From: Candidatus Chloroploca asiatica
GTDB lineage: Bacteria; Chloroflexota; Chloroflexia; Chloroflexales; Chloroflexaceae
Assembly: GCF_002532075.1 (NCBI RefSeq)
Contig: NZ_LYXE01000066.1
Location: forward strand, 1 to 64,000
Length of the DNA stretch: 64,000 bases
Reading direction: 5' to 3'
In this document: positions 1 through 64,000 of the stretch, piece by piece
Position numbering within the stretch: position 1 is the first letter of the stretch
Layout of the letters: the number at the start of each line of letters is the position of its first letter
The notes under the pieces: model-generated
What the model was told of the DNA's origin: nothing
Databases searched by the model: none
The model's input: only the letters and a program-made list of their open reading frames with translations
Program-made: the position numbers and the translations under genes

Positions 1-1
1 T

Positions 2-54
2 CCATCGTGTCCTCCTGAAGCGTTCGATCATTCCTTCAGAAGGATACACGATGG
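2..54. repeat. inverted repeat at window edge
   Basis: Two arms, 2-20 and 34-54, are near-complementary (CCATCGTGT... against ...ACACGATGG, with two extra bases in the right arm). It may be the end of an insertion element or a terminator of a gene left of the window. The edge prevents a decision. Confidence 0.4.
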
Positions 55-94
55 GCTACCACTTTGACGTAGCCCTAGCCAATTCATGCAATGC

Positions 95-124
95 TTGACA
101 AATCACCCGCCGATTCCGCATACT
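95..124 (+). promoter_or_regulatory. sigma70-type promoter before mrr remnant
   Basis: A perfect TTGACA at 95-100 is followed, after 18 bases, by CATACT at 119-124. The position about 40 bases before the ATG at 162 fits transcription of the Mrr remnant. Confidence 0.5.
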
Positions 125-161
125 AAAGGGACGTCTCATCATACCTAACAAGGCATATCGC

Positions 162-745
162 ATGGCTCCCAAGAAAGTCAAAGGCCCGCAGTTCATTCAG
201 TACTTTGTGCCGCTGCTGGACGCACTCAAAGCGTTAGGCGGATCGGGCCGACCGAGTGAAGTGCGGGATCATATCGCCGAGCAATTGAAACTCCCAGAAT
301 CTGAACGTGCGTTGCTCAATGAAAGTGGTCAAGCACGATTCGATAATCACGTTCACTGGGCAAGGTTCTATCTTGCCCGCGCAGGATATATTGAATCAAC
401 CATCTACTGCCCTTATCGCACAAGAAAACACCTATCGCGTTCAACTCCTCGACCTTATTCGACATTTACCTCCGGCGAGCTTCGAACGATTATGTCAATT
501 CTTGCTCCGTGCCGGTGGGTTTGAACAAGTTGCGGTCACGGGACGTTCGGGTGATGGGGGGATTGACGGGCATGGTGTGCTCCAACTCAACTCGTTTGTG
601 AGCTTTAAAGTACTCTTTCAATGCAAGCGCTATGCGGGTTCAGTTTCCCCATCACAAGTTCGCGATTTCCGAGGAGCGATGATGGGGCGTGCCGACAAAG
701 GTATCATTCTTACGAGCGGCACCTTTACTGCGGAGGCGAGGAAAT
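162..745 (+). pseudogene. mrr: Mrr-type restriction endonuclease, frameshifted and truncated
   Basis: Mrr proteins are modification-dependent or type IV-like nucleases with an N-terminal winged helix and a C-terminal PD-(D/E)xK domain. The ATG at 162 opens the N-terminal domain (about 78 residues, ending near YLARAGYIES). The reading then has to change frame near 395. The second frame carries the nuclease core: FERLCQFLLRAGGF, SGDGGIDG and the catalytic FQCKRY, then RDFRGAMMGRADKGIILTSG. The sequence normally linking the two domains is shortened, so an internal deletion caused the shift. Homology ends abruptly at GTFTAEAR (about 741), before the usual C-terminal part. The catalytic core survives but no intact protein can be made without frameshifting. 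A sequencing error cannot explain the lost C-terminus. Confidence 0.8.
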
Positions 746-1034
746 TGGCGCCTACTTCGTGGAGTGGCGGTCCGCGCCGGACGACCAAACCCTGGGGGTC
801 GTCGACTTCTCGATCTTCCCGCACCTGGACTACCCCGGCTTTGCGGGCAATACCCTGGCCGACGCAGAGCGGTGGGCAGCCGACATCGCAGGTCCGGCGT
901 ACGCGATTGACGACGAGACCGCCCTCAAAGTGGTCGATGGTGTTGTCGAAGTTGTCTCTGAAGGTCATTGGAAACGATTTGCACACTTTTGCAGACAACA
1001 GCGTCGAATTATGCTACTATATCCTCTATGCTAA
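732..1034 (+). pseudogene. 3' fragment of an unrelated gene fused to mrr remnant
   Basis: From about 732 the first frame becomes coding-like again and reads GGEEIGAYFVEWRSAPDD, later GNTLADAERWAADIAGPAYAIDD and VVDGVVEVVSEGHWKRFAHF, stopping at 1034. It has no start of its own and the composition of a soluble protein. I do not recognise the family. The junction lies exactly where Mrr similarity stops, so this looks like a deletion that joined the 5' part of mrr to the 3' part of another gene. Confidence 0.5.
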
Positions 1035-1744
1035 ACGATCAACACGCTGCTGACAGATCTTTCACACGCCTCAAAGCCTACCTCGTCCACCTCTATACCG
1101 CCTCGACGACGGTGCTACTGCTGCTCTCAACCCTCTTCCTGCTGGATGGGCAATTAACCGCAGCGCTCTTTACGATGCTGCTCTGCATTATCATTGATGG
1201 CACCGATGGAATGTTGGCGCGGCGCTACAATGTCAAGAAGTATGTGCCTGAAATTGATGGCCGTGCCATGGATGACGTGATCGACTTTGTAGCCTACGTC
1301 TTCCTCCCTGTGCTTTTTATGGTCAAAGCCGAGATGCTGCTCCAGCCAGTGCTCCTCTTTGGGTCATTGCCATTGCTAGCAAGCGCCTTTGGCTTTGCGC
1401 GGGTTGATGTGAAGCTCGATGACGAGGGTTTCTTCCTGGGCTTTCCCTCCTACTGGAACCTGCTCGTTGCCTACCTCTACCTCATCAGTGTGCCCGCCTG
1501 GCTCAACACGGTGATCGTGATCATCCTCTCCATCCTGGTCTTCATCCCGACACGCTACATCTATATCACCCGCTTACCGCGCTACCGCATGCTCCACCTG
1601 GCCGGAGCCACGATCAGCGGCATCTTTTTGCTTGCCGCCGTCCTGTCCACCGAAACGCTGCGGACTCCCCTTGCTCTGATTTCACTCATCTATCCTATCT
1701 TTTACATAATCCATTCATTGCGCCTCAACCGCGCAGCGCGTTAA
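1028..1744 (+). CDS. CDP-alcohol phosphatidyltransferase, phosphatidylcholine synthase-like
   Basis: Integral membrane enzyme of 238 residues that would join a CDP-linked lipid to an alcohol. The family signature is present in the first third: D57, G58, D60, A64, R65, then G78, D82 and D86. The 12-residue gap between AR and G, and the wording VP..DG...DDVIDFVAYVFLP, are closer to bacterial phosphatidylcholine synthase (CDP-diacylglycerol plus choline) than to PgsA or PssA. About seven hydrophobic segments follow. The ATG at 1028 is chosen over 968 because the longer version would include 20 residues overlapping the upstream remnant. A hairpin at 1749-1769 ends the unit. The exact alcohol is inferred. 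Confidence 0.75.
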   Translation: MLNDQHAADRSFTRLKAYLVHLYTASTTVLLLLSTLFLLDGQLTAALFTMLLCIIIDGTDGMLARRYNVKKYVPEIDGRAMDDVIDFVAYVFLPVLFMVKAEMLLQPVLLFGSLPLLASAFGFARVDVKLDDEGFFLGFPSYWNLLVAYLYLISVPAWLNTVIVIILSILVFIPTRYIYITRLPRYRMLHLAGATISGIFLLAAVLSTETLRTPLALISLIYPIFYIIHSLRLNRAAR

Positions 1745-1748
1745 ATAC

Positions 1749-1769
1749 GGGCACGGCACCGCCGTGCCC
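1749..1769 (+). terminator. hairpin after PC-synthase-like gene
   Basis: Arms GGGCACGGC (1749-1757) and GCCGTGCCC (1761-1769) pair perfectly around a 3-base loop five bases after the stop codon. No T tract follows. Confidence 0.5.
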
Positions 1770-1775
1770 CGACAC

Positions 1776-1804
1776 TTGCCACAGCCATATTGATAGACTA
1801 GAAT
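1776..1804 (+). promoter_or_regulatory. promoter of the cox-like operon
   Basis: TTGCCA (1776-1781), a 17-base spacer and TAGAAT (1799-1804) give a good sigma70-type promoter about 60 bases before the coxG start. Confidence 0.6.
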
Positions 1805-1865
1805 GTACCTGAGAGCAATTGTAGACGTGCGTCACCAGGTACATAGTGCTTGAAGGATCCTTTCT

Positions 1866-2630
1866 GTGAGAATTGCTGGCAATTATACGTTTGAAGCAAC
1901 CCGCGAAGAGGTTTGGACCGCCCTCAATGATCCCGAGGTGCTTGCGCAGACGATCCCGGGTTGTCAACAACTGGATGAAGTGGCGCCCCATCACTACCAG
2001 ACAACCCTTAAGATCGGGCTTCAGGCTGTCCGCGGTGTTTATATCGGTACCGTCCAGATTGATAATGTGGTCGCCCCCGAGTCCTACGATCTCCATGTCG
2101 ATGGCAAGGGCAGCAATGGGTTCCTCAAGGGGGCCGGTACGATTAAGCTTCGTACCGATGGCGTTGAAACGATTCTTGATTATGGGGGCGAGGCCCAGAT
2201 CGGCGGGAAGCTTGCGAGTATCGGGCAACGCTTGATTGATGGCGCCGCTCGTACGTTAATCAACCAGAGCCTCAAGGCCCTCGAGCAGCAGATTGTGTCG
2301 CGCCGCTTTGCCCACGCCACTGCCCACACTGCTGAGGTCGACCAGGCAGTGGCCGAGGCGCTCCACGAAAGATCAGCTGTGACCGAAAACCTTTATGCGC
2401 CACCACTCTCTCCCAACATGCCTGCACCACCAGAAACTCAGCCTGCAGCAGTGCAGGTGCCACTTCCTCCCGATGTGGTACGCCGCTCAATTAAGGTTGA
2501 ACCAGGTCAAGGGCTGACCGAGACGGCCGTGGTGCGCGGGGCGGTCGAGGATTTCCTCAAGCAGAACCCGGCAACGCCCTGGCTTATTATTGCCTTTCTC
2601 GTTGGTTACTTGCTCGGTCGTCGTCGCTAA
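1866..2630 (+). CDS. coxG: CoxG-family SRPBCC protein with C-terminal membrane anchor
   Basis: CoxG proteins have an SRPBCC (START-like) fold and, in carboxydotrophs, help recruit or mature carbon monoxide dehydrogenase at the membrane. Residues 1-150 match the family: [39 protein letters not shown], then KGAGTIKL and [17 protein letters not shown] proline-rich linker (about 180-215) leads to a single C-terminal membrane segment ([14 protein letters not shown]) ending RRR, so the body should face the cytoplasm. Start is GTG with an AAGGA about eight bases upstream. It is the first gene of a coxG-coxS-coxM run, which strengthens the call. Confidence 0.85.
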
Positions 2631-2670
2631 AGCTCTGAACCCTGAACCCTTGTCTAAAGAAAGGTATCCT

Positions 2671-3150
2671 GTGACGCGAATTTCGCTGACCGTCAATGGT
2701 CGCCCATACCAAGGTGAGGTTGAACCACGGACGTTGCTCGTGACTTTTTTGCGTGACCATCTGCACCTCACCGGTACCCATATTGGCTGTGATACAAGCC
2801 AGTGCGGTGCCTGTGTGGTTCATCTCGATGGGATCAGTGTCAAGGCCTGTACCGTGCTGGCCCTGCAGGCCGATGGTGCTACTGTGACAACCATTGAGGG
2901 CCTTGCCCAGGATGCGACGTTGCATCCGTTGCAAGAGGGGTTCTGGGCTGAACATGGGTTGCAGTGTGGGTTCTGTACCCCTGGCATGATTATGTCAACT
3001 TTTGATCTCTTGCAGCAGAATCCCGATCCCTCTGATGAGGAGATCCGGCACGCCCTCGAGGGCAATCTCTGCCGCTGTACTGGCTATGAGAATATTGTGC
3101 GTGCGGTACGCTATGCCGCCCAACAGATGCAGTCAAACCAGAATGCCTAG
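2671..3150 (+). CDS. coxS: xanthine/CO dehydrogenase-type [2Fe-2S] small subunit
   Basis: Electron-transfer subunit of a molybdenum hydroxylase, 159 residues, the usual length. Both clusters are complete: plant-type ferredoxin cysteines C40, C45, C48 and C60, and the C-terminal set C99, C102, C134 and C136 (CGFCTPG and CRCTGY). The GTG at 2671, preceded by AAAGAAAGG, is preferred because the family starts right at the first beta strand (ISLTVNG); an upstream ATG at 2590 would overlap coxG. Electrons would pass from the Mo subunit to FAD in CoxM. Sequence alone cannot separate CO dehydrogenase from other aldehyde or purine hydroxylases. Confidence 0.9.
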
Positions 3151-3171
3151 TCCTCTGAGCCAGGAGTTGCG

Positions 3172-4038
3172 ATGATCCCGAGTCCTTTTGCTTTCTATGC
3201 GCCGGCTCGTCTTGATGAGGCGCTTGACCTTTTGCAGCAGTATGGCGATGAGGCCAAACTGCTCGCCGGCGGCCATTCCCTCTTGCCGACGATGAAGCTC
3301 CGCCTCGCTACGCCTGCGGTGCTCATCGATCTTCATAAGATCCCTGACCTGGTTGGCATTACTGTTGACGAGCGGGTGACCATCGGGAGCATGACAACCT
3401 GGAGTGCGCTCGAAGCTGATGCGACGCTCTGCGCGGCTGTACCGGTGCTCGCTGCGACGATCCGGCTGATCGGGGATCGCCAGGTGCGTAATCGTGGCAC
3501 CCTCGGTGGGGCGCTGGCACACGCCGATCCCGCCGCCGATGCACCCGCATTGGTGCTCGTGCTCAATGGAACGCTGACGATCTATGGGCCTGCCGGCATA
3601 CGCACTGTCGCCGCTAAAGACTTTTTTGTTGATCTGTTGACGACTGCGCTCGCCCCCGATGAGATCCTCACTGCGATCACGCTTGACCGCGTTGGCCCCG
3701 ATGAAGGAGCGGCCTATCTCAAGTTCGCCCATCCCGCCAGTCGCTATGCCCTCGTCGGCGTCGCAGCTTTCCTGCGGGTCGAGGCTGGTCAGATCACCGC
3801 CTGCCGTGTGGCGGTTACTGGTGCCGGGGTGCGCGCTGAACGCCTCACGATTGTCGAAGCCAGGCTGCTGCACCAACCGGCTCAAGCCGAGGTCTTCGCC
3901 GCTGCCGCCCAAGGTGCCGCCGATACGCTTGAGATCCTCGGCGATCTCCACGCCAGCGAAGCATATCGCCGTGCGATGGTTGAGGTCTATACCCGGCGTG
4001 CGCTGGAGGCCGCTGCCGCAAATCTGCGCGCATCGTGA
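3172..4038 (+). CDS. coxM: molybdenum hydroxylase FAD-binding medium subunit
   Basis: 288 residues, full length for CoxM-type subunits that hold FAD and accept electrons from the [2Fe-2S] subunit. The two flavin loops are visible: AGGHSLLPTMKLRL near residue 35 and TLGGALAHADPAADAP near 110. The C-terminal CO_deh_flav_C domain follows, ending with YRRAMVEVYTRRAL. It lies 21 bases after coxS. The catalytic molybdopterin subunit CoxL, normally the next gene, is absent: a lipoprotein gene begins 19 bases downstream. The complex must use a CoxL encoded elsewhere, or the set is incomplete. Confidence 0.9.
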   Translation: MIPSPFAFYAPARLDEALDLLQQYGDEAKLLAGGHSLLPTMKLRLATPAVLIDLHKIPDLVGITVDERVTIGSMTTWSALEADATLCAAVPVLAATIRLIGDRQVRNRGTLGGALAHADPAADAPALVLVLNGTLTIYGPAGIRTVAAKDFFVDLLTTALAPDEILTAITLDRVGPDEGAAYLKFAHPASRYALVGVAAFLRVEAGQITACRVAVTGAGVRAERLTIVEARLLHQPAQAEVFAAAAQGAADTLEILGDLHASEAYRRAMVEVYTRRALEAAAANLRAS

Positions 4039-4057
4039 TTGATCCAAGGAGCCCCCT

Positions 4058-5806
4058 ATGCGTCGCGTAACGTACATACTATGGATGGTGCTGATTGTCA
4101 TGGCGCTAGGACTCACTGGTTGCAATAGCAATCAGGCCCTTCGCCCTGTGGTCTCACCTACGCCAACGCTAGTCATGGACGCGACGGAAGTATCCCCAAC
4201 GCTTGCGCCGAGTCCGTCGCCAACGGTGCCGATCCCGTCACCGACCACAGCGCCCCCGACGCCAACGCCGTCACCCGTTGCCACGACGCCCCCCGCCGAG
4301 GCAATGCCTGGCAGCGAGATTCTCTTTCTCCAGACGGACGATCTGGTTGCGCTCGATGTCGCAACGCGCTCACTCCGTACTCTCGCTACTGCGGTCAGTG
4401 AGATGGCCGCAACCCCCGATGGCCGTCTGCTCGCCCTGGTGCGCACGGTCGATGCGCAGAACGAGCTCTGGCTCGTGGCGCGGGATGGCTCGGGTTTGCA
4501 ACAGGTGACATCCAACAATCGTTTTGCAAGCACGCTGAGTTGGGCCCCCGATGGTCAAACCATCGCCTACACCTCGGCAACGATGGCGCGCCCGAGTTTG
4601 CCCGAATGGGCCGCCTGGAGTCGCTGGTGCGCCGAGGCCGAGGTGCGCCTCCTTGATGTCGCTTCAGGTGAGGAACAAACCCTCGGCAGTGGCTGCGAAC
4701 CAGCCTTTAGCCCGACCGGACGCCGCCTCGTGTATGCAACCCCGCCCGAGTATACGCTCAATGGACTAGCTTTTCGCGGTGCCGCCAATAGTTTGCGGAT
4801 GCTCAATCGCCAGGGCGATAACGGGTGGGATATTGCGCTCTCTGACGGCGCGGGCGGCTTTCCCCAGGGTCACGCCCTCTATGCGCCGGCATGGTCGCCT
4901 GATGCCCTGACCATTGCCTATCAGCGTTTCCTTGGCTATCAGACGCTCGTTGATTTCAATCTGACCGAGCAGACGAGTTCGTTTGATCGCCGCGGTGAGC
5001 CGCTGAACCTCGGGGCAGGTTGGGCCGAACCACCCCGCTATGGCCCTGGCAATCGCCTGGTCGCCATCACCGAGTATAATTTCAGCGATGCTCGTGGGTT
5101 TACCGGCTATGATGTCTGGTATACGACGCTGTTGCAACTCGGCGAGACGGCGACCGCGATGATGCCTGACCGCGAACTGACGCTGAGTGCAAGCCCGCTC
5201 ACGACGCTCCCACATGCGCGTACTGTCGCCTGGTCGCCCGATGGTTCGCAATTGGCCGTGCTCTTGCCGCCTGACTGGAAACCCGCTTTGAGCACCTTCG
5301 AGCCACAGTTTCCCGACGTTGAAGCCGGTGAACTCTGGCTCTGGTCACCTGAAGCCGATCCATCTGAACGACTGGCACAGGATGTTGCCTTCACGTCGCC
5401 GGTACTCTGGCTGCCGCCACCGCCCGTCATGACGGTCAGTAGCGCCGAGATTGCCCTCGCTGTCCCTGCCGAGTGGGAAGAACGGCGCGGCCCAGTAGAT
5501 TACCGCATCGCCGATGGCCCCGATAGTCGCGTGCTTGCCTCCCGCCTGGTCGCCGGAGGGCCTCCTGGCGGTTCCATCACGCTCTTCCCCGAACTGATCC
5601 TGCCCGATGCGACCCTCGGCGAGCCGCTCGTCTTGCCCGATGGCAGCATGGTGCGTGAGGTGCGAGGCATAGCCCCCCAAGGCGAGAGTGTCGCCGGAGC
5701 GTTGCGCATCAGCCGCAATAATCAGGTCGCCTCACTCTACCTTGCCCCAACCGAGACATGGTTGCTTGATCGGCCCTTCGCCCTCGCTGTGTTAAGTGGA
5801 TTATAA
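4058..5806 (+). CDS. secreted lipoprotein with TolB/WD40-like beta-propeller
   Basis: 582 residues. A signal peptide ends in a lipobox (LGLTGC, Cys about 22), followed by a Ser/Thr/Pro linker (about 33-85) of the SPTPT type common in Chloroflexota exported proteins. The body carries repeated propeller blades with the PDG signature: ATPDGRLLALVR, WAPDGQTIAYTS, FSPTGRRLVYAT, WSPDALTIAYQR and WSPDGSQLAVLL. TolB-like propellers usually bind proteins or peptides at the cell surface. The next gene starts eight bases after its stop and encodes a peptide-type binding lipoprotein, so the two probably act together outside the membrane. The ligand is unknown. Confidence 0.75.
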   Translation: MRRVTYILWMVLIVMALGLTGCNSNQALRPVVSPTPTLVMDATEVSPTLAPSPSPTVPIPSPTTAPPTPTPSPVATTPPAEAMPGSEILFLQTDDLVALDVATRSLRTLATAVSEMAATPDGRLLALVRTVDAQNELWLVARDGSGLQQVTSNNRFASTLSWAPDGQTIAYTSATMARPSLPEWAAWSRWCAEAEVRLLDVASGEEQTLGSGCEPAFSPTGRRLVYATPPEYTLNGLAFRGAANSLRMLNRQGDNGWDIALSDGAGGFPQGHALYAPAWSPDALTIAYQRFLGYQTLVDFNLTEQTSSFDRRGEPLNLGAGWAEPPRYGPGNRLVAITEYNFSDARGFTGYDVWYTTLLQLGETATAMMPDRELTLSASPLTTLPHARTVAWSPDGSQLAVLLPPDWKPALSTFEPQFPDVEAGELWLWSPEADPSERLAQDVAFTSPVLWLPPPPVMTVSSAEIALAVPAEWEERRGPVDYRIADGPDSRVLASRLVAGGPPGGSITLFPELILPDATLGEPLVLPDGSMVREVRGIAPQGESVAGALRISRNNQVASLYLAPTETWLLDRPFALAVLSGL

Positions 5807-5813
5807 TAGGCCT

Positions 5814-7532
5814 ATGATTTTTATCGCCACGCTTCGCCCCTTGCTCCTCAGCCTCGGGGCCTCACTTATGCTGTTTGCCTGGCTGTCAGCTTGCACGATG
5901 CCCGGCGCGGCAACCCCAACCTCGCTTCCCGACCCACCCGCTGCGCCATCCGAGGTGGTGCCGCCAACCCCGACGCCCTTGCCGCGTGGCGGCGAATTGA
6001 CGATCCGCCTCGCCGCCGAGGTGCCCGCGTTGCGTCCCTGGCAGCCTCGCTCTCGCGACGAAGAGCAGCTTGCCGCGCTCCTCTATAGTGGTCTGCTGCG
6101 CCTCGACAGCCAACTGCGGCCTGTTCCGGATCTCGCCGAACGCTGGACCACCGATGCCGATGGGCGCGTGCTGACTTTTACCTTGCGCAGCAATCTCACC
6201 TGGCACGATGGCGAACCCCTCACCGCCGCCGATGTGCTCTTTACGCTGGAACGCCTGCGGAGCCTGCCGCTCACCACGACGGCCTTGCTCGCCGATCTGC
6301 GCTATATCAGTGGAGCGACCGCCCCCGCCCCCGATACCGTCGTGATGACCCTGACAAGTCGTTTTGCGCCCATCCTTGCGACGATGGCGCTGCCGATCTT
6401 GCCTCGCCATCAGTTGCTCGACCAGGATTTTGCCGCTTTTAATGCCTGGGAAACACCCGTCGGCAGTGGGCCGTTTCAACTGGCCAGCGATGCGCCCGGC
6501 CGTACGCTGGTGCTCGAACGGTTCGAGCGCTATCATCACGGGGCGCCGTTGCTCGAAACGATCACTTTTCAGCTACTCGCCGATCCCGCGGCAACCCTGG
6601 ATGAACTAAGCGACCAGCGCCTGTTGCTCGCCGAATTGCCGTGGTCCCCGACGCTGACCCCGCCTGCCGGGGTGCGCGCCTCGGCCTACCCCGAGAATGG
6701 CTACTATTTCGTCGGCTTCAATCTGCGTGAAGGACGGCCCTTTGCCGATCTCCGTCTACGGCAGGCGCTCGCCCTGGCCCTCGACATCCCGCGGTTGGTC
6801 GAAAGCGCCACCAAAGGCCAGGGCATCACCTTCGGCTCGACAGCCCTCCCCGGCTCATGGGCCGATCTCACCCCTGCCCGCGCAACACCGGTCAACCTCG
6901 AAGCCGCCCGCACACTGCTCGATGAAGCCGGCTGGATCTTGCCTGACGGCGCAACGATCCGCCAGCGCGATGACACCACGCTGACCGTGAGCCTCTATGT
7001 GCGCGACGATGACGAGCGCCGCCTGCTTGCGGCCCGCCAGATCGCCGCCGCCGCTGCCACGATCGGAATGGCGATCCAGGTTGAAACCGGTAGTTTTGAC
7101 GAAGTGATCCGGGCGCGCTACGCCCCACCGTTTGCCTTTGATCTCCTGATGGGCGGCTGGATCAATGGCTCAGGCGACCCAAGCTTTGGCGATGTCGCCT
7201 TCTATGACCCCGATGATTTTGCGCTCTTCCACTCGAGCCAACTCAATCAGGGCGACGCCGATACCCGCGCCACACGGAACGTCGTTGGCTATCGCAATCC
7301 CGCCTACGATGCCAGCGCCGAAGCCGCCCGCCAACTCTACAACCTTGACCAGCGCGTAGCGGCGCTCAGACAAACCCAGACGATCATCGCCGACGATCTG
7401 CCCTACCTCTTCCTCTGGGTTGACCAGATGCCCGTTATGCTCAACGAGGCGATCACCACCCTCGATGGCCCGATCGACCTCAGTGCACCACGCTACTACT
7501 GGAACATCGAACGCTGGTACCTCCAACGCTAA
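5814..7532 (+). CDS. ABC transporter substrate-binding lipoprotein, family 5 (peptide type)
   Basis: 572 residues. The ATG at 5814 opens a signal peptide with lipobox LSAC; a GTG at 5796 would overlap the previous gene by 11 bases. After a Pro-rich linker the SBP_bac_5 fold is clear: LLYSGLLRLDSQLRPVPDLAERW, then FTLRSNLTWHDGEPLTAADVLFTLE, WETPVGSGPFQL and the C-terminal LDQRVAALRQTQTIIADDLPYLFLW. Such proteins deliver oligopeptides, nickel or sugars to a Dpp/Opp-type importer. No permease or ATPase lies nearby, so the partner is elsewhere or this serves as a sensor. Confidence 0.85.
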   Translation: MIFIATLRPLLLSLGASLMLFAWLSACTMPGAATPTSLPDPPAAPSEVVPPTPTPLPRGGELTIRLAAEVPALRPWQPRSRDEEQLAALLYSGLLRLDSQLRPVPDLAERWTTDADGRVLTFTLRSNLTWHDGEPLTAADVLFTLERLRSLPLTTTALLADLRYISGATAPAPDTVVMTLTSRFAPILATMALPILPRHQLLDQDFAAFNAWETPVGSGPFQLASDAPGRTLVLERFERYHHGAPLLETITFQLLADPAATLDELSDQRLLLAELPWSPTLTPPAGVRASAYPENGYYFVGFNLREGRPFADLRLRQALALALDIPRLVESATKGQGITFGSTALPGSWADLTPARATPVNLEAARTLLDEAGWILPDGATIRQRDDTTLTVSLYVRDDDERRLLAARQIAAAAATIGMAIQVETGSFDEVIRARYAPPFAFDLLMGGWINGSGDPSFGDVAFYDPDDFALFHSSQLNQGDADTRATRNVVGYRNPAYDASAEAARQLYNLDQRVAALRQTQTIIADDLPYLFLWVDQMPVMLNEAITTLDGPIDLSAPRYYWNIERWYLQR

Positions 7533-7535
7533 TTC

Positions 7536-7605
7536 TTTTGACGTAAAGACGCAAAGACGCAAAGGTACCTAAAAACCTCTGCGCCTTCGCGCCTTTGCAT
7601 CAAAA
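7536..7605. repeat. dispersed 31-bp repeat in inverted pair
   Basis: The 31-base arm at 7536-7566 (rich in ACGCAAAG units) is matched by an imperfect inverted copy at 7575-7605. A third copy of the same 31-mer family, single and in direct orientation, occurs at 52520-52550. The pair sits between convergent genes and may also act as a terminator. Confidence 0.6.
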
Positions 7606-7617
7606 CCTCCGCGCCTC

Positions 7618-9738
7618 TCACCCAGGCTTCCGCGCCTTCAACGCCAGCGTCACAAACGTCCGCTCAGTACCCCGCAAACGGTCATTGCGCGCATCAAAGA
7701 GCCGAAACAGCCCCACGCCGAGGTTGATCGGGTTCAAGGGGCTACCGCTGTTGCGCTCGCCACGAAAGCGGTCAGCACTATCACGCAGCCCTTTGGGCAA
7801 CAGATTGCGCTCGATCAACGGCTTGCCAATACTGTACACAATGAAATGGATAAACGGGAAGGAATAGTGGGTCTGTTCTTCCACCACCTCGACCGTGAAA
7901 CCAGCCTCACGCACCGCCTCACGTAGTTGCTCAGGCAGATACAGGCGCTCGTGGTTGCTCCAGATGCCGGTAATGGGACCGGCACTGGTGATCGGTTGAC
8001 CACCAAACGCCTCGATCGTCTTATTGATCGGATCCCACCAAAAGGGGTAATTGGCGTGCGGCACACTGATCGCCAGGATGCCACCAGGCTTCAGAATGCG
8101 CCAGATTTCGCGCAGTGCCCGGCGATCATCCTGCAAATGCTCCAGCACCTCACTCATCAGCACCTTATCAAAACTCGCATCAGCAAAAGGCATCTGATGA
8201 ATATCAACCTCCGACAAATCGGCGGGCACCTGCTCGCGCTCGGCCCAGTGCAAACGCTCACGATCGCCATCAACGCCGATCAGGTTGAGTCGGCGGAGAC
8301 GGCCCATCATCATCAGATAGACGCCCATCCCGCAGCCGCAATCGAGCACGGTTTCGCCATCGTGGAGCTCGAGGAAGCCGAGCAGCGTCGGCGCACGGCG
8401 ACGATAGGCCATATCAGCCTCGTTGCGCAACAACTGCCCAAGCAACGCCCGATCGTCGGCAGAAAGCCCGGTGTGAGCCTGAGGTGTACTGTTAAGCGAA
8501 TGCAGCGAAGTTGCCGCCGTCATCGGTCCTGCCGCTAGGGCCGGCCAGGAACCACCGACCAGCCGACGTGATACCCGTGCCCCAAAATCAGCCCGACTCC
8601 GCGTCTGCACCAACCTAGCCAGCAACTGCTCATACGCATTCATCGTTTGATCCGTATCAAAGATCCGCCGCACCACATCTCGGTTCGGGCGATAACGCTC
8701 ACGCTCGGCCAGGGTCGCCAGCAGCGTCCGCGCCAGACCCGGCGGATCGTGCGGCGGCGCAAGTTGCCCAAAACCGGTCTCACGCACCACCACCCGCGCC
8801 CCAGGAATATCCGTTGCCACCACCGGCGTCCCACAGAGCAGCGCCTCGACCTGGGTAATCGCCATCATATCGGTATGGCTGGGCAGCACAAAAAGATCGA
8901 GCATCGCATAGAAACTGGCAAGACGCTGGCGATCTTTGATCAACCCCAGAAAGGTGATATGCTCCTGCTGAGCCTCGATCAGCGGGCGACAGAGCGCATA
9001 AAAATCATCGTAGACCACATTGCGCTCGCCAGCAAAGACCAGATGCGCCTCGGGCACTTCGGCGCGGATCAGCGGCAGGGCCCGCAACAGATCATCAAAG
9101 CCCTTCTCACTGACCCAGCGGCCCCCAAACCCGATCAAACGCCGGTCAGCCAGCCCAAGTTCCTGCTTCCAGGCAGCGGCAGCGGCGGGATCGGGCTCAG
9201 GGAACTCAACCGGCGGCAAAATACAGGTCAGCTTTGCATGAAAAGGCCAGAGCAACCGCGAATGACGGGCATAATCCTCACTATACGAGGTAACACCATC
9301 GGCGAGGCTTGCAGCGGTACGCAGCACCTGAAACGCCGTCTGTTCCAGCAACTGTTCAACAGGGCTATCCGGCATCACCACATCGCCGTGATGCGTCATC
9401 AACAGCGGCCGCCCCAGGCTCCGACAGAGCAGTGCAACGAGCGGGGCTTCGGGCAGCGGCGTATGGATCTGCACCACGTCATGGTCAGCAATCAGGCGTG
9501 CGGCAGCCCAGGGAAACGCCGGCGTCACCATGCCCCGGCTAAAGCGCGAGACCGGTTGCAAACGCACGACCCGCACCCCATTGAGCATCTCATCACGGGC
9601 AAGGTCGAAAGCATGGCGACTGGTTAACACCGTCACCTGGTGCCCACGTGCGGCCAGATGCTCGGCCACCCGTACCGCGTGGACGGTCAACCCCGTCCAG
9701 TGGGGGTGGTAATAGGTCAAGACAATCAAAATCTTCAT
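7618..9738 (-). CDS. fused GT4 glycosyltransferase and SAM-dependent methyltransferase
   Basis: 706 residues in one uninterrupted frame. Residues 1-390 are a GT-B, family 4 glycosyltransferase: N-terminal YYHPHWTGLTVHAVRVAEHLAARGH, nucleotide-sugar region GFGGRWVSEKGFDDLLRAL and the E-x7-E-like ITQVEALLCGTPVV. After a linker the C-terminal part is a class I methyltransferase with motif I VLDCGCGMG (about residue 460), VDGDRERLHWAE, the LxHL-type LMSEVLEHLQDD and an ILKPGGILAISVPH strand. The same chain could thus add and methylate a sugar on an envelope glycolipid or polysaccharide. Its start overlaps the ybeY stop by four bases (ATGA), so the genes are translationally coupled. Confidence 0.85.
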   Translation of the reverse strand: MKILIVLTYYHPHWTGLTVHAVRVAEHLAARGHQVTVLTSRHAFDLARDEMLNGVRVVRLQPVSRFSRGMVTPAFPWAAARLIADHDVVQIHTPLPEAPLVALLCRSLGRPLLMTHHGDVVMPDSPVEQLLEQTAFQVLRTAASLADGVTSYSEDYARHSRLLWPFHAKLTCILPPVEFPEPDPAAAAAWKQELGLADRRLIGFGGRWVSEKGFDDLLRALPLIRAEVPEAHLVFAGERNVVYDDFYALCRPLIEAQQEHITFLGLIKDRQRLASFYAMLDLFVLPSHTDMMAITQVEALLCGTPVVATDIPGARVVVRETGFGQLAPPHDPPGLARTLLATLAERERYRPNRDVVRRIFDTDQTMNAYEQLLARLVQTRSRADFGARVSRRLVGGSWPALAAGPMTAATSLHSLNSTPQAHTGLSADDRALLGQLLRNEADMAYRRRAPTLLGFLELHDGETVLDCGCGMGVYLMMMGRLRRLNLIGVDGDRERLHWAEREQVPADLSEVDIHQMPFADASFDKVLMSEVLEHLQDDRRALREIWRILKPGGILAISVPHANYPFWWDPINKTIEAFGGQPITSAGPITGIWSNHERLYLPEQLREAVREAGFTVEVVEEQTHYSFPFIHFIVYSIGKPLIERNLLPKGLRDSADRFRGERNSGSPLNPINLGVGLFRLFDARNDRLRGTERTFVTLALKARKPG

Positions 9739-10226
9739 GGTGTTTCGGGGAGCACAAGCTGGGCGAGGGCGGCCTCTTCGCGGGCGCGCATCAGAGCGGC
9801 ATCGTCAGGGCCACGTTCGTGATCATAGCCAAGCAGGTGCAACATACCATGAACCGTCAAATAGGCGAGTTCGCGGTCAAGGCTATGGCCATACTCGTGC
9901 GCCTGCGCGACGACCCGCTCATACGAAAGGGCAACATCACCGAGATAGCGCACCGCATCGGGTTGGGCCACAAACGCGGCACCATCGCCATCATCAGCAA
10001 ACGAAAGCACATCTGTCGGCTCATCAAGGCCCCGAAAATCACGATTCAGGGCTTGCAGGCGCGCATCATCGGCGAGCAACACACTCACCTCAAGCGGGCC
10101 AGCGACACCTTCAACCTCGAGCACAGCGGTAACGGCCTGCTCAACCAGGGCCAGATCAAGGCCTGCCTCAGCGACCACTGCCTCCAAGCCATCTTCCACC
10201 AGTACATCAATCTGATAACGACACAT
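9735..10226 (-). CDS. ybeY: endoribonuclease YbeY
   Basis: 163-residue metal-dependent single-strand endoribonuclease needed for 16S rRNA 3' end maturation and ribosome quality control. The zinc site H126-x3-H130-x5-H136 is intact in HGMLHLLGYDH, preceded by the diagnostic LNRDFRGLDEPTDVLSF and YLGDVALS. N-terminal 35 residues are less conserved, as usual. It overlaps the downstream glycosyltransferase start by ATGA. In many bacteria ybeY travels with phoH; here it lies with a NUDIX gene and pyrophosphatase instead. Confidence 0.95.
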   Translation of the reverse strand: MCRYQIDVLVEDGLEAVVAEAGLDLALVEQAVTAVLEVEGVAGPLEVSVLLADDARLQALNRDFRGLDEPTDVLSFADDGDGAAFVAQPDAVRYLGDVALSYERVVAQAHEYGHSLDRELAYLTVHGMLHLLGYDHERGPDDAALMRAREEAALAQLVLPETP

Positions 10227-10291
10227 ACACCATCAACCAGACAGGCGCAGGCCCGACAGATAATCAAGCGTGCAACACAAAGGCTTGCAGC

Positions 10292-10750
10292 TTACTGATG
10301 CTCCTCATCACGAAAAATCAGGTTCTGCACCTGCACCAACACATCACGCTCGCGGGCAAACGAAACGCGCACCACCGCCTCATCAAGAGGAAACCAGCGC
10401 GCATCGTCCACTTCACTCTGCTGAGGGCGAACCTCACCCCGCTCATAGCGTATCAAAAAAAGATCGACATACTTATGCACCCGGGAAGGCCCGGCACGAA
10501 ACCAGTACTCGATCGTCGCCAGGTGACACACAATCACCCCTTCAAGGCCAGTCTCTTCAGCCACCTCGCGCAACGCAGCCGCTTCAGCCGTCTCACCGCG
10601 ATTAACGTGACCTTTGGGTAAACCCCAACGGCCGCCCCGATCCGTAGCAATCAGGGCGACCTCGATCTGATCTTGAAGCACACGAAACATCACCCCACCC
10701 GCAGAATAGGCAGTACGATGGGGAAGCGCGTGATTGGAACGTGCGGGCAT
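10292..10750 (-). CDS. NUDIX hydrolase
   Basis: 152 residues from the internal ATG at 10750; an upstream frame to 10852 would run back into the pyrophosphatase gene. The Nudix box is complete and canonical: GHVNRGETAEAAALREVAEETGL in shape (Gx5Ex7REUxEExGU). The sequence around it, AGGVMFRVLQDQIEVALIATDRGGRWGLPKGH, is typical of MutT/Ap4A-hydrolase-like members that remove toxic or signalling nucleoside diphosphate derivatives. It starts 16 bases after the pyrophosphatase stop, so both probably share a transcript. Substrate not predictable. Confidence 0.9.
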   Translation of the reverse strand: MPARSNHALPHRTAYSAGGVMFRVLQDQIEVALIATDRGGRWGLPKGHVNRGETAEAAALREVAEETGLEGVIVCHLATIEYWFRAGPSRVHKYVDLFLIRYERGEVRPQQSEVDDARWFPLDEAVVRVSFARERDVLVQVQNLIFRDEEHQ

Positions 10751-10766
10751 AGGCAAAGACTTTTTA

Positions 10767-11318
10767 TCAGCCACGCTTGATACTGCGCCCAGCGCGCATA
10801 TCCCAGTAGGTATTAATCGCATAATGGATGCGCTGACGCGCAACATCAACATGCTCCCAGCCTACCGGCTCCACCCGCGTACCCTCAAGATCCTTGTACA
10901 CCGTAAAGAAGTGCTCGACTTCCTTCAAATAGTGCGGCGGAAGATCGGTATAATCCTGGAAACTCGCAAAGAACGGATCATACTGCAACACCGCCAGGAT
11001 CTTGTCATCAGGTTCGCCCTTATCGAGCATCCGGAAGACCCCGATGGGGCGAGCTTCAACGATACAGCCCGTGAACGTGGGCAAGTTCGTCATCACTAGC
11101 ACATCAAGAGGATCATTATCGTCGTAGTATGTCTGGGGAATAAACCCATAATCACCAGGGTACTGCACGGCTGAATAGAGCACCCGATCGAGTTTGAAGG
11201 CCCCAATCCGCTTATCGAATTCGTACTTGTTCCGTGAACCTTTGGGAATCTCTACAACCGTGTGGATCACATCGGGAACACTTGGCCCCGGATCCAGATC
11301 ATGCCAATAATTCTGCAT
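10767..11318 (-). CDS. ppa: inorganic pyrophosphatase, family I
   Basis: Cytoplasmic enzyme that hydrolyses pyrophosphate and so drives biosynthetic reactions. The family signature DDNDPLDVLVM with its three metal-binding aspartates is present, with EIPKGSRNKYEFDK (substrate Lys/Arg) before it and the FASFQDYTDLPPHYLKEVEHFF region after. Start is set at 11318, where GAGGGG lies 7-12 bases upstream and the protein begins MQNYWHDLDPG, 183 residues. An ATG at 11360 overlaps the likely -10 box at 11359-11364 and is rejected. Confidence 0.92.
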   Translation of the reverse strand: MQNYWHDLDPGPSVPDVIHTVVEIPKGSRNKYEFDKRIGAFKLDRVLYSAVQYPGDYGFIPQTYYDDNDPLDVLVMTNLPTFTGCIVEARPIGVFRMLDKGEPDDKILAVLQYDPFFASFQDYTDLPPHYLKEVEHFFTVYKDLEGTRVEPVGWEHVDVARQRIHYAINTYWDMRAGRSIKRG

Positions 11319-11358
11319 TGTCGGCCCCTCAATAGACCCTTCTTGCACAAACATCGCC

Positions 11359-11364
11359 ATTATA
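11359..11364 (-). promoter_or_regulatory. extended -10 promoter of ppa
   Basis: On the minus strand the sequence reads TGCTATAAT, a perfect extended -10 (TGn-TATAAT). Transcription would start near 11352, leaving a leader of about 35 bases. Confidence 0.55.
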
Positions 11365-11383
11365 GCATGTCATAGCTCTTCAG

Positions 11384-11459
11384 CGGCAGCCCTATGCACC
11401 GTAAAGCAATGTCACGGTGCGATCCCCGCCCGCCTCGCGGACCGGCAGCCCTATGCACC
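11384..11459. repeat. 17-bp direct repeat pair
   Basis: CGGCAGCCCTATGCACC occurs at 11384-11400 and again at 11443-11459 in the ppa-accD intergenic region. Function unknown; possibly a remnant of a dispersed element. Confidence 0.5.
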
Positions 11460-11474
11460 CTACCTAAACCAATA

Positions 11475-11514
11475 TTTGGCTAGGTGGCGGGCGCACGCCC
11501 GCCACCTAGCCAAA
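11475..11514. repeat. perfect 19-bp-arm palindrome
   Basis: Arms 11475-11493 and 11496-11514 are exact reverse complements around a 2-base centre. It lies between divergently transcribed ppa and accD, upstream of both promoters, so it is not a terminator of either flanking gene. It may be a REP-like element or a cruciform site. Confidence 0.7.
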
Positions 11515-11566
11515 TGGATAGCATCCTCCACTAGACCTGATAGCTTCCATCATCACAAAGAAATGC

Positions 11567-11572
11567 TATAAT
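11567..11572 (+). promoter_or_regulatory. extended -10 promoter of accDA
   Basis: TGCTATAAT (TGn-TATAAT, hexamer at 11567-11572) without a clear -35. The leader to the accD start is about 78 bases and contains GGAGG...CCTCC (near 11622-11639), which could fold. Confidence 0.55.
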
Positions 11573-11656
11573 ACAGCAAGATCTGGCTGTGATAGAATAC
11601 ACAAAGGCTGTGCGCCTCATGAGGAGGTTGTAACCCTCCCGGAAAGATTGCTGCAC

Positions 11657-12586
11657 GTGAAAGAGTTTTTCCGCCGAACCAAAAAGAGTTTCCCCGCTGA
11701 TCAGAGTAGCGAACAGGCCCAGATCCCCGATGACCTCTGGGTGAAGTGTTCCTCATGCCGCGAACTGATCTATCGGAAAGAACTGAACGACAATCTCAAG
11801 GTCTGTCCCAAGTGTGGCCACCATATGCGTATGAGTGCCCGCGAGTGGATCGGCCTGCTTGATGTTGGCTCATTTAGCGAAACCGACGCGCACCTCCTGC
11901 CGACTGACCCCCTTGGCTTTGTGACCCCCGATGAGGCTTATGCGGATAAGCTGAAGAAGTCGCAACATCGCACCGGTCTCGCCGATGCCGTGCTCGCGGG
12001 TGTCGGGAGTATCGATGGGCTTTGGATGGCCCTGGCTGTCGGCGATTTCGCGTTTATGGGTTCGTCGATGGGTAGCGTCTATGGCGAAAAGATGTCTCGG
12101 GCCGCTGAACGCGGTGCCGAGCTTGGCATTCCCCTCTTGACCATCAATACGTCGGGGGGGGCGCGGCAGCAAGAGGGCGTCATCGCGCTGATGCAGATGG
12201 CCAAGGTGACGATGGCACTCAGCCGCCTCGCCGAGGCGCGTCAACCCCATATTGCTATCCTGGTTGACCCATGTTACGGCGGGGTCACCGCCTCGTATCC
12301 ATCGGTCGCCGATGTGATCATTGCGGAACCAGGGGCCAACATCGGGTTTGCCGGCAAGCGCTTGATCGAGCAGATTATGCGCCAAAAACTGCCCGCTGGC
12401 TTCCAGACTTCCGAGTTTATGTTGAACCACGGGATGATTGATATGGTCACCCCGCGTGGCGAATTACGTGATGTCCTGGCGCGTTTGTTGCAACACTATC
12501 GCCGTCAGTCACCCCCGATGGAAGAAGGTGACGATGGGATGGAAGCAACTGACGCAACGCCGATCTATGTGCATGGGAGGGTCTGA
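11657..12586 (+). CDS. accD: acetyl-CoA carboxylase carboxyltransferase subunit beta
   Basis: 309 residues. Together with AccA it transfers the carboxyl group from biotin to acetyl-CoA, giving malonyl-CoA for fatty acids and, in Chloroflexales, for the 3-hydroxypropionate bicycle. The N-terminal zinc ribbon is intact (C31, C34, C50, C53), followed by the crotonase-fold core with TSGGARQQEGVIALMQMAK and YGGVTASY. The GTG at 11657, ten bases after GGAAAG, is favoured over the TTG at 11648, which lies too close to that site. The stop overlaps the accA start (TGATG). Confidence 0.93.
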   Translation: MKEFFRRTKKSFPADQSSEQAQIPDDLWVKCSSCRELIYRKELNDNLKVCPKCGHHMRMSAREWIGLLDVGSFSETDAHLLPTDPLGFVTPDEAYADKLKKSQHRTGLADAVLAGVGSIDGLWMALAVGDFAFMGSSMGSVYGEKMSRAAERGAELGIPLLTINTSGGARQQEGVIALMQMAKVTMALSRLAEARQPHIAILVDPCYGGVTASYPSVADVIIAEPGANIGFAGKRLIEQIMRQKLPAGFQTSEFMLNHGMIDMVTPRGELRDVLARLLQHYRRQSPPMEEGDDGMEATDATPIYVHGRV

Positions 12587-13446
12587 TGGATCAACTCGAT
12601 ACGCCCCATGTTCCGGTCGAGTTGACGCCCTGGGATCGGGTACAATTGGCCCGCCATCCCCAGCGCCCTCATTCGCTCGATTATATTTTCGCGCTCTGCG
12701 AAGATTTTGTGGAACTCCACGGTGACCGTCGTTTTGGCGATGATGCGGCAATCGTCGGCGGGATGGCCTCGTTTGGCAACCGGACGGTAATGGTGATCGG
12801 GCATCAGAAGGGCAATGATACCCGCGAGAATATGAAGCGTAACTTTGGCATGCCCCATCCCGAAGGGTATCGTAAAGCCCAACGCTTGATGCGCCACGCC
12901 GAAAAGTTTGGCATTCCTGTGCTCTGTTTTGTCGATACCCCTGCCGCCGATCCAAATAAAGAGTCGGAAGAACGCGGCCAGGGCAATGCGATCGCCGAGA
13001 GCATCCAACTGATGACGGTGCTCAAGACACCAATCGTCGTGACGGTGATTGGCGAAGGTGGAAGCGGTGGAGCCCTCGCGCTTAGCGTTGGCGACCGCAT
13101 CTTGATGCAGGAAAACTCGATCTATTCGGTCGCTTCACCCGAGGCCACGGCCTCGATCCTGTGGCGCGATGCCGCCCGCGCCCCCGATGCAGCACGAGCC
13201 CTCAAATTGACCGCCCAGGATCTCTACGCGCTCGAAATTATCGACGAGATCATCCCTGAAGTCCCCGGTGGCGCCCATACCGATCGCCTCGCAACCATGG
13301 CTACGGTCGGTAAACGCATTGCGGCGCACCTTGAAGATGTCTGCGCCCTTGACCTCGAAATTCTGATGCGTCAGCGCTATGACAAGTATCGCCGCATCGG
13401 ACATTACGAAGAGCAGCAGAGTTTCGCTGGGCGCGGGTTCTTATAA
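12586..13446 (+). CDS. accA: acetyl-CoA carboxylase carboxyltransferase subunit alpha
   Basis: 286 residues, slightly shorter than the E. coli subunit because the N-terminal helix region is reduced. Diagnostic segments: LCEDFVELHGDRRFGDDAAIVGG, HQKGNDTRENMKRNFGMPHPEGYRKA, PGAYP-equivalent FVDTPAADPNKESEERGQ and IGEGGSGGALAL. The C-terminal part carries YSVASPEATASILWRD. It forms the heterotetramer with AccD and is translationally coupled to it by a one-base overlap. A very long hairpin ends the operon at 13463-13515. Biotin carboxylase and BCCP genes are not in the window. Confidence 0.93.
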   Translation: MDQLDTPHVPVELTPWDRVQLARHPQRPHSLDYIFALCEDFVELHGDRRFGDDAAIVGGMASFGNRTVMVIGHQKGNDTRENMKRNFGMPHPEGYRKAQRLMRHAEKFGIPVLCFVDTPAADPNKESEERGQGNAIAESIQLMTVLKTPIVVTVIGEGGSGGALALSVGDRILMQENSIYSVASPEATASILWRDAARAPDAARALKLTAQDLYALEIIDEIIPEVPGGAHTDRLATMATVGKRIAAHLEDVCALDLEILMRQRYDKYRRIGHYEEQQSFAGRGFL

Positions 13447-13462
13447 TACACGCCCAAAACTT

Positions 13463-13515
13463 GTTGCATTGCACGAAAAAAGCCAGCTACGCTGGCTTTT
13501 TTCGTGCAATGCAAC
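13463..13515 (+). terminator. extended hairpin terminator after accA
   Basis: A perfect 25-base inverted repeat with a 3-base loop. The core AAAAAAGCCAGC / GCTGGCTTTTTT is an ordinary bidirectional terminator, but the stem goes on for another 13 base pairs outside the A and T tracts (GTTGCATTGCACG). Confidence 0.85.
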
Positions 13516-13713
13516 CGGATAGAGCTCATCTAGGCGCTTAATCCCGTCTTTACCTCGTCTTAATACTTCATTGACCCCCGATTAATGCAACTCTAGTACG
13601 ATACCACAACAGCTTTTTCAAAATCAATTCAACGTATACGCACCATGATGTGCAACCGAGTCACCGCTTCAATGATGCGTCATGTGAACATGACGTGCTG
13701 TCGGGTATAAGCA

Positions 13714-14619
13714 ATGCTTCAACAACAAACTCGCCATGTGACCATGCGCGAACGACGCGAATGGCTTCTCTTTGCGCTGTTGATTGGCCCCAACCTCTTC
13801 TTGTTCGGGGTGTTTACCTACTGGCCCTTGCTCTACAATTTCTACCTCAGCTTTGTCAGTTGGAATTTTTTGCGGCCCAGGAAACGCTTTGTCTGGTTCG
13901 AGAATTATGTCGACGTCTTTAGTCAAGCTCAGTTCTGGACGATCGTCTGGAATACCGTCATCTTTGCGCTCTTTTCGGTGGGCCTGACCCTGCTCATTGG
14001 GCTTGCCCTGGCCTTGTTGCTCAATCAGCCCCTGCGCTATCGCAATGGGGCCCGCGCCGTCCTCTTCTCGCCCGTCATTATGTCGGGTGCCGTGGTGGCA
14101 GTGGTCTGGAGCTATATCTTTGATCCGCGCTATGGTCTCATTGATCAGTTGCTGGGTCTGATTGGCCTCAATTCGCCAAACTGGCTCGGCGATCCGGCCT
14201 GGGCGATGCCCGCCGTGATTATGGTCTATGTCTGGAAGAATCTGGGCTATGCCGTCGTCATCTATCTCGCCGGTCTTCAGGGCATTCCCCGCGAACTCTA
14301 TGATGCAGCACGTGTGGATGGGGCTGGCCCCTGGGATCGTTTCTGGCATGTGACCCTGCCCGGGCTTTCTCCCGTAGCCTTCTTTCTCTCAGTGACCAGT
14401 ATCCTCGCTACCTTTCAAGCTTTCGATATTATCAAGGTACTGACCAATGGCGGCCCGGTGATTGCCACAACAACGCTTATCTTTCATCTCTATGATCTCG
14501 GTTTTGTGAGCTATAACGCTGGCGAGGCTGGGGTGATCGCGATCGTGCTCTTTGCCATCATGCTCATCCTGACGATCATTCAACTCCGCTATCTCGAGCA
14601 ACGGGTGGCCTACAGTTAA
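13714..14619 (+). CDS. ugpA: sugar ABC transporter permease, UgpA/MalF type
   Basis: 301 residues with six predicted membrane helices and the EAA loop PRELYDAARVDGAGPWDRFWHVTLP that contacts the ATPase. N-terminal wording (LLIGPNLFLFGVFTYWPLLYNFYLSFVSWNFL) and EAGVIAIVLFAIMLILTIIQLRYLE at the end match UgpA-like permeases for glycerol-3-phosphate or related sugars. The start at 13714 has only a weak ribosome site; an ATG at 13744 is an alternative. It begins a three-gene unit with ugpE- and ugpB-like genes. The gene for the ATPase is absent, as in systems that share one MsmK/UgpC-type ATPase. Confidence 0.88.
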   Translation: MLQQQTRHVTMRERREWLLFALLIGPNLFLFGVFTYWPLLYNFYLSFVSWNFLRPRKRFVWFENYVDVFSQAQFWTIVWNTVIFALFSVGLTLLIGLALALLLNQPLRYRNGARAVLFSPVIMSGAVVAVVWSYIFDPRYGLIDQLLGLIGLNSPNWLGDPAWAMPAVIMVYVWKNLGYAVVIYLAGLQGIPRELYDAARVDGAGPWDRFWHVTLPGLSPVAFFLSVTSILATFQAFDIIKVLTNGGPVIATTTLIFHLYDLGFVSYNAGEAGVIAIVLFAIMLILTIIQLRYLEQRVAYS

Positions 14620-14660
14620 GCCCGATGATGCGGCAGGCAACCTACCTGGGAGAAAAGACA

Positions 14661-15536
14661 ATGGCTCTGAGTGAAGAAATCACGCTGACCCGCACCATCG
14701 AAACGAGTTGGCGTACGCCACGGCTCTGGCGCTTCGCCGGGTATCTCGCGATGCTTGCGACTGTGATCGTAATTGGCTTGCCCGTCTACTGGACGGTGAG
14801 TGCGGCGTTTAAGACGACCGGCGAAATTTATCGCATTCCGGTCACCTGGCTGCCAACTGAACCGACCCTGGCGAATTTCCCCCAGGCCTGGAATGCGGCT
14901 CCCTTTGAACGTTACTATCTCAATAGCTTCATTACAACCCTGGGAGGCATGACCGCTGAAGTGATCCTGGCGATTATGTCGGCCTATGCCCTCGCTTTCC
15001 TGCGCTTTCCCCGCAAACAACTGGTCTTTTTGCTCTTGCTGGCAGCCTTGATGATCCCGGTCGAGATCACCATTGTGCCCAATTACCTGACCGTCGCCCG
15101 TCTCGGCTGGATCAATACGTACGCGGGCATTATTATTCCCGGTGCCGCGATTGCCTATGGCACCTTCCTGCTGCGCCAGGCGTTTCTCTCACTGCCCTAC
15201 GAGGTGATCGAGGCGGCTCGCGTCGATGGGGCCGGGCATCTGCGCATTATGTTCAATGTGGTGATGCCGATGGCCCAACCAGCTATCGTCACCATGGCCC
15301 TGCTCTCGATGGTCGCCAAATGGAACGATTTCCTCTGGCCCCTGCTTGTGACGAATACCACCAATATGCGTACCCTGCCCATCGGCATCTTCTGGCTCCG
15401 CAATAGCGAGGGCCTGATCAACTGGGGCGTCATTATGGCTGGTTCACTCTTTTTGATTATCCCTGTGCTGATCGTCTTTCTAATGGTTCAGCGCTATATC
15501 GTTGATGGCATCGCTGCTGGTGCGGTCAAAGGGTAA
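14661..15536 (+). CDS. ugpE: sugar ABC transporter permease, UgpE/MalG type
   Basis: 291 residues, six membrane helices. The EAA loop reads LPYEVIEAARVDGAGHLRIMFNVVMPMAQPA. WNDFLWPLLVT and the C-terminal RYIVDGIAAGAVKG are hallmarks of the second permease of CUT1 sugar importers. The ATG at 14661 follows GGGAGAAA; the in-frame ATG at 14625 lacks a ribosome site and adds residues not seen in the family. Works as the heterodimeric partner of the preceding permease. Confidence 0.88.
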   Translation: MALSEEITLTRTIETSWRTPRLWRFAGYLAMLATVIVIGLPVYWTVSAAFKTTGEIYRIPVTWLPTEPTLANFPQAWNAAPFERYYLNSFITTLGGMTAEVILAIMSAYALAFLRFPRKQLVFLLLLAALMIPVEITIVPNYLTVARLGWINTYAGIIIPGAAIAYGTFLLRQAFLSLPYEVIEAARVDGAGHLRIMFNVVMPMAQPAIVTMALLSMVAKWNDFLWPLLVTNTTNMRTLPIGIFWLRNSEGLINWGVIMAGSLFLIIPVLIVFLMVQRYIVDGIAAGAVKG

Positions 15537-15607
15537 TGTAGGCACCGCTGGGGAAGAAAGAAGCCCCGTGTGCACATAGATTTCGTGAGGAGAAAGGAGT
15601 CCGTGAA

Positions 15608-16993
15608 ATGGATCAGCTGAAGTTGACGCGGCGACAGATGCTACGGATGATGCTCGCTGGAGGCAGCGTGGCAGCCCTCGCTGCGTGTGGGACGTCCCCG
15701 GCGGCCCCAACGGCCCCCACCGATGCCCCAGCGGCCCCGGCCGCCGCCACAGGCGCTCCGGCCCAGGTGAGCCAGACCGGTTCAACCGTAACGATTACCT
15801 ACTGGGGTTCGTTCAGTGGCAATCTTGGTGAAGCCGAGCAAGCTATGGTGCAACGTTTCAACGAGTCACAGAGTGATATTGTCGTTGATTACCAGTTCCA
15901 GGGAAGCTACGAAGAGACGGCACAAAAATATACCGCTGGCCTGCAGGCGAATACGATACCCGATCTCATCCTGCTTTCGGATGTCTGGTGGTTCGGGTTT
16001 TATGTCGCCGGTGCGATCAGTGAACTCGATGGATTGGCACAGCAGGCCGGGTTGGATTTCAGTGACTACGAGCCAGTCCTGCTCAACGAAGGCAACCGCC
16101 AGGGCAAACAGTTCTGGATCCCCTTTGCCCGCTCGACTCCGCTCTTTTATTACAACAAAGACCTCTGGGCCGAGGCGGGGTTGCCTGATCGTGCGCCCGA
16201 GACCTGGGCCGAGTTTGGCGAGTGGGCCCCACAGTTGCTTCAGCGCGAGGGGAACACCTTACGTCGCTCGGCGTTTGTGCATCCCGATGGGGCCAGTTAC
16301 ATCGCCTGGCTCTTCCAGGGCGTCACCTGGCAGCACGGTGGGAAGTATTCGAATGACGACTTCACGATGACCATGACTGACCCGAATACGATCCGCGCCG
16401 CCCAGTTTTATCAGGACACCGTGCGTGACCTGGGATGGGCCACCCTCGGGCAAGACATCAACCGTGATTTCCTCGGCGGGGCTGCCGCTGCGATGATGGC
16501 CTCGACGGGCAGCCTGGCCGGGCTAACAACAAATGCAACCTTCCCGGTTGGCGTCGGCTTTTTGCCCAAAGAGGCCAACTTTGGCTGTTGTACCGGCGGT
16601 GCTGGTCTGGCTATTCCGAGCGGCATTCCCGACGAGAAGAAACTGGCGGCCATGACCTATATTGCCTTTGCCACCAATACCGAGCAGGCCGGTGCCTGGG
16701 CGCGCGATACGGGCTATATGCCGGTGCGTATCAGTACCAAACAGACACCGGATATGGTCGCGTTTTTCGAGGAAAATCCGAACTTCAAAACAGCCGTCGA
16801 TCAGTTGCCCCTGACTCGCGCCCAGGATGCTGCCCGCGTCTTTGTCCGCAACGGCGACCAGATCATTGGCAAAGGCCTCGAGCGCATCATTGTGAACGGG
16901 GAAGGGCCCGCTACCGTGTTTGCCGATATTGACGCTGAACTGACCCGAGCAGCCGAGCCGATCCTGGAGGATCTCCGCGAGGTTGAGGGATAA
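15608..16993 (+). CDS. ugpB: ABC transporter substrate-binding lipoprotein, UgpB type
   Basis: 461 residues. The signal has a Tat-like RRQMLRMMLAGG and a lipobox LAAC, then an Ala/Pro/Thr linker. The body is SBP_bac_1: ITYWGSFSGN, FNESQSDIVVDYQFQGSYEETAQKY and the UgpB-like VWWFGFYVAGAISELDGL. An AAAGGAG site precedes the ATG. It closes the ugpA-ugpE-ugpB unit and would capture glycerol-3-phosphate or a glycerophosphodiester, though other sugars cannot be excluded. The stop codon is already inside the terminator hairpin shared with convergent pnp. Confidence 0.87.
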   Translation: MDQLKLTRRQMLRMMLAGGSVAALAACGTSPAAPTAPTDAPAAPAAATGAPAQVSQTGSTVTITYWGSFSGNLGEAEQAMVQRFNESQSDIVVDYQFQGSYEETAQKYTAGLQANTIPDLILLSDVWWFGFYVAGAISELDGLAQQAGLDFSDYEPVLLNEGNRQGKQFWIPFARSTPLFYYNKDLWAEAGLPDRAPETWAEFGEWAPQLLQREGNTLRRSAFVHPDGASYIAWLFQGVTWQHGGKYSNDDFTMTMTDPNTIRAAQFYQDTVRDLGWATLGQDINRDFLGGAAAAMMASTGSLAGLTTNATFPVGVGFLPKEANFGCCTGGAGLAIPSGIPDEKKLAAMTYIAFATNTEQAGAWARDTGYMPVRISTKQTPDMVAFFEENPNFKTAVDQLPLTRAQDAARVFVRNGDQIIGKGLERIIVNGEGPATVFADIDAELTRAAEPILEDLREVEG

Positions 16994-17043
16994 AAAAGGA
17001 GGCGTCTCGGCCAGCACGTGCTGGTCGAGACGCCTCCTTTTTT
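16992..17043. terminator. bidirectional 26-bp-arm hairpin between ugpB and pnp
   Basis: Left arm 16992-17017 and right arm 17018-17043 pair fully except for one G-T pair, with six A on one side and six T on the other. The centre GGCCAGCAC/GTGCTGGTC shows the same GCCAG core as other hairpins here. It serves both convergent genes and overlaps the ugpB stop. Confidence 0.85.
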
Positions 17044-17046
17044 GAG

Positions 17047-19299
17047 CTAGTCTTGCTCGCGGCGGCGTGGGCGCGGGCGATCGCCACTGCCACTACGTGG
17101 CGGGCCACGGCGGTCGCCGCGGTCGCCCCCGCGGTCACCGCGATCGCTGCGCGGCGCTGCCCCGGCCGCCCGCCGATCATCAGCGGTTTCGCCGGTCAAC
17201 ACCGCCCGACGGCTCAGGCTAATCTTGCCCGTTCCCCCATCAACCGCGATCACCATCACATTGATCTCATCGCCGATCTGGATCACATCCTCAACATTCT
17301 CGACCCGAGTTTCGGCGAGTTCACTGACGTGAACCATGCCGTCTTTGCCGGGCAGAATATTGACAAACGCGCCAAACGGCTTGATGCTCACGACCTTGCC
17401 GAGGAAAATATCGCCGACCTTCGCCTCACGGGTCAGGCCTTCGATAAACGCCACCGCAACCTTGGCCCCTTCGCCATCACTGGAAGTGACAAAGACGCGG
17501 CCATCGTCTTCAACATCGATCTGCGCCCCCGTACTTTCGACAATGCCACGGATGGTCTTGCCACCAGGCCCAATGAGCGCCCCGATCTTCTCGACCGGAA
17601 TCTGCAGCGAAATAATGCGCGGCGCATGTGGCGACATCTCGGTACGATGGCTAGGCAGCACCGCGTTCATCTTGTCAAGAATGAAGAGCCGCCCCTGACG
17701 CGCCTGCTCAAACGCCTCGGCCATAATCTCATAGGTAATGCCGGTCGTCTTGATATCCATCTGCAGACCGGTAATGCCCTCGGCGGTACCAGCAACTTTG
17801 AAGTCCATATCACCGAGCGCATCTTCGAGGCCCTGAATATCGGTGAGCACCTTCCAGCGGCCATCGGGATCGGTAATGAGACCCATCGCCACCCCAGCCA
17901 CATGGGACTTCAGCGGCACGCCCGCATCCATCATGCTCAGCGACGAACCACAGACACTCGCCATTGACGATGAACCATTCGAACTGAGCACCTCGGAGAC
18001 GAGGCGCATCGTATAGGGGAACTCGGCCTGTGTGGGCAGAACCGCGTGAAGCGAGCGCTCAGCGAGGGCGCCATGACCAATATCGCGCCGCCGGGGCGAA
18101 CCCATCCGCTTGGCCTCACCGGTCGAGAAGGGCGGGAAGTTGTAGTGATGGATATAGCGCTTGGTCGTCTCGATCCCCAGGTCATCAAGGCGCTGCTCAT
18201 CACCGGGCGAGCCAAGCGTCGTAATCGTCAAAACCTGCGTCTGACCGCGCGAAAAGAGCCCAGTACCGTGAACGCGGGGGAGCACCCCGACATCAATAGC
18301 AATCGGACGAATCTCGTGCAGCGCACGCCCATCAACGCGGAGGCCCTCGTCAAGAATGGCATCGCGCACTTCAGCCTTGAGCAACTTCTCGAACGCCTTG
18401 CTGACCTCTTTGCTGCGGGCAGCGAGCTCCTCTTCGGGCTCATCGACGGTAAAGTGGGCAACCACCTCAGCCTTGAGTGCACTGGTACGCTCTTCGCGCT
18501 CAGTCTTATCAGTACTTCGCACAGCCTCACGCAGACGGGGCCCCATCCATATGCTGATCGACTCTTCAAGTGACGTATCGGTGACTGGGGGAACAAACTC
18601 GCGTTTGGGCTTGCCGCAGAGGCGCACCAGTTCTTCTTGCAAATCACAGAGTTGCTGACAAACCTGATGGCCTTCAGTCACCGCCTGCAGCATCTGCGCT
18701 TCGGTCAACTCATACGCGCCGGCCTCAACCATCAACACCGCATCACGGGTACCTGCAACCACCAGATCGAGGCGGCTCTGCTCCATTGCGCTCATCGGCG
18801 GATTCGCAACAAGCTGCCCATCAACAAAGCCCATTTGCACAGCCCCGACCGGCCCCTGGAAGGGCAAATCGCTAATGGCAAGGGCGGCGGAAGCGCCAAT
18901 AATCGCCATCGGGCCGGGATCATTGACCATATCCATCGCGAAGGTCGTAATGATGACCTGCACTTCGTTCTGATAGCCTTTGGGGAAGAGCGGACGAAGG
19001 GGGCGATCAGTAAGACGTGACGTCAAAATCGCCGTCGTTGTCGGGCGACCCTCACGCTTAAAGAAATTCCCCGGAATCTTGCCCGCTGAATACATGCGCT
19101 CTTCATAATCAACCGTCAGCGGAAAAAAATCCACCCCCTCACGCGCCTCTTTCGCCCCAACCACCGTGGCGAGCAACAGCGTATCACCGTAGCGCACCGT
19201 CACCGCACCATCAGCCTGCTCAGCGAAACGCCCCGCCTCAAGCGTCAGCGTACGGCCAGCAATCTCAGCGCTGACCGAAAAGACCTGCCGTTCTGTCAT
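17047..19299 (-). CDS. pnp: polyribonucleotide nucleotidyltransferase (PNPase)
   Basis: 750 residues. A phosphorolytic 3'-5' exoribonuclease of the RNA degradosome. Two RNase PH domains are seen ([33 protein letters not shown] and [14 protein letters not shown]...[15 protein letters not shown]), then KH ([19 protein letters not shown]) and S1 ([29 protein letters not shown]). The last 35 residues form an Arg/Gly/Asp-rich tail that may bind RNA or partners. It follows rpsO in the classical rpsO-pnp order, separated by a hairpin region at 19350-19485. Confidence 0.95.
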
Positions 19300-19349
19300 A
19301 CGTTCTTTTTCTCCTCATCTGGCTCAACACAAAGCCAACCATTTCCATT

Positions 19350-19485
19350 GCAGAGGAGGGGTTCGGTACTGGAGCCCACCAGCGGATAGTCACGACCAGC
19401 CCCTGGTGCGCTCCAATCCCGAACAATCCGATCCTCTGCCAAAGACAACACAGGGGTGCCGACGGTCAAACAACCATCAGCACCC
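19350..19485 (-). promoter_or_regulatory. rpsO-pnp intergenic hairpins
   Basis: A large imperfect stem-loop spans 19350-19439 (GCAGAGGA pairs with TCCTCTGC, with inner CCCACCAG/CTGGTG pairing) and a second hairpin lies at 19454-19486 (GGGGTGC...GCACCCC). In other bacteria such a stem is cut by RNase III and lets PNPase repress its own synthesis. That role is inferred here from position. Confidence 0.5.
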
Positions 19486-19527
19486 CTTACATTAACCTGG
19501 CATAAGCGACAGCATCACTACTATGCG

Positions 19528-19797
19528 TTAACGACGCAGACCAAGCCGCTCGATCACACTGCGATACCGTTCCTTGTCACGACTCTGCAGGTAGTTGAGC
19601 AAGCGACGGCGACGCCCCACGAGCTTCAACAAACCACGCCGTGAGTGGTGATCGTGAATATGGATCCGCAAATGTTCGATCAACTGATTGATCCGCTCGG
19701 TAAGCAACGCGACCTGCACTTCAGGTGAACCGGTATCAGTGCTATGCACCTGATAGGAATCAATCAGACCAGACTTCTCATCTTTTTCGAGCGCCAC
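19528..19797 (-). CDS. rpsO: 30S ribosomal protein S15
   Basis: 89 residues, the standard length. It binds the central domain of 16S rRNA and bridges to 23S rRNA. The signature [53 protein letters not shown] is intact in pieces over residues 23-75. Start is the GTG at 19797 preceded by a perfect AGGAGG five bases upstream; the longer frame to 19869 is unlike S15. Forms the conserved rpsO-pnp pair. Confidence 0.95.
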
Positions 19798-19927
19798 GTC
19801 TTCCTCCTGGATAATCGCGCACGGGCCTGGCGCAGCCCGGCGTTCCTGGCTTTTGGCAAGCTTGTACAAGCGGTCACATTATAACACAGATCGCCAGCAT
19901 GTGCTAACTGCTCAGAGGCTTTACCTT

Positions 19928-19970
19928 CATATGCAATGGGCCAGGGCATAGCCCTGGCCCATTGCATATG
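19928..19970 (-). terminator. 20-bp-arm hairpin after the 19972-20835 gene
   Basis: Arms 19928-19947 and 19951-19970 are perfect complements around ATA. It begins two bases after the stop of the minus-strand secreted-protein gene and separates it from rpsO. No T tract, but the GGGCCAG core is the same as in the other hairpins. Confidence 0.75.
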
Positions 19971-19971
19971 C

Positions 19972-20835
19972 TTAAATCCCGGGGCGGCAACCAGGCGGAT
20001 CAATTTCGAGGTGGCGCAGTCGTCCCTCAAAATATTGATCGGTGGAGGGACTATAGCCGATAAAGAGCTCATCAGGATGACGCAACGGCCCATTGCTCAG
20101 GCTGCGCTGCGCCGTCCAGCTCATGCTACCGGGCTGCACAAACTGGCTTGGCACACCATCAGCCGGCAGTTTGGCAAAGAAGCCTTCCCAATCAGGGACA
20201 TATTCCATCACCGGTACACCCGCCTGGGTCAACGCCTGCCCAATTGCGGTAATGCTCGATCCACCGGCCCCAAGCGCAAACTGATTCCCATACAGATTGG
20301 GAGCCCAGGGCGAAGTCTGATACTGATCGCCATAGATCCAGAAGTTCGTGCGAAGCTGCGAACCCTGGGGGGTCAACCCAAAGGCGAAGTCACGCGTACC
20401 CTTGCGCACCGCCTCAACAAGTGGATAACTGCGCTTTTTGGTATCGAGCCGAACATCAGCACCCATCCAGAACAAAGGCTCACGCATCCCGCCCGCATAC
20501 GCACATTGACAAGGAGGTGGGAGCTCACAGCGAATAGACGTCTTGCCATCAAAGATCGCATACCCATCAGGATCAAAGGTCAACTGGCCCCGGATCTGAC
20601 AATTATTCGTGATATCAGTCTGTTGCAGATCCGCAATGACCACCGGATTGGAACTTTTGAGGATATAGTGTGTATACACAACCTGCAACTGCTCGTTGGG
20701 AAAGTCCACCCTGAGATGCCACGCCGAGAGTTCGGAACTGCCAGCGGCATGCGTAGGCATCGCCGCAAAGAGGGTTACGAACAAGATCACAACAACCAGC
20801 ATTAACTGAAAACGTACACGGGAGAGGGAACGCAT
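19972..20835 (-). CDS. secreted protein of unknown function
   Basis: 287 residues with a clean signal peptide (cleavage near MPTHAAGSS). The mature part has paired cysteines (TNNCQIRG, IRCELPPPCQCAYAGG) that could form disulfides outside the cell. The last 60 residues, with LRHPDELFIGYSPSTDQYFEGRLRHLEID, recall the closing strands of LamG/concanavalin-like domains, but I would not assign a family. Not lipidated. Single gene with its own terminator-like hairpin. Confidence 0.65.
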   Translation of the reverse strand: MRSLSRVRFQLMLVVVILFVTLFAAMPTHAAGSSELSAWHLRVDFPNEQLQVVYTHYILKSSNPVVIADLQQTDITNNCQIRGQLTFDPDGYAIFDGKTSIRCELPPPCQCAYAGGMREPLFWMGADVRLDTKKRSYPLVEAVRKGTRDFAFGLTPQGSQLRTNFWIYGDQYQTSPWAPNLYGNQFALGAGGSSITAIGQALTQAGVPVMEYVPDWEGFFAKLPADGVPSQFVQPGSMSWTAQRSLSNGPLRHPDELFIGYSPSTDQYFEGRLRHLEIDPPGCRPGI

Positions 20836-20954
20836 ACCATGAACCTTTCATTCTTTGTGCGGAATGGCTCAAAAAACTAGTGCCTCTCCAGTGTAAACGT
20901 TCCTGAGCCCCAAAAATTCCCAGAATCGAGGTAAAAGTTCCCAGACTATTGAAA

Positions 20955-20999
20955 CGCGCTGCGCCAACAGCCAGGCGAACTGACAATTGGCGCAGCGCG
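20955..20999. repeat. 13-bp-arm inverted repeat
   Basis: Arms CGCGCTGCGCCAA (20955-20967) and TTGGCGCAGCGCG (20987-20999) enclose 19 bases. It lies between the secreted-protein gene and the tRNA terminator, upstream of the former. Confidence 0.6.
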
Positions 21000-21018
21000 A
21001 AGGGGAGGAGAAAGACCG

Positions 21019-21051
21019 AGCACCCGCAACGGCGCGGCCGTTGCGGGTGCT
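21019..21051 (-). terminator. terminator of the tRNA cluster
   Basis: Perfect 15-base arms (21019-21033 and 21037-21051) with a 3-base loop, 18 bases past the tRNA-Phe 3' end on the minus strand. GC-rich stem, no T tract. Confidence 0.65.
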
Positions 21052-21069
21052 GGATTGTGGGTCAAACGC

Positions 21070-21145
21070 TGGTGCCAAGGACCGGACTTGAACCGGTGAC
21101 CCCCGCATTTTCAGTGCGATGCTCTACCAACTGAGCTACCTTGGC
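21070..21145 (-). tRNA. tRNA-Phe (GAA)
   Basis: Cloverleaf is complete: acceptor GCCAAGG/CCTTGGC, D-arm AGCTCAGTTGGTAGAGC, anticodon loop CTGAAAA with GAA, T-arm GGTTCAAGTCC. The CCA end is encoded. Last of three tRNAs in one minus-strand transcript. Confidence 0.96.
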
Positions 21146-21192
21146 GGATCGTGGTTTACCGACAAACAGGTTGGATGATCTCGGCAAACCGA

Positions 21193-21267
21193 TGGTGGGC
21201 GATGACGGGGTCGAACCGCCGACACCCTCGGTGTAAGCGAGGTGCTCTACCACTGAGCTAATCGCCC
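21193..21267 (-). tRNA. tRNA-Val (TAC)
   Basis: Acceptor GGGCGAT/ATCGCCC, D-arm AGCTCAGTGGTAGAGC, anticodon loop CTTACAC with TAC, T-loop GGTTCGACCCC and encoded CCA. Middle gene of the cluster. Confidence 0.96.
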
Positions 21268-21277
21268 CAAATTGTTG

Positions 21278-21367
<90 letters not shown>

Positions 21368-21443
21368 AATCTGTTAAACACCGCATTATTATAGTCAGGT
21401 CGTCGCGGTTTGTCAAACGCCGTTCAGGCCGTAACTGTTCACA

Positions 21444-21490
21444 CGTGTGGGCAGCTTTGCCGCCGGGCTTGCGGACAACCCGCCCACACG
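21444..21490. repeat. inverted repeat upstream of response regulator
   Basis: CGTGTGGGC (21444-21452) pairs with GCCCACACG (21482-21490), with an inner CCGC/GCGG pair. It lies in the 294-base gap between the tRNAs and the response regulator, where I see no gene. A TATACT at 21575-21580 could be the -10 of the regulator, without a convincing -35. Confidence 0.45.
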
Positions 21491-21661
21491 CCCAGAAAAG
21501 CGGGGATGATCACAGTCTACCGAATAGCGCCAGCATGTTGTGATTTCTTTACAGTGAATTGAACAATCAGGGATTATACTGCATATCAGACAAGAGTGTG
21601 CCTGCGGCAAGGTCACCAGGCGACTACAGGTAGGATAGGCGACACGCTGGGCGGAGGGAGC

Positions 21662-22897
21662 ATGACCAGCATTTTGATTGTCGAAGATGAGCTTCTGGTC
21701 GCAATGGATACCAAGGCCCTGCTCACAAACCACGGCTATAATGTAGCCGGGGTCGTGACGAGTGGCGGCGAGGCGGTCAAGCAAGCGTTGAACCTGCGCC
21801 CCGATCTGGTCTTGATGGATATTCGGCTCAGGGGCGAGATTGATGGCGTGACTGCCGCAACCCAGATTTTAAGTCATTTAAGTGTGCCGGTGATCTATGT
21901 CACCGCGTTTGCTGATGAGGCCACGCTGCTGCGTGCACGGACGACGGCCCCCTATGGCTATCTCGTCAAGCCGTTCGATGAGTCAACGCTGATTGCTTCG
22001 ATCACAATGGCCGTTGAACGCCATTTCCGTGATAGTCGCGCTACGTCGCGGGCCGAACTGCTGAGTACGATTCTCAATGGCAGCGGTGATGCGGTGCTTG
22101 CCGTCGATGCGAACGGCCTTGTGACCTATGTAAATGACCACGCAGCACGAATTTTGCACCAGGATCCCCAACAGGTGATCGGGCGACCTGTCGCTTCGGT
22201 GGTGCCGCTGCGCGATCCGTTTACCGGGACGCTCGTGGCCCCCCCTGCGCTTGATACGCTCCTCGGCGCCGCAGCTTCCCCACGCCCCCGAACGCTCGAT
22301 CTTTGCATACCCGGTCATGCCATCCGCTCGGTTATGGTCGGTGCAGCCCCTGCCAATGATACGTCGGGGGTCACCGGTGCAGTGATGATCCTCTGGGAAC
22401 AACCCGCCGGGACCAATCGTACCCCGCAATTCACGCCCATCGCGCCAGCCATAACACCTGAAGCAACCCCGCCGCCTCAGCCTGGACCACGTCCGCTTAG
22501 CCCGGCAACCCAGGTCTCACACCTCAGCGCGGCCTGCGCCAGCCTGATCGCCCCCGGCCATGTTGACCGTCTGCTCAAGCTGCACCTCTTGCTCGTGCTT
22601 CAGCAACATCCGCAATTACACCACGATGCGCTGAGCCTGAGCGAGTGGCTCAAAGAGCCACCCTGGGATGTGCAAGAGGCGCTGACCGAATTGACCGAGA
22701 TTGGTCTGCTTGCCCATAATGGCGAGAGCAGTACGCCGGCCTATCGGCTTATCGCGGGCAATGATCAGAGTGGGGTTGCCGCGCTGGCCCGCGCATTTGA
22801 CGACCCCGAGTTACGTCAACTCCTTGTTACCCGTGTCCGTGCGGCCCAACAGGAACGGCTGATGCGCCAGCCGCCCCCCTGGGATTTTCTGCGCTAA
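21662..22897 (+). CDS. response regulator with receiver, PAS and C-terminal winged-helix-like region
   Basis: 411 residues. Residues 1-120 are a receiver (VEDELLVAMD acidic pocket, phospho-acceptor in LVLMDIRL, YVTAFAD and LVKPFDE), of the type paired with HisKA_2 kinases. A PAS domain follows (about 135-245: ILNGSGDAVLAVDANGLVTYVNDHAARIL). After a Pro-rich linker the end (about 295-390) looks like a helical/winged-helix module (LSLSEWLKEPPWDVQEALTELTEIGLLAHNG), perhaps DNA-binding. Start ATG has GGAGGGAGC directly before it. The stop codon overlaps that of the convergent histidine kinase, its likely partner. Confidence 0.82.
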   Translation: MTSILIVEDELLVAMDTKALLTNHGYNVAGVVTSGGEAVKQALNLRPDLVLMDIRLRGEIDGVTAATQILSHLSVPVIYVTAFADEATLLRARTTAPYGYLVKPFDESTLIASITMAVERHFRDSRATSRAELLSTILNGSGDAVLAVDANGLVTYVNDHAARILHQDPQQVIGRPVASVVPLRDPFTGTLVAPPALDTLLGAAASPRPRTLDLCIPGHAIRSVMVGAAPANDTSGVTGAVMILWEQPAGTNRTPQFTPIAPAITPEATPPPQPGPRPLSPATQVSHLSAACASLIAPGHVDRLLKLHLLLVLQQHPQLHHDALSLSEWLKEPPWDVQEALTELTEIGLLAHNGESSTPAYRLIAGNDQSGVAALARAFDDPELRQLLVTRVRAAQQERLMRQPPPWDFLR

Positions 22898-24000
22898 GCC
22901 GTGCTCTCAGGGATAAGAAGCGTCACCGTTGTGCCGGGTGAGTGTTGCCAGCGAAGCGTGCCACCGATCTGAGTGGCAAGGGCATGGATAATCTGGAGAC
23001 CCATTGTCGAACTGATCCCCGGTTCGAGATCGGCGGGCAAGCCCGCTCCATTATCAGCAACCGTCAGAATGATCGCCCGCGAAGCATCACGAAACCCGGT
23101 GATCGTGATAGTTCCCGGTTGGCCCGGTAAAAAGGCATGCCGCAGGCTATTGGTCAGCAATTCATTGAGTAACAGGCCCAACGCCATCGCCTGATCAACA
23201 TCAATCGCCGGTACGTCAATCTCGCTACAGACCACCACATTCCTGGCGATCACCCGATAGGCCCGCAAGAGATCGGCAACCAGTGCGCGTACGTACGCCG
23301 CCAGATCAATCCGTGCGAGATCAGGGGCCTGATAGAGGCGCTCGTGAATCAACGCCATAGCTCGGACACGCCGCTGACTCTCAAGAAAGAGTTCACGGGC
23401 CTGCGGATCATCAATGCGGTCACTCTGCAACCGCAACATCGAGGCAATCACCTGCAGGTTATTCTTGACCCGATGGTGGATCTCTTTGAGCAACACCTCT
23501 TTTTCGTTGAGCGAGTTACGCAGGCGGACTTCATCTTCGCGCACGGCGGTAATATCACGCAGCACGCTCTGGTGGAGATTGGGGCCAACTCGTACTACGG
23601 TATACTGGGCCACACAACGGGTACCGTCGGGGCGTCGAAAGGGGAACTCACCCGTATCACGGCCGACCTCAAGATAGCGCCGGTACCGCTCAGCGGACTC
23701 GGCCCCCCGGTCTTCTCGCAACTGATCAGCACTCATCCCGATCAGTTGCGTACGTGGAACACCAAAGAGTTGCACCGCGGCCGTGTTGACATCAAGATAA
23801 ACCCCACGGTCATCCGTCAGAACAATCGCATCAGGACTCGCTTCAAAGAGACGCCGATACCGTTCTTCGCTTTCACTCAGGCCTTGATCACACGGTGCCT
23901 CAATAACCTCAGTAGGATGGGTTGCGCCATTCCTGGCACCATGATATGCACCGCGACGGCGGCGCAACGATGGCAAGCAAATAGCCAGACGACGATTCAT
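22894..24000 (-). CDS. PAS sensor histidine kinase, HisKA_2 family
   Basis: Soluble kinase without membrane segments. A PAS domain (SEERYRRLFEASPDAIVLTDDRGVYLDVN) is followed by the HisKA_2 phospho-acceptor EIHHRVKNNLQVIASMLRLQ and a HATPase_c domain (LLLNELLTNSLRHAF as N box, ADNGAGLP as G1). This kinase class usually works with stand-alone receiver regulators, which fits the convergent gene at 21662. The start is uncertain: ATG at 24000 with AGGAG upstream gives 368 residues; ATG at 24090 would add 30 Arg/Cys-rich residues. PAS ligand unknown. Confidence 0.85.
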   Translation of the reverse strand: MNRRLAICLPSLRRRRGAYHGARNGATHPTEVIEAPCDQGLSESEERYRRLFEASPDAIVLTDDRGVYLDVNTAAVQLFGVPRTQLIGMSADQLREDRGAESAERYRRYLEVGRDTGEFPFRRPDGTRCVAQYTVVRVGPNLHQSVLRDITAVREDEVRLRNSLNEKEVLLKEIHHRVKNNLQVIASMLRLQSDRIDDPQARELFLESQRRVRAMALIHERLYQAPDLARIDLAAYVRALVADLLRAYRVIARNVVVCSEIDVPAIDVDQAMALGLLLNELLTNSLRHAFLPGQPGTITITGFRDASRAIILTVADNGAGLPADLEPGISSTMGLQIIHALATQIGGTLRWQHSPGTTVTLLIPESTA

Positions 24001-24154
24001 AGGTGTTCGCGCCCTGCTCCTTCTTCTTTCCAGGGGGCAACAGGCCCCTGCGACAAGTTGCGTCTCAAGCTTGCTCAGACTATACTGCATAATGCAGACA
24101 AAATCTAGCCCTCAGCCAGCACAAATCAGGCTTTTGATCACGTAGGAGTCACCA

Positions 24155-24721
24155 ATGCGGGTCTTGCTCTTGGATAATTACGACTCGTTTACCTATAACC
24201 TCTATCAGTATCTCAGTGAACTTGGTGCCACAGTCGACGTGCGCCGGAACGATGCGATCACGGTGGCCGCAGCTGCGGCACTGCAACCAGACCGGATCGT
24301 CGTCAGTCCTGGGCCGTGTACGCCCACCGAAGCCGGGATTAGCATCGCTTTGATCCAGGAATTGGGGCCTCATATTCCCACGCTGGGCGTCTGCCTGGGG
24401 CATCAGGCGCTCGGGGCTGCTTTTGGCGGGGCAGTCATCCGTGCCCCCCAGGTGATGCATGGCAAACGCTCGACCATCTACCACGAAGGCGAAGGCGTCT
24501 TCGCTGGGATGCCTCAGCCTTTTCAGGCGACCCGCTACCATTCCTTGATCGTACGGCGTGACGACCTACCCGACACGCTCACCATGACCGCCTGGACCGA
24601 GGATGGCCTCATTATGGGCTTGCGCCACCGTACCTATCCCATTGAAGGGGTGCAGTTCCATCCCGAGTCGATCCTCACCGACGATGGCAAGCGGATGTTG
24701 CAAAATTTCCTCACGGGTTGA
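24155..24721 (+). CDS. anthranilate/aminodeoxychorismate synthase glutamine amidotransferase
   Basis: 188-residue class I glutaminase that feeds ammonia to TrpE or PabB. Catalytic triad visible: nucleophile C80 in GVCLGHQ, and His/Glu in [11 protein letters not shown] near residue 170. N-terminal [17 protein letters not shown] is the TrpG/PabA hallmark. No trpE or pabB lies next to it, so the two roles (tryptophan or folate) cannot be separated; in many genomes one subunit serves both. Confidence 0.92.
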
Positions 24722-24816
24722 GGCGATGAACCGCGTCACAGACTGATGTAGTGTGTCAACGAAGTTCCCCGATGCTTTGCGCCCCGAGAGCGAGAGCGTC
24801 TCGCCCTCGGGGGCGT

Positions 24817-24857
24817 GCGAGGGCGAGACGCCCTCGCTTCCAGGAATGTCGAAAAAC
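24817..24857. repeat. 41-bp dispersed repeat, copy 1
   Basis: Matches 52858-52898 at 35 of 41 positions, every difference being a transition. The left part (GAGGGCG..CGCCCTC) is palindromic. A further inverted stretch to its left (from about 24790) makes a larger hairpin in the gap before the FAH gene. Confidence 0.7.
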
Positions 24858-24928
24858 TTACTTCGCACCAATCCGACATCAGCTATAATGGAGCATACGA
24901 TATCATCGTTCTGCCGCGTGGAGCAACT

Positions 24929-25945
24929 ATGCGCCTGGTAACTTTTGTGCCGCCTGATGGTCACGCCCGTGCCGGGGCTTTGCTCGTTGATAGTGTTATT
25001 GATCTGGCCTCGGCTGCACCACTCGTGCTGGAAGAGTCTGCCGACCTGCGCTGGGATCTGCTCAGTCTCTTGCATGCTGAACAGGATGTTGGTCTCGATA
25101 CGGTCGAGGTGATTGTGAGCGCGGTGGTCCAGATGCTTGGCTTTGCGCCTGAAGAGAGCAGTGAGTACGAAGCGATGCTCTCTATCTCAACCGGCAGTGT
25201 ATCGCTCGGCGGTGAGGCGATGGTCTATCCGTTGGATCAGGTGAGCTTGCTCGCACCCCTGCCGCGGCCGACGAGTCTGCGGATCTATGGGAGCTTTGAA
25301 GAACACGCGCTGGCTTTGGCAAGCCTCCGCGAGACCGGACTCACCGATGTCTGGTACCGTGGCCCGGCTTTTAGCTTTGCGAATCACGGGGCAGTGTATG
25401 GTCCCGGGGCTGAAATCCTCGCTCCCCCGAGCGACGAACTCGATTATGGGCTAGGATTGGGCTGTGTGATCGGCCAGCGTGTCCGCGATGTTAGCCCTGA
25501 GACGGCACGTGAGGCCATCGCTGGCTACATGATTATCAATACCTGGACGGCCCGCGATTACGAGGCCGAAGAGCAGGCATTGGGCCTTGGCCCAATCAAA
25601 GCACGTGATTTTGCTACCTCGCTTGGCCCCTGGCTCGTCACCCCCGATGAGCTTGACCTCTATACCGATGACCAGGGGCGGATGAGCCTGGCGATGATCG
25701 CTCGCGTCAATGGCATCGAGATGTCGCGTGCAACGGCAGCCCTGCAATACTATTCGTTCGCTGAGATGATTGCTCACGCCAGTCGCAATGTGACGCTCTA
25801 TCCAGGCGATGTGCTTGGTACAGGCGCTGTGGGTGGAGGTTCGCTGTTCGAACGTACCAATGGCTACGGACCATGGCTGGCTCATGATGATGTTGTTGCG
25901 TGTGAACTAACCGGTCTGGGCATATTGAGCAATCGGATCGTTTGA
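24929..25945 (+). CDS. fumarylacetoacetate hydrolase-family protein
   Basis: 338 residues. The C-terminal FAH fold usually hydrolyses or decarboxylates beta-diketo or 2-keto acids with a bound divalent metal. The E-x-E type region is weak, but the family architecture is visible: N-terminal RLVTFVPPDGHARAGALLVD, DVWYRGPAFSFANHGAVYGPG, LDYGLGLGCVIGQRVRDV, IAGYMIINTWTARDYEAEEQALGLGPIKARDFATSLGPWLVTPDEL and LYPGDVLGTGAVGGGS. This resembles homogentisate-pathway FAH more than the short FAHD1 type. No aromatic-degradation genes adjoin it, so the substrate is open. Confidence 0.85.
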   Translation: MRLVTFVPPDGHARAGALLVDSVIDLASAAPLVLEESADLRWDLLSLLHAEQDVGLDTVEVIVSAVVQMLGFAPEESSEYEAMLSISTGSVSLGGEAMVYPLDQVSLLAPLPRPTSLRIYGSFEEHALALASLRETGLTDVWYRGPAFSFANHGAVYGPGAEILAPPSDELDYGLGLGCVIGQRVRDVSPETAREAIAGYMIINTWTARDYEAEEQALGLGPIKARDFATSLGPWLVTPDELDLYTDDQGRMSLAMIARVNGIEMSRATAALQYYSFAEMIAHASRNVTLYPGDVLGTGAVGGGSLFERTNGYGPWLAHDDVVACELTGLGILSNRIV

Positions 25946-25957
25946 GAGGGAAAGACT

Positions 25958-26338
25958 ATGCAAACACTTTCACGCATACTCCTTGGTATTATGACTGCCA
26001 TCCTGTCGGTGGGCCTCGTCATCTTTGGGGTTCAGAATACCGAACCAGTTCAGATCAAGTTTCTGAATTTCAGTAGCAATAACATCTCGGTTTCGCTGGT
26101 GATGATTGGATCGGTTATTATGGGGGCGGTGCTCGTCTGGTTGATGAGCCTCTGGCGTGAAGCGCGGTTGACGTTGCGCCATCGCCGTGACGCCAAGGAA
26201 TTGGCCTTGCTCGAAAGCAAGAATAAGATGCTTGATACCCGGGTGAAGGAACTCGAACGTCAATTGCGCACTGCTGGCCTGCTCGATGCGAATACTGACA
26301 GCCAGGCAGCAACCAAAAAATCAACTTCACGCCTGTGA
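25958..26338 (+). CDS. LapA-domain membrane protein
   Basis: 126 residues. Two membrane helices (about 6-28 and 46-66) and a cytoplasmic coiled coil (KELALLESKNKMLDTRVKELERQLRTAG). FGVQNTEPVQIKFLNF with a Val-rich second helix is the LapA/DUF1049 pattern, linked in Proteobacteria to lipopolysaccharide assembly; here the role is unknown. It starts 12 bases after the FAH stop and leads into methyltransferase and envelope genes. Confidence 0.8.
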   Translation: MQTLSRILLGIMTAILSVGLVIFGVQNTEPVQIKFLNFSSNNISVSLVMIGSVIMGAVLVWLMSLWREARLTLRHRRDAKELALLESKNKMLDTRVKELERQLRTAGLLDANTDSQAATKKSTSRL

Positions 26339-26362
26339 GGTTCTGGGGTCTGTTGAGGTGGT

Positions 26363-27142
26363 ATGGAAAAGGGTGAGTACGTAACAATGGCAGCTGTCGA
26401 GCGGCAACACTGGTGGTATGTGGGGATGCGTACCCTCAGTGCGGTCTGGCTCGATCAGGTCTTTGCCGACAGGCACGACCTGCAGATCCTTGATGCCGGC
26501 TGCGGTACCGGCGGCGATGCGCTCTTTTTGCGCCGGTATGGGACGGTCATCGGGCTTGATTATGCTGCCGAAGCGGCGGCTTTCGTTGGGGAACGGCTGC
26601 CCGGTCGCTTTGCCCGTGGCTCAGTCCTTGATCTGCCGTTTGCCGAGCATAGCTTTGACCTTGTCACATCATACGATGTGCTCTATCATACCGGGGTGCC
26701 CGATGAAGCCCCGGCGTTACGTGAGGTGCGGCGTGTCTTGCGTCCCGAGGGGCATCTGTTGTTGCGCCTGCCAGCCTATGAATGGTTGCGCTCACGCCAC
26801 GACCGTCAGGTGCATACGCGTAGGCGTTATGTTGCGAGTGAGGTACGCCAGATGCTCGCCAAGGCGGGGTTTGTCGTCGAGCGTCTCAGTTATGTGTTGA
26901 GCCTGCTCTTTCCGTTGCCGGCAACGACCCGCTGGCTCGAGCGTTTCCAGTCTGATCACGGTGAAGCGTCGGCTATGGAATTACCTGGCACGATGCTCAA
27001 TACGATCCTCTATCTTCCCATGGCATTTGAGGCCAACTGGCTCAAGATGGGGGGGACGTTTCCCTATGGTCTGTCGATCCTCTGTTTGGCACGGGTCAAG
27101 CCAGCGTTGCCCAAGACAATGCTTCCAAGGATGGTGAAGTAG
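26363..27142 (+). CDS. class I SAM-dependent methyltransferase
   Basis: 259 residues. Motif I is ILDAGCGTGGD (about 43-53), acidic end of strand two is GLDYA, and LPFAEHSFDLVTSYDVLYHT forms motifs II/III. The N-terminal ERQHWWYVGMRTL is frequent in methyltransferases of polyprenyl-linked glycan clusters. The hydrophobic C-terminal half (VLSLLFPLPATTRWLERF) could touch the membrane. The ATG at 26363 has GAGGTGGT upstream. It lies in a run with a second methyltransferase, an SMR carrier and a large membrane protein. Confidence 0.82.
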   Translation: MEKGEYVTMAAVERQHWWYVGMRTLSAVWLDQVFADRHDLQILDAGCGTGGDALFLRRYGTVIGLDYAAEAAAFVGERLPGRFARGSVLDLPFAEHSFDLVTSYDVLYHTGVPDEAPALREVRRVLRPEGHLLLRLPAYEWLRSRHDRQVHTRRRYVASEVRQMLAKAGFVVERLSYVLSLLFPLPATTRWLERFQSDHGEASAMELPGTMLNTILYLPMAFEANWLKMGGTFPYGLSILCLARVKPALPKTMLPRMVK

Positions 27143-27144
27143 TT

Positions 27145-27780
27145 ATGCATCAGGTTGAACCTGTTTCGTCGCCCACTGAACGGGCACTCGATCGTTTGAG
27201 TAGCTCACCACGGCTCTGGAACGCCCTGCGTTGGCTCGCCGAGGCTGGCTTTGCCGGTGAACGGATGGCGATTGCCCGTGAGTTACGTCCCTGGCATGGT
27301 GATACGCGCCGCTTCCTTGATCTTGGCTGTGGTACCGGTGAGTTTGCGCGCGAGTTTCCTCCGGGCCATTATGTCGGCGTCGACCCATCGTTTGCCTATG
27401 TCCAGTTTGCCGCCCACCATCGCCCCGGGGCCTATCTCACCGGGCTCGGTGAGGCTTTGCCTTTCTACGATGCAAGCTTCGACGCCGGGTTGGTCTGCGG
27501 GGTGCTCCATCATCTACCTGATGCCACGGCCAGTGCCGCAATGAGCGAAATGGCCCGCGTCTTGTGCTCCAATGCTCCACTTCTGGTGATCGAAGATGTC
27601 CCACCGCCAGGCCGCTCGAATCCTGCCGGGCAGATGCTGCACACGCTTGATCGTGGTGGCTATATTCGTACGACCGAGGCCTATCGTACGATCTTTGGGC
27701 CGGCTTTTCGGGTTGAGCAAAGCTATCCGATGCGTACCGGGATCTGTGATTATGCGGTCTATCTGCTGCGGCGTCGATGA
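27145..27780 (+). CDS. class I SAM-dependent methyltransferase
   Basis: 211 residues, starting two bases after the previous stop. Motif I FLDLGCGTGEFA, acidic VGVDPS, and LPFYDASFDAGLVCGVLHHL as motif II. Shorter than its neighbour, with DVPPPGRSNPAG and a C-terminal YPMRTGICDYAVYLLRRR that looks like UbiE/COQ5-like small-molecule methylases. Not close enough to the neighbour to be a tandem duplicate. Its stop overlaps the next start (ATGA). Likely modifies the same lipid or glycan. Confidence 0.8.
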   Translation: MHQVEPVSSPTERALDRLSSSPRLWNALRWLAEAGFAGERMAIARELRPWHGDTRRFLDLGCGTGEFAREFPPGHYVGVDPSFAYVQFAAHHRPGAYLTGLGEALPFYDASFDAGLVCGVLHHLPDATASAAMSEMARVLCSNAPLLVIEDVPPPGRSNPAGQMLHTLDRGGYIRTTEAYRTIFGPAFRVEQSYPMRTGICDYAVYLLRRR

Positions 27781-28250
27781 TGATGAACAATACGCAGCCG
27801 GGAGGACCCGATCAGCCAACTATGTCAATAAGCTCGTCTCACGTGTCCCAAAAGGGGCTATTACCTATGGTGCTTGTCTTTTTGATGCTACTAACTGCCA
27901 GTACGCTGACCGTAATCGGTGAAGTGCTCCTGAAGCTTGGGCTGAATGTGGTCAGCGCCCAGGTCGGAGCTTTTTCGCTTGCCCCCGAGGTGCTCTGGGC
28001 AACATTTACTGACTGGCGGGTGATCAGTGGTTTTGTGCTGATCTTTGGGGGGGCCCTCTTCTGGCTCGGGGTGATCTCGCGGGTCAACTTGTCGTTTGCC
28101 TATCCGCTACTGGCCCTCAATTATGTGATTGTGCTGGTACCCTCCCGCATGGTACTCAATGAGGCGATTACGCCAACCAAAATTATTGGGGCAGTGATTG
28201 TGGTGATCGGGGTGATTGTGATTACCTGGGGTGCCGCTAATCAGGGATGA
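27777..28250 (+). CDS. SMR/ArnE-type small membrane transporter
   Basis: 157 residues with four membrane helices, the size of small multidrug resistance proteins. Helix 1 has the key Glu in IGEVLLKLGLN; LNLSFAYPLLALNYVIVLVPSRMVLNEAITPTKIIGAVIVVIGV matches helices 3-4 of the ArnE/EamA lipid-carrier branch. ArnE-like proteins flip undecaprenyl-phosphate sugars, which fits the neighbouring methyltransferases and polytopic protein. A drug-efflux role cannot be excluded. Several ATGs at the start; 27777 is used because of the overlap with the previous stop. Confidence 0.75.
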   Translation: MMMNNTQPGGPDQPTMSISSSHVSQKGLLPMVLVFLMLLTASTLTVIGEVLLKLGLNVVSAQVGAFSLAPEVLWATFTDWRVISGFVLIFGGALFWLGVISRVNLSFAYPLLALNYVIVLVPSRMVLNEAITPTKIIGAVIVVIGVIVITWGAANQG

Positions 28251-28260
28251 AAGGCGGGGC

Positions 28261-30285
28261 ATGAAGGGGTTCCTGGTTCCTGCTGGTTTGCTCGCTGCCG
28301 CACTTACGCTCTGGATTTTTGCCTATCAGGTACCATTCCGTCAGGTGATCCACGTCGGTGGCGATGTCACGACTCAGCGCCGCTTTGATGATCAACCTTT
28401 TTTACTGCGGGTCAATGGCTCTGAACCTGCTGATCGCGTGGCTGATCCCGACCAACCCGAGGTGTGGCTCTGGTGGTGGGAGGTGCTTGAACGTACGGGT
28501 GGCCGTTCGTACCGCTGGACAACCGCTGAGTCAACCCTGCTGGTGCCTGGGATCGGTGGCCAGACCTACCTGGTTGAGCTTGTGGCAGGCGGTCAACCTG
28601 GTGGGGTGGTGACAACATGGGAGACCGGGGAGGGACTGCGCACCACGCTATTCTTGCCCGAGGGAGACCCGCGCCGCTACCGGCTCCTCGCGGCCACCGA
28701 GCGCAATGGTGATCTCCGCATCATTATGCGCACGCCCCCATTTGAAGCCCCCGGTGATCGGCGTGAACTCGGTTTTGTGCTCTATGATCTTCGTATGCAA
28801 GGGGTTAATCAGGGGTTACACATCCCTGCCTGGCCGCAACTGCTCTGGCTCAGTGTGGCGTTGCTCGCCCTCTATGCCTGGGTGCTGGCCGCTGGGGCTA
28901 GCCTCGGTGGGGCGGTTGCGCTGACCAGCCTTGCCATCCTCGCAGGAGCAGCAACCCTGATCTGGCAGCGCCCCGCCCTCACCCTCTTTACCAGCCTGAT
29001 CGCCCAGTTAACCCTGATCGGGGCGACAACAACCCTGATCGCCGCATGGGCCGCCCGCTCTTTTGGTGAGCGCCATCGGCTCGTGGCTGGCATCGCACCG
29101 GTTGTCGGACTGGTAACAGCCGCCTTTGCGCTCCGCATGGCCGGTATGCTCCACCCACACGCCCTGTACAGCGATACGATGCTCCAGGCCAATAAGCTCT
29201 TTGAGGCCAGCCTCGGGCAAATCTTTATGACGGCCGGCTTGCCAACAGCGACCGGAGGCGGAGTAGGGCCGTATCCGCCGGCCCCCTTCCTGATTATGAT
29301 GCCGGCAATGCTCCTGGTTGAGTCGAGTGCGGCCAACCGCGTCCTGATAGTGCAGACTGGAACGGCCCTGCTCGATAGCCTGGTGATGGTCGCCCTCTGG
29401 GTGATGCTACGACGCGCTGGTTATCGTCAGCGGGTGGCCTTGCTTGCCCTGACAGGCTATCTGCTGCCCGTGACGGCCCTCGAATCTTTTTCCGTGGGTG
29501 AACTCGCCAATCTGAGCGGGCAAGCGCTGGCGATCCCGCTGCTGCTGCTGCTCGCCCTGGGGGCAGGAGCACGTCCGACAGGCCATAGTGTTACCCGGCA
29601 CGCGCCTGCGCTGGTCAGCCTCCTTGTCGTCGCGCTTGCCGTTGCCCTCGTCGCCCACTCAGGGATCACGCTCTCGATCGGGGCGGTGATGGCCTCGGCC
29701 TGGCTGATCGCCCTGATCGACTACCTACGCCAGCGCCATGGCCCCTTCGACCTCGTGCGGCTGAGCCTGGTTGCCGCTTTGGCCCTCGGGTTCGTGCTGG
29801 TCTTCTACTACACAGCCCCCGTCTACCTTACCAGCCTGCGTGAGCGTGGCGGAAGTGAAGGGGACAGGGGGATGGCGTTGTCCGCGATTGTGGTCGAGAC
29901 CGCCAGGGGCATCCTCGGGTTGGCCCCACCAGGGCGACGGGCCATTCCGATCCCGTTTGTGCTGAGCCTCGCGGCCCTCGGTGGGCTCGCGCTGATCTGG
30001 GCACAACGGAACCAGCAACCCCGCGCACGAGCCTTACGCGCCACGCTGCTCGTCTGGTGGCTCGGTACCCTGATCACCCAGGGCTTGCTACTCGTCGCCG
30101 ACCAGGGCGTGCGTTGGGGGCTCTTCCTCTACCCGGCCCTCTGCCTGAGTGCGGGGCCATTGCTCGGAGCCTTCTGGCAACGCGGGCGGGCGGGCAGACT
30201 GGTGAGCAGGCTGATGGTTGCCTTCATCATCAGCTACGGCATGATGCACTGGATCATCCAGGTACGCGATTATTTTCACATCTAA
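28261..30285 (+). CDS. large polytopic membrane protein, GT-C-like
   Basis: 674 residues. One N-terminal membrane anchor, a periplasm-type soluble domain (about 30-190, with VWLWWWEVLERTGGRSYRW), then about 12 helices. HPHALYSDTMLQANKLFEAS near residue 300 puts an acidic residue in the first big loop, as in GT-C glycosyltransferases that use polyprenyl-linked sugars, but I see no specific family signature. The ATG at 28261 follows AAAGGCGGGG; an upstream GTG at 28231 overlaps the SMR gene. Last gene of the envelope run, ended by a 24-bp-arm hairpin. Confidence 0.6.
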   Translation: MKGFLVPAGLLAAALTLWIFAYQVPFRQVIHVGGDVTTQRRFDDQPFLLRVNGSEPADRVADPDQPEVWLWWWEVLERTGGRSYRWTTAESTLLVPGIGGQTYLVELVAGGQPGGVVTTWETGEGLRTTLFLPEGDPRRYRLLAATERNGDLRIIMRTPPFEAPGDRRELGFVLYDLRMQGVNQGLHIPAWPQLLWLSVALLALYAWVLAAGASLGGAVALTSLAILAGAATLIWQRPALTLFTSLIAQLTLIGATTTLIAAWAARSFGERHRLVAGIAPVVGLVTAAFALRMAGMLHPHALYSDTMLQANKLFEASLGQIFMTAGLPTATGGGVGPYPPAPFLIMMPAMLLVESSAANRVLIVQTGTALLDSLVMVALWVMLRRAGYRQRVALLALTGYLLPVTALESFSVGELANLSGQALAIPLLLLLALGAGARPTGHSVTRHAPALVSLLVVALAVALVAHSGITLSIGAVMASAWLIALIDYLRQRHGPFDLVRLSLVAALALGFVLVFYYTAPVYLTSLRERGGSEGDRGMALSAIVVETARGILGLAPPGRRAIPIPFVLSLAALGGLALIWAQRNQQPRARALRATLLVWWLGTLITQGLLLVADQGVRWGLFLYPALCLSAGPLLGAFWQRGRAGRLVSRLMVAFIISYGMMHWIIQVRDYFHI

Positions 30286-30286
30286 G

Positions 30287-30339
30287 TTTTGTACATGCAA
30301 AAAAGGCCAGCTAAACTGGCCTTTTTTGCATGTACAAAA
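30287..30339. terminator. extended bidirectional hairpin, 24-bp arms
   Basis: Arms 30287-30310 and 30316-30339 pair perfectly around CTAAA. Core AAAAAAGGCCAG/CTGGCCTTTTTT with a 12-bp outer stem TTTTGTACATGC outside the A/T tracts. Serves the convergent genes ending at 30285 and 30344. Confidence 0.85.
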
Positions 30340-30343
30340 GAAC

Positions 30344-30748
30344 TTACTCGTCGCGGGCGATATCACGGACAACATCGGTGACCGAGAGGATGCCCAGAGG
30401 CTTTTTACCCTCATCGCTATGATCAAGCACCACCACACGATGAATCCGCCGCTCCATCATCAATTTACTCGCATCTTGCATCGTATCCTGGCTGCGCACC
30501 GAAACAACATCAGTCACCATAATATGACCAGCCGTCAGGCCGCGCCAATGCTTCCAATACTGCTCATAGAGCCGCGCATTAACAAGGTCAGTGCGCGAGA
30601 TGAGCCCGATCATATCGCCATCCTCATTGACCACAATGAGGGCACTGACATCATTATCGGCCATTTGCCGCGCAACATCCTGAATCGGGGTATCGCGTGA
30701 GCAGGTAAGCACACCATGATGCATAATCTCACTGACCAGACGCTCCAT
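30344..30748 (-). CDS. CBS-domain pair protein
   Basis: 134 residues made only of two CBS motifs (SEIMHHGVLTCSRDTPIQDVARQMADNDVSALIVVNEDGDMIGLISRTDLV and AGHIMVTDVVSVRSQDTMQDASKLMMERRIHRVVVLD). Such Bateman modules bind adenine nucleotides and regulate a partner. The two halves are separated by YEQYWKHWRGLT. ATG at 30748 has AAAGGA upstream; a longer frame to 30832 overlaps the promoter. Stands alone, so its partner is unknown. Confidence 0.88.
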   Translation of the reverse strand: MERLVSEIMHHGVLTCSRDTPIQDVARQMADNDVSALIVVNEDGDMIGLISRTDLVNARLYEQYWKHWRGLTAGHIMVTDVVSVRSQDTMQDASKLMMERRIHRVVVLDHSDEGKKPLGILSVTDVVRDIARDE

Positions 30749-30803
30749 ACAGAGGGATCCTTTCGCGCAAAAGAAGACGACCTTGTGAAGAATTCTACAT
30801 ACG

Positions 30804-30832
30804 AGTGTAACGGGACTGACACATTGCGTCAA
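30804..30832 (-). promoter_or_regulatory. promoter of the CBS gene
   Basis: Minus strand: TTGACG (30827-30832), 17-base spacer, TACACT (30804-30809). The leader to the ATG is about 50 bases. Confidence 0.6.
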
Positions 30833-30913
30833 CTACCAATGCGGGTAGGACTGCCCATTCGTTTGTCAGTACCCTTTCGGTAAGCACCGGCACGACAGGA
30901 TCGCTATGGTCGG

Positions 30914-32728
30914 TCACTGGCGTGTCCAGGTCATCAGATTCCAGGTAAAGGGTGCCGTTGGATCGGCCTCGATCCCGAGAACCGTCGGATTGACAAGAAC
31001 CAGATCAACGCGTTGGAAGAGAGGCAAGACCGGGACTTCCTGGGTAAAGAGCTGTTGCTGCTTAAGATAGGCGGCCAGTCGTTCCTGGCGATCGAGCGAG
31101 GTTGTTGCCATGCGGATGGCCCGATCGGCCTCAAAGAAACACCAACCCGAGAAATTATTGCCCGTCCAGCCATTGCTCTCATTCGGCACACCCGCACAGC
31201 TCCAGCGCTCCCATCCGCGGGGGTCAGGGCCAGCGATCCAGGCAAAGAGCGCGAGATCAAACGTGCGGCGGAAGAGTTGGCCTTCGGGACTATAGAGGGT
31301 TGCGGTCGGCAATTCTTGCACCGAGATCCCAAGGCCAACGGCCGCGAGATCATCGCGAATCTGTTCAGCGGTAGCAACGCGCAGCGGGGAACCCTGGGTC
31401 GTAATGAGATTGAGAATGAAGGGTTGACCGGCTACTTCACGCAAACCATCGCCATCCGTATCAACGATGCCAACCTCATCAAGCAACTGCCGTGCCAAAT
31501 CAGGATTGAAGGGATAGCGCGTCAACTGGTCAAGCGGTACTGCGGCCCACTGTTCAGGCACAATCCAGCTTTCCAGCACACGGCCATAGTCACCGAGCAA
31601 CGTCGCATTCATCGCATCGCGATTGATTGCGTGGGCAATAGCCCGCCGAACACGAATATCTTGCAAGGCTGCCACATCAAGATTAAAATCGAGATGTTCC
31701 CAGATCGGGCTATTGACCGCATCAACCGTCAGCAACCCAGCCTCGGCATCGGCACGAAGCGCAGCCAGGAGCTCGGGAGGAGGCTGATTGAGCGCGACGA
31801 CATCGAGACTCCCACCGGCAACCGACGTACGTAAGAGGTCAACATTATCACGAAAGACAACGCTAATGCCCGTGATGCTCTCGTTGGCCTCGGGATAGAA
31901 CGGATTACGGATCAACCGAACACTACCCGGCTCACGGCGTTCGACCATAAAGGGGCCATAGCCCACCGGCTTGAGGGCAAACTCACTCTTCATGAAATCA
32001 GCGAGAGGCTGATCGGCCAGCAGATGGCGCGGAAGGGGAGTAAAGTAGGTACTCAGATACGCCGGATCAACAAAATCGGGCTTCAACACGGCGCGCGTCG
32101 TATAGGGATCAACGAGTTCATAGCGTTCGAGCAACGCCAACTTATCGTTCGTCTCCTGGCCCAGATTGATCTGGCGCGCCAGTTCGTAGGCAAAGAGCGA
32201 GTCTTCAGCGGTCAACGGCGTTCCATCTGACCAGACAAGGTCAGGGTTCCAATGGAAGGTCACATTGATCTGCTCGACGGTCGTGATTGTCTCGGTTGGG
32301 GTCGGGCTAATGAGACCGAGCGAGTCAAGATAGACCTCGACCTGGGTGAAGGCCACATCGCCATTCTCAAAACTGGGCACCCGTTCAAGCACGCCGGTGT
32401 TCGTATAGGTATAGCCCATGAGCAACAGGGGTGACGGAAAGAGCAACTCGGTCAGCGGCGCACTCACCCGTTCATCGGCGCTATCAATGTGGTAAGGCAA
32501 GAGATCCGCGGGTTCAGCGGCAAGCCCGATGCGAACACTGCCTGCGCTGACAACCGGTGGTGCCGTCGCAACAAGGGCTTCGATCGCCGCTGTCGCCTCA
32601 GCAACCAGTTCACCTGTACCCATTGCGGTGGGCGCAACCGTCATACGCCGGTCGACACCACCTTCAACCTGACAGGCGCTCAAGAGCCATACAAAGAGTA
32701 GTATGGAGAAAAGAATAGGTTTTTTCAT
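30914..32728 (-). CDS. ABC transporter substrate-binding lipoprotein, family 5 (peptide type)
   Basis: 604 residues. Signal peptide MKKPILFSILLFVWLLSAC with lipobox, then a Thr/Ala-rich linker and the SBP_bac_5 fold: TFHWNPDLVWSDGTPLTAEDSLFAYELA, VGYGPFMVE, DIRVRRAIAHAINRDAMN and RQLLDEVGIVDTDGDG. It is more diverged in the N-terminal lobe than the 5814 protein. ATG at 32728 is chosen from the signal peptide and from the promoter just upstream. No permease or ATPase nearby. Confidence 0.85.
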   Translation of the reverse strand: MKKPILFSILLFVWLLSACQVEGGVDRRMTVAPTAMGTGELVAEATAAIEALVATAPPVVSAGSVRIGLAAEPADLLPYHIDSADERVSAPLTELLFPSPLLLMGYTYTNTGVLERVPSFENGDVAFTQVEVYLDSLGLISPTPTETITTVEQINVTFHWNPDLVWSDGTPLTAEDSLFAYELARQINLGQETNDKLALLERYELVDPYTTRAVLKPDFVDPAYLSTYFTPLPRHLLADQPLADFMKSEFALKPVGYGPFMVERREPGSVRLIRNPFYPEANESITGISVVFRDNVDLLRTSVAGGSLDVVALNQPPPELLAALRADAEAGLLTVDAVNSPIWEHLDFNLDVAALQDIRVRRAIAHAINRDAMNATLLGDYGRVLESWIVPEQWAAVPLDQLTRYPFNPDLARQLLDEVGIVDTDGDGLREVAGQPFILNLITTQGSPLRVATAEQIRDDLAAVGLGISVQELPTATLYSPEGQLFRRTFDLALFAWIAGPDPRGWERWSCAGVPNESNGWTGNNFSGWCFFEADRAIRMATTSLDRQERLAAYLKQQQLFTQEVPVLPLFQRVDLVLVNPTVLGIEADPTAPFTWNLMTWTRQ

Positions 32729-32739
32729 ATCAATATGGC

Positions 32740-32769
32740 ATTGTAGCTGATCAGGGTCTAATTGTCTAA
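32740..32769 (-). promoter_or_regulatory. promoter of the 32728 lipoprotein gene
   Basis: Minus strand: TTAGAC (32764-32769), 18-base spacer, TACAAT (32740-32745). The -10 lies only 11 bases before the ATG, so the transcript would be nearly leaderless. Confidence 0.5.
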
Positions 32770-32789
32770 TGCGTGCGTGGTTGGGCTGG

Positions 32790-32819
32790 TTGACAAAACA
32801 AAACAAGACGGTTTACAAT
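32790..32819 (+). promoter_or_regulatory. promoter of the APH-family gene
   Basis: TTGACA (32790-32795), 18-base A-rich spacer and TACAAT (32814-32819). It lies inside an upstream extension of the downstream frame and therefore excludes a start at 32769. Confidence 0.65.
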
Positions 32820-32867
32820 CTCGCTACGCATGTTCTGAAAATTTCCTGGTATGGCTGTACAGAAACA

Positions 32868-34265
32868 ATGACTCTCGCTTCGCTCCCAGTGCGCTATGAA
32901 AATCATCTTGCCATCGGGCATCCTGATCGCCGTCGGGTGCTGGTCTTGCCCGACGCCAACGGATGGCGCCTGCCAGCGTTTGTTGAGGCGGAGGGCCACT
33001 TCTGGCAGGAGATCGGGCATATCAATCACTGGATGGCTGAACATCTTGGGATCGCCGCGACGACCCTGCGTTGTCTGGCGATCAATTATACGCCCGACGA
33101 CGAGGTGCTCTCCAAAGTCTATGCCGCCGTCCTCGAAGAACGGGTTCCTATGCTGCCCCACGCGGCTTCCTGGGTCTCAGCCGAAGAGGTCTTGACCCTA
33201 CCCCTGGCAGTGGAAGAACATCGCACAGCCCTAGTTGACTGGTTTGCCTGGTACAGTGCGAGTGCGACACCTGCGCCAGCCCTACGGACGCCATGGTATA
33301 TGCCAGGCTGGTATGAAGCTGCGGTTGCATGGGCCAACCACACCCTGCATACCCACCAGATGCGGCTCACCGGCCAGCCGATCCAACTTCGTTCATGGCA
33401 GCGGTCAGCAATTGTGCGCCTGCCAACCAACCAGGGTGCGGCCTATTTGAAAGTGGTGCCCCCAGTGGCGCATTACGAGCCAGCCCTGACGACAGTGCTG
33501 GCCTCGCTGATGCCACGGCGCGTGGCCCAGCCCATTGCCCTTGATCAACAGCACGGGCGGTTGCTGATGCATGAAGTAGAGGGCATCAGTTTGATGCGAT
33601 ATCGTGACGATGACGATCTCGCCCTCTGGCAACAGGCACTTGCCGAGTTTGCCTCCCTCCAGATCGCGACGACCAGCCATCTGGGCGAACTGCGAGCAAC
33701 TGGCCTCCCGACACGATCCCTCGCTGAACTCGAGCACCATGTGCTGGCCCTGCTCCACGATCTTCCCGCCACCCTGCCCAACCGTCCAGCCGGACTTTCG
33801 CGCCATGAACGCGAACGGCTGCGTCGGCTGGCTGGGCAACTGAGTAGGCGCTGGGAAGCGCTGCAGAGCGATGGCATTCCCCTGGCGCTCGAACATGGTG
33901 ATTTCTGGGCCGGGCAGGTACTGATCAACCAGGACGCCTTTGTCTTTCTCGACTGGGCCGACAGTTCACTCAGCCATCCGTTTTTTAGCCTGCTACTCTT
34001 TCTGGTCGAGAGCGAGGATTTCTTGCCCCATATCCCCAACGTACGCGAACGCCTGCGTGATGCCTATCTTGAACCGTGGAGCTCGGTGGTGCCAGGGGTC
34101 AACCTGGTGCGTGCGTTTGAGCAGACCCAGTTGCTCGCCGCGCTCCAACAGGCCGTCTATTACCATACGGTGGTCTTGCCCAGCCTCGAAGTCAAGTGGG
34201 AACTCGAACTTATGCCGCCGTTTTATCTCAAAATGGCCCTCCGTCTCAGTGAGAACGAAGGATAG
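32868..34265 (+). CDS. aminoglycoside phosphotransferase-family kinase
   Basis: 465 residues. The C-terminal half has the protein-kinase-like fold: catalytic loop LEHGDFWAGQVLINQ (Brenner-type HGDFWxxN/Q) near residue 340 and metal-binding FLDWADSSLSHPFF. A small-lobe Lys may be in AAYLKVVPP. The first 190 residues form an extra domain (YENHLAIGHPDRRRVLVLPDANGWRLPAFV, WQEIGHINHWMAEHLGI) resembling a fused NUDIX-like or DUF module. Substrate not predictable; most such chromosomal proteins phosphorylate small alcohols rather than antibiotics. Start fixed by the promoter at 32790-32819. The stop is inside a 30-base palindrome. Confidence 0.7.
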   Translation: MTLASLPVRYENHLAIGHPDRRRVLVLPDANGWRLPAFVEAEGHFWQEIGHINHWMAEHLGIAATTLRCLAINYTPDDEVLSKVYAAVLEERVPMLPHAASWVSAEEVLTLPLAVEEHRTALVDWFAWYSASATPAPALRTPWYMPGWYEAAVAWANHTLHTHQMRLTGQPIQLRSWQRSAIVRLPTNQGAAYLKVVPPVAHYEPALTTVLASLMPRRVAQPIALDQQHGRLLMHEVEGISLMRYRDDDDLALWQQALAEFASLQIATTSHLGELRATGLPTRSLAELEHHVLALLHDLPATLPNRPAGLSRHERERLRRLAGQLSRRWEALQSDGIPLALEHGDFWAGQVLINQDAFVFLDWADSSLSHPFFSLLLFLVESEDFLPHIPNVRERLRDAYLEPWSSVVPGVNLVRAFEQTQLLAALQQAVYYHTVVLPSLEVKWELELMPPFYLKMALRLSENEG

Positions 34266-34293
34266 TACGGGCGCAGCGCGCTGCGCCCGTACT
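34264..34293 (+). terminator. perfect 30-bp palindrome after APH gene
   Basis: AGTACGGGCGCAGCG and its exact complement abut without a loop (34264-34293), overlapping the TAG stop. No T tract. Lies between convergent genes. Confidence 0.7.
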
Positions 34294-34355
34294 GCTCGCC
34301 GGCGATCCATCAGCATAAACGGCAGGCCTTCAAAGCCCTAGCCGGAGGCTGACGT

Positions 34356-34688
34356 TCAGGTATCAGTCGTGGCGAGTTGCTGCAACATCGCCTGGGTATC
34401 AATCAGGTGATTGTTAAAGATGCTACGGGCAAGCTCAAGCAACTCGGCAATCAACGGGTCACGCAGACGGTAAAAGACCGTGGTACCATCTTTGCGGGTA
34501 TCAACAATATTGCGCGTGCGCAAGATCGCCAGTTGTTGCGACACACTTGACTGATCCACGCCAAGGGCGGCCTGCAGATCGGTTACGCTCTTTTCGCCAG
34601 TGACCAGTTGCTCAAGGATCACCAGGCGCAACGGGTGGCCGAGCGCTTTGAAGAACTCGGCTTTGAATTGATGAAGCGGTTGATACAT
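34356..34688 (-). CDS. ArsR-family repressor without cysteines
   Basis: 110 residues, a winged-helix dimer: LGHPLRLVILEQLVTGEKSVTDLQAALGVDQSSVSQQLAILRTRNIVDTRKDGTTVFYRLRD in outline. Unlike ArsR, SmtB, BigR or SqrR it contains no cysteine at all, and the usual ELCVCDL metal motif reads KSVTDLQ. So it cannot sense arsenite or persulfide through thiols; another ligand or an H/D/E site is needed. Its start overlaps the stop of the SulP gene (TAATG), and a 28-base palindrome covers the transcription start of that operon, which suggests autorepression. Confidence 0.88.
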   Translation of the reverse strand: MYQPLHQFKAEFFKALGHPLRLVILEQLVTGEKSVTDLQAALGVDQSSVSQQLAILRTRNIVDTRKDGTTVFYRLRDPLIAELLELARSIFNNHLIDTQAMLQQLATTDT

Positions 34689-36433
34689 TATGTCACCTTT
34701 GCCTGGAATGCCAGGCGTTCCTGGGCTTGCTGCAAGACAATGCAACGCTCGCCGTGGGCATGACAATGGGGGCACCCCGCCACCATACGACGCTCGTGCA
34801 ACTCAATAATTACATCAGCAGAACTCCAATAGATGTAGCGCATGCCAATCTTCTCGGCAAGCCCGGTACGCTGAAAAAGTTCCATCACCGCTGGTTGCAA
34901 AGCGGTAAAGAAGATCTCGCCCCCACGGGCGCGATGCTCTTCAACAATCTGGCTGATCGCCTGGGTGCCCATGACATCGACCATGGGCACCCCGCGCATG
35001 CTGATGATGATACTATAATAGTCGTTCGCATGCTTGAAGGCTTCAAGAATCGTATTGACACTCCCAAAAAAGAGCGGGCCGGTCAGATAATAGACATGAA
35101 TGCTTGGGCAGGTGGCGGTAATGGGGAAGCCCTGCTGTTGCATCTTTTCGGGATCAATGGGCTCGCTCGTGACGGTGGTACTGATAGCCGACTGACGCAA
35201 GTAAATAATGGCCGACAGGCTGATCCCAATCATGATCGCCTGCGTCAAATCGAGTGCGGCGGTCGCGATCATGGTCACAAAAAAGCCAATGACGGCATGT
35301 TTCAGGCCACTGTGGATAAAAAAGTGGATGCTTTCCCATTCATTCATCCGCCAGGCCGTAACCAGCAACACCCCGGCAAGGGCAGCCAGCGGCACACGGC
35401 TAATCAAGGGGGCCAGCACAAAGACACTGAGCAAGAGCACAAGTGAATGCACGATGCTCGTCATGCGCGTAACCCCACCACTCTTGATCGCCACACTCGT
35501 CCGGGCAATGGCGGCCGTGGCCGGCACGCCACCAAAAAAGGGAATGATCAGGTTGCCAAGCCCCTGTGCGATCAACTCTTGATTGCTCTCAAAACGTCGC
35601 CCACTCATCGTCGCCCCCACCGAACCACAGAGCAAACTCTCGATCGCGCCGAGGGCGGCAATCGAAACGGCAGGCAAGAGGAGATCATTCAGTTCAAGCC
35701 AAGGAATCGCGCCAAAGGTGAGGCGCTGGTCGAGCAAAATTGTCTGCGGAATTGTGCCGATGACCGGGATATCCCAGCCCACCACGGCCACCAGGATCGT
35801 CACCAGCACCATGCCGACCAACGAACCAGGGATCACCCGGGTTAACCGCGGCATAATGATCATCACTGCCATCACGAGCGCCGTCACCAGGATCGTACGC
35901 CAATCAGGCATCAACGGATGCGTGAAATAGTGCAACAGCCGCTCGAACGCATTCTCGGCGGGGGGCGTCGTCACGCCGAGCACATTGTCGAGTTGCCCGA
36001 TCACAATAATGAGCGCAATGCCACTGGTAAAACCCGCAATGACGGGGGAGGGAATGAACGAAATGTAGCGGCCAAGGCGAAAGAGCCCCAGCAAGAGAAT
36101 GAAGATCCCGGCCATCAACGCCGTAACCCAGAGCCCACCTAAGCCGTAGCGTTGAGCCACGACGATCAACACCGCTGACATTGCCCCCGTCGGGCCAGAA
36201 ATCTGAAAACTCGCCCCACTCAACCCCCCAATGATGATCCCAGCGAGGATCGCTGTCACCAACCCTGCGGCGGCATCAGCGCCTGACGCGACCCCAAAGG
36301 CCAGGGCCAATGGCAAACTGACAGCCCCGACCGTAATGCCCGCCAACAAATCACGCCGCAAGGTATCGCCGTTGTACCCGGCAAACTCGTGACGCAACTG
36401 CTCAACGAGCGGAAACTGCGCAAGACGCTGCAT
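34688..36433 (-). CDS. SulP-family anion transporter with STAS domain and Cys/His-rich tail
   Basis: 581 residues. Ten to fourteen membrane helices with SulP landmarks: LAGITVGAVSLPLALAFGVASG, SGPTGAMSAVLIVV, FTSGIALIIVIGQL and QELIAQGLGNLIIPFFGGVPATAAIARTS. A STAS domain (about 440-540, MRGVPMVDVMGTQAI) regulates transport from the cytoplasm. After STAS comes a tail with C554, C557, C564 and H556, H558, H560, a possible metal or redox site. The family moves sulfate, bicarbonate, chloride or carboxylates; this branch resembles BicA-like bicarbonate carriers as much as sulfate ones. Operon with a cysteine-free ArsR. Confidence 0.85.
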   Translation of the reverse strand: MQRLAQFPLVEQLRHEFAGYNGDTLRRDLLAGITVGAVSLPLALAFGVASGADAAAGLVTAILAGIIIGGLSGASFQISGPTGAMSAVLIVVAQRYGLGGLWVTALMAGIFILLLGLFRLGRYISFIPSPVIAGFTSGIALIIVIGQLDNVLGVTTPPAENAFERLLHYFTHPLMPDWRTILVTALVMAVMIIMPRLTRVIPGSLVGMVLVTILVAVVGWDIPVIGTIPQTILLDQRLTFGAIPWLELNDLLLPAVSIAALGAIESLLCGSVGATMSGRRFESNQELIAQGLGNLIIPFFGGVPATAAIARTSVAIKSGGVTRMTSIVHSLVLLLSVFVLAPLISRVPLAALAGVLLVTAWRMNEWESIHFFIHSGLKHAVIGFFVTMIATAALDLTQAIMIGISLSAIIYLRQSAISTTVTSEPIDPEKMQQQGFPITATCPSIHVYYLTGPLFFGSVNTILEAFKHANDYYSIIISMRGVPMVDVMGTQAISQIVEEHRARGGEIFFTALQPAVMELFQRTGLAEKIGMRYIYWSSADVIIELHERRMVAGCPHCHAHGERCIVLQQAQERLAFQAKVT

Positions 36434-36460
36434 AGACCCACTCTCCTCTTTCTTTAATAA

Positions 36461-36488
36461 TCAAATATATAAATATTCATATATTTGA
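36461..36488 (-). promoter_or_regulatory. ArsR-type operator over the sulP start site
   Basis: A 28-base near-perfect palindrome, TCAAATATAT...ATATATTTGA, with a single mismatched symmetric pair. It starts right at the predicted transcription start (about 36487) and extends downstream. Its size and AT-richness are those of ArsR/SmtB operators. Confidence 0.7.
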
Positions 36489-36493
36489 GAAAG

Positions 36494-36522
36494 AGTATAG
36501 GATGAGAGCTTCGTTCTGTCAA
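36494..36522 (-). promoter_or_regulatory. consensus promoter of sulP-arsR
   Basis: Minus strand: TTGACA (36517-36522), exactly 17 bases, TATACT (36494-36499). One of the best sigma70-like promoters in the window, as expected for a gene controlled by a repressor. Confidence 0.75.
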
Positions 36523-37167
36523 CTAGAGGCGCGGCAAAAGAGGCCGCGTATACTGCAACGGCGCCGGATCATTCCGCAGGCGTTCGAGGTCAGCAGCGGT
36601 GTCAATGTCATACCAGGCTGGCAGCAGGGCCGTGCGAAGGCCTAGTTCAGCGGCACGTTCGAGGGTGTCGTGCAAGACATGCGGGGTGCTCATTGTAACC
36701 TCGCGGAAGAGGCGCGGGGCAGATTGACGCAAGGCAGCCATGTAATACCCACCATCCTCGCATGGCCCGATGCTCAGATCGTATTCCTCAAGCAGGGCAA
36801 ACGCACGCCCCAGATAGCTTGGCGGCAGACTCGGGCTGTCGCTGCTCATCACGCCAACCGCAGGTGCCCCGTCGGCAAAGGCGGCCTCACTCACATGCGC
36901 CAGGCGGTCACCTAACGCCCCATCGCCCTGGAGCAATTGCCGCAGGTCTGGCGCAAGGCCACGAAAATAGGCCTCACTGCCGGGTGAATCAATCCCCAGC
37001 ACCACTTCAATCCCAGGTACGCGCTGGGTTAAGGCGAGCGTATCACGCAACATCCCCTCATAGAGCAGCGTAGCCTCTTCGAGGGTCAACGGAGGGCAAA
37101 GCCTGGTCTTGGTACGGCCAGGCAGGGGCTGTTTCGCCATAATAATCAGGACAGGTCGCTGTTTCAT
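36523..37167 (-). CDS. DUF2064 / TIGR04282-type nucleotidyl- or glycosyltransferase
   Basis: 214 residues with a GT-A, MobA/CofC-like fold: LIIMAKQPLPGRTKTRLCPPLTLEEATLLYEGMLRDTL at the N-terminus and MSSDSPSLPPSYLGRAFALLEEYDLSIGPCEDGGYYMAAL in the middle. The family is often labelled glycosyltransferase of arsenosugar biosynthesis, but most members have unknown substrates. It overlaps nth by four bases (ATGA) and is therefore co-translated. No arsenic genes are near. Confidence 0.8.
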   Translation of the reverse strand: MKQRPVLIIMAKQPLPGRTKTRLCPPLTLEEATLLYEGMLRDTLALTQRVPGIEVVLGIDSPGSEAYFRGLAPDLRQLLQGDGALGDRLAHVSEAAFADGAPAVGVMSSDSPSLPPSYLGRAFALLEEYDLSIGPCEDGGYYMAALRQSAPRLFREVTMSTPHVLHDTLERAAELGLRTALLPAWYDIDTAADLERLRNDPAPLQYTRPLLPRL

Positions 37168-37856
37168 CGGCTACGCGTTACTCCTACACGGTCACACGCG
37201 GCGGCAATCGGACAGAGGGAACATTTCGGCGCGATCGGGAGACAGATGTGCTGCCCAAGCGTGACAAGAAGCCGGTTGATCGAGAGCCAGTACGTATCCG
37301 GTAGCTGTGCGCGCAGAACCATCTCGGTTGCATCGGGGTTGCGGGTACGAACGTAGCCCCAGCGATTGCAAATGCGATGGACATGAATATCCACACAGAT
37401 GCCAGGCAACCCGAAACCAGCCGTTAGCACCAGATTCGCCGTTTTGCGACCAACCCCTGGCAAGGCCAGCAATTGATCGAGCTCGTTCGGCACCTTGCCA
37501 TCGTACTGTTCCAGCAAGATCCGGCTGATCTCACGCAATGAGCGGGCTTTGTTCCGATAGAAACCGACCGGAAAGATTAGTTCGGTCACTTGCGCTTCAC
37601 TCAGGTTGAGCAAGGCAGCTGGTGTATCGGCAACCGCAAAAAGACGTGGCGCAACCACGGCGGTCAACGTATCTTTGGTTCGGAGACTCAAGATCGTCGC
37701 AACCAGAATCCGAAACGGGGTAGCCCCCTCGCCACCCATCTGGTCAATCAAAGGTTGCGCATAGTGCGGCATTGTTGCTGCGAGGGTCGCCATGACCGTA
37801 TCAAGCGGAAACGGCTGATGCTCGGCCGGGTCAGGAAGATCAGCTTTTTTTGTCAT
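37164..37856 (-). CDS. nth: endonuclease III
   Basis: 230 residues. A DNA glycosylase/AP lyase removing oxidised pyrimidines. Helix-hairpin-helix LPGVGRKTANLVL with the catalytic Lys, catalytic Asp in CVDIHVHRICNRWGY and a C-terminal [4Fe-4S] loop C205-x6-C212-x2-C215-x5-C221. N-terminal 20 residues are extra. Coupled to the DUF2064 gene. Confidence 0.95.
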   Translation of the reverse strand: MTKKADLPDPAEHQPFPLDTVMATLAATMPHYAQPLIDQMGGEGATPFRILVATILSLRTKDTLTAVVAPRLFAVADTPAALLNLSEAQVTELIFPVGFYRNKARSLREISRILLEQYDGKVPNELDQLLALPGVGRKTANLVLTAGFGLPGICVDIHVHRICNRWGYVRTRNPDATEMVLRAQLPDTYWLSINRLLVTLGQHICLPIAPKCSLCPIAAACDRVGVTRSR

Positions 37857-37865
37857 ATATGTATT

Positions 37866-38465
37866 TTACTCACTCTCGCGGTAGGTGCAACCTAGTGGTA
37901 TTTCAAGTTGCTCGAGAGGGTACCCATAACTGAGTGGTGGAGCCTCTAGGCCACACGCGTGGGCGATCGCACCAATCACCAGTTCACTGATCGCCGCCTC
38001 TTGTGTCACCCGATCAGCTACCACCGAAACCCCTGGCGCACAGAGGGTCAAGGCCCCAAGCCATGGTGCGCCCTGACTGGCAACCGCAACAAACGCGCGA
38101 TCGGCCCCGCGCCGCACGCGATCGGTTGCAATAGCCGCCGTACAGGCCACCCCGAGCAACGGCCAGTCCCCTTCAATAAGCCTTTTAGCTCGTTGCAAGG
38201 CCCAGTTTGCCAAGGCCAGCGCAGTCGTCGCACTGACCGCCTGCGGCGACGGATCAACCACCAGTTCGACAAGCGCCTGTGGTGCATACACATCGCGCGC
38301 CTCAAGAATCGTGCGTGACGAACCAGCCACCGCGTGCAACCAGGCAAGCGCCAGCGAACCAGCCCCCGCACAGACATAGACAAGGCGCGGGGGCGTCGCA
38401 TGGATGGCACTAATCGTCTGGTTAACAGGAAGCGACAGCAACACGATGTTTCTCCCTCTTGACAT
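37866..38465 (-). CDS. CinA C-terminal-like protein, uncertain
   Basis: 199 residues, soluble, Ala-rich. The part LLGVACTAAIATDRVRRGADRAFVAVAS resembles the G-x-T-A-x-x-A-T-D-R-x-x-R-G pattern found in CinA-C-related proteins, where the domain can deamidate NMN. Opening residues (TPPRLVYVCAGAGSLALAWLHAVAGSSRTILEARDVYAPQALVELV) also fit that fold. Catalytic details cannot be confirmed by eye. It ends nine bases from the nth start and may be its upstream operon partner. Confidence 0.5.
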   Translation of the reverse strand: MSRGRNIVLLSLPVNQTISAIHATPPRLVYVCAGAGSLALAWLHAVAGSSRTILEARDVYAPQALVELVVDPSPQAVSATTALALANWALQRAKRLIEGDWPLLGVACTAAIATDRVRRGADRAFVAVASQGAPWLGALTLCAPGVSVVADRVTQEAAISELVIGAIAHACGLEAPPLSYGYPLEQLEIPLGCTYRESE

Positions 38466-38535
38466 TAGGGAACCTATGTAGGATGCTTATCATACAACAA
38501 AAGTGGTCTCCGTACATCTGCATAAGGAATTTGGT

Positions 38536-39753
38536 ATGTCAAGTGAACCGACAAAGAATCGACCACAACGCACCGGCGATCTCCTCGATACGGTGAGCGA
38601 AGTAGCTGTTGGCGTTGGACGTTTTGGTTATAGCCTGCTCTCGCTCGGCCTCAGCATTCTACCCAAACAATCGCGCGAGTCGATGCATACAGCGGTCCGC
38701 GAACTCAGTTACGGTTTTGCCCGACTTCCACGTGATTTTGCTGATATCGCGGGCGAAGAGATCGAGCACTGGGCCAACACCGATGAAGAGCCACCTGCAC
38801 GGGTGCAGAAAGTTACGATTGATCTTTTTGATGATGAGCCTGTCGCCCCGGCGTCCGCGGCGGCTCCCGCCCCCAAGCCCGCCCCTGAAGCCCCCAAGCC
38901 CGTTGCAGTGGCCCCGGCCCCCAAGCCCGCGCCCGAAGCCCCCAAGCCTGCAGTAGCGGCCCCTGAAGCCCCCAAGCCTGCGGCGGTGGCCCCGGCTCCC
39001 GCAGCCCCCAAGCCCGTTGCGGCAGCCCCGGCTCCCGCAGCCCCTGAAGCCCCCAAGCCTGCGGCGGTGGCCCCGGCTCCCGCAGCCCCCAAGCCCGTTG
39101 CAGCGGCCCCGGCCCCTGAAGCCCCCAAGCCTGCGGCGGTGGCCCCCGCCCCCGAAGCACCTAAGCCCGCGGCGGCCCCGGCCCCCAAGCCCGCGCCCGA
39201 AGCCCCCAAGCCTGCAGTAGCGGCCCCTGAAGCACCTAAGCCTGCGGCGGTGGCCCCGGCTCCCGCAGCCCCCAAGCCCGTTGCGGCGGCTCCCGCTCCT
39301 GAAGCACCTAAGCCCGTTGCGGCAACTCCCGCCCCCAAGCCGCCCGCTCCCAAGCCCGCCCCCGCAACCCCAGCTACCGGCGGGGCAAAACCAGCAGCAG
39401 GGCCAGAGCTCGAAGCACCGACCGGCATCAACATCGTTCACATTGAATTTGACCCACCTGGACGTGATGTTGATGGCGAATACGTGCTCTTGCGCAACAC
39501 CGCGAAAATGCCGATGCTCCTGGCAGGGTGGAAACTCAGTGACGGAGGCGACAAGCACACCTTTACCTTCCCCTCCTTCACCCTCAACCCAGGTGGCGAA
39601 GTCAAGATCTGGACAAAATCTGGCAAAAACAACGCGGGCAACCTTTACTGGAACAGCCGCACCCCCATCTGGAATAATACCGGCGACACCGCGACCCTCC
39701 GTGACGGACAGGGCAGTGTCATCGCCCGTTACACCTACGAGGGTAAAAAATAA
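38536..39753 (+). CDS. lamin-tail-domain protein with long Ala/Pro/Lys linker
   Basis: 405 residues in three parts. Residues 1-95 are helical and amphipathic (TVSEVAVGVGRFGYSLLSLGLSILPKQSRESMHTAVRELSYGFARLP). Residues about 105-293 are a low-complexity linker built from PAPEAPKP, PKPVAAAPAP and similar units. Residues about 294-405 are a complete lamin tail (LTD) Ig-like domain: NIVHIEFDPPGRDVDGEYVLLRN, MLLAGWKLSDGGDKHTFTFP, LNPGGEVKIWTKSG, WNNTGDTATLRDGQGSVIARYTY. There is no signal peptide, so unlike most bacterial LTD proteins it may be cytoplasmic or bound to the membrane through its N-terminus. Start ATG after AAGGAATTTGG. Confidence 0.8.
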   Translation: MSSEPTKNRPQRTGDLLDTVSEVAVGVGRFGYSLLSLGLSILPKQSRESMHTAVRELSYGFARLPRDFADIAGEEIEHWANTDEEPPARVQKVTIDLFDDEPVAPASAAAPAPKPAPEAPKPVAVAPAPKPAPEAPKPAVAAPEAPKPAAVAPAPAAPKPVAAAPAPAAPEAPKPAAVAPAPAAPKPVAAAPAPEAPKPAAVAPAPEAPKPAAAPAPKPAPEAPKPAVAAPEAPKPAAVAPAPAAPKPVAAAPAPEAPKPVAATPAPKPPAPKPAPATPATGGAKPAAGPELEAPTGINIVHIEFDPPGRDVDGEYVLLRNTAKMPMLLAGWKLSDGGDKHTFTFPSFTLNPGGEVKIWTKSGKNNAGNLYWNSRTPIWNNTGDTATLRDGQGSVIARYTYEGKK

Positions 39754-39776
39754 GCGCAGAAACTCGCTGATAGTGG

Positions 39777-39807
39777 CACAAACGGCCAGCCAAGCTGGCC
39801 GTTTGTG
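39777..39807 (+). terminator. hairpin after the LTD gene
   Basis: Arms CACAAACGGCCAGC (39777-39790) and GCTGGCCGTTTGTG (39794-39807) with loop CAA, 24 bases after the stop. Shares the GGCCAGC core. Confidence 0.8.
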
Positions 39808-39835
39808 TTACTATTACCATAGAAGGGTAAAGCAT

Positions 39836-40504
39836 ATGCAGCAACGACAACATCTCATCTTGATGGGGCCACCTGGAGCAGGGAAAACCACGATTGGGGA
39901 TCTGCTCAAACAACATGAACCCCTTACAATCATCGCCACCGGGCGCTTCCTACGACGCGAAGTTGACCAGGGAACCGCCATGGGGCAGATGATCAAACCG
40001 CTCCTCGAACAAGGACAATTTGCCCCCGACGACGTAGTGGATCGCCTGATGCAACAATGGCTCAGCGCAGCCCCAGCCGATCAGGGGTTTCTCCTTGATG
40101 GCTACCCACGCAATCTAACGCAGGCGCTCGCGCTCGAAGCGATGCTGACTGAAATCAATCGTCCGCTGACGCGGGTCATCTCGCTCGAACTCAGCGAAAG
40201 TCAAGTGCTTGCGCGTCTGACCGGACGAAGGATTTGTCGTTGGGAGGGCGGGACCTTCACCCTCCACATACGCGATCAAGCAGCCATCGAACGTTGCGCG
40301 AGTCTCGGGGGCACGCTGACCAAGCGTGACGATGACCAACCCGCGATCATCACTGAACGCCTGGCCGTCTATGCCAGGGCAACGAAGCCTATCCTAGATT
40401 TCTACGCCGAGCGGGGTTTGTTGAGCAGGATTGAGATTGATGACGCCGACGGGCCACCCGAATTAGTCGTCGCAGCGGTACTGGCCGCCATCAAGCAAGC
40501 CTGA
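39836..40504 (+). CDS. adenylate kinase-like nucleotide kinase
   Basis: 222 residues. P-loop LILMGPPGAGKTTIGDLL, NMP-binding IIATGRFLRREVDQGTAMG and the family signature FLLDGYPRNLTQALALE are typical of Adk. The LID begins GRRICRW but lacks the four-cysteine or conserved HxxxxPP form, and is about 35 residues long (TLHIRDQAAIERCASLGGTLTKRDDDQPAIITERLAVY). The housekeeping adk is normally in the ribosomal protein operon, so this may be a paralogue with another NMP specificity. Confidence 0.82.
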   Translation: MQQRQHLILMGPPGAGKTTIGDLLKQHEPLTIIATGRFLRREVDQGTAMGQMIKPLLEQGQFAPDDVVDRLMQQWLSAAPADQGFLLDGYPRNLTQALALEAMLTEINRPLTRVISLELSESQVLARLTGRRICRWEGGTFTLHIRDQAAIERCASLGGTLTKRDDDQPAIITERLAVYARATKPILDFYAERGLLSRIEIDDADGPPELVVAAVLAAIKQA

Positions 40505-40508
40505 AGAC

Positions 40509-41168
40509 CTACCGTGCCTCTGCATCTGCCCGCCCGTCGGCCAGGTAAGTCTCTAACTGAAGCATCGCGGCTACTAGTTGATCCTGACGAAGGGCGGCCG
40601 TCATATCGCCACGGGTACGTTCAACAACGGCACGCAGGGCATCAGTCGTACGGCGCAACCCACCGGTAATGGCATCAGGAAAATCGACGGTCACCAACCC
40701 ACTATAGACCTCGTCCATGGTCTGGAGCAGGCGTTCACCGCGTTCAACTTCACCGTGGCGCAACCCATCAAGGATCGCCCGACGCAACTCACTCGCTGCC
40801 TCAGCGAGCCCATTGAGATAGGCTGCCGCCTCGACACCAAGTTCGCGATGGCCTGGGGCCGGGGTATCCGCGAGAAAAGCCAGGACAAGATGCGCCTCAA
40901 CATACTCTTTGAGGGCATCCTGGGTATAGCCAGCAAACCGGATCGCCGGAAAATCAGCCGTTGTCGTAAGCATCAAGGCCGCCGCCGCCCGCGCCTCATC
41001 GAGTAGGCGACGTGCCTCGGCAAAATCGCCCCGATGGGTCGCCCGAATACTGTTGGCACACAGGCGGATCAACGCGCGCGACACACCAATAGCCTGTTCA
41101 CGCACAGCATGATCGGCCTCTATTTTGGCAGCGCACGCGGCCACAAGTTCTTCAATCTTCGTTTGCAT
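40509..41168 (-). CDS. translin-family protein
   Basis: 219 residues, all alpha-helical. The pattern EQAIGVSRALIRLCANSIRATHRGDFAEARRLLDEARAAAA, then FAGYTQDALKEYVEAHLVLAFL and YLNGLAEAASELRRAILDGLRHGEVERGERLLQTMDEVYSGLVTVDFPDAITGGLRRTTDALRAVVERTRGD follows prokaryotic translin/TRAX homologues. In eukaryotes translin binds RNA and TRAX is a nuclease; the bacterial role is not established. Converges on the adenylate-kinase-like gene with four bases between stops. Confidence 0.75.
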   Translation of the reverse strand: MQTKIEELVAACAAKIEADHAVREQAIGVSRALIRLCANSIRATHRGDFAEARRLLDEARAAAALMLTTTADFPAIRFAGYTQDALKEYVEAHLVLAFLADTPAPGHRELGVEAAAYLNGLAEAASELRRAILDGLRHGEVERGERLLQTMDEVYSGLVTVDFPDAITGGLRRTTDALRAVVERTRGDMTAALRQDQLVAAMLQLETYLADGRADAEAR

Positions 41169-41241
41169 AGGCTACAGAGTACACGATGATCGCCATTTCT
41201 GTCTAGTGATGAACCTGTTATACTAATGGGCAATCTGCCTA

Positions 41242-41364
41242 AGAGGCGGTCTAAAAAGGCGACGGATTGCTCCAGAGTGCCGGCTATAGCCGGCTACACC
41301 CGACACTCCAAGGGCACACCACGTGGTGGCGAACGATGCTGACACCCTTTTCAGACCGTCTCTA
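41242..41364. mobile_element. MITE-like element
   Basis: Eighteen-base terminal inverted repeats (41242-41259 and 41347-41364, 16 of 18 matching, of the type AGAGGCGGTCTAAAAAGG) bound a 123-base segment without coding capacity. It occupies part of the 353-base gap before the OmpR-type regulator; the rest of that gap holds another palindrome-rich stretch and no gene. Confidence 0.55.
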
Positions 41365-41521
41365 CAAACCCTCGCGTGCGCTGGCGAAAACGGCGAGCGC
41401 TGCGGGCCATCTTCGCCAGCACCTATTCGTGGGGGCCTGTCGCCCCCAGATCCCTCACACGTAGGGGGCGAAAAAATTCAGGAAAATAGATTTGAAATTA
41501 TAGTTAAAAAAGGGAGATCCT

Positions 41522-42205
41522 ATGACGACGCAGCACATCCTGATCGTTGAGGATGAACAAGAGATTGCCAACTACCTACGGCGCGGGTTGGTGCTCGAGG
41601 GTTTTCAGGTCACCGTCGCCAATGATGGACCGGGGGGCCTGGTTGTCGCACGAGAAACGCCACCGGATCTCGTCATTCTCGATTTGATGCTCCCTGGTCT
41701 TGATGGGCTCGAAGTAGCGAAACGACTGCGGGCCGCCTCAGAGGTACCGATTATCATTCTGACCGCCCGTGATGCAGTCGCCGATCGGGTACGCGGGCTT
41801 GAGCATGGGGCCGACGATTATCTGGTAAAGCCATTTGCTTTTGAAGAATTGCTGGCCCGTATTCGGGTTCAATTGCGACGCCGCCAGACGGCTCAGCAAC
41901 ACGAACTACTACGCTTCAGCAATCTGACGCTCGACACAGCCTCACGTGAACTCCGCGTTGGCGAACGACGCGTAGAACTAACCACGAAAGAATACGACTT
42001 GCTCGAGCTCTTTCTGCGCCATCCAAATCAGGTACTCACCCGCGAAATTATTTTTGATCGGGTTTGGGGTTACGATTTTGGAGGTGAAAGTAACATCATT
42101 GAAGTCTATGTACGCTATTTGCGGCAGAAACTGGAAGCGGAAGGAGAGACACGTCTGATTCAGACGGTACGCGGGGCGGGCTACATCCTGCGCGACTACG
42201 AATAA
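41522..42205 (+). CDS. OmpR/PhoB-family response regulator
   Basis: 227 residues. Receiver with the acidic pair in IVEDEQE, phospho-acceptor Asp in [15 protein letters not shown] and LVKPFAF; then a winged-helix DNA-binding domain ([64 protein letters not shown]). Such proteins bind 11-bp direct repeats. No histidine kinase gene adjoins it; the next gene encodes a membrane protein with a cyclase-like domain instead. AAAAAAGGGAGA precedes the ATG. Confidence 0.93.
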
Positions 42206-42304
42206 CTAGATGACCTCCTTCTGTAATCTACGGCCCTTCTTCGTACAAATGTCCGTGTGGTATCGTCAAGGCAAGGGATACACAGCGTCACGAATCACTG
42301 ACGT

Positions 42305-43210
42305 ATGTGTTGCTCACGCCTGAGCATTGAACCACCAGGATCGACCGGTTTGCGCCACCTTCACTGGATCGGACGACGACTCAAACTACGCCTTGCCCTG
42401 CTCTGTCTAGGGGGCGCGGCGGTAGTTGCCTTTGTCTACCCCTTACTGGTTACGCCGGCCATTCTCTGTGCCGTAGGGATGCTGATCCTCGACTGGATCG
42501 AGCTCACCGAAGAGATCCGCAGCCTGACCACGGTTATCACGGACAACCGACCTGAGCAGAAACTCGAAGTTGCGACCGGTGTATGGGGCGAACTGGCTCA
42601 TGCACTCAACCGCCTCTTGCAAGAACAGCGCACCGAACAGCAGATTCGAACGCTCTTGCCAGCGCTTCCGCTAGCGGGAGCGCTGCGGCTCATCGATCGG
42701 CAGCCCCCAACCGAAGGATGGGTGTGCGAGATTGGCGTGGTTGCCGTCGAGCTCCCTGCATTCAACGAACATGCCCAGCCTACGCTGCACAGCCTGGCCC
42801 ACAATGCTCTCTATCATGCGCAACTCCATGATGCCCTGCTCACCCGTACAGGCTCAACGCTGTTGATCATCACCGGAGTCTTGAGTCCAAACAACTCGAG
42901 CCAGATCCTCCGCAGTAGTTACCAGATTGCCGAAGCGCTGAACAACAATGCACTTCACGAAGAGAGAGCCGGGCCGGCCATGAGTCTGACCCTCGGAACC
43001 GCCAGGGCGTTGCTTTTGCCAGGGCTCGGGCTCAGCGTAGTGGGCGAGCCACTTGACGAGGCGGAAGGCATCCTCAAACTAAGCGCCCCGGGGCAACTGA
43101 TCTGCAGCGAAGCAGCCTATCTTGGCTTACGACGGATGGGCACCCCACTGACCCGGATCGCAGCCCCGTTCAACGAAAACACGCCTCCCGCGTATCAAAT
43201 CAAGCTCTAA
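42305..43210 (+). CDS. membrane protein with HAMP-like linker and degenerate class III cyclase domain
   Basis: 301 residues. Two close membrane helices (about 30-65: LALLCLGGAAVVAFVYPLLVTPAILCAVGMLILDW), a HAMP-like stretch (about 65-110) and a C-terminal domain whose end reads like class III nucleotide cyclases: YQIAEALNNNALHEERAGPAMSLTLGTARALLLPGLGLSVVGEPLDEAEGILKLSAPGQLICSEAAYLGL. The two metal-binding aspartates are lost (VVAVELPAF in place of a D-containing strand; RTGST in place of TGD), so catalysis is unlikely. It probably acts as a sensor or scaffold for the adjacent regulator. Start codon uncertain. Confidence 0.6.
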   Translation: MCCSRLSIEPPGSTGLRHLHWIGRRLKLRLALLCLGGAAVVAFVYPLLVTPAILCAVGMLILDWIELTEEIRSLTTVITDNRPEQKLEVATGVWGELAHALNRLLQEQRTEQQIRTLLPALPLAGALRLIDRQPPTEGWVCEIGVVAVELPAFNEHAQPTLHSLAHNALYHAQLHDALLTRTGSTLLIITGVLSPNNSSQILRSSYQIAEALNNNALHEERAGPAMSLTLGTARALLLPGLGLSVVGEPLDEAEGILKLSAPGQLICSEAAYLGLRRMGTPLTRIAAPFNENTPPAYQIKL

Positions 43211-43326
43211 CATTTCACCAGGCAGCGTCATGTGTTATGATAACGCATGCACGTTCTGTGGAAACCGAAATCCTTCCCCAACAAACATCCGGGAAGATAG
43301 CTCTCATTAATTGTCCTGGAGGAGGC

Positions 43327-44004
43327 ATGAGCGACCCTCACGAAGAGTTCGAACAAGCGCGACCACGTCGTACCCGACGTCTGCCCGACGATCAGCCGAT
43401 CAGCGGGGCCGAGACGTCACGCCGAACCGAACGCCTTGATCCCTCTGGTGATGCATGGACTCGCGAAGAGCCAGCGAATGCCCGATGGCGTCAAGAGCGC
43501 TCAGGAACGCAGCGTGCCCCCAAACGCGGCATGTTACCCGGTTCCCCTCAGGAGCTACAACTCTGGCTTCAGTCAGGTGGATGGAAGTATCTTGCTGGCA
43601 TTGGGCTGCTGCTGGTTGTCCTCTTGATAGCCCTGCTCGCCTTTTCACGCACCGAGCAACGTGAAGCAGGTCTGAGCTTTGATCGTCCTGAGCCGACCGC
43701 CATCATCAGTGATCCGGTGCTTGGCGGCAATCTGCCCGGCGAATTGCCGAGCGCCATACCCGAAGAAGCGTTGCCCCCCCCGGCCCCTCAACGGTTCATT
43801 GTCGCAGGAACTGGCGTGCAAGGGCTCTTTCTGCGGCCCGAACCCTCACGCAACACAACGCCGCTGGCAACCCTTCCCGACGGGCAAATCATCGAACAGA
43901 TCGGCCCAGATGTGCCAGGTGACAACTTTCTGTGGCGCCATGTGCGCACGCCCGAGGGGCAAGAGGGCTATGTCGCCGCTGATTTTCTGAGTCCGGTACC
44001 CTGA
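43327..44004 (+). CDS. single-pass membrane protein with SH3b domain
   Basis: 225 residues. The first 80 are Arg/Asp/Pro-rich and disordered (RPRRTRRLPDDQ), one membrane helix follows (WKYLAGIGLLLVVLLIALLAFS, about 92-113), then a Pro-rich linker and an outside SH3b domain (VAGTGVQGLFLRPEPSRNTTPLATLPDGQIIEQIG, WRHVRTPEGQEGYVAADFLSPVP). SH3b modules often bind peptidoglycan peptides. ATG at 43327 has GGAGGAGG directly upstream. Third in a run with the OmpR regulator and the cyclase-like protein; ended by a 12-bp-arm hairpin. Confidence 0.75.
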   Translation: MSDPHEEFEQARPRRTRRLPDDQPISGAETSRRTERLDPSGDAWTREEPANARWRQERSGTQRAPKRGMLPGSPQELQLWLQSGGWKYLAGIGLLLVVLLIALLAFSRTEQREAGLSFDRPEPTAIISDPVLGGNLPGELPSAIPEEALPPPAPQRFIVAGTGVQGLFLRPEPSRNTTPLATLPDGQIIEQIGPDVPGDNFLWRHVRTPEGQEGYVAADFLSPVP

Positions 44005-44086
44005 GCTATTCATGTTCCCCGCAAAGCCATCAACCTTGTTGATCGGCAGTCGGTCATGAGTAGAGTGCGCAGCGGCACACCCTGCA

Positions 44087-44121
44087 CGTTGCTGCCGCTA
44101 GCAAAACTGGCGGCAGCAACG
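44087..44121. terminator. hairpin between SH3b and MFS genes
   Basis: Arms of 12 bases (44087-44098, CGTTGCTGCCGC, and 44110-44121) around an 11-base loop, placed between two convergent genes. Confidence 0.65.
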
Positions 44122-44125
44122 CGCT

Positions 44126-45370
44126 CTATAATTGACGCAAAAAGGGTGCCCGCCAGTTGACCACAATGATGATCGCCCAGCCGATCACGGCGCTAGCCGC
44201 CACCACCAGCGGCACGCTGCCAACCATCTCGGCCAGCACACCAGCGGCAAGGCCCCCCATCGGGCTCATTCCCATCAGGATCAGGGTAAAGACACTCATC
44301 ACCCGGCCACGCAGTGCATCGGGCACGAGCGCCTGAATCAGCGTATTGGTCAACGCCATCGTCGTCACGCCGGCCCAACCGGCGACACCGATCAAGAGCA
44401 TTGCCAGCGGCAGCAGGCGCGTCGTGGTAAAGATGATCATCAGCAGCGGGTAGAGCAACGCCGCAAAGATGAGCAAGCGCCCTCGCCGGAGCTTATCACC
44501 GAGTTGCGCCAGGATCAGCGCAGCGATCAGGGCACCGAAGCCACTCGCCGACGAGAGCGCCCCGAGCCCTGCCGCCCCAGTTCCTAACACATCACGGGCA
44601 AAGACCGGTAACAACGGAATATGGACAAAACAGAAGAGACTGATCGCCATGGCCTGGATCAACAGCGCCTGCACGCGCCGTTCTTGCTTGATATAGCGCA
44701 GCCCCTCTTTGAGTTGGTCACTACTCCGCGAAGCCTTTGGGGCCGTGAACGGCGGCAGGCGCATCATCAACAGGCTCGCAATGACAAAAATAAAGCTCAC
44801 CGCATTCAAGGCAAAGGCCGGGCCTTCGCCAATCAAGGCTACCAGGAGACCCGCCACGGCTGGCCCAATCATACGTGCAGCATTGAAAATAGAAGAATTG
44901 AGCGCAATCGCATTGAGCAGATCTTCGCGCCCAACCATCTCGACCGTAAACGACTGGCGCGTTGGCGCATCAAAGGCATTGACGAACCCAAGCAACATCG
45001 CCATCACAAGAATATGCCACACCTGAATCAGCCCGCTGATCGTCAAGACAGCGAGCGAAATTGCCAGCAGCATCGCGGCAACCTGGGTTGCCAGCAAGAG
45101 TTTCTGCTTCGAGACGCGATCAACGACGGTCCCTGCTTGCAACGAAAAGAGCAGCACCGGCAATGAACTAGCCGCAGCAACGATGCCAAGCAAGGCCGGC
45201 GAGTCGGTCAGGCGCAAGACAAGCCAGCCCTGCGCCACCGACTGCATCCAGGTACCAGTCAACGAGATGAGCTGACCAATAAAAAAGAGCCGGTAGTTGC
45301 GGTGGCGCAAGGCGCGCAGAAATTGAGGTAGGCGCGCATCGGTCACGGTCGGGCTAGGCGAAACGGTCAT
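44126..45370 (-). CDS. MFS transporter, EntS/MefA-like exporter
   Basis: 414 residues, about 12 membrane helices. ALRHRNYRLFFIGQLISLTGTWMQSVAQGWLVLRLTDSPALLGIVAAASSLPVLLFSLQAGTVVDRVSKQKLL is the TIGR00900/MFS_3 opening, and VTMALTNTLIQALVPDALRGRVMSVFTLILMGMSPMGGLAAGVLAE the mid-family signature. Exports siderophores or drugs in relatives. ATG at 45370 begins one base after the marR stop (TGATATG), so the two genes are coupled. Likely under control of the MarR protein. Confidence 0.87.
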   Translation of the reverse strand: MTVSPSPTVTDARLPQFLRALRHRNYRLFFIGQLISLTGTWMQSVAQGWLVLRLTDSPALLGIVAAASSLPVLLFSLQAGTVVDRVSKQKLLLATQVAAMLLAISLAVLTISGLIQVWHILVMAMLLGFVNAFDAPTRQSFTVEMVGREDLLNAIALNSSIFNAARMIGPAVAGLLVALIGEGPAFALNAVSFIFVIASLLMMRLPPFTAPKASRSSDQLKEGLRYIKQERRVQALLIQAMAISLFCFVHIPLLPVFARDVLGTGAAGLGALSSASGFGALIAALILAQLGDKLRRGRLLIFAALLYPLLMIIFTTTRLLPLAMLLIGVAGWAGVTTMALTNTLIQALVPDALRGRVMSVFTLILMGMSPMGGLAAGVLAEMVGSVPLVVAASAVIGWAIIIVVNWRAPFLRQL

Positions 45371-45371
45371 A

Positions 45372-45824
45372 TCAAGCGCCATCCTCGTGACTGAGCGCAT
45401 CGTAGAGGGTTTGCATCGCCTCGTGAAGGGCCGTCAATTGTTCCGGGTTGAGATGGCTCATCCGTTCTTCAACGTAGGCTCGATGGCGAGGGCGCAGTTC
45501 ATCAATCAACGCCTTGCCCTCGGCGGTCAATTGCACCAGTGTCACGCGACGGTCGTGGGGATCGGCAGCGCGGCGCACCAATCCTCGGGCCTCGAGACGA
45601 TCAACCAGGCGCGTCAAATTGCTATTATCGGCCACCATCTGCTGACAGATATAGCTCAATGGCACCCCTTCCACGGTCGCATGAAATAAAATCGCATACT
45701 GTGGCGTCGAGAGATCATATGGACGAAACTCTTCACGATTCAACTCTTGAAAACGTTTATGCAACTTTAGAAACAGGCGATACGCCTCGATCTGAGGCGA
45801 ATCAACACTGGTAATCTCGGGCAT
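45372..45824 (-). CDS. MarR-family transcriptional regulator
   Basis: 150 residues. Winged helix with LSTPQYAILFHATVEGVPLSYICQQMVADNSNLTRLVDRLEARGLVRRAADPHDRRVTLVQLTAEGKALIDEL. Typical repressor of an adjacent efflux gene, which is the MFS transporter downstream. GGAGGGGG immediately before the ATG at 45824 decides that start over 45836. No clear palindrome seen upstream, but the 45840-45910 region would be the place. Confidence 0.9.
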   Translation of the reverse strand: MPEITSVDSPQIEAYRLFLKLHKRFQELNREEFRPYDLSTPQYAILFHATVEGVPLSYICQQMVADNSNLTRLVDRLEARGLVRRAADPHDRRVTLVQLTAEGKALIDELRPRHRAYVEERMSHLNPEQLTALHEAMQTLYDALSHEDGA

Positions 45825-45926
45825 TGCCCCCTCCATCTGAGACGCATCCAGCCGCGCTGGATCCTTCTATACGTCATAGCGTACACGAGAATATTGGACT
45901 TGTCAACGATTCTTAAAGCGAAGCTC

Positions 45927-45942
45927 AGGGCGATTGCATCAT
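45927..45942. repeat. solo end of the AGGGCGATTGCATC element
   Basis: AGGGCGATTGCATCAT is identical to the left terminus of the element at 53586-53771. No matching right end is seen nearby, so this is a solo end or remnant. Confidence 0.55.
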
Positions 45943-45947
45943 TGGCA

Positions 45948-46718
45948 TCACGCCTGCGCGACCACGAGCAACATCGAACGCGTTGGCGGCAACGTGGCGG
46001 TCAACGCGGCAAAGGCCCCCTTGACCAGAAAACGTAACGGATGCGTACGCAAGCGCTCAGCCTCAAGCCCCACCTGCTCCCATGGGGCCTCATAGCGGCG
46101 TTGGAGCACCTTGAAGCCCGCCTGTTCAACAAGCCAGGTCAACTCAGCCATTGTATACGTCCGCGCATGCGTGGTATAACGCGCCTCGCCCTCAAGCCGC
46201 ATCTGATGACGGAACTCGGCACGGGTACTGAGGCTCTGCCAGAGCAAAGCGCGGAGGATCAGGCGCAAGCGACTCTTGGCATAGAGCTCATTAGGGGTTG
46301 AGATCAAGAGGTGTCCACCAGGACGCAAGACACGCCGGAACTCGCGAAGGACCGGTAGCGGCGAATAGACGAGGTGCTCGATGACCTCAGAAAAGACCAA
46401 CCAATCAAACATACCATCGGCAAAGGGCAACGGCTCACGTTCGAGATGCGCCTGGTGGACGGTCACCCCTAGCCGTGCCCAAAGCGCCTGGCGACGTGCG
46501 GGATCAAGATCCAAACCGGTTACCTGAAAGCCCGAGCGCACGAGCAACTCGGTAAAATGGCCGGGAGTCACCCCGACCTCAAGCACTGAGGCACCGGCAG
46601 AGCCCTGCATCGCGGCCAGCATGGCAGCAAACCGATACCGATGCAGACGAAAATAGTCAGCCTTGCCGTCAGCGGCAGCGCTGCGTTGAACTTCGTGAAA
46701 GGTAGTGGAGTTGATCAT
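45948..46718 (-). CDS. class I SAM-dependent methyltransferase
   Basis: About 256 residues. Motif I VLEVGVTPGHFTELL, acidic GLDLDPARR, and LPFADGMFDWLVFSEVIEHLVYSPLPVLREFRRVLRPGGHLLISTPN as motifs II-III. The C-terminal LRFLVKGAFAALTATLPPTRSMLLVVAQA is hydrophobic, suggesting work at the membrane on a lipid-linked substrate. ATG at 46718 preferred; 46742 possible. Single gene. Confidence 0.82.
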   Translation of the reverse strand: MINSTTFHEVQRSAAADGKADYFRLHRYRFAAMLAAMQGSAGASVLEVGVTPGHFTELLVRSGFQVTGLDLDPARRQALWARLGVTVHQAHLEREPLPFADGMFDWLVFSEVIEHLVYSPLPVLREFRRVLRPGGHLLISTPNELYAKSRLRLILRALLWQSLSTRAEFRHQMRLEGEARYTTHARTYTMAELTWLVEQAGFKVLQRRYEAPWEQVGLEAERLRTHPLRFLVKGAFAALTATLPPTRSMLLVVAQA

Positions 46719-46748
46719 ATGATGTCTTATGTTCACCATCATTATTAT

Positions 46749-46799
46749 TGCTAGAGCAGTCCTAGACGCTTTGGGTCTTCAGATAGGACTGCTCTAGCA
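46749..46799. repeat. 16-bp-arm inverted repeat upstream of methyltransferase
   Basis: TGCTAGAGCAGTCCTA (46749-46764) pairs with 46784-46799 around a 19-base loop. It is on the 5' side of both divergent genes (methyltransferase and holin-like), so it is not their terminator and may be an operator or mobile repeat. Confidence 0.65.
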
Positions 46800-46922
46800 T
46801 GTAAACCGTCATAACTGGCTTGGATGCCAGCGACAGAAAAAAGCGTTTGGCAGCCGTGCCAGAAGCAACCTATAGTATCATGAGAAGCATGTGAGGGCGA
46901 ATCGCACTGCCAAGGAGATGAG

Positions 46923-47360
46923 ATGCAAGAACCTCAGTTTGTCCTGCCTGAACAACGGCCTGCATGGCAACAGTTACTTTTGCGCTGGATGATCAGTTCG
47001 CTGGGTATTTTCGCCGCCGTCTGGATTGTGCCAGGGATTGAGTTTAGCGGTCCTGGTTGGCACATTGGCATCGTTGCGCTTGTCTTTGGGCTGCTCAATG
47101 CCTTGCTCAGGCCATTGCTCTACCTGTTGACCTGCCCGCTGGTCATTCTAACCCTCGGCCTGTTTGGATTAGTGATCAATGCCGTCTTGCTTGGGTTGAC
47201 CTCAGCGCTGGCCGATCAAATTGGCATCAGCTTTTTTATTGACGGTTTCTGGCCCGCCTTCTGGGGAGGGTTGGTCATTTCGCTGATCACCACGATCCTG
47301 AGTTTCCTGGCAGGCGACACCCGTGTCCAGGTGGTACGTGTGCAGCCACCGCAGCAATAG
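46923..47360 (+). CDS. phage holin family (DUF360/PF04020) membrane protein
   Basis: 145 residues, four membrane helices. WMISSLGIFAAVWIVPGIEFSGPGWHIGIVALVFGLLNALLRPLLYLLTCPLVILTLGLFGLVINAVLL is the Phage_holin_4_2 pattern. Despite the name most members are chromosomal and not phage-related. The GNAT gene starts seven bases downstream, so both share an operon. Function unknown. Confidence 0.88.
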   Translation: MQEPQFVLPEQRPAWQQLLLRWMISSLGIFAAVWIVPGIEFSGPGWHIGIVALVFGLLNALLRPLLYLLTCPLVILTLGLFGLVINAVLLGLTSALADQIGISFFIDGFWPAFWGGLVISLITTILSFLAGDTRVQVVRVQPPQQ

Positions 47361-47367
47361 GTGCGCA

Positions 47368-47988
47368 ATGATCACCATTTGCAACACGCGACCCGAGCAT
47401 ATTGCTCAACTGGTTGAACATCAGCGGATCTGTTTTCCGACCCTATCTCCGGAAGATCTGATGCAAGCCGAGATGTTCGCGGCGCAGCTAGCGGTCTTTC
47501 CCGAAGGGCAGCACATCGCCCTCGATGGCGAACGGGTCGTTGGGCAGAGCAGCACGTTCCGCATTGGCGAAGAGCAGTGCCGGCAACAGCACACCTACCG
47601 CGCCATCACCGGCAAAAACAGCTTCAGCCAACATAACCCGCAGGGCAGGTGGCTCTATGGGGCCGATATGAGTGTGCATCCCGCGTATCGAGGGCGTGGG
47701 ATTGCGACCATGCTTTATGGAGTACGCAAAGAGCTCGTGCGCCGTCTGAAGCTGAAGGGGATTGTCTTTGGCGGAGCGATGCCGGGGTACGGACAGCACG
47801 CCGATCATCTCTCGGTCGACGCCTACATCGCCGAAGTGGTTGCGGGGCGGCTCAACGACCCAACGATCACCCCGCAACTCAAAAACGGCTTTGTCGTGCG
47901 GGGCGTCCTCCGCAACTACGTTGATCGCGGTGCAGCGTCGACCGGCGATGCCACCTGGATGTGGTGGGAAGATTGCGTAGAAGAGTGA
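47368..47988 (+). CDS. GNAT-family N-acetyltransferase
   Basis: 206 residues. Acetyl-CoA pyrophosphate loop SVHPAYRGRGIATMLYGVRKELV (R/Q-x-x-G-x-G/A). N-terminal ITICNTRPEHIAQLVEHQRICFP and GERVVGQSSTFRIGEEQ belong to the usual fold. The C-terminal part LSVDAYIAEVVAGRLNDPTITPQLKNGFVVRGVLRNYVDRG is shared with a group of uncharacterised GNAT proteins that precede carbon-nitrogen hydrolases. Acceptor unknown. Confidence 0.87.
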   Translation: MITICNTRPEHIAQLVEHQRICFPTLSPEDLMQAEMFAAQLAVFPEGQHIALDGERVVGQSSTFRIGEEQCRQQHTYRAITGKNSFSQHNPQGRWLYGADMSVHPAYRGRGIATMLYGVRKELVRRLKLKGIVFGGAMPGYGQHADHLSVDAYIAEVVAGRLNDPTITPQLKNGFVVRGVLRNYVDRGAASTGDATWMWWEDCVEE

Positions 47989-48003
47989 ACGCTTAGGCGT
48001 AAG

Positions 48004-48044
48004 CTGGCGAAGATAACCAGCGCAGTTGGTTGTGTTCGCCAGCA
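48004..48044 (+). terminator. hairpin after GNAT gene
   Basis: GCTGGCGAA (48004-48012) and TTCGCCAGC (48036-48044) with an inner AACCAGC/GTTGGTT stem. Twice-nested, 16 bases after the stop; resembles the other GCCAGC hairpins. Confidence 0.6.
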
Positions 48045-48064
48045 TCCGTGTCATTGCCAACTTG

Positions 48065-48101
48065 TTGCAAGCAACATACTTTTATGCTACGATAAAAGTA
48101 T
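48065..48101 (+). promoter_or_regulatory. promoter and palindromic operator of the R-M system
   Basis: TTGCAA (48065-48070), 17 bases, TACGAT (48088-48093). A perfect palindrome ATACTTTTAT-N6-ATAAAAGTAT (48076-48101) covers the -10 box. It is well placed for a repressor, possibly the methyltransferase itself. Confidence 0.6.
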
Positions 48102-48131
48102 AGCTCTTTCGTTCTATGACAAGGCATTTCA

Positions 48132-49256
48132 ATGGAGCCAATCAAAGACTCTTCAGTTGAATTCAAGATTGATCGACTACCAAAAGATCTGCAGGAACAA
48201 TTTCGCAGGCTCTATGATGAGACAGGCCCTGATGTTGAATATTTGCGTCCTAATGCGGTCTATCAAGGGGATGCACGAGCATTGCTTCCGCGCATTAGGC
48301 CAAATAGTGTTGCCCTCAGTATCTGGTCGCCACCGTATTTTGTAGGCAAACAGTACGAAGCACATCTCACATTTGAAGACTGGCAAGATCTATTGCAATC
48401 GGTTATTCAATTGCATTTTTCAATTATTAAGCCCGGTGGCTTTCTGGTGATCAACATTGCTGATATCTTATGTTTCAAAGATCCTGCCATGCCAAAGATC
48501 CAGGCTGATGCGGTGCATCGTAAACGTTCATCAGTCACACGTGAAGCCATTTTGCAAGCATGGGAAGAGCATCCCAATTTCAATCGTTATCAAATTGCCA
48601 AACTGCTTGGGTGCAGTGAGCAAACGATTGATCGCCGTCTGAACGGCAACAACATCCGTGGCGGCAAACATGAAACCCAAACGCGAGTCAAGATCGTTGG
48701 GGGTTTAGTTGAAGCCTGGGCGTTAGAATCCGGGTTCTTCCCATATGATCGGCGGATCTGGGTTAAAGATGCAGCGTGGGAAAACTCACGCTGGGCGAGC
48801 CTCTCGTACCGATCAGTCGATGAATTTGAGTATATCTATATTTTCTGGAAACCAGGCATCACAAGCTATGATCGTCAACGCTTGACGGCTGACGAGTGGA
48901 AAAACTGGGGCTCGCGTGGCGTGTGGAGTTTCCCGTCAGTACGGGCAAATTATGATCATGAAGCAAAATTCCCTGTTGAGTTGCCAACGCGTGTTATACG
49001 TTTGCTCACTGATGCAGATGATCTTGTCCTTGATTGTTTTCTCGGTAGTGGAACAACCGCTGTCGCGTGCGTCCGCGAGGGACGCCAATACCTTGGTATT
49101 GAATTTGATGAAACCTACGTCCAGCTTGCGCATGATCACATCAGTGCCGAGTTGAATCGTGAACAACTGCTTATGCCAGTCTCCCCTCAAGAAGAGCAGT
49201 ATGTTCAACTACATCATCAGCAACTCATTGTGGAGCATGAGCGTGACGCTGATTAA
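48132..49256 (+). CDS. DNA (cytosine-N4)-methyltransferase, SfiI-type system
   Basis: 374 residues, beta-class order. Catalytic motif IV is SPPY (66-69), typical of N4-cytosine enzymes; SAM motif I is LDCFLGSGTT (300-309), followed by QYLGIEFDETY. Between them, residues 150-170 (FNRYQIAKLLGCSEQTIDRRL) form a helix-turn-helix, part of an insert (about 116-190) before the target recognition region. It overlaps the restriction gene by 20 bases. The region is visibly richer in A and T than its neighbours, a sign of transfer. A palindrome over its promoter suggests it controls its own transcription. Confidence 0.88.
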   Translation: MEPIKDSSVEFKIDRLPKDLQEQFRRLYDETGPDVEYLRPNAVYQGDARALLPRIRPNSVALSIWSPPYFVGKQYEAHLTFEDWQDLLQSVIQLHFSIIKPGGFLVINIADILCFKDPAMPKIQADAVHRKRSSVTREAILQAWEEHPNFNRYQIAKLLGCSEQTIDRRLNGNNIRGGKHETQTRVKIVGGLVEAWALESGFFPYDRRIWVKDAAWENSRWASLSYRSVDEFEYIYIFWKPGITSYDRQRLTADEWKNWGSRGVWSFPSVRANYDHEAKFPVELPTRVIRLLTDADDLVLDCFLGSGTTAVACVREGRQYLGIEFDETYVQLAHDHISAELNREQLLMPVSPQEEQYVQLHHQQLIVEHERDAD

Positions 49257-49959
49257 TCCATATGATTTGCAAGAGAATCTTGATCGTATTGAGGCCATCG
49301 AAAAAGCGTCATTACGCTTGCTTGTCCAGGCCTTGTACGATTATCGGCACGAGGCATCGATCATCTTTCAAGCTGAAAACGATCAGGTTGCCGATATTGG
49401 GGAAGATGTGACCCGTGAAGCCCTTGATCGGCTTGGTATGTCACGCGTCAACCAGCGTCTCTTTGGCAAAGTAGACTATAAGCGAGCACGCTATCTGTTT
49501 CATCCCGATTTTGCGTTGAAACAAGCACTTTTTGTTGACTCAAAAGCCGAGTCAGTGAGTGGGGCAGGAACTGCAACGCTTCAGATTTCGCAACTCTCCA
49601 TGACCGTAAAGCAGATCCGTGCAGGAGCATCGGTTTCAGTTGATGGGAAGTTACCTGTCGTCTTGAACTTGAATCAGGAGCACTTTCTTACCACAACAAT
49701 GTTTGTGAAGTATGCGTACACAGATAACAATGGCACACACCAGCTTGAGAGGATCATAGTTGCTGCTGTGCCGAATGGGATGCTTCAGGAGCGCTACAAT
49801 CCTGATGAGCACAAGACGATCTGGCGGGCAGGTCGCAATGCTCCGACGTTGGGTGAAGAGTTTCGTGTGCGCCTAAGTTTTCGGTTATTGAAAGACAACG
49901 CTCGCTGGCGCGTGCAAACCATTCCTATGGAGCCGCATGCGTATATCTGGGATGAGTAG
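49237..49959 (+). CDS. SfiI-like type II restriction endonuclease
   Basis: 240 residues. From what I know of SfiI (a tetrameric enzyme cutting GGCC-N5-GGCC), the proteins align along most of the length: EKASLRLLVQAL, VDYKRARYLFHP, QALFVDSKAE, LQERYNPDEH and ARWRVQTI all have SfiI counterparts. The PD-(D/E)xK residues fall at D80, D101 and K103, one position off the SfiI catalytic D79, D100 and K102. The ATG at 49237, with GGAG before it, is preferred to earlier ones inside the methyltransferase gene. Specificity may be GGCC-N5-GGCC or a variant; I could not verify it. Confidence 0.8.
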   Translation: MSVTLINPYDLQENLDRIEAIEKASLRLLVQALYDYRHEASIIFQAENDQVADIGEDVTREALDRLGMSRVNQRLFGKVDYKRARYLFHPDFALKQALFVDSKAESVSGAGTATLQISQLSMTVKQIRAGASVSVDGKLPVVLNLNQEHFLTTTMFVKYAYTDNNGTHQLERIIVAAVPNGMLQERYNPDEHKTIWRAGRNAPTLGEEFRVRLSFRLLKDNARWRVQTIPMEPHAYIWDE

Positions 49960-50165
49960 CAGGGTTCGTGCGCAGACTATCCTCACTATTGGGAGTTGCT
50001 GGTTGCCGCCAAGCCTGCCTATGCACGCTACAAGCGCCGCACCATGCGCCAGTTCGATAGTAGTTCGGAAATTCACAACTAGACAAGTCACGTAATTCAG
50101 CTACTATACGGAAGGATGTTTGCAGATACTAACAAGCAGAGGTAGTCTGTTCACCATAGAGGTGT

Positions 50166-50300
50166 ATGATGCTTGCGTGGCTTGATTTGATCCAGGTTGT
50201 ACTCGCGCTTGGGCTGGGTTGGCTTGGCCTGGTGTTGGTAAAGGTATCGCATCTATGGGTAAACGCGACCGTGAGCGGGGGCCGTCGATTGAGCAAGTAG
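50166..50300 (+). CDS. possible small single-pass membrane protein
   Basis: A 44-codon frame starting ATGATG with AGAGGTG just upstream. The product MMLAWLDLIQVVLALGLGW... has one strong membrane helix and a basic end (SGGRRLSK). It overlaps the start of the ferredoxin-like gene by 46 bases in another frame. Coding status rests on the ribosome site and helix only. Confidence 0.4.
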   Translation: MMLAWLDLIQVVLALGLGWLGLVLVKVSHLWVNATVSGGRRLSK

Positions 50301-50626
50301 CACGCAATGGGCAGCCTTGCATCGCGGTCTGTGGAGGCAAGCATTGTTTGCGGGCGGGGGGCGGGATGATCCAGCAGGCTGCCGAGGCAGCCGTGCAGGA
50401 AGCAGGTCTTACCCAGGCCGTCACGGTAGTGCAGACACGCTGCCAGGACTTTTGTGATGATGGCCCGGTACTGACCCTGGTGCCGGGGATGTATCCCTAC
50501 TTGCGCCTCTGTCCGGTCTCGACCCGCCAGATTGTACTTGAGCATGTGCGTGATGGGCGTCCGGTGTTAGAGAAACTCCATCGGCGGATGCGCAAACGCC
50601 TAGCGCGGAAGCTTGATCTTGATTAA
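50255..50626 (+). CDS. thioredoxin-like [2Fe-2S] ferredoxin domain protein
   Basis: 123 residues. The fold is that of NuoE-like Trx ferredoxins: IAVCGGKHCLRAGGG supplies the first two cysteines, VVQTRCQDFCDDGPVLTLVPG the other two (TRCQDFCDDGP). The C-terminal 30 residues are strongly basic (KLHRRMRKRLARK), unlike NuoE, and may bind nucleic acid or a membrane. Such small proteins often support NADH or hydrogen oxidation complexes; here the neighbours are an unknown gene and a sulfur operon. Confidence 0.78.
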   Translation: MGKRDRERGPSIEQVARNGQPCIAVCGGKHCLRAGGGMIQQAAEAAVQEAGLTQAVTVVQTRCQDFCDDGPVLTLVPGMYPYLRLCPVSTRQIVLEHVRDGRPVLEKLHRRMRKRLARKLDLD

Positions 50627-50665
50627 TGTGATCGTGCTGGAATAGCACCTTAGAGTACCCATACT

Positions 50666-51073
50666 ATGGAAACGCAGAGCATCACCCTGGCCCGTGCCAC
50701 GCCTGGACGTTTGATTACCGCTAATCTTGATGGAAGTCTGAACCTTGTCTGGGATGAGGCGACGATACGCATTGCGCTCTATGATCTTGGGCACCTGGCG
50801 ATGCTGCTCGATGAATGGTGCGCCGAAGAAGAGCCGGGTTTCCTCCGCTGTGGCTACTACCAACTGATGCAGAGCCCCGACGGCGGTATTCAACTCTGGC
50901 TCAATAAAAGCGGGCTCTGCTTGAGTCGGGATGATCTCCAGATCTTGACTGGCTTGATCCGCACCGCCGAGGCATTGCTCGAAGCACCGATCCCAACGCA
51001 ACCAACCCTGCCGTTTGGACCGGGGTATCACCGGCTCGCGGCCCCCGCCCGCAACCGTCAGTGGGCGAATTAA
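50666..51073 (+). CDS. conserved-looking protein of unknown function
   Basis: 135 residues, soluble. No family recognised. Noticeable features: a mixed alpha/beta composition, ITANLDGSLNLVWDEATIRIALYDLGHLAMLLDEWCAEEE, two cysteines, and a DDLQILTGLIRTAEALLEAP helix near the end. It follows the ferredoxin-like gene by 39 bases and so may be its partner. It ends in the nested hairpins at 51073-51167. Confidence 0.6.
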   Translation: METQSITLARATPGRLITANLDGSLNLVWDEATIRIALYDLGHLAMLLDEWCAEEEPGFLRCGYYQLMQSPDGGIQLWLNKSGLCLSRDDLQILTGLIRTAEALLEAPIPTQPTLPFGPGYHRLAAPARNRQWAN

Positions 51074-51129
51074 GGCTTGTGCTGGCGTAAACGGCCAGCA
51101 CAACTGGCCGTTTACGCCAGCACAAGCCT
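51073..51129 (+). terminator. 26-bp-arm perfect hairpin
   Basis: Arms 51073-51098 and 51104-51129 pair perfectly around CACAA, starting at the last base of the stop codon. Core ACGGCCAG/CTGGCCGT. The arm itself contains GCTGGC, echoing the core. Confidence 0.85.
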
Positions 51130-51140
51130 AGGTTTTTAGG

Positions 51141-51167
51141 AAGACGGCCAGCTGTGCTGGCCGTCTT
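51141..51167 (+). terminator. second hairpin, intrinsic terminator
   Basis: AAGACGGCCAGC (51141-51152), loop TGT, GCTGGCCGTCTT (51156-51167) followed by TTG. Only 11 bases after the previous hairpin and with the same ACGGCCAG core. Confidence 0.8.
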
Positions 51168-51182
51168 TTGTTGCGCAACCAT

Positions 51183-51260
51183 ATCTGTGCATAATCTGTG
51201 CATATCCTTACGAAACTCTTACGATTCCCTCGTGTTCGTCTTACGTTGGCAGGGTAGACT
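51183..51260 (+). promoter_or_regulatory. 11-bp direct-repeat operator array and -10 of the sulfur operon
   Basis: Two kinds of repeat occur in helical phase. ATCTGTGCATA is repeated in tandem (51183-51193, 51194-51204). CTTACGA/T recurs at 51207, 51218 and 51240 with a weak copy at 51229, all 11 apart. TAGACT (51255-51260) is a possible -10 with no -35. This is the layout used by OmpR/PhoB-type activators. Confidence 0.6.
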
Positions 51261-51313
51261 ACACCCATAAGAGATTTGTGCTGACGTGCACGAAGAATAA
51301 AAGGAGTTTTGCA

Positions 51314-52492
51314 ATGACCCTGATTGAAGGCCAGACTGGCATCGCTGAATTTACTGCCAACGAGTTGTATGCCCGCATCCTTGACAACGAGGCGATCTTT
51401 ATCCTCGATGTCCGCAACGAGGACGAGTTCAAGCGGAGCCCGATTGAGGGGCAGAGCAACCTGACCGCCGTCAATATTCCCTACTTCGAATTCCTTGAGG
51501 ACGAAGATGGGTCAGTGGCGCGGGTGCCAGCCGACCGTGAGATTATGGTCGTTTGTGCCAAAGAGGGTTCGTCGCAGTATGTGGCCGAGTTGCTGGCCGG
51601 GCATGGGTACAACGCACGCTACCTGCAGGGTGGTTTCACCAGCTGGGGCAACTTCTACGATGTGCGTGACGTGGTCAACGCCGCCTGGGGCCGGATCGTG
51701 CAGATTGCCCGCCCTGCCCGTGGCGACCTGAGCTTCGCGGTGATCAGCGACGGCAAGATGGCGCTGATTGACCCGATGCGCCACACCGAGGTCTACCTCA
51801 ACCTGGCAGCCGAGGCTGGCGCGACGATGACGCACCTACTCGACACGCACGTTCACGCCGATCACATCAGTGGCGGCCCGGCGCTGGCGACGATCACTGG
51901 CGCAACCTATTATGTCCACGCGTACGATGCCATTCACCCGATTGATATGCTGCCCGCAACGATTGCCTACACCTCACTTGAGGATGGTCAGCAATTCCAG
52001 GTTGGGCAGACGACCATCACCGTTGCCTGGTTCCCGGGCCACACGCTTGGGCAGGTCAACTACCGGGTCGATACGCCCGATGGGCGCAGCGCGCTCTTTA
52101 CCGGCGATGGCATCTTCCTGCGCTCGTTCGGTCGGCCTGACCTGGGTGGCAAGGGCGAAGCCTGGACACCAATCCTGTACCGGAGCCTGACCGAGCGTTT
52201 GCCGAAAATCGTGAATGATGATACCCTCATCCTGCCGGCGCACTTTAGCACACTTGACGAAGGCACTGCCGAAGGCATCTTCGCCGCACCATACAGCGAA
52301 GTCCGTGCCCACAACGATGCCCTGCAGCCACGCAGCGAAGAGGAATTCACGGCCTATGTGCTGAGTCACCTGCCGGTCTTCCCGCCCGAGTATGTTGAGA
52401 TCAAGCGGGTCAACATTGGTCTGGTTGAAGCATGTGACGGCAAGGCGAACGAACTGGAGCTTGGGAAGAATATTTGTGCCCTGGCAGGCTAA
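51314..52492 (+). CDS. rhodanese-persulfide dioxygenase fusion
   Basis: 392 residues. Residues 10-115 are a rhodanese (FILDVRNEDEF, active Cys C81 in VVCAKEGSSQY). Residues about 120-365 are an ETHE1-like metallo-beta-lactamase fold dioxygenase: iron/metal motif THVHADH (178-184), FPGHTLGQVNYR, FTGDGIFLRSFGRPDL, LPAH. It would oxidise glutathione or protein persulfide to sulfite, with the rhodanese supplying or recycling sulfane sulfur. The order here is rhodanese first, the opposite of many PDO-rhodanese fusions. AAAAGGAG precedes the ATG. First gene of a six-gene sulfur operon. Confidence 0.88.
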   Translation: MTLIEGQTGIAEFTANELYARILDNEAIFILDVRNEDEFKRSPIEGQSNLTAVNIPYFEFLEDEDGSVARVPADREIMVVCAKEGSSQYVAELLAGHGYNARYLQGGFTSWGNFYDVRDVVNAAWGRIVQIARPARGDLSFAVISDGKMALIDPMRHTEVYLNLAAEAGATMTHLLDTHVHADHISGGPALATITGATYYVHAYDAIHPIDMLPATIAYTSLEDGQQFQVGQTTITVAWFPGHTLGQVNYRVDTPDGRSALFTGDGIFLRSFGRPDLGGKGEAWTPILYRSLTERLPKIVNDDTLILPAHFSTLDEGTAEGIFAAPYSEVRAHNDALQPRSEEEFTAYVLSHLPVFPPEYVEIKRVNIGLVEACDGKANELELGKNICALAG

Positions 52493-52519
52493 GCCCAAGA
52501 CCTTGCAACGAGGACGGTT

Positions 52520-52550
52520 TTTTGACGCAAAGGCGCAGAGGCGCCAAGGT
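52520..52550. repeat. 31-bp dispersed repeat, single copy
   Basis: Same 31-mer family (GACGCAAAGGCGCAGAGG) as the inverted pair at 7536-7605. Lies between the persulfide dioxygenase and TusA genes. Confidence 0.6.
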
Positions 52551-52587
52551 TTAATATCTCTCGATATATCGATAAGGAGTCAATCTC

Positions 52588-52839
52588 ATGGCGAATAGTT
52601 TTGATCAGACGCTGGATGTGAAGGGGGCCAAGTGCCCGATGCCGTTGGTAAAGAGCCGCAAGGCCATTGCGGATCTGACGGTCGGCCAGGTGCTCAAGGT
52701 GGTCGCGACGGATCGTGGTTCGGTTGCCGACTTCCAGGGTTGGGCCAAGACGGCCAAGAATGTTGAACTGGTAGCCCAGGAGACAGAGCAAGAGGGCGGG
52801 CAGGATCTCTACGTTCACTACCTGAAGCGTACGTCCTAA
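52588..52839 (+). CDS. TusA-like sulfur carrier protein
   Basis: 83 residues. The C16-P-M-P motif in GAKCPMPLVKSRKAI is the sulfur-accepting cysteine of TusA/SirA proteins. LTVGQVLKVVATDRGSVADFQGWAK fits the rest of the two-layer fold. In sulfur oxidisers TusA passes sulfane sulfur between rhodanese, DsrE and the heterodisulfide-like or dioxygenase enzymes, matching its neighbours. Sits 95 bases after the dioxygenase. Confidence 0.92.
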   Translation: MANSFDQTLDVKGAKCPMPLVKSRKAIADLTVGQVLKVVATDRGSVADFQGWAKTAKNVELVAQETEQEGGQDLYVHYLKRTS

Positions 52840-52857
52840 GACGGTGATGCGACGGGA

Positions 52858-52898
52858 GCGAGGGCGGGACGCCCTCACTCCCGGGAATGCCGGAAAAC
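52858..52898. repeat. 41-bp dispersed repeat, copy 2
   Basis: Copy of the repeat at 24817-24857 with six transitions in 41 positions. It adds a hairpin (GGGAG.GAGGGCG / CGCCCTC.CTCCC) between tusA and dsrE2. Confidence 0.7.
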
Positions 52899-52952
52899 GT
52901 TGTTCACAGACTATATCAATAGCGACACATAGCTTAAGGGAGTATCAAGACA

Positions 52953-53528
52953 ATGACCATTGAGATGAGTGAGACCTTTGACACCCAAACGTTGCTTGAG
53001 CGGATCAATGCCCTGGAGAGCCGGGTGAATGAACTGGAGGCTCACCCCGCGCAGGGGATCGAGGATCGGGTGGCAATGGTGGTCTTCTCGGGTGAACTGG
53101 ACAAGGCGATTGCCGCGTTCATCATTGCGACCGGGGCGGCTTCGATGGGGCTCGAGGTGAGCATGTTCTTCACCTTCTGGGGGCTCAACGCCGTCAAGAA
53201 GCAGAAGATCTTCACCGGCAAGGATCTGCTCGAGCAGGGCTTTACCGCGATGCTGCCAGGCAAACTTGGTGAGACCGGCCTGTCGCAGATGAACTTCTTT
53301 GGTGCCGGTGCGCAGATTATCCGTGGCCTGATGCGCAAGCACGATGTCTCATCGCCCGAAGAACTCTTTGGTCTGGCGCAAGAACTCGGGGTGCGCATGG
53401 TCGTCTGTGATATGTCCCGTGAACTGCTGGGCGTGAGGGATGCCGAACTGGTTGATGGTCTGGAGACCGGTGGGGTCGCGACCTTCCTCGGCGATGCCGC
53501 CCGTGCGAAAGTGACGTTGTTTATCTAG
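52953..53528 (+). CDS. DsrE2-family sulfurtransferase
   Basis: 191 residues. N-terminal coiled-coil (TLLERINALESRVNELE), then the DsrE/DrsH fold: VAMVVFSGELDKAIAAFIIATGAASMGLEVSMFFTFWGLNAVKK. The conserved active cysteine is C152 in MVVCDMSRELLG. ISLGKLGETGLSQMNFFGAGAQIIRGLMRKHDV-like region (around 100-130) marks DsrE2, which trades sulfur with TusA. No strong membrane helix, although DsrE2 proteins can be membrane-associated. A repeat-filled gap of 333 bases separates it from the next gene. Confidence 0.88.
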   Translation: MTIEMSETFDTQTLLERINALESRVNELEAHPAQGIEDRVAMVVFSGELDKAIAAFIIATGAASMGLEVSMFFTFWGLNAVKKQKIFTGKDLLEQGFTAMLPGKLGETGLSQMNFFGAGAQIIRGLMRKHDVSSPEELFGLAQELGVRMVVCDMSRELLGVRDAELVDGLETGGVATFLGDAARAKVTLFI

Positions 53529-53550
53529 GGGAATCCCCCTCACCCCCCTG

Positions 53551-53579
53551 CCCCCCTCTCCCCCAAGGGGAGAGGGGGG
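53551..53579. repeat. C-run/G-run hairpin
   Basis: CCCCCCTCTCCCCC pairs with GGGGAGAGGGGGG (53551-53579, one bulged C), 22 bases after the dsrE2 stop. It is a widespread bacterial repeat type and may also slow transcription within the operon. Confidence 0.6.
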
Positions 53580-53585
53580 AGGTAG

Positions 53586-53771
53586 TAGGGCGATTGCATC
53601 ATACGAAATCGGAGACAACGGGGCACCCGCAAGGGGTGCCCGTACCGGGGCGGGGCACCCGCAAGGGGTGCCCGTACCGGGGCGGGGCCGCATCCGGTGT
53701 AGGGGCACCCCTTGCGGGTGCCCCTGCGGGGGCCTTGGCAGGGTGCCTACACGGAAGATGCAATCGCCCTA
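53586..53771. mobile_element. 186-bp MITE-like element inside the sulfur operon
   Basis: Perfect 15-base terminal inverted repeats, TAGGGCGATTGCATC (53586-53600) and its complement (53757-53771). Inside are two tandem 32-base units (53621-53652 and 53653-53684) and further GGGGCACCC/GGGTGCCCC palindromes. No coding capacity. It sits between dsrE2 and the rhodanese gene. A solo end is at 45927. Confidence 0.7.
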
Positions 53772-53861
53772 GGGGAGGTGGTGACGGCAAGGGTGGCTCA
53801 GGCTAGCTGGGCAAATGAAGAGCGTTTGAAGAACTTGAAAGCAAAGAAAGAAGGTCATCAT

Positions 53862-54224
53862 ATGTTGCGTAATCTTTTTCAGGGTGGTTCGCGAAGTGCG
53901 ACAGGGCCAGCTACGATTGATGTAAAAACGTTGAAGCAGCGCCTTGATCAGGGTGAAAACCTCTTGCTGGTAGATGTTCGTTCGGGTGAAGAGTACACCT
54001 ACGACGGGCGCATCGCAGGGTCGCGGTTGCTCCCACTACCGATGTTGGCCAACCGCATTGAGGAGTTGCCGCAAGACCAGCCAATTATCTGCGTCTGTCG
54101 TTCGGGCAACCGCAGTGGAGTCGCCTGTGAGCAACTGTCACGCAAAGGCTTCACGAATGTGACGAACCTGAGCGGTGGGATGATGGCGTGGGCGCGCGCT
54201 GGTTTTCCGATGGATCGCGGCTAG
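53862..54224 (+). CDS. single-domain rhodanese sulfurtransferase
   Basis: 120 residues. Rhodanese fold with LLLVDVRSGEEYTYDGRIAGS and the active loop C79-R-S-G-N-R-S, then GFTNVTNLSGGMMAWARAGFP. A six-residue loop starting with Cys and ending with an Arg/Ser suits thiosulfate or polysulfide rather than arsenate. ATG at 53862 is taken, with AAGAAGG upstream; the frame is open further left only because it reads through the inserted element. Confidence 0.92.
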   Translation: MLRNLFQGGSRSATGPATIDVKTLKQRLDQGENLLLVDVRSGEEYTYDGRIAGSRLLPLPMLANRIEELPQDQPIICVCRSGNRSGVACEQLSRKGFTNVTNLSGGMMAWARAGFPMDRG

Positions 54225-54243
54225 GATATAAGGAGCTTAGAGA

Positions 54244-54747
54244 ATGGCAACGAATGAACTTCCCTGTGGCAATTTGCAGGCACAGACCGAGGGTGCCACC
54301 TTGCGGAGCTATGCCGTGACCCCTGATGTGCTGCTGGCTTCGCAGCCACAGATCGAGGACTGGGCCAAATTGGTTGAGCAGGGCTATCGTACGGTGATCA
54401 ATTTGCGCAGCGACCCCGAGCGCGCTGCCGAACAGGCCCGCAATGCCGAGGCAGCGGGACTGCGTTATTTTCACGCACCCTGGCCGGCCTATGAGCTTGA
54501 GGCCGAGCACGTCGAAGAACTGGCTGATCTGGTAGAGAACCCCGACACTGGGCGCCTTGTTTTCCACTGTCGCAGCGCCACCCGCGTTGGCCTGATGTGG
54601 ATGCTCTATCGCCAGCAGCATCACGGCTGGACCCGCGAGCAGGCCGAGGCTGAATTGCGGGCGGCAGGGTATGACGATGACTCGATGGAGACCTTTGGCT
54701 TCTGTGCCGATGATTATATGGATCGCGTCGCCGAAGCGACCAAATAG
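54244..54747 (+). CDS. BLH/DUF442-type protein tyrosine phosphatase-like protein
   Basis: 167 residues. The phosphatase loop is HC109RSATR (C-x5-R) with VINLRSDPERAAEQARNAEAAGLRYFHAPWPAYE upstream, typical of beta-lactamase-hydrolase-like phosphatase domains (DUF442) that accompany persulfide dioxygenase and rhodanese in bigR-type sulfide operons. The loop closely resembles rhodanese, and a sulfurtransfer role is also considered for the family. Twenty bases after the rhodanese stop, AAGGAGC before ATG. Confidence 0.85.
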   Translation: MATNELPCGNLQAQTEGATLRSYAVTPDVLLASQPQIEDWAKLVEQGYRTVINLRSDPERAAEQARNAEAAGLRYFHAPWPAYELEAEHVEELADLVENPDTGRLVFHCRSATRVGLMWMLYRQQHHGWTREQAEAELRAAGYDDDSMETFGFCADDYMDRVAEATK

Positions 54748-54761
54748 GGCAGGGATTTCTC

Positions 54762-56528
54762 ATGGCATCATCACCGTCGCTTGCGGGTCGAGCGGCATCG
54801 GCGGCTCAGGCCAAAGGTCTGGGCCGTTACTTTCCCTTCACCCGCTGGCTCTTCAACTATCGTCGGGAAGATCTGCCGAGTGATCTGGTCGCCGGGATTG
54901 TGACGGCCATCATGCTCATTCCTCAGAGCATGGCCTATGCCCAACTCGCCGGATTGCCCCCGCAGATCGGATTGTACGCCTCGGTTGTGCCGTTGATCAT
55001 CTATGCGCTGCTCGGAACCTCGGGGCAACTCTCGGTGGGGCCCGTCGCGATCACCTCGCTCTTGGTCTTTAGCGGGGTCAGTACGCTCGCCGATCCGGGA
55101 AGTGCGCGCTATATCCAGTTGGTGCTCTTGCTGGCCTTGATGGTTGGTGTAGTCAAATTGCTCCTTGGGCTCTTTCGTATGGGTGTGATTCTTAACTTTA
55201 TTTCGCACCCGGTCTTAGCTGCGTTTACGACTGCTTCGGCATTAATTATTGCAGCCGGGCAACTAAAATATATTCTGGGATACCCAATTGCTGGCCCCCA
55301 TATTTATGATATTTTGTATAATGCTATTGTCGGCCTTGGCATGACGAATCCGGTCACGCTAACGATCGGAGGAGCCAGTATTGCAATGCTGCTCTTCTTC
55401 CGCAAGAAGCTGCGGCCGATCTTGCAAAAAGCGGGGTTGAATCCGCTTGCCGTGACGCTGATCGTGAGTGGTGCGCCGCTGGTGACGGTTTTGCTTGGCT
55501 CGATTGTCACCTGGGCCTTGCGGCTCGATCTAACAGCCGGGGTAGCGGTCGTCGGCAGCATTCCGGCTGGTCTCTCACCACTGAGTTGGCCTTCACCAAA
55601 TGTGGCTGATGCCCAGGCGTTGATGCCCGCGGCAGCGGCAATTATCCTGGTGAGCGTCGTTGAGTCGATCGCCGTTGCCAAAGCGCTGGCGAGCAAGCGC
55701 CGTGCGGTGATTGATCCCAACCAGGAACTGGTCGCGCTTGGTGCCGCGAATATTGCGGCTGGCCTCTTCAGCGGGTATCCGGTCACCGGTGGTTTCGCGC
55801 GCTCGGTGGTCAACTATCAGGCCGGTGCGATCACCGGACTGGCGTCGCTGGTGACGGCGGGTGGCATTGCGTTGATCCTGCTCTTTTTTACCCCGCTCTT
55901 CTACTTCTTGCCGCAGGCAGTGCTGGCGGCGACCGTCATTGTGGCCGTCTTTGGGCTGGTCGATCTGAAAGAGCCGGCGCACATTGCGCAGGCCAACCGG
56001 AGCGATGCAGCGACGTGGGGCATCACGTTTGCAGCGGTGCTTTTGCTGGGCATTGAAGCAGGGATCTTTGTTGGGGTCGGCGTCTCGCTGGCACTCTACC
56101 TCTGGCGCACCAGCCGCCCACACATCGCCGTCGTTGGACAGATCGGCGAGAGTGAAGTCTACCGCAACATCTTGCGCTACGACGTCAAAACCTGGCCGCA
56201 CGTCGTCGCCGTCCGAGTCGACGAAAGCCTCTATTTCGCGAACACGCGCTATCTCGAAGACGAACTGCTGCGCATTGTCGCGGAACGACCCGAGGTGAAA
56301 CACCTGGTCTTGATTGGTTCGGCGATCAACTTCATCGACTCGAGCGCGTTGCACACGCTTGAAGCGCTGATCCAGAGCCTGCGCGACGCTGGGGTGCAAC
56401 TACACCTCGCCGAAATCAAAGGCCCCGTCATGGACGGCCTGAAACGGGCGCACTTTGTTGACAAACTCGGCACCGAGCATATTCATCTGACCACGCATCA
56501 GGCGATGCGAACGCTAGGCTGTGCGTAA
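54762..56528 (+). CDS. SulP-family sulfate permease with STAS domain
   Basis: 588 residues. LPSDLVAGIVTAIMLIPQSMAYAQLAGLPPQIGLYASVVPLIIYALLGTSGQLSVGPVAITSLL is the classical sulfate-permease signature; then PNQELVALGAANIAAGLFSGYPVTGGFARSVVN and a STAS domain (about 455-570, VLIGSAINFIDSSALHTLEAL). At the end of a sulfur-oxidation operon it may export sulfite/sulfate or import sulfate. It differs clearly from the 34688 SulP (no Cys/His tail, different loop sequences). Ended by a 23-bp-arm hairpin. Confidence 0.9.
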   Translation: MASSPSLAGRAASAAQAKGLGRYFPFTRWLFNYRREDLPSDLVAGIVTAIMLIPQSMAYAQLAGLPPQIGLYASVVPLIIYALLGTSGQLSVGPVAITSLLVFSGVSTLADPGSARYIQLVLLLALMVGVVKLLLGLFRMGVILNFISHPVLAAFTTASALIIAAGQLKYILGYPIAGPHIYDILYNAIVGLGMTNPVTLTIGGASIAMLLFFRKKLRPILQKAGLNPLAVTLIVSGAPLVTVLLGSIVTWALRLDLTAGVAVVGSIPAGLSPLSWPSPNVADAQALMPAAAAIILVSVVESIAVAKALASKRRAVIDPNQELVALGAANIAAGLFSGYPVTGGFARSVVNYQAGAITGLASLVTAGGIALILLFFTPLFYFLPQAVLAATVIVAVFGLVDLKEPAHIAQANRSDAATWGITFAAVLLLGIEAGIFVGVGVSLALYLWRTSRPHIAVVGQIGESEVYRNILRYDVKTWPHVVAVRVDESLYFANTRYLEDELLRIVAERPEVKHLVLIGSAINFIDSSALHTLEALIQSLRDAGVQLHLAEIKGPVMDGLKRAHFVDKLGTEHIHLTTHQAMRTLGCA

Positions 56529-56534
56529 ACATAT

Positions 56535-56581
56535 TTTGCTCACCAAAAAAGCCGGCTTAGCCGGCTTTTTTGGTGAGCAAA
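56535..56581 (+). terminator. extended hairpin after sulP
   Basis: Arms 56535-56557 and 56559-56581 are perfect complements. Core AAAAAAGCCGGCT/AGCCGGCTTTTTT, and an outer stem TTTGCTCACC beyond the A/T tracts. Ends the sulfur operon. Confidence 0.85.
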
Positions 56582-56618
56582 GAAAAGGAATGTTCTTCAT
56601 CCAATAAGCCGTAGAACC

Positions 56619-56627
56619 TGGTATAAT
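56619..56627 (+). promoter_or_regulatory. extended -10 promoter with long leader
   Basis: TGGTATAAT (TGn-TATAAT, hexamer 56622-56627). Transcription from about 56634 would give a 175-base leader to the ATG at 56809. Confidence 0.6.
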
Positions 56628-56639
56628 ATCGATGCTTGT

Positions 56640-56795
56640 TTTTTAACAGCCAGTGCAACTCTGGGTTTAGGCCCCAGCGAGCCGGGCGACACCACAGATA
56701 CAGCAACCTTAACGGGTTTGTAAAAGCTCTTGGGTAATTGCTCGCGACGTAACCACGAGCGATTATCTCTTCCCTTCACACTCTTCAATCTTTCA
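56640..56795 (+). promoter_or_regulatory. structured 5' leader of unknown class
   Basis: The leader of the 56809 gene has several potential stems: CTGGG...CCCAG near 56661-56677 and TTGCTCG...CGAGCGAT near 56739-56763. I compared its conserved-looking pieces with riboswitch classes I remember (c-di-GMP-I/II, SAM, cobalamin, TPP, fluoride) and none fits. Confidence 0.35.
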
Positions 56796-56808
56796 GGAGG
56801 AACTCGAG

Positions 56809-57129
56809 ATGAACAAAACGCTAGTTTGGGGTATCGCTTGCTTGCTTATCACCCTTCCTGTATGGGGCGTAGTCCAGGCGTGGAATTCCACCGCAAGTTC
56901 AGTACATGAAGAAACCACTTCTCTTTGTGCTGAAGATGCATCGCTTGCCTATCCCTATCCCTATCCTATGCCTGGCTCCTGCACGTATCTACCTATCATC
57001 CATCAAGGGGACACCCCGGCGCTGACCCCGTCGCCAACGCTGACCCCGTCGCCAACGCTGACCCCAACGCCAACGCTGACCCCGTCGCCGACCCCAACCG
57101 CCACAACTGGGCCATATCCGCTTCCATAA
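56809..57129 (+). CDS. small secreted protein with Thr/Pro repeats
   Basis: 106 residues. Signal peptide (VWGIACLLITLPVWGVVQAW), an acidic middle with two cysteines, and SCTYLPIIHQG, which recalls the YLPxI/L motif found near the ends of many Chloroflexota exported proteins. The C-terminus is a run of TPSPTLTP units (about 72-98), where the DNA repeats in 12- to 15-base steps and so could expand or contract. AGGAGGAACT before the ATG. Function unknown; long leader upstream. Confidence 0.65.
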   Translation: MNKTLVWGIACLLITLPVWGVVQAWNSTASSVHEETTSLCAEDASLAYPYPYPMPGSCTYLPIIHQGDTPALTPSPTLTPSPTLTPTPTLTPSPTPTATTGPYPLP

Positions 57130-57173
57130 CTTCTGTTGTGGGGTACGATGATGCTTTGGGCCGACGGATGACC

Positions 57174-57619
57174 CTACTGCCGAGTCTTCCGCCGACCGAA
57201 CATCGAGCCCCAGGCATGCGCGGCAAGGCTGATCTGGCCGAGGGCAAAGAGCACTAGCAGGGCGGTGATGGCGGTTGTACTGACGGTCGACCAGAAGGTG
57301 AGGGCCTGGCGAATATCGCTCAGCGCCAGTTGCAACGTACTGGCGCGTGTCCTCCCCTCGTCCAGGGTGGTGCGCTTCTCCTTTTTGGAAGGGCGACTTT
57401 CATCTATAAAAATAAACCCGCATGAGGCCTCACAGGTCTTCAAGACCTGTAAGGCCTCGCCTGAGACCTGGTGCGCTTGAAGAAGCCACCCTGGTAGGCG
57501 ATGCTCACTGCACTCAGCAGGAGGACGAGCGAGGTAGCCAAGAGCCCATCCAACCAGGGCAGCAGGGCGCTGAGGCCGCGCATGGTCAACATCGTAAGCA
57601 ACCTCTTTTCAGACAACAT
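57174..57619 (-). pseudogene. two-helix membrane protein gene split by a palindromic repeat
   Basis: From ATG 57619 the first part (59 codons: LSALLPWLDGLLATSLVLLLSAVSIAYQGGFFKR) contains one membrane helix and stops at 57440 inside a palindromic repeat. After the repeat, another frame continues SRPSKKEKRTTLDEGRTRASTLQLALSDIRQALTFWSTVSTTAITALLVLFALG with the second helix, ending at 57174. The ATG directly abuts the TAG of the upstream GAP-family gene, so this was once a coupled operon member of about 150 residues. The downstream part could still be made from a TTG at 57443. Confidence 0.55.
57424..57458. repeat. 17-bp-arm palindromic repeat inside a gene
   Basis: Arms 57424-57440 and 57442-57458 (GAGGCCTCACAGGTCTT and its complement, one mismatch) with a single-base centre. 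Short repeats containing ACAGGTCTTCAAGACCTGT are dispersed in many genomes of this phylum. Its arrival explains the split gene. Confidence 0.7.
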
Positions 57620-58291
57620 CTATCCACCCAGGAAGGCACTCACGCCGTTCCAGGTGAATAACAGGCCAAACACAAGTGTGACGGTAATGGAGATCGGACG
57701 ATTGTAGGTCGTTAGCCAGGTATTCGCACGCTGAAGGACTGACTGGGACTGCTTTGGCGCAACTGCGGCGAACAGCAGGGCGAGGATGAGCAAGATCTGC
57801 GCGAAGAAGATGTACCCCGCGTACGCGATGATTGCGTCGGTTCGGTCAAGGCCTGCCTCGTTGATGACGGCAAGAGCAGAGAGAGTGAACGCCCAGAGCT
57901 TCGCGCCGATCGCGATCCCCAGTGCGCCGATGCCCAGTACCTTGAGCGGGGTAGCCTGTTCAAGCGACTGCATCCATTTGGGTGGTGGCTCGTCAGGATC
58001 TTCTTCCTTGCGCCATTTCTTGAACGCGGCGATCAGAAGCAGGATGCCAAGCACAAGTTTCAGCGTCGCGGCCACGAGGCCATCCCCCTCCGCCGCCTTG
58101 TCTGAGGAGCCCAAGACGAGACCGAAGAGCACCCCCTGCGCGACGCGGGTAAGGGTCATGCCGAGAACGAAGGCAGAGGCTTTGAGCAGACCGTTCGGAC
58201 TGGCGAGCAGCAACAGGACAATGATGAGCCAGAGGGGGGCCAGGATGTTGCCAAGGATCATCGGGAGTAATTCGACGAATAGGGGGAACAT
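57620..58291 (-). CDS. GAP-family (SfLAP/PF11139-like) membrane protein
   Basis: 223 residues, six membrane helices in a LysE-like layout. LLPMILGNILAPLWLIIVLLLLASPNGLLKASAFVLGMTLTRVAQGVLFGLVLG and the mid-protein cytoplasmic loop KKWRKEEDPDEPPPKWMQSLEQATPLKVLGIGALGIAIGAKLWAFTLSALAVINEAGL match GAP/Sap proteins, which in mycobacteria help export glycolipids. Start at ATG 58291; no Shine-Dalgarno stands out except AGGGGG nearby. First gene before the split one. Confidence 0.78.
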   Translation of the reverse strand: MFPLFVELLPMILGNILAPLWLIIVLLLLASPNGLLKASAFVLGMTLTRVAQGVLFGLVLGSSDKAAEGDGLVAATLKLVLGILLLIAAFKKWRKEEDPDEPPPKWMQSLEQATPLKVLGIGALGIAIGAKLWAFTLSALAVINEAGLDRTDAIIAYAGYIFFAQILLILALLFAAVAPKQSQSVLQRANTWLTTYNRPISITVTLVFGLLFTWNGVSAFLGG

Positions 58292-58429
58292 AGCCTTTTC
58301 CTTTGCTGTCCAGCGTGGACCGCACTTGTCTGCACGTATCACAAGAATCTGTCAAGCTGTCCATAGCATGCAGTATAAGGTTACACGGCAGAAGACGGGC
58401 TATCCTGTTGGATAGGAGGAACATGATCA

Positions 58430-61400
58430 TTAGATCGCCTCGCCGCGCTCAACCCGTTCATAGAGCCAATGGGTCAACGCGGAGAGGCCCACACCCAGTT
58501 CTTGATGCAGGGCAGCGGTCGCTTCGTGATAGGCCTGTAACGCCCGCGCCCGTTGGCCTTGGCGCGCATAGAGCCGGATGAGCAGTTGCCACGCTTGCTC
58601 GAGCCACGGGGCGGCGCGGAGCGCACGCCGGAGCCAGAGCTCGCTCGGATGCCAGGCGCGTTGCGTCAGATAGCCTTCGGCCAGGCAGAGACAGCCCTCG
58701 AGATAGAGATCGTCGAGTCGTTGGCGCGGCTCGATCAGCCAGTCGGCGTAGGGTAGATCGGGCAGCAAGGGCGCGTATGCGGTCAGGGTGCGTTCAAGGG
58801 AAGCCAGTTCAGTGGGGTCTAATGCGCCTAGTGCCAAAGCCTGCGCTACTTCTCGGGTAAATGAGGAGAGATCGCTCGCGACGACACCGTACGGGTCAAA
58901 GTAGTAGTTGTTGCGTTCGGCAACGATATAGCGGTTGGGGCCGCGCGGGCGCATATATGGATCTAAGACCGTGCGCAGATGGCTGTTGAGGGTGCGCAAG
59001 ATCCCGGCGGCTTTCTCGGGATCGCCTTCCGGCCACAAAGCTTCCAGAATCTGGTCGCGTGGGATGGGTTTGCCGGCGTAGAGGACAAAGTATTGCAACA
59101 GGCGGGCAACAATCGGGCGGGGAAAAGCGTCGGTGCGGTAGTGTTGTTCGCCCCGTTGCAGGCTAAAGTCGCCGAGCAGCCTGATCTGCAAAGGCGGCGG
59201 CGGCAGCGCTTCCAGGGTTTCCAGGGCACGTTCCAGCGTCTTTTTGACGGCGTTGTCTGTTTCGGCGGCGATCGCCGTTGTCAGCGTCGGCATGGCCTGC
59301 TCGTCGCCAAGTTGCATCAGCACCTCCGCTGTACGATGCCGGATCACCGCGTTCGCGTGGTGCAGCAGAGGGAAGAGGGGGCCACTCTGCCCGATTGTGC
59401 GCAGGGCCGCGATAGCGCGTTCGGGGGCGAGCGCTTCCACCAGCAGCATTTTCCAGAATTCGGCTGCCAGTTCTGGATCACGGGTGGTGAGGAGATGGCT
59501 GAAATATGGTCGTTGCCCCTCGGCCAGCACCCGCTGGGCCAGACGCCGCCAGCGCGGGTGGCCCAGGCGCCAGCAAACTAGCGCCAGGGCCATGCGCAGT
59601 CGCACCAGTTCGGCGCGGGCACGCATCGGGATGAGGGCACGGCTCTGCGGTGTGAAGCGAAAGCCTCTCAGATCGCCGTCGGGCAAGCTGGCGAGCAACA
59701 CGGCAAGATCCCGCTCGAGCGCCAGCCGTCCCTGCAGATAGGGAAATTCGGTCGCGTCGGTCAGCGCCGCGTCGGCTCCTTGGATGGCGATCTCGTAGTC
59801 GCCCTGGCGTCGGGCGAGCCAGACGCGTGCCGTTGCATACAGCAGGCGCAGTTGCGGTGAGTCTATTGCATCAGCGGCTTGACTCCGGCCACGCAACAGC
59901 GCTGCGGCTTCGGCGAACCGGCCCTCGGCCACCGCCAGGAGGCTCCGATCATGCTGCAGAATCCAGTCGATCCGCTCATCAAGCAGTTCCAGGCGACTCA
60001 GCAGCGCGTCCAGCGACACGAGATTTTCGCGCTGCCCGGCCCAATTGCCCTGTTCCATCCGTAGATGGCCCAGGTTACGCCGGACGAAGACTGCGTCTTG
60101 AAGGTTGTTGCGCGCCTCGGCTTTGCGCAGTGCGTCGGTGAGCAGCGCGTGGGCCTCGGCCCAACGCCCTTGCACCGTGAGCACCTGCGAAGCAAGATTG
60201 ATTTCGGCAATGATCGTTCCGGTCGTCTCGCCGGTGGCTTGCCGTTCCTGCAACTGGCGATAGCGGTAGTGGGCGAGATCAAATTGGGCCAGCGATGCGT
60301 GCAAGCCAATCATATCCTGTAACGCGGCGATGTATTGCGGAACTTCGAGATCGGGCCTTGCAATGAGTTGTTGGTAGAGCGCCAGGGCTTGGCGGAGGCG
60401 CCCTTCGTCGCCGTGAACGAAGGCCATGTAGCGCAGCCCCAGGCGGTAAACGTCCATATGGTCGTGCTGCTTGGCTAGGGCGACGCCATGTTCGAGGTAG
60501 GCCCACGCTTCGCGGCGGCGAGCGTGCAGGTGGAACAGGGCTGCGCCATTGCGCAGCCACAACAAGGGCCGTTCGGCGGCAAGCGCTGGCGGCAAAGCCG
60601 TGAACCAGCGGTGATGCGTGAGAAAATGGCCGTGGGCGCGCATCGCGGCAAAGGCTTCTGGCAAGGCGAGCAGATCCGCCGCCTGTGTCGCCAGGCCCGC
60701 CTCGAGGGCATGTTCGATCGCTGCGCTGAGCTGACCACCGGCTTGCAGCCAGGCGATCACGGTTATCACAAGCGCGTCGCGCTCAGCCGAGGGGAGTTGC
60801 TGCCGCAAAAACGTGCGCACCAGATCGGGATAGCGATAGGTACCGTCAGGCTCATCCTGGTAGAGAAAGAGGTTGCGCGTCAGCAGGATCTGGATGGCTG
60901 CGGTGGGATCGCTCGCGGGCAAGAGGTGCGCAGCGAGGGGCACGTTGAACGTGAGTGGCACCGCCGTGACCAGCATAAAGCGCCTCAGTTCCGCGGGAAG
61001 CGCATCCAGCAACTGCTCGGTCAGGTAGGCAAAGAGTTGCTGTTCAGCGATGGGCTGTGGGTTGGCAAGCGCACCAAGATTTTTCAGCAAGCCCAGGCCG
61101 AGCGGCCACCCTTCCAAACGCTGACGCCATGCGTCCAATTCCGGTCGCCCGTCGCCCAGCAAGATCCGTGCCTCACGCTCGGTGAAGGCGAGATCGGCCA
61201 TGTTCAGCTGATGAATGCGCCCGTAGAGCGCCAGATCGGTGGCCGCAAACAGAGGCTGTCGCCCGGCCAGGATCCAGCGAGGACGCGGTTGGCGCATCTG
61301 CTGCTGCAACCACTGGATGGCTCCATCGGCCGTCAACAGGTGGTGGACATCATCCAGCAGCAGGGTATTTTCAGGCTGGCGCAGCGCCTCTAACCGTGCC

Positions 61401-61588
61401 GCGAGAACGGCCAGATCGCTATCGGCTGGGGTAAGGGCGATGAGGTGCGTGAGCGGACGTTCGGTCTGCAGGCTTTGCAGCAGCATAGTCTTGCCGTACC
61501 CTGCCGGAGCATTGATGAACAGATGCCCCTCTTCCAGCAAAGCGACGATCTTTTCCAGCAGCAGTGGGCGGCGAAGCACGGTGGCCAA
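58430..61588 (-). CDS. large BTAD/MalT-type transcriptional regulator
   Basis: 1052 residues. N-terminal STAND-like ATPase with P-loop INAPAGYGKTMLLQSL (about 25-40) and Walker B TLLLDDVHHLL; WHIP and helical repeats over 250-780 resembling MalT tetratricopeptide bundles; then a winged-helix DNA-binding domain (about 805-900: IRLLGDFSLQRGEQHYRTDAFPRPIVARLLQYFVLYAGKPIPRDQILEALWPEGDPEKAAGILRTLNSHLRTVL) and a BTAD helical domain to the end. This is the SARP-like order with DNA binding near the C-terminus. It is divergent from the small-protein/beta-helix operon at 61656 and may control it. Confidence 0.88.
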   Translation of the reverse strand: MATVLRRPLLLEKIVALLEEGHLFINAPAGYGKTMLLQSLQTERPLTHLIALTPADSDLAVLAARLEALRQPENTLLLDDVHHLLTADGAIQWLQQQMRQPRPRWILAGRQPLFAATDLALYGRIHQLNMADLAFTEREARILLGDGRPELDAWRQRLEGWPLGLGLLKNLGALANPQPIAEQQLFAYLTEQLLDALPAELRRFMLVTAVPLTFNVPLAAHLLPASDPTAAIQILLTRNLFLYQDEPDGTYRYPDLVRTFLRQQLPSAERDALVITVIAWLQAGGQLSAAIEHALEAGLATQAADLLALPEAFAAMRAHGHFLTHHRWFTALPPALAAERPLLWLRNGAALFHLHARRREAWAYLEHGVALAKQHDHMDVYRLGLRYMAFVHGDEGRLRQALALYQQLIARPDLEVPQYIAALQDMIGLHASLAQFDLAHYRYRQLQERQATGETTGTIIAEINLASQVLTVQGRWAEAHALLTDALRKAEARNNLQDAVFVRRNLGHLRMEQGNWAGQRENLVSLDALLSRLELLDERIDWILQHDRSLLAVAEGRFAEAAALLRGRSQAADAIDSPQLRLLYATARVWLARRQGDYEIAIQGADAALTDATEFPYLQGRLALERDLAVLLASLPDGDLRGFRFTPQSRALIPMRARAELVRLRMALALVCWRLGHPRWRRLAQRVLAEGQRPYFSHLLTTRDPELAAEFWKMLLVEALAPERAIAALRTIGQSGPLFPLLHHANAVIRHRTAEVLMQLGDEQAMPTLTTAIAAETDNAVKKTLERALETLEALPPPPLQIRLLGDFSLQRGEQHYRTDAFPRPIVARLLQYFVLYAGKPIPRDQILEALWPEGDPEKAAGILRTLNSHLRTVLDPYMRPRGPNRYIVAERNNYYFDPYGVVASDLSSFTREVAQALALGALDPTELASLERTLTAYAPLLPDLPYADWLIEPRQRLDDLYLEGCLCLAEGYLTQRAWHPSELWLRRALRAAPWLEQAWQLLIRLYARQGQRARALQAYHEATAALHQELGVGLSALTHWLYERVERGEAI

Positions 61589-61655
61589 CGCTTGGCCTCC
61601 TCCTGTTCACAGGTCTGTTTGTTCGTTGTCAACATCTTCATTATACACTCGGCAC

Positions 61656-61841
61656 ATGGATTACCAGGCCTACATTGTGCGGATCAGGTGGACGGCGGAC
61701 GGGCAACCGCACGGCTTTGTCGTGCATCCGCGCACGGGCGAGAAACGACTGTTTCATACCGCCACCGAATTGCTGCATGTGTTGCAGGATTGGCCGTTGC
61801 CAACGCCACCTGCGCCAGCCCCAAAGGAGAGTTTGCCATGA
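61656..61841 (+). CDS. 61-residue small protein upstream of beta-helix gene
   Basis: Short soluble protein: DYQAYIVRIRWTADGQPHGFVVHPRTGEKRLFHTATELLHVLQDW, then a Pro-rich tail. It reads as a complete small domain and is not a piece of its neighbour. Its stop overlaps the next ATG (ATGA), so it is translated together with the large secreted protein. Similar short proteins preceding exported proteins or BTAD genes occur in Chloroflexota; function unknown. Confidence 0.65.
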   Translation: MDYQAYIVRIRWTADGQPHGFVVHPRTGEKRLFHTATELLHVLQDWPLPTPPAPAPKESLP

Positions 61842-64000
61842 CCGAGCGCTATCTCGCTTTCCGAACGCTTCTAGGCTATGTTGGGAGCCTCTTGTTGCTG
61901 ATCTTGGCAACCCTGCTGGCTAGCGTGTTGACTCCAAGCCCGGTCGCCGCCGAGACGGTGATAACGGGCAACATCACCGAGAATACCACATGGACCAGGG
62001 CCAATAGCCCGTACATTGTCGGCCAGGCCTATATCGGGGCCGGTGTGACCCTGACGATTGAGCCAGGCGTGGAGGTGCGCTTTACCAGCGGCGGCTGGCT
62101 CAGCACCTGGCCGGGCGCGGCGTCAACCCTGATCGCCGAGGGGACAGAGGACGAACCGATTATCTTCACCAGCGCCGCAACCAGTCCTCAGGCGGGCGAC
62201 TGGCAATATCTCTATCTCTACCCGACCGGCGCGGCCCGGCTGCAGCACTGCATCGTCGAGTTTGCCGGCGGGTTGACAGCCATCGAAGTCCAGTCGTCCG
62301 ACGTCAGCGTGCGCGACTGCTCCATCCGCGACACCAGCGGCTATGGCATCCGACTGAACGGTGTCGGCCTGACGCCGACCCTGGAGCGGGTAACGATCGA
62401 GCGCAGCAGCACCGCGATCTACCAGACCACGCTGGACATGCAGCCGGTCTATCGGGAGTTGCGCCTGCGCACGAACCAGGTCAACGCCATTTTCGTGCCC
62501 AGCAGTAGCACCACCCGCGACATCACGCTGGACAGCACGGGCCTCGTCGAGGGCATGCTCTCGCTGGGCCAGCACTACATCGGCACCGGGACGACCCTGA
62601 CGGTGCAGCCCGGCTCGGTCATCAGCTTCCGCAGCGGCGGCTGGCTCAGCACCTGGCCGGGCGCGGCGTCAACTCTGCTCGCCGAGGGCACGCCTGGTCA
62701 GCCGATCCGCTTCACCAGCGCCGTAACCAGTCCTCAGGCGGGCGACTGGCAATACCTCTATCTCTACCCGACCGGCGCGGCCCGGCTGCAGCACTGCATC
62801 GTCGAGTTTGCCGGCGGGTTGACTGCCATCGAGATCCAGTCGTCCGACGTCAGCGTGCGCGACTGCACCATCCGCGACACCAGCGGCTATGGCATCCATC
62901 TGAACGGTGCCGGCCTGACGCCGACCCTGGAGCGGGTAACGATCGAGCGCAGCAGCACCGCGATCTACCAGACCACGCTGGACATGCAGCCGGTCTATCG
63001 GGAGTTGCGCCTGCGCACGAACCAGGTCAACGCCATTTTCGTGCCCAGCAGTAGCACCACCCGCGACATCACGCTGGACAGCACGGGCCTCGTCGAGGGC
63101 ATGCTCTCGCTGGGCCAGCACTACATCGGCACCGGGACGACCCTGACGGTGCAACCCGGCTCGGTCATCAGCTTCCGCAGCGGCGGCTGGCTCAGCACCT
63201 GGCCGGGCGCGGCGTCAACCCTGATCGCCGAGGGCACGCCTGGTCAGCCGATCCGCTTCACCAGCGCCGTAACCGAGCCCAGGGCGGGCGACTGGCAATA
63301 CCTCTACCTCTACCCGAACGGCGCGGCCCGGCTGCAGCACTGTGTCGTGGAGTATGCGGCCCAGGGTCTCAACACGCAGGCCCGGCTCTTGATCGACTCC
63401 TGCACCTTCCGCAGCAACACCACCGGCGTCAGCGTGGCGAACAACGCGGGCGGCACGATCGTCAACAGTCAATTCAGCGGCAACGCCACCGCCGTTACGA
63501 ACAACAGCCCGGCCCGGCCGGTACGCGCCTTTGGCAACTGGTGGAACCACCCGAGCGGCCCGACCCATGCGGCCAATCCCGGCGGTCAGGGCGACCCCGT
63601 TAGCAATGGCGTGCTCTACCAGGGGTGGCTGCGCAGCGCGAGGCCAGACGCGGGCGGACGCACGCCCACACCGCTCGTGCTGGGCCAGACGGTTGAGCGC
63701 ACCATTGAACCCAGCCAGTTGTACGATTTTGTCTACCAGGCCGCCGGGGGCGAGAACCTGCTGCTGGAGGTGCGCCCGGTCAATGGTGCGGCCCGCGTTG
63801 CGCTGCTAGGGCGCCTGGGCGCATTGCCCTGGGCTGGTTTTGCCGACGCCGATGTTGCGGCCTACGCGCCCATCGAAGGCGTCTATCTGCTCAGCCTGCC
63901 GGCGGCTAGCGCTGGCAACCACTTCTTTACCATCCTGCCTGAATTGGGCAGCAGCAGCGCGGTTTATGCTGTCACCCTGCTCGACACCCAGAACCGCATC
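61838..64000 (+). CDS. secreted parallel beta-helix protein with internal repeats, partial at 3' end
   Basis: Open frame of 721 codons without a stop, leaving the window. Signal peptide over residues 1-39 (LLLLILATLLASVLTPSPVAAE). Then pectate-lyase-like beta-helix rungs: YIGAGVTLTIEPGVEVRF, LQHCIVEFAGGLTAIEVQSSDVSVRDCSIRDTSGYGI. The segment is repeated with nearly identical DNA, period 546 bases (182 residues): starts at 62087, 62633 and 63179, the third copy diverging after about 160 bases. Later parts (NNSPARPVRAFGNWWNHPSGPTH; IEPSQLYDFVYQAAGGENLLLEVRPV) are a terminal helix cap and a PPC-like domain. Probably a surface or adhesin-type protein. Confidence 0.85.
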   Translation, partial: MTERYLAFRTLLGYVGSLLLLILATLLASVLTPSPVAAETVITGNITENTTWTRANSPYIVGQAYIGAGVTLTIEPGVEVRFTSGGWLSTWPGAASTLIAEGTEDEPIIFTSAATSPQAGDWQYLYLYPTGAARLQHCIVEFAGGLTAIEVQSSDVSVRDCSIRDTSGYGIRLNGVGLTPTLERVTIERSSTAIYQTTLDMQPVYRELRLRTNQVNAIFVPSSSTTRDITLDSTGLVEGMLSLGQHYIGTGTTLTVQPGSVISFRSGGWLSTWPGAASTLLAEGTPGQPIRFTSAVTSPQAGDWQYLYLYPTGAARLQHCIVEFAGGLTAIEIQSSDVSVRDCTIRDTSGYGIHLNGAGLTPTLERVTIERSSTAIYQTTLDMQPVYRELRLRTNQVNAIFVPSSSTTRDITLDSTGLVEGMLSLGQHYIGTGTTLTVQPGSVISFRSGGWLSTWPGAASTLIAEGTPGQPIRFTSAVTEPRAGDWQYLYLYPNGAARLQHCVVEYAAQGLNTQARLLIDSCTFRSNTTGVSVANNAGGTIVNSQFSGNATAVTNNSPARPVRAFGNWWNHPSGPTHAANPGGQGDPVSNGVLYQGWLRSARPDAGGRTPTPLVLGQTVERTIEPSQLYDFVYQAAGGENLLLEVRPVNGAARVALLGRLGALPWAGFADADVAAYAPIEGVYLLSLPAASAGNHFFTILPELGSSSAVYAVTLLDTQNRI
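62087..63340 (+). repeat. 546-bp tandem repeats in the beta-helix gene
   Basis: Units 62087-62632 and 62633-63178 are almost identical, and a third begins at 63179 and fades near 63340. 546 is a multiple of three, so each unit adds 182 residues in frame. The high identity, including synonymous sites, implies recent duplication or gene conversion. Confidence 0.9.

Follow-up and report, generated by a model that had tools for sequence, protein, structure and literature searches.

Long hairpins at gene ends in the window

The window is the stretch of 64,000 bases analysed here, the first part of the 87,052-base contig C65 in the 5.84 Mb genome of Candidatus Chloroploca asiatica (G000). Candidatus Chloroploca belongs to the Chloroflexota and comprises filamentous phototrophs that do not evolve oxygen (anoxygenic). 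An Rfam search of the window returned only three tRNAs. Seven very long perfect hairpins had been predicted at gene ends, and all seven were present where they had been placed. Five of them are perfect; 16992–17043 contains one G-T mismatch, and 39777–39807, perfect over its 14 bp, extends outward to 21 bp (39770–39814) with two G-T pairs. Each of the seven folds as a single stem (−35 to −54 kcal/mol, z −8.8 to −13.9). The hairpins, to which no strand is assigned, are as follows:

11474–11515: perfect hairpin absent from the earlier list, 20 bp arms, without the GCCAG core but of the same class; also in G001
13463–13515: perfect hairpin, 25 bp arms, loop TAC, A6-GCCAGC core, 16 nt past the stop of an accA-like gene (12586–13446, + strand)
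16992–17043: hairpin of 26 pairs including one G-T, A6/T6 at the outer ends, convergent genes on either side
19928–19970: perfect hairpin, 20 bp arms, without T tract, 1 nt off the stop of the gene at 19972–20835 (− strand)
30287–30339: perfect hairpin, 24 bp arms, A6-GGCCAG core, flanked by convergent genes with their ends at 30285 and 30344
39770–39814: hairpin, 14 bp perfect (39777–39807), 21 pairs in total with two G-T
51073–51129: perfect hairpin, 26 bp arms, beginning on the last stop-codon base of the gene at 50666–51073 (+ strand)
51144–51164: second, short hairpin with the same core as its neighbor at 51073; core GGCCAGCTGTGCTGGCC at 51146–51162
56535–56581: perfect hairpin, 23 bp arms, A6-GCCGGC core, 6 nt past the stop of a sulfate permease gene (54762–56528, + strand)

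The convergent genes around 16992–17043 encode a solute-binding protein (+ strand) and PNPase (− strand), and 11474–11515 is flanked by divergent genes. Gene positions were taken from simple, crude gene calls, so single assignments of gene context may be wrong.

Abundance of perfect hairpins

Two further genomes of the genus were compared with G000, those of Candidatus Chloroploca mongolica M50-1 (G001) and Candidatus Chloroploca sp. Khr17 (G002). The hairpin statistics cover 487 kb of G000 (8%); the samples from G001 and G002 amounted to 430 kb and 661 kb, respectively. Counts of sequence words cover whole genomes. The 487 kb of G000 contained 61 perfect hairpins with arms of 14–30 bp, i.e., 12.5 per 100 kb, and in 42 of these the arms were at least 18 bp long. 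Extrapolated from this sample, the whole genome would hold about 700 perfect hairpins with arms of at least 14 bp. By the same measure, the density was 13.0 per 100 kb in G001 and 12.0 in G002, and it was similarly high in the genomes G006 (12.1) and G033 (12.0). Four other Chloroflexales genomes had only 1.2–3.0 per 100 kb (G003 2.6, G025 1.2, G026 3.0, and G030 1.2), and E. coli had 2.0, with no arms of at least 18 bp in the 100 kb sampled. The samples outside Chloroploca were 77–140 kb each.

The first 464 kb of G000 held 58 perfect arms of at least 14 bp and 41 of at least 18 bp, and one order-3 Markov shuffle of these 464 kb contained none even of 12 bp. The hairpin set is therefore real and far above chance, and a chance origin of the arm lengths is already refuted. 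The original prediction had set this family apart from normal terminators by its arm length, and the arms are indeed far longer than those of E. coli.

Gene context, cores, and T tracts

The hairpins were located mostly 0–40 nt past stop codons. In the gaps between tandem genes, their median distance was ~20 nt from the upstream stop, compared with about 110 nt (92–132 nt) from the start of the following gene. The number of hairpins per kb of intergenic sequence was highest in convergent gaps (2.4, 1.7, and 3.0 in G000, G001, and G002) and lowest in divergent gaps (0.9, 1.0, and 0.45). Some of the hairpins in divergent gaps are part of composite repeats with common flanks. Composite hairpins that have both flank and core in common were observed at L028 11933, L205 1422, L012 9073, L022 5540, L028 4329, and window position 51073, some of them between divergent genes; these may represent a true dispersed repeat subfamily.

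The GCCAG core, described earlier as common to the family, was found at about a third of the hairpins (a CCAGC-type tip in 20/61) and is not set-wide. Likewise, the terminator-like A6/T6 flanks hold for about a quarter and not for the rest: at least four T in the loop-proximal 3′ arm were present in 14/55 intergenic hairpins of G000, 14/53 of G001, and 19/68 of G002. Because of these proportions, neither the core nor the T tract defines the whole set, and only a minority can be described as terminators whose stems are over-long. Ordinary bidirectional intrinsic terminators share with the Chloroploca hairpins the position at gene ends, the GC stem and, in about a quarter, the T tract, and a minority has A6/T6 around the core and lies between convergent genes. 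However, the T tract directly after the stem that marks intrinsic terminators is not a trait of the set, about three quarters being without it, and the stems extend 7–20 bp past what a terminator needs. Together with the empty Markov shuffle and the lack of arms of at least 18 bp in E. coli, this makes ordinary terminators with long arms by chance close to untenable as an explanation.

The exact word AAAAAAGCCAGCnnnGCTGGCTTTTTT occurred in 34, 39, and 31 copies in the three Chloroploca genomes (G000, G001, and G002), but was absent from the reversed control and from 38 further genomes belonging to the family and order; it was found singly in many unrelated bacteria. The related count for GGCCAGCnnnGCTGGCC was 53, 60, and 47 copies. 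A different hairpin family, TTGGCGGCnnnGCCGCCAA, reached 227, 80, 201, and 260 copies in G006, G021, G013, and G024 of the same family, and 10–14 copies in the Chloroploca genomes; the reversed control contained no copy. On neither strand of its core is the GC stem followed by a run of T, so that it is no standard terminator. Sister genera thus have similar hairpin families with cores of their own (the GGCGGC core in G006/G021 and G013/G024).

Repeated cores could also reflect a mobile palindrome family of the REP or MITE kind, spread by a transposase. This would agree with the genus-specific core (31–39 exact A6/T6 copies per genome), the common flanks of some composite hairpins, and five matches to Y1 transposases in the genome. 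However, none of the five Y1 loci was flanked by these hairpins, and the GTAG/CGTC tag was not above background at the hairpin feet (5/122, 8/112, and 12/158, or 4–8% vs 6–7%). Moreover, the outer stems differ between most loci, and most hairpins keep the same place in all three species. A REP/RAYT origin is thus not supported, and transposase-driven spread in general is highly improbable. REP elements with RAYT transposases resemble the present set as short palindromes with many intergenic copies, but their stems are mostly of 6–9 bp (PMC3733652), whereas the Chloroploca hairpins have 14–30 bp, no tag, no flanked transposase, and locus-specific outer stems.

Other repeats were also noted. A short palindromic repeat at window positions 24789–24845 (AGCGAGAGCGTCTCGCCCTCG...) recurs at dozens of scattered places in G001 and G002, and a dispersed repeat of ~200 bp (L022 15472–15675) has many copies in the same two genomes. 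A repeat of the GGGGCACCCCTTGCGGGTGCCC type lies at window positions 53652–53724, and similar repeats at L285 2895–3101 adjoin a Y1 transposase match; this type may be a REP/RAYT-type element. Palindromes of the form AGACCTCACAGGTCT, a different repeat, were seen at two places in the sample (L023 10823–10857 and L024 3842–3874).

Paired change of the arms between species

Orthologous hairpins were aligned, anchored on both flanks, in three pairwise comparisons. The comparisons overlap, and the changes are not polarized because only three genomes were used. Between G000 and G001, 665 pairs were the same, 33 differed on one side, 35 differed on both sides with pairing kept, and 4 differed on both sides without pairing. 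The corresponding numbers were 678, 45, 46, and 2 for G000 and G002, and 910, 56, 72, and 5 for G001 and G002. If the arms changed independently, 1.4, 2.4, and 2.8 paired double changes would be expected instead of the 35, 46, and 72 observed (P 2e-36 to 2e-74). Matched pair changes were thus 20–26 times above the independent expectation, and the claim that the outer stems of related genomes co-vary as pairs was borne out.

The window hairpins illustrate this. In the orthologues of 13463–13515 in G001 and G002, the outer stem is changed in pairs; the hairpin reads TTGCATTGCACG with loop TAC in G000 and TTCTTTGCGCG with the inverted loop GTA in G001, both fully paired. Paired changes were also present in the G001 orthologue of 19928–19970 and in the outer stem of 30287–30339 in G001, the latter being unpaired in G002. 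The 39777 hairpin is GTAACAC..GTGTTAC in G001, GTGGCAC..GTGCCAC in G002, and a mixed GTGGCAC..GTGTTAC in G000. With GG..TT at this place, 39770–39814 in G000 stands between the two perfect sister states (AA..TT in G001 and GG..CC in G002). At L028 15662, the core is common to the three genomes, which carry three different outer stems, each fully paired. Block replacement was rejected as the main mode of change, as the paired changes were mostly isolated (34/35, 44/46, and 65/72 non-adjacent).

The arms changed about as fast as their flanks. Per-site divergence of the arms, counted as doubles plus half the singles, was 0.075, 0.091, and 0.101 for G000–G001, G000–G002, and G001–G002, compared with 0.076, 0.096, and 0.090 for the flanks; with intergenic flanks only, the first two flank values were 0.077 and 0.105. 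If the arms copied one another, a pair would change at the neutral rate of a single site. The paired changes had no transition bias and leaned to transversions (ts:tv 15:20, 21:25, and 29:43). Single mismatches in tandem contexts, summed over the three comparisons, comprised 14 G-U, 16 A-C, and 38 transversions; within these small counts from overlapping comparisons, no excess of G-U over A-C was found. Hairpins with and without a T tract changed alike.

Loop inversions

Loops were compared where the innermost pairs were unchanged but the loop differed. Exact reverse complements made up 8/20 of the changed loops between G000 and G001, 3/18 between G000 and G002, and 7/22 between G001 and G002, compared with permutation means of 0.9, 0.55, and 1.0 (P 0 of 20000, 0.012, and 0 of 20000). 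Examples are TAC/GTA, TTC/GAA, TCC/GGA, and TGAT/ATCA. The orientation of the loops relative to the upstream gene was balanced (TAC 7 and GTA 6, TTC 3 and GAA 3, ATT 3 and AAT 3, TAT 3 and ATA 3). Assembly error was judged unlikely as the source of the flips, since hairpins of about 40–60 bp should fit within single reads.

The paired changes and the loops together bear on selection for an RNA stem, according to which the long stem is needed to protect the 3′ end, for processing by RNase III, or to terminate transcription, with compensatory mutations restoring its pairing base by base. The position just past stop codons, the strong paired covariation, and the very stable folds all suit this explanation. 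Compensation in RNA is expected to proceed via G-U pairs on the transcript, which favors transitions. Yet the pairs change at flank speed, including transversions that would cross a deep fitness valley, and single mismatches have no G-U excess. Nor does RNA-stem selection predict exact loop inversions or balanced loop orientation; selection on an RNA loop would not produce such inversions. The substitution pattern, having neither G-U bias nor loop-orientation bias, therefore gives an RNA role of the long stem no support, and we consider this explanation quite unlikely. It is plausible that the hairpin itself has a function in RNA, given its position after stop codons.

A proposed mechanism: hairpin-templated DNA synthesis

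We propose that these are gene-end hairpins whose arms probably evolve in concert by hairpin-templated DNA synthesis. During synthesis past a palindrome, the nascent strand would fold back or switch strands, so that one arm would template the other before synthesis returned to its original template. A point mutation would thereby be copied to the other arm or erased, leaving perfect arms at no cost in substitution rate. A switch spanning the loop would leave the loop flipped, and occasional copying of adjoining unique sequence would lengthen the stem and give it a locus-specific outer part. One clear case of such an extension from the flank was found, at L028 15662, where the outer right arm matches the flank kept in G002 at 6/7 bases and the left arm at 1/7. 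The arms change in concert at flank-like rates, the loops invert, and one arm has been recruited from its flank; the suggestion that the elements arise by a hairpin-templated DNA process is thus well supported. Hairpin-templated synthesis predicts the whole pattern of arm rate, pairing, loop flips, balanced loop orientation, and lack of G-U bias, and RNA-level selection predicts none of it. As the arms appear to copy each other, paired changes need not mean that an RNA shape is kept by selection.

Other forms of DNA exchange between the arms, such as cutting and rejoining of a cruciform or inverted-repeat recombination, would flip loops and convert arms equally well. Alone, however, they would not lengthen arms into the flank, as in the one case above, and we regard them as unlikely; the agent is inferred to be template switching rather than such an exchange.

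Loss of ExoVII (xseA) or SbcD was rejected as the cause of the abundance: both genes were found in each of the nine genomes checked (xseA and sbcD), hairpin-rich and hairpin-poor alike, so no enzyme loss explains it. Loss of Rho as the reason for many hairpins was likewise rejected. In G000, two full-length matches to rho exceed the family cut-off (C181:66826–68058 and C135:13651–14736).

Mutation alone leaves the position at stop codons, the common cores, and the other cores of sister genera unexplained, and therefore selection or core spread must also act. Plausibly, selection keeps a short, stable hairpin at the gene end, and DNA templating adds perfect, over-long, locus-specific outer stems as a by-product; the data support the DNA part only. 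The quarter with a T tract are probably bidirectional intrinsic terminators, and the hairpins without one probably form stable 3′ ends that halt exonucleases. For the outer stem, no function of its own need be assumed.

Relation to known systems

No paper on these Chloroploca hairpins was found in the literature searched. In yeast, homogenized arms and inverted spacers have been attributed to switching of the polymerase between short inverted repeats as templates (Abraham & Hazkani-Covo 2021, PMC8604942), and that report refers to older data from bacteria, where template switching favored transversions. Template switching has also been put forward as the process by which the RNA hairpins of rRNA and microRNA arise and are maintained (Monttinen & Loytynoja 2022, PMC8794818); loop inversions in rRNA were described there as very rare. 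The Chloroploca hairpins have two traits of this process, matched pair changes and inversion of the spacer with the arms unchanged. What is shared with template switching, or quasipalindrome correction, is homogenization of arms and inversion of a loop between unchanged arms; its reverse-complement extension of stems may be represented by the one clear case at L028 15662. Those reports concern scattered events, whereas the present case is a large set of gene-end hairpins in one genus, changing at about the flank substitution rate. Template switching is a known mechanism; what is unusual here is the scale, and the near-neutral rate, at which it would act at gene ends.

Plastid 3′ inverted repeats form stable hairpins past genes and have minute loop inversions between species; they differ from the present set in being found in plastids and at few loci. 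Repetitive hairpin-forming elements of sponge mitochondria, as described in PMC2800124, are also hairpin repeats in intergenic DNA, but mitochondrial. In bacteria, according to a 2026 census, perfect inverted repeats had more variants than expected in the spacers and fewer in the arms, an effect that was strongest near terminators (PMC13155455); loop flipping could contribute to this spacer excess.

Implications

Some Chloroflexota lineages carry long perfect hairpins at five to six times the E. coli level, which raises the question why. Possibly, though at somewhat less than even chances, hairpin templating in Chloroploca and some sister genera is so frequent that gene-end palindromes stay perfect and are renewed at the neutral rate, each lineage having its own core and showing covariation without RNA selection. 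Paired covariation is the usual proof of RNA structure under selection. In this large natural set, covariation proceeds at a neutral rate and is accompanied by loop flips, which are not expected under RNA selection. Programs that detect RNAs by covariation could therefore give misleading results for genomes of this kind. The same hairpins offer a way to measure the frequency with which DNA synthesis in bacteria templates on its own hairpins.
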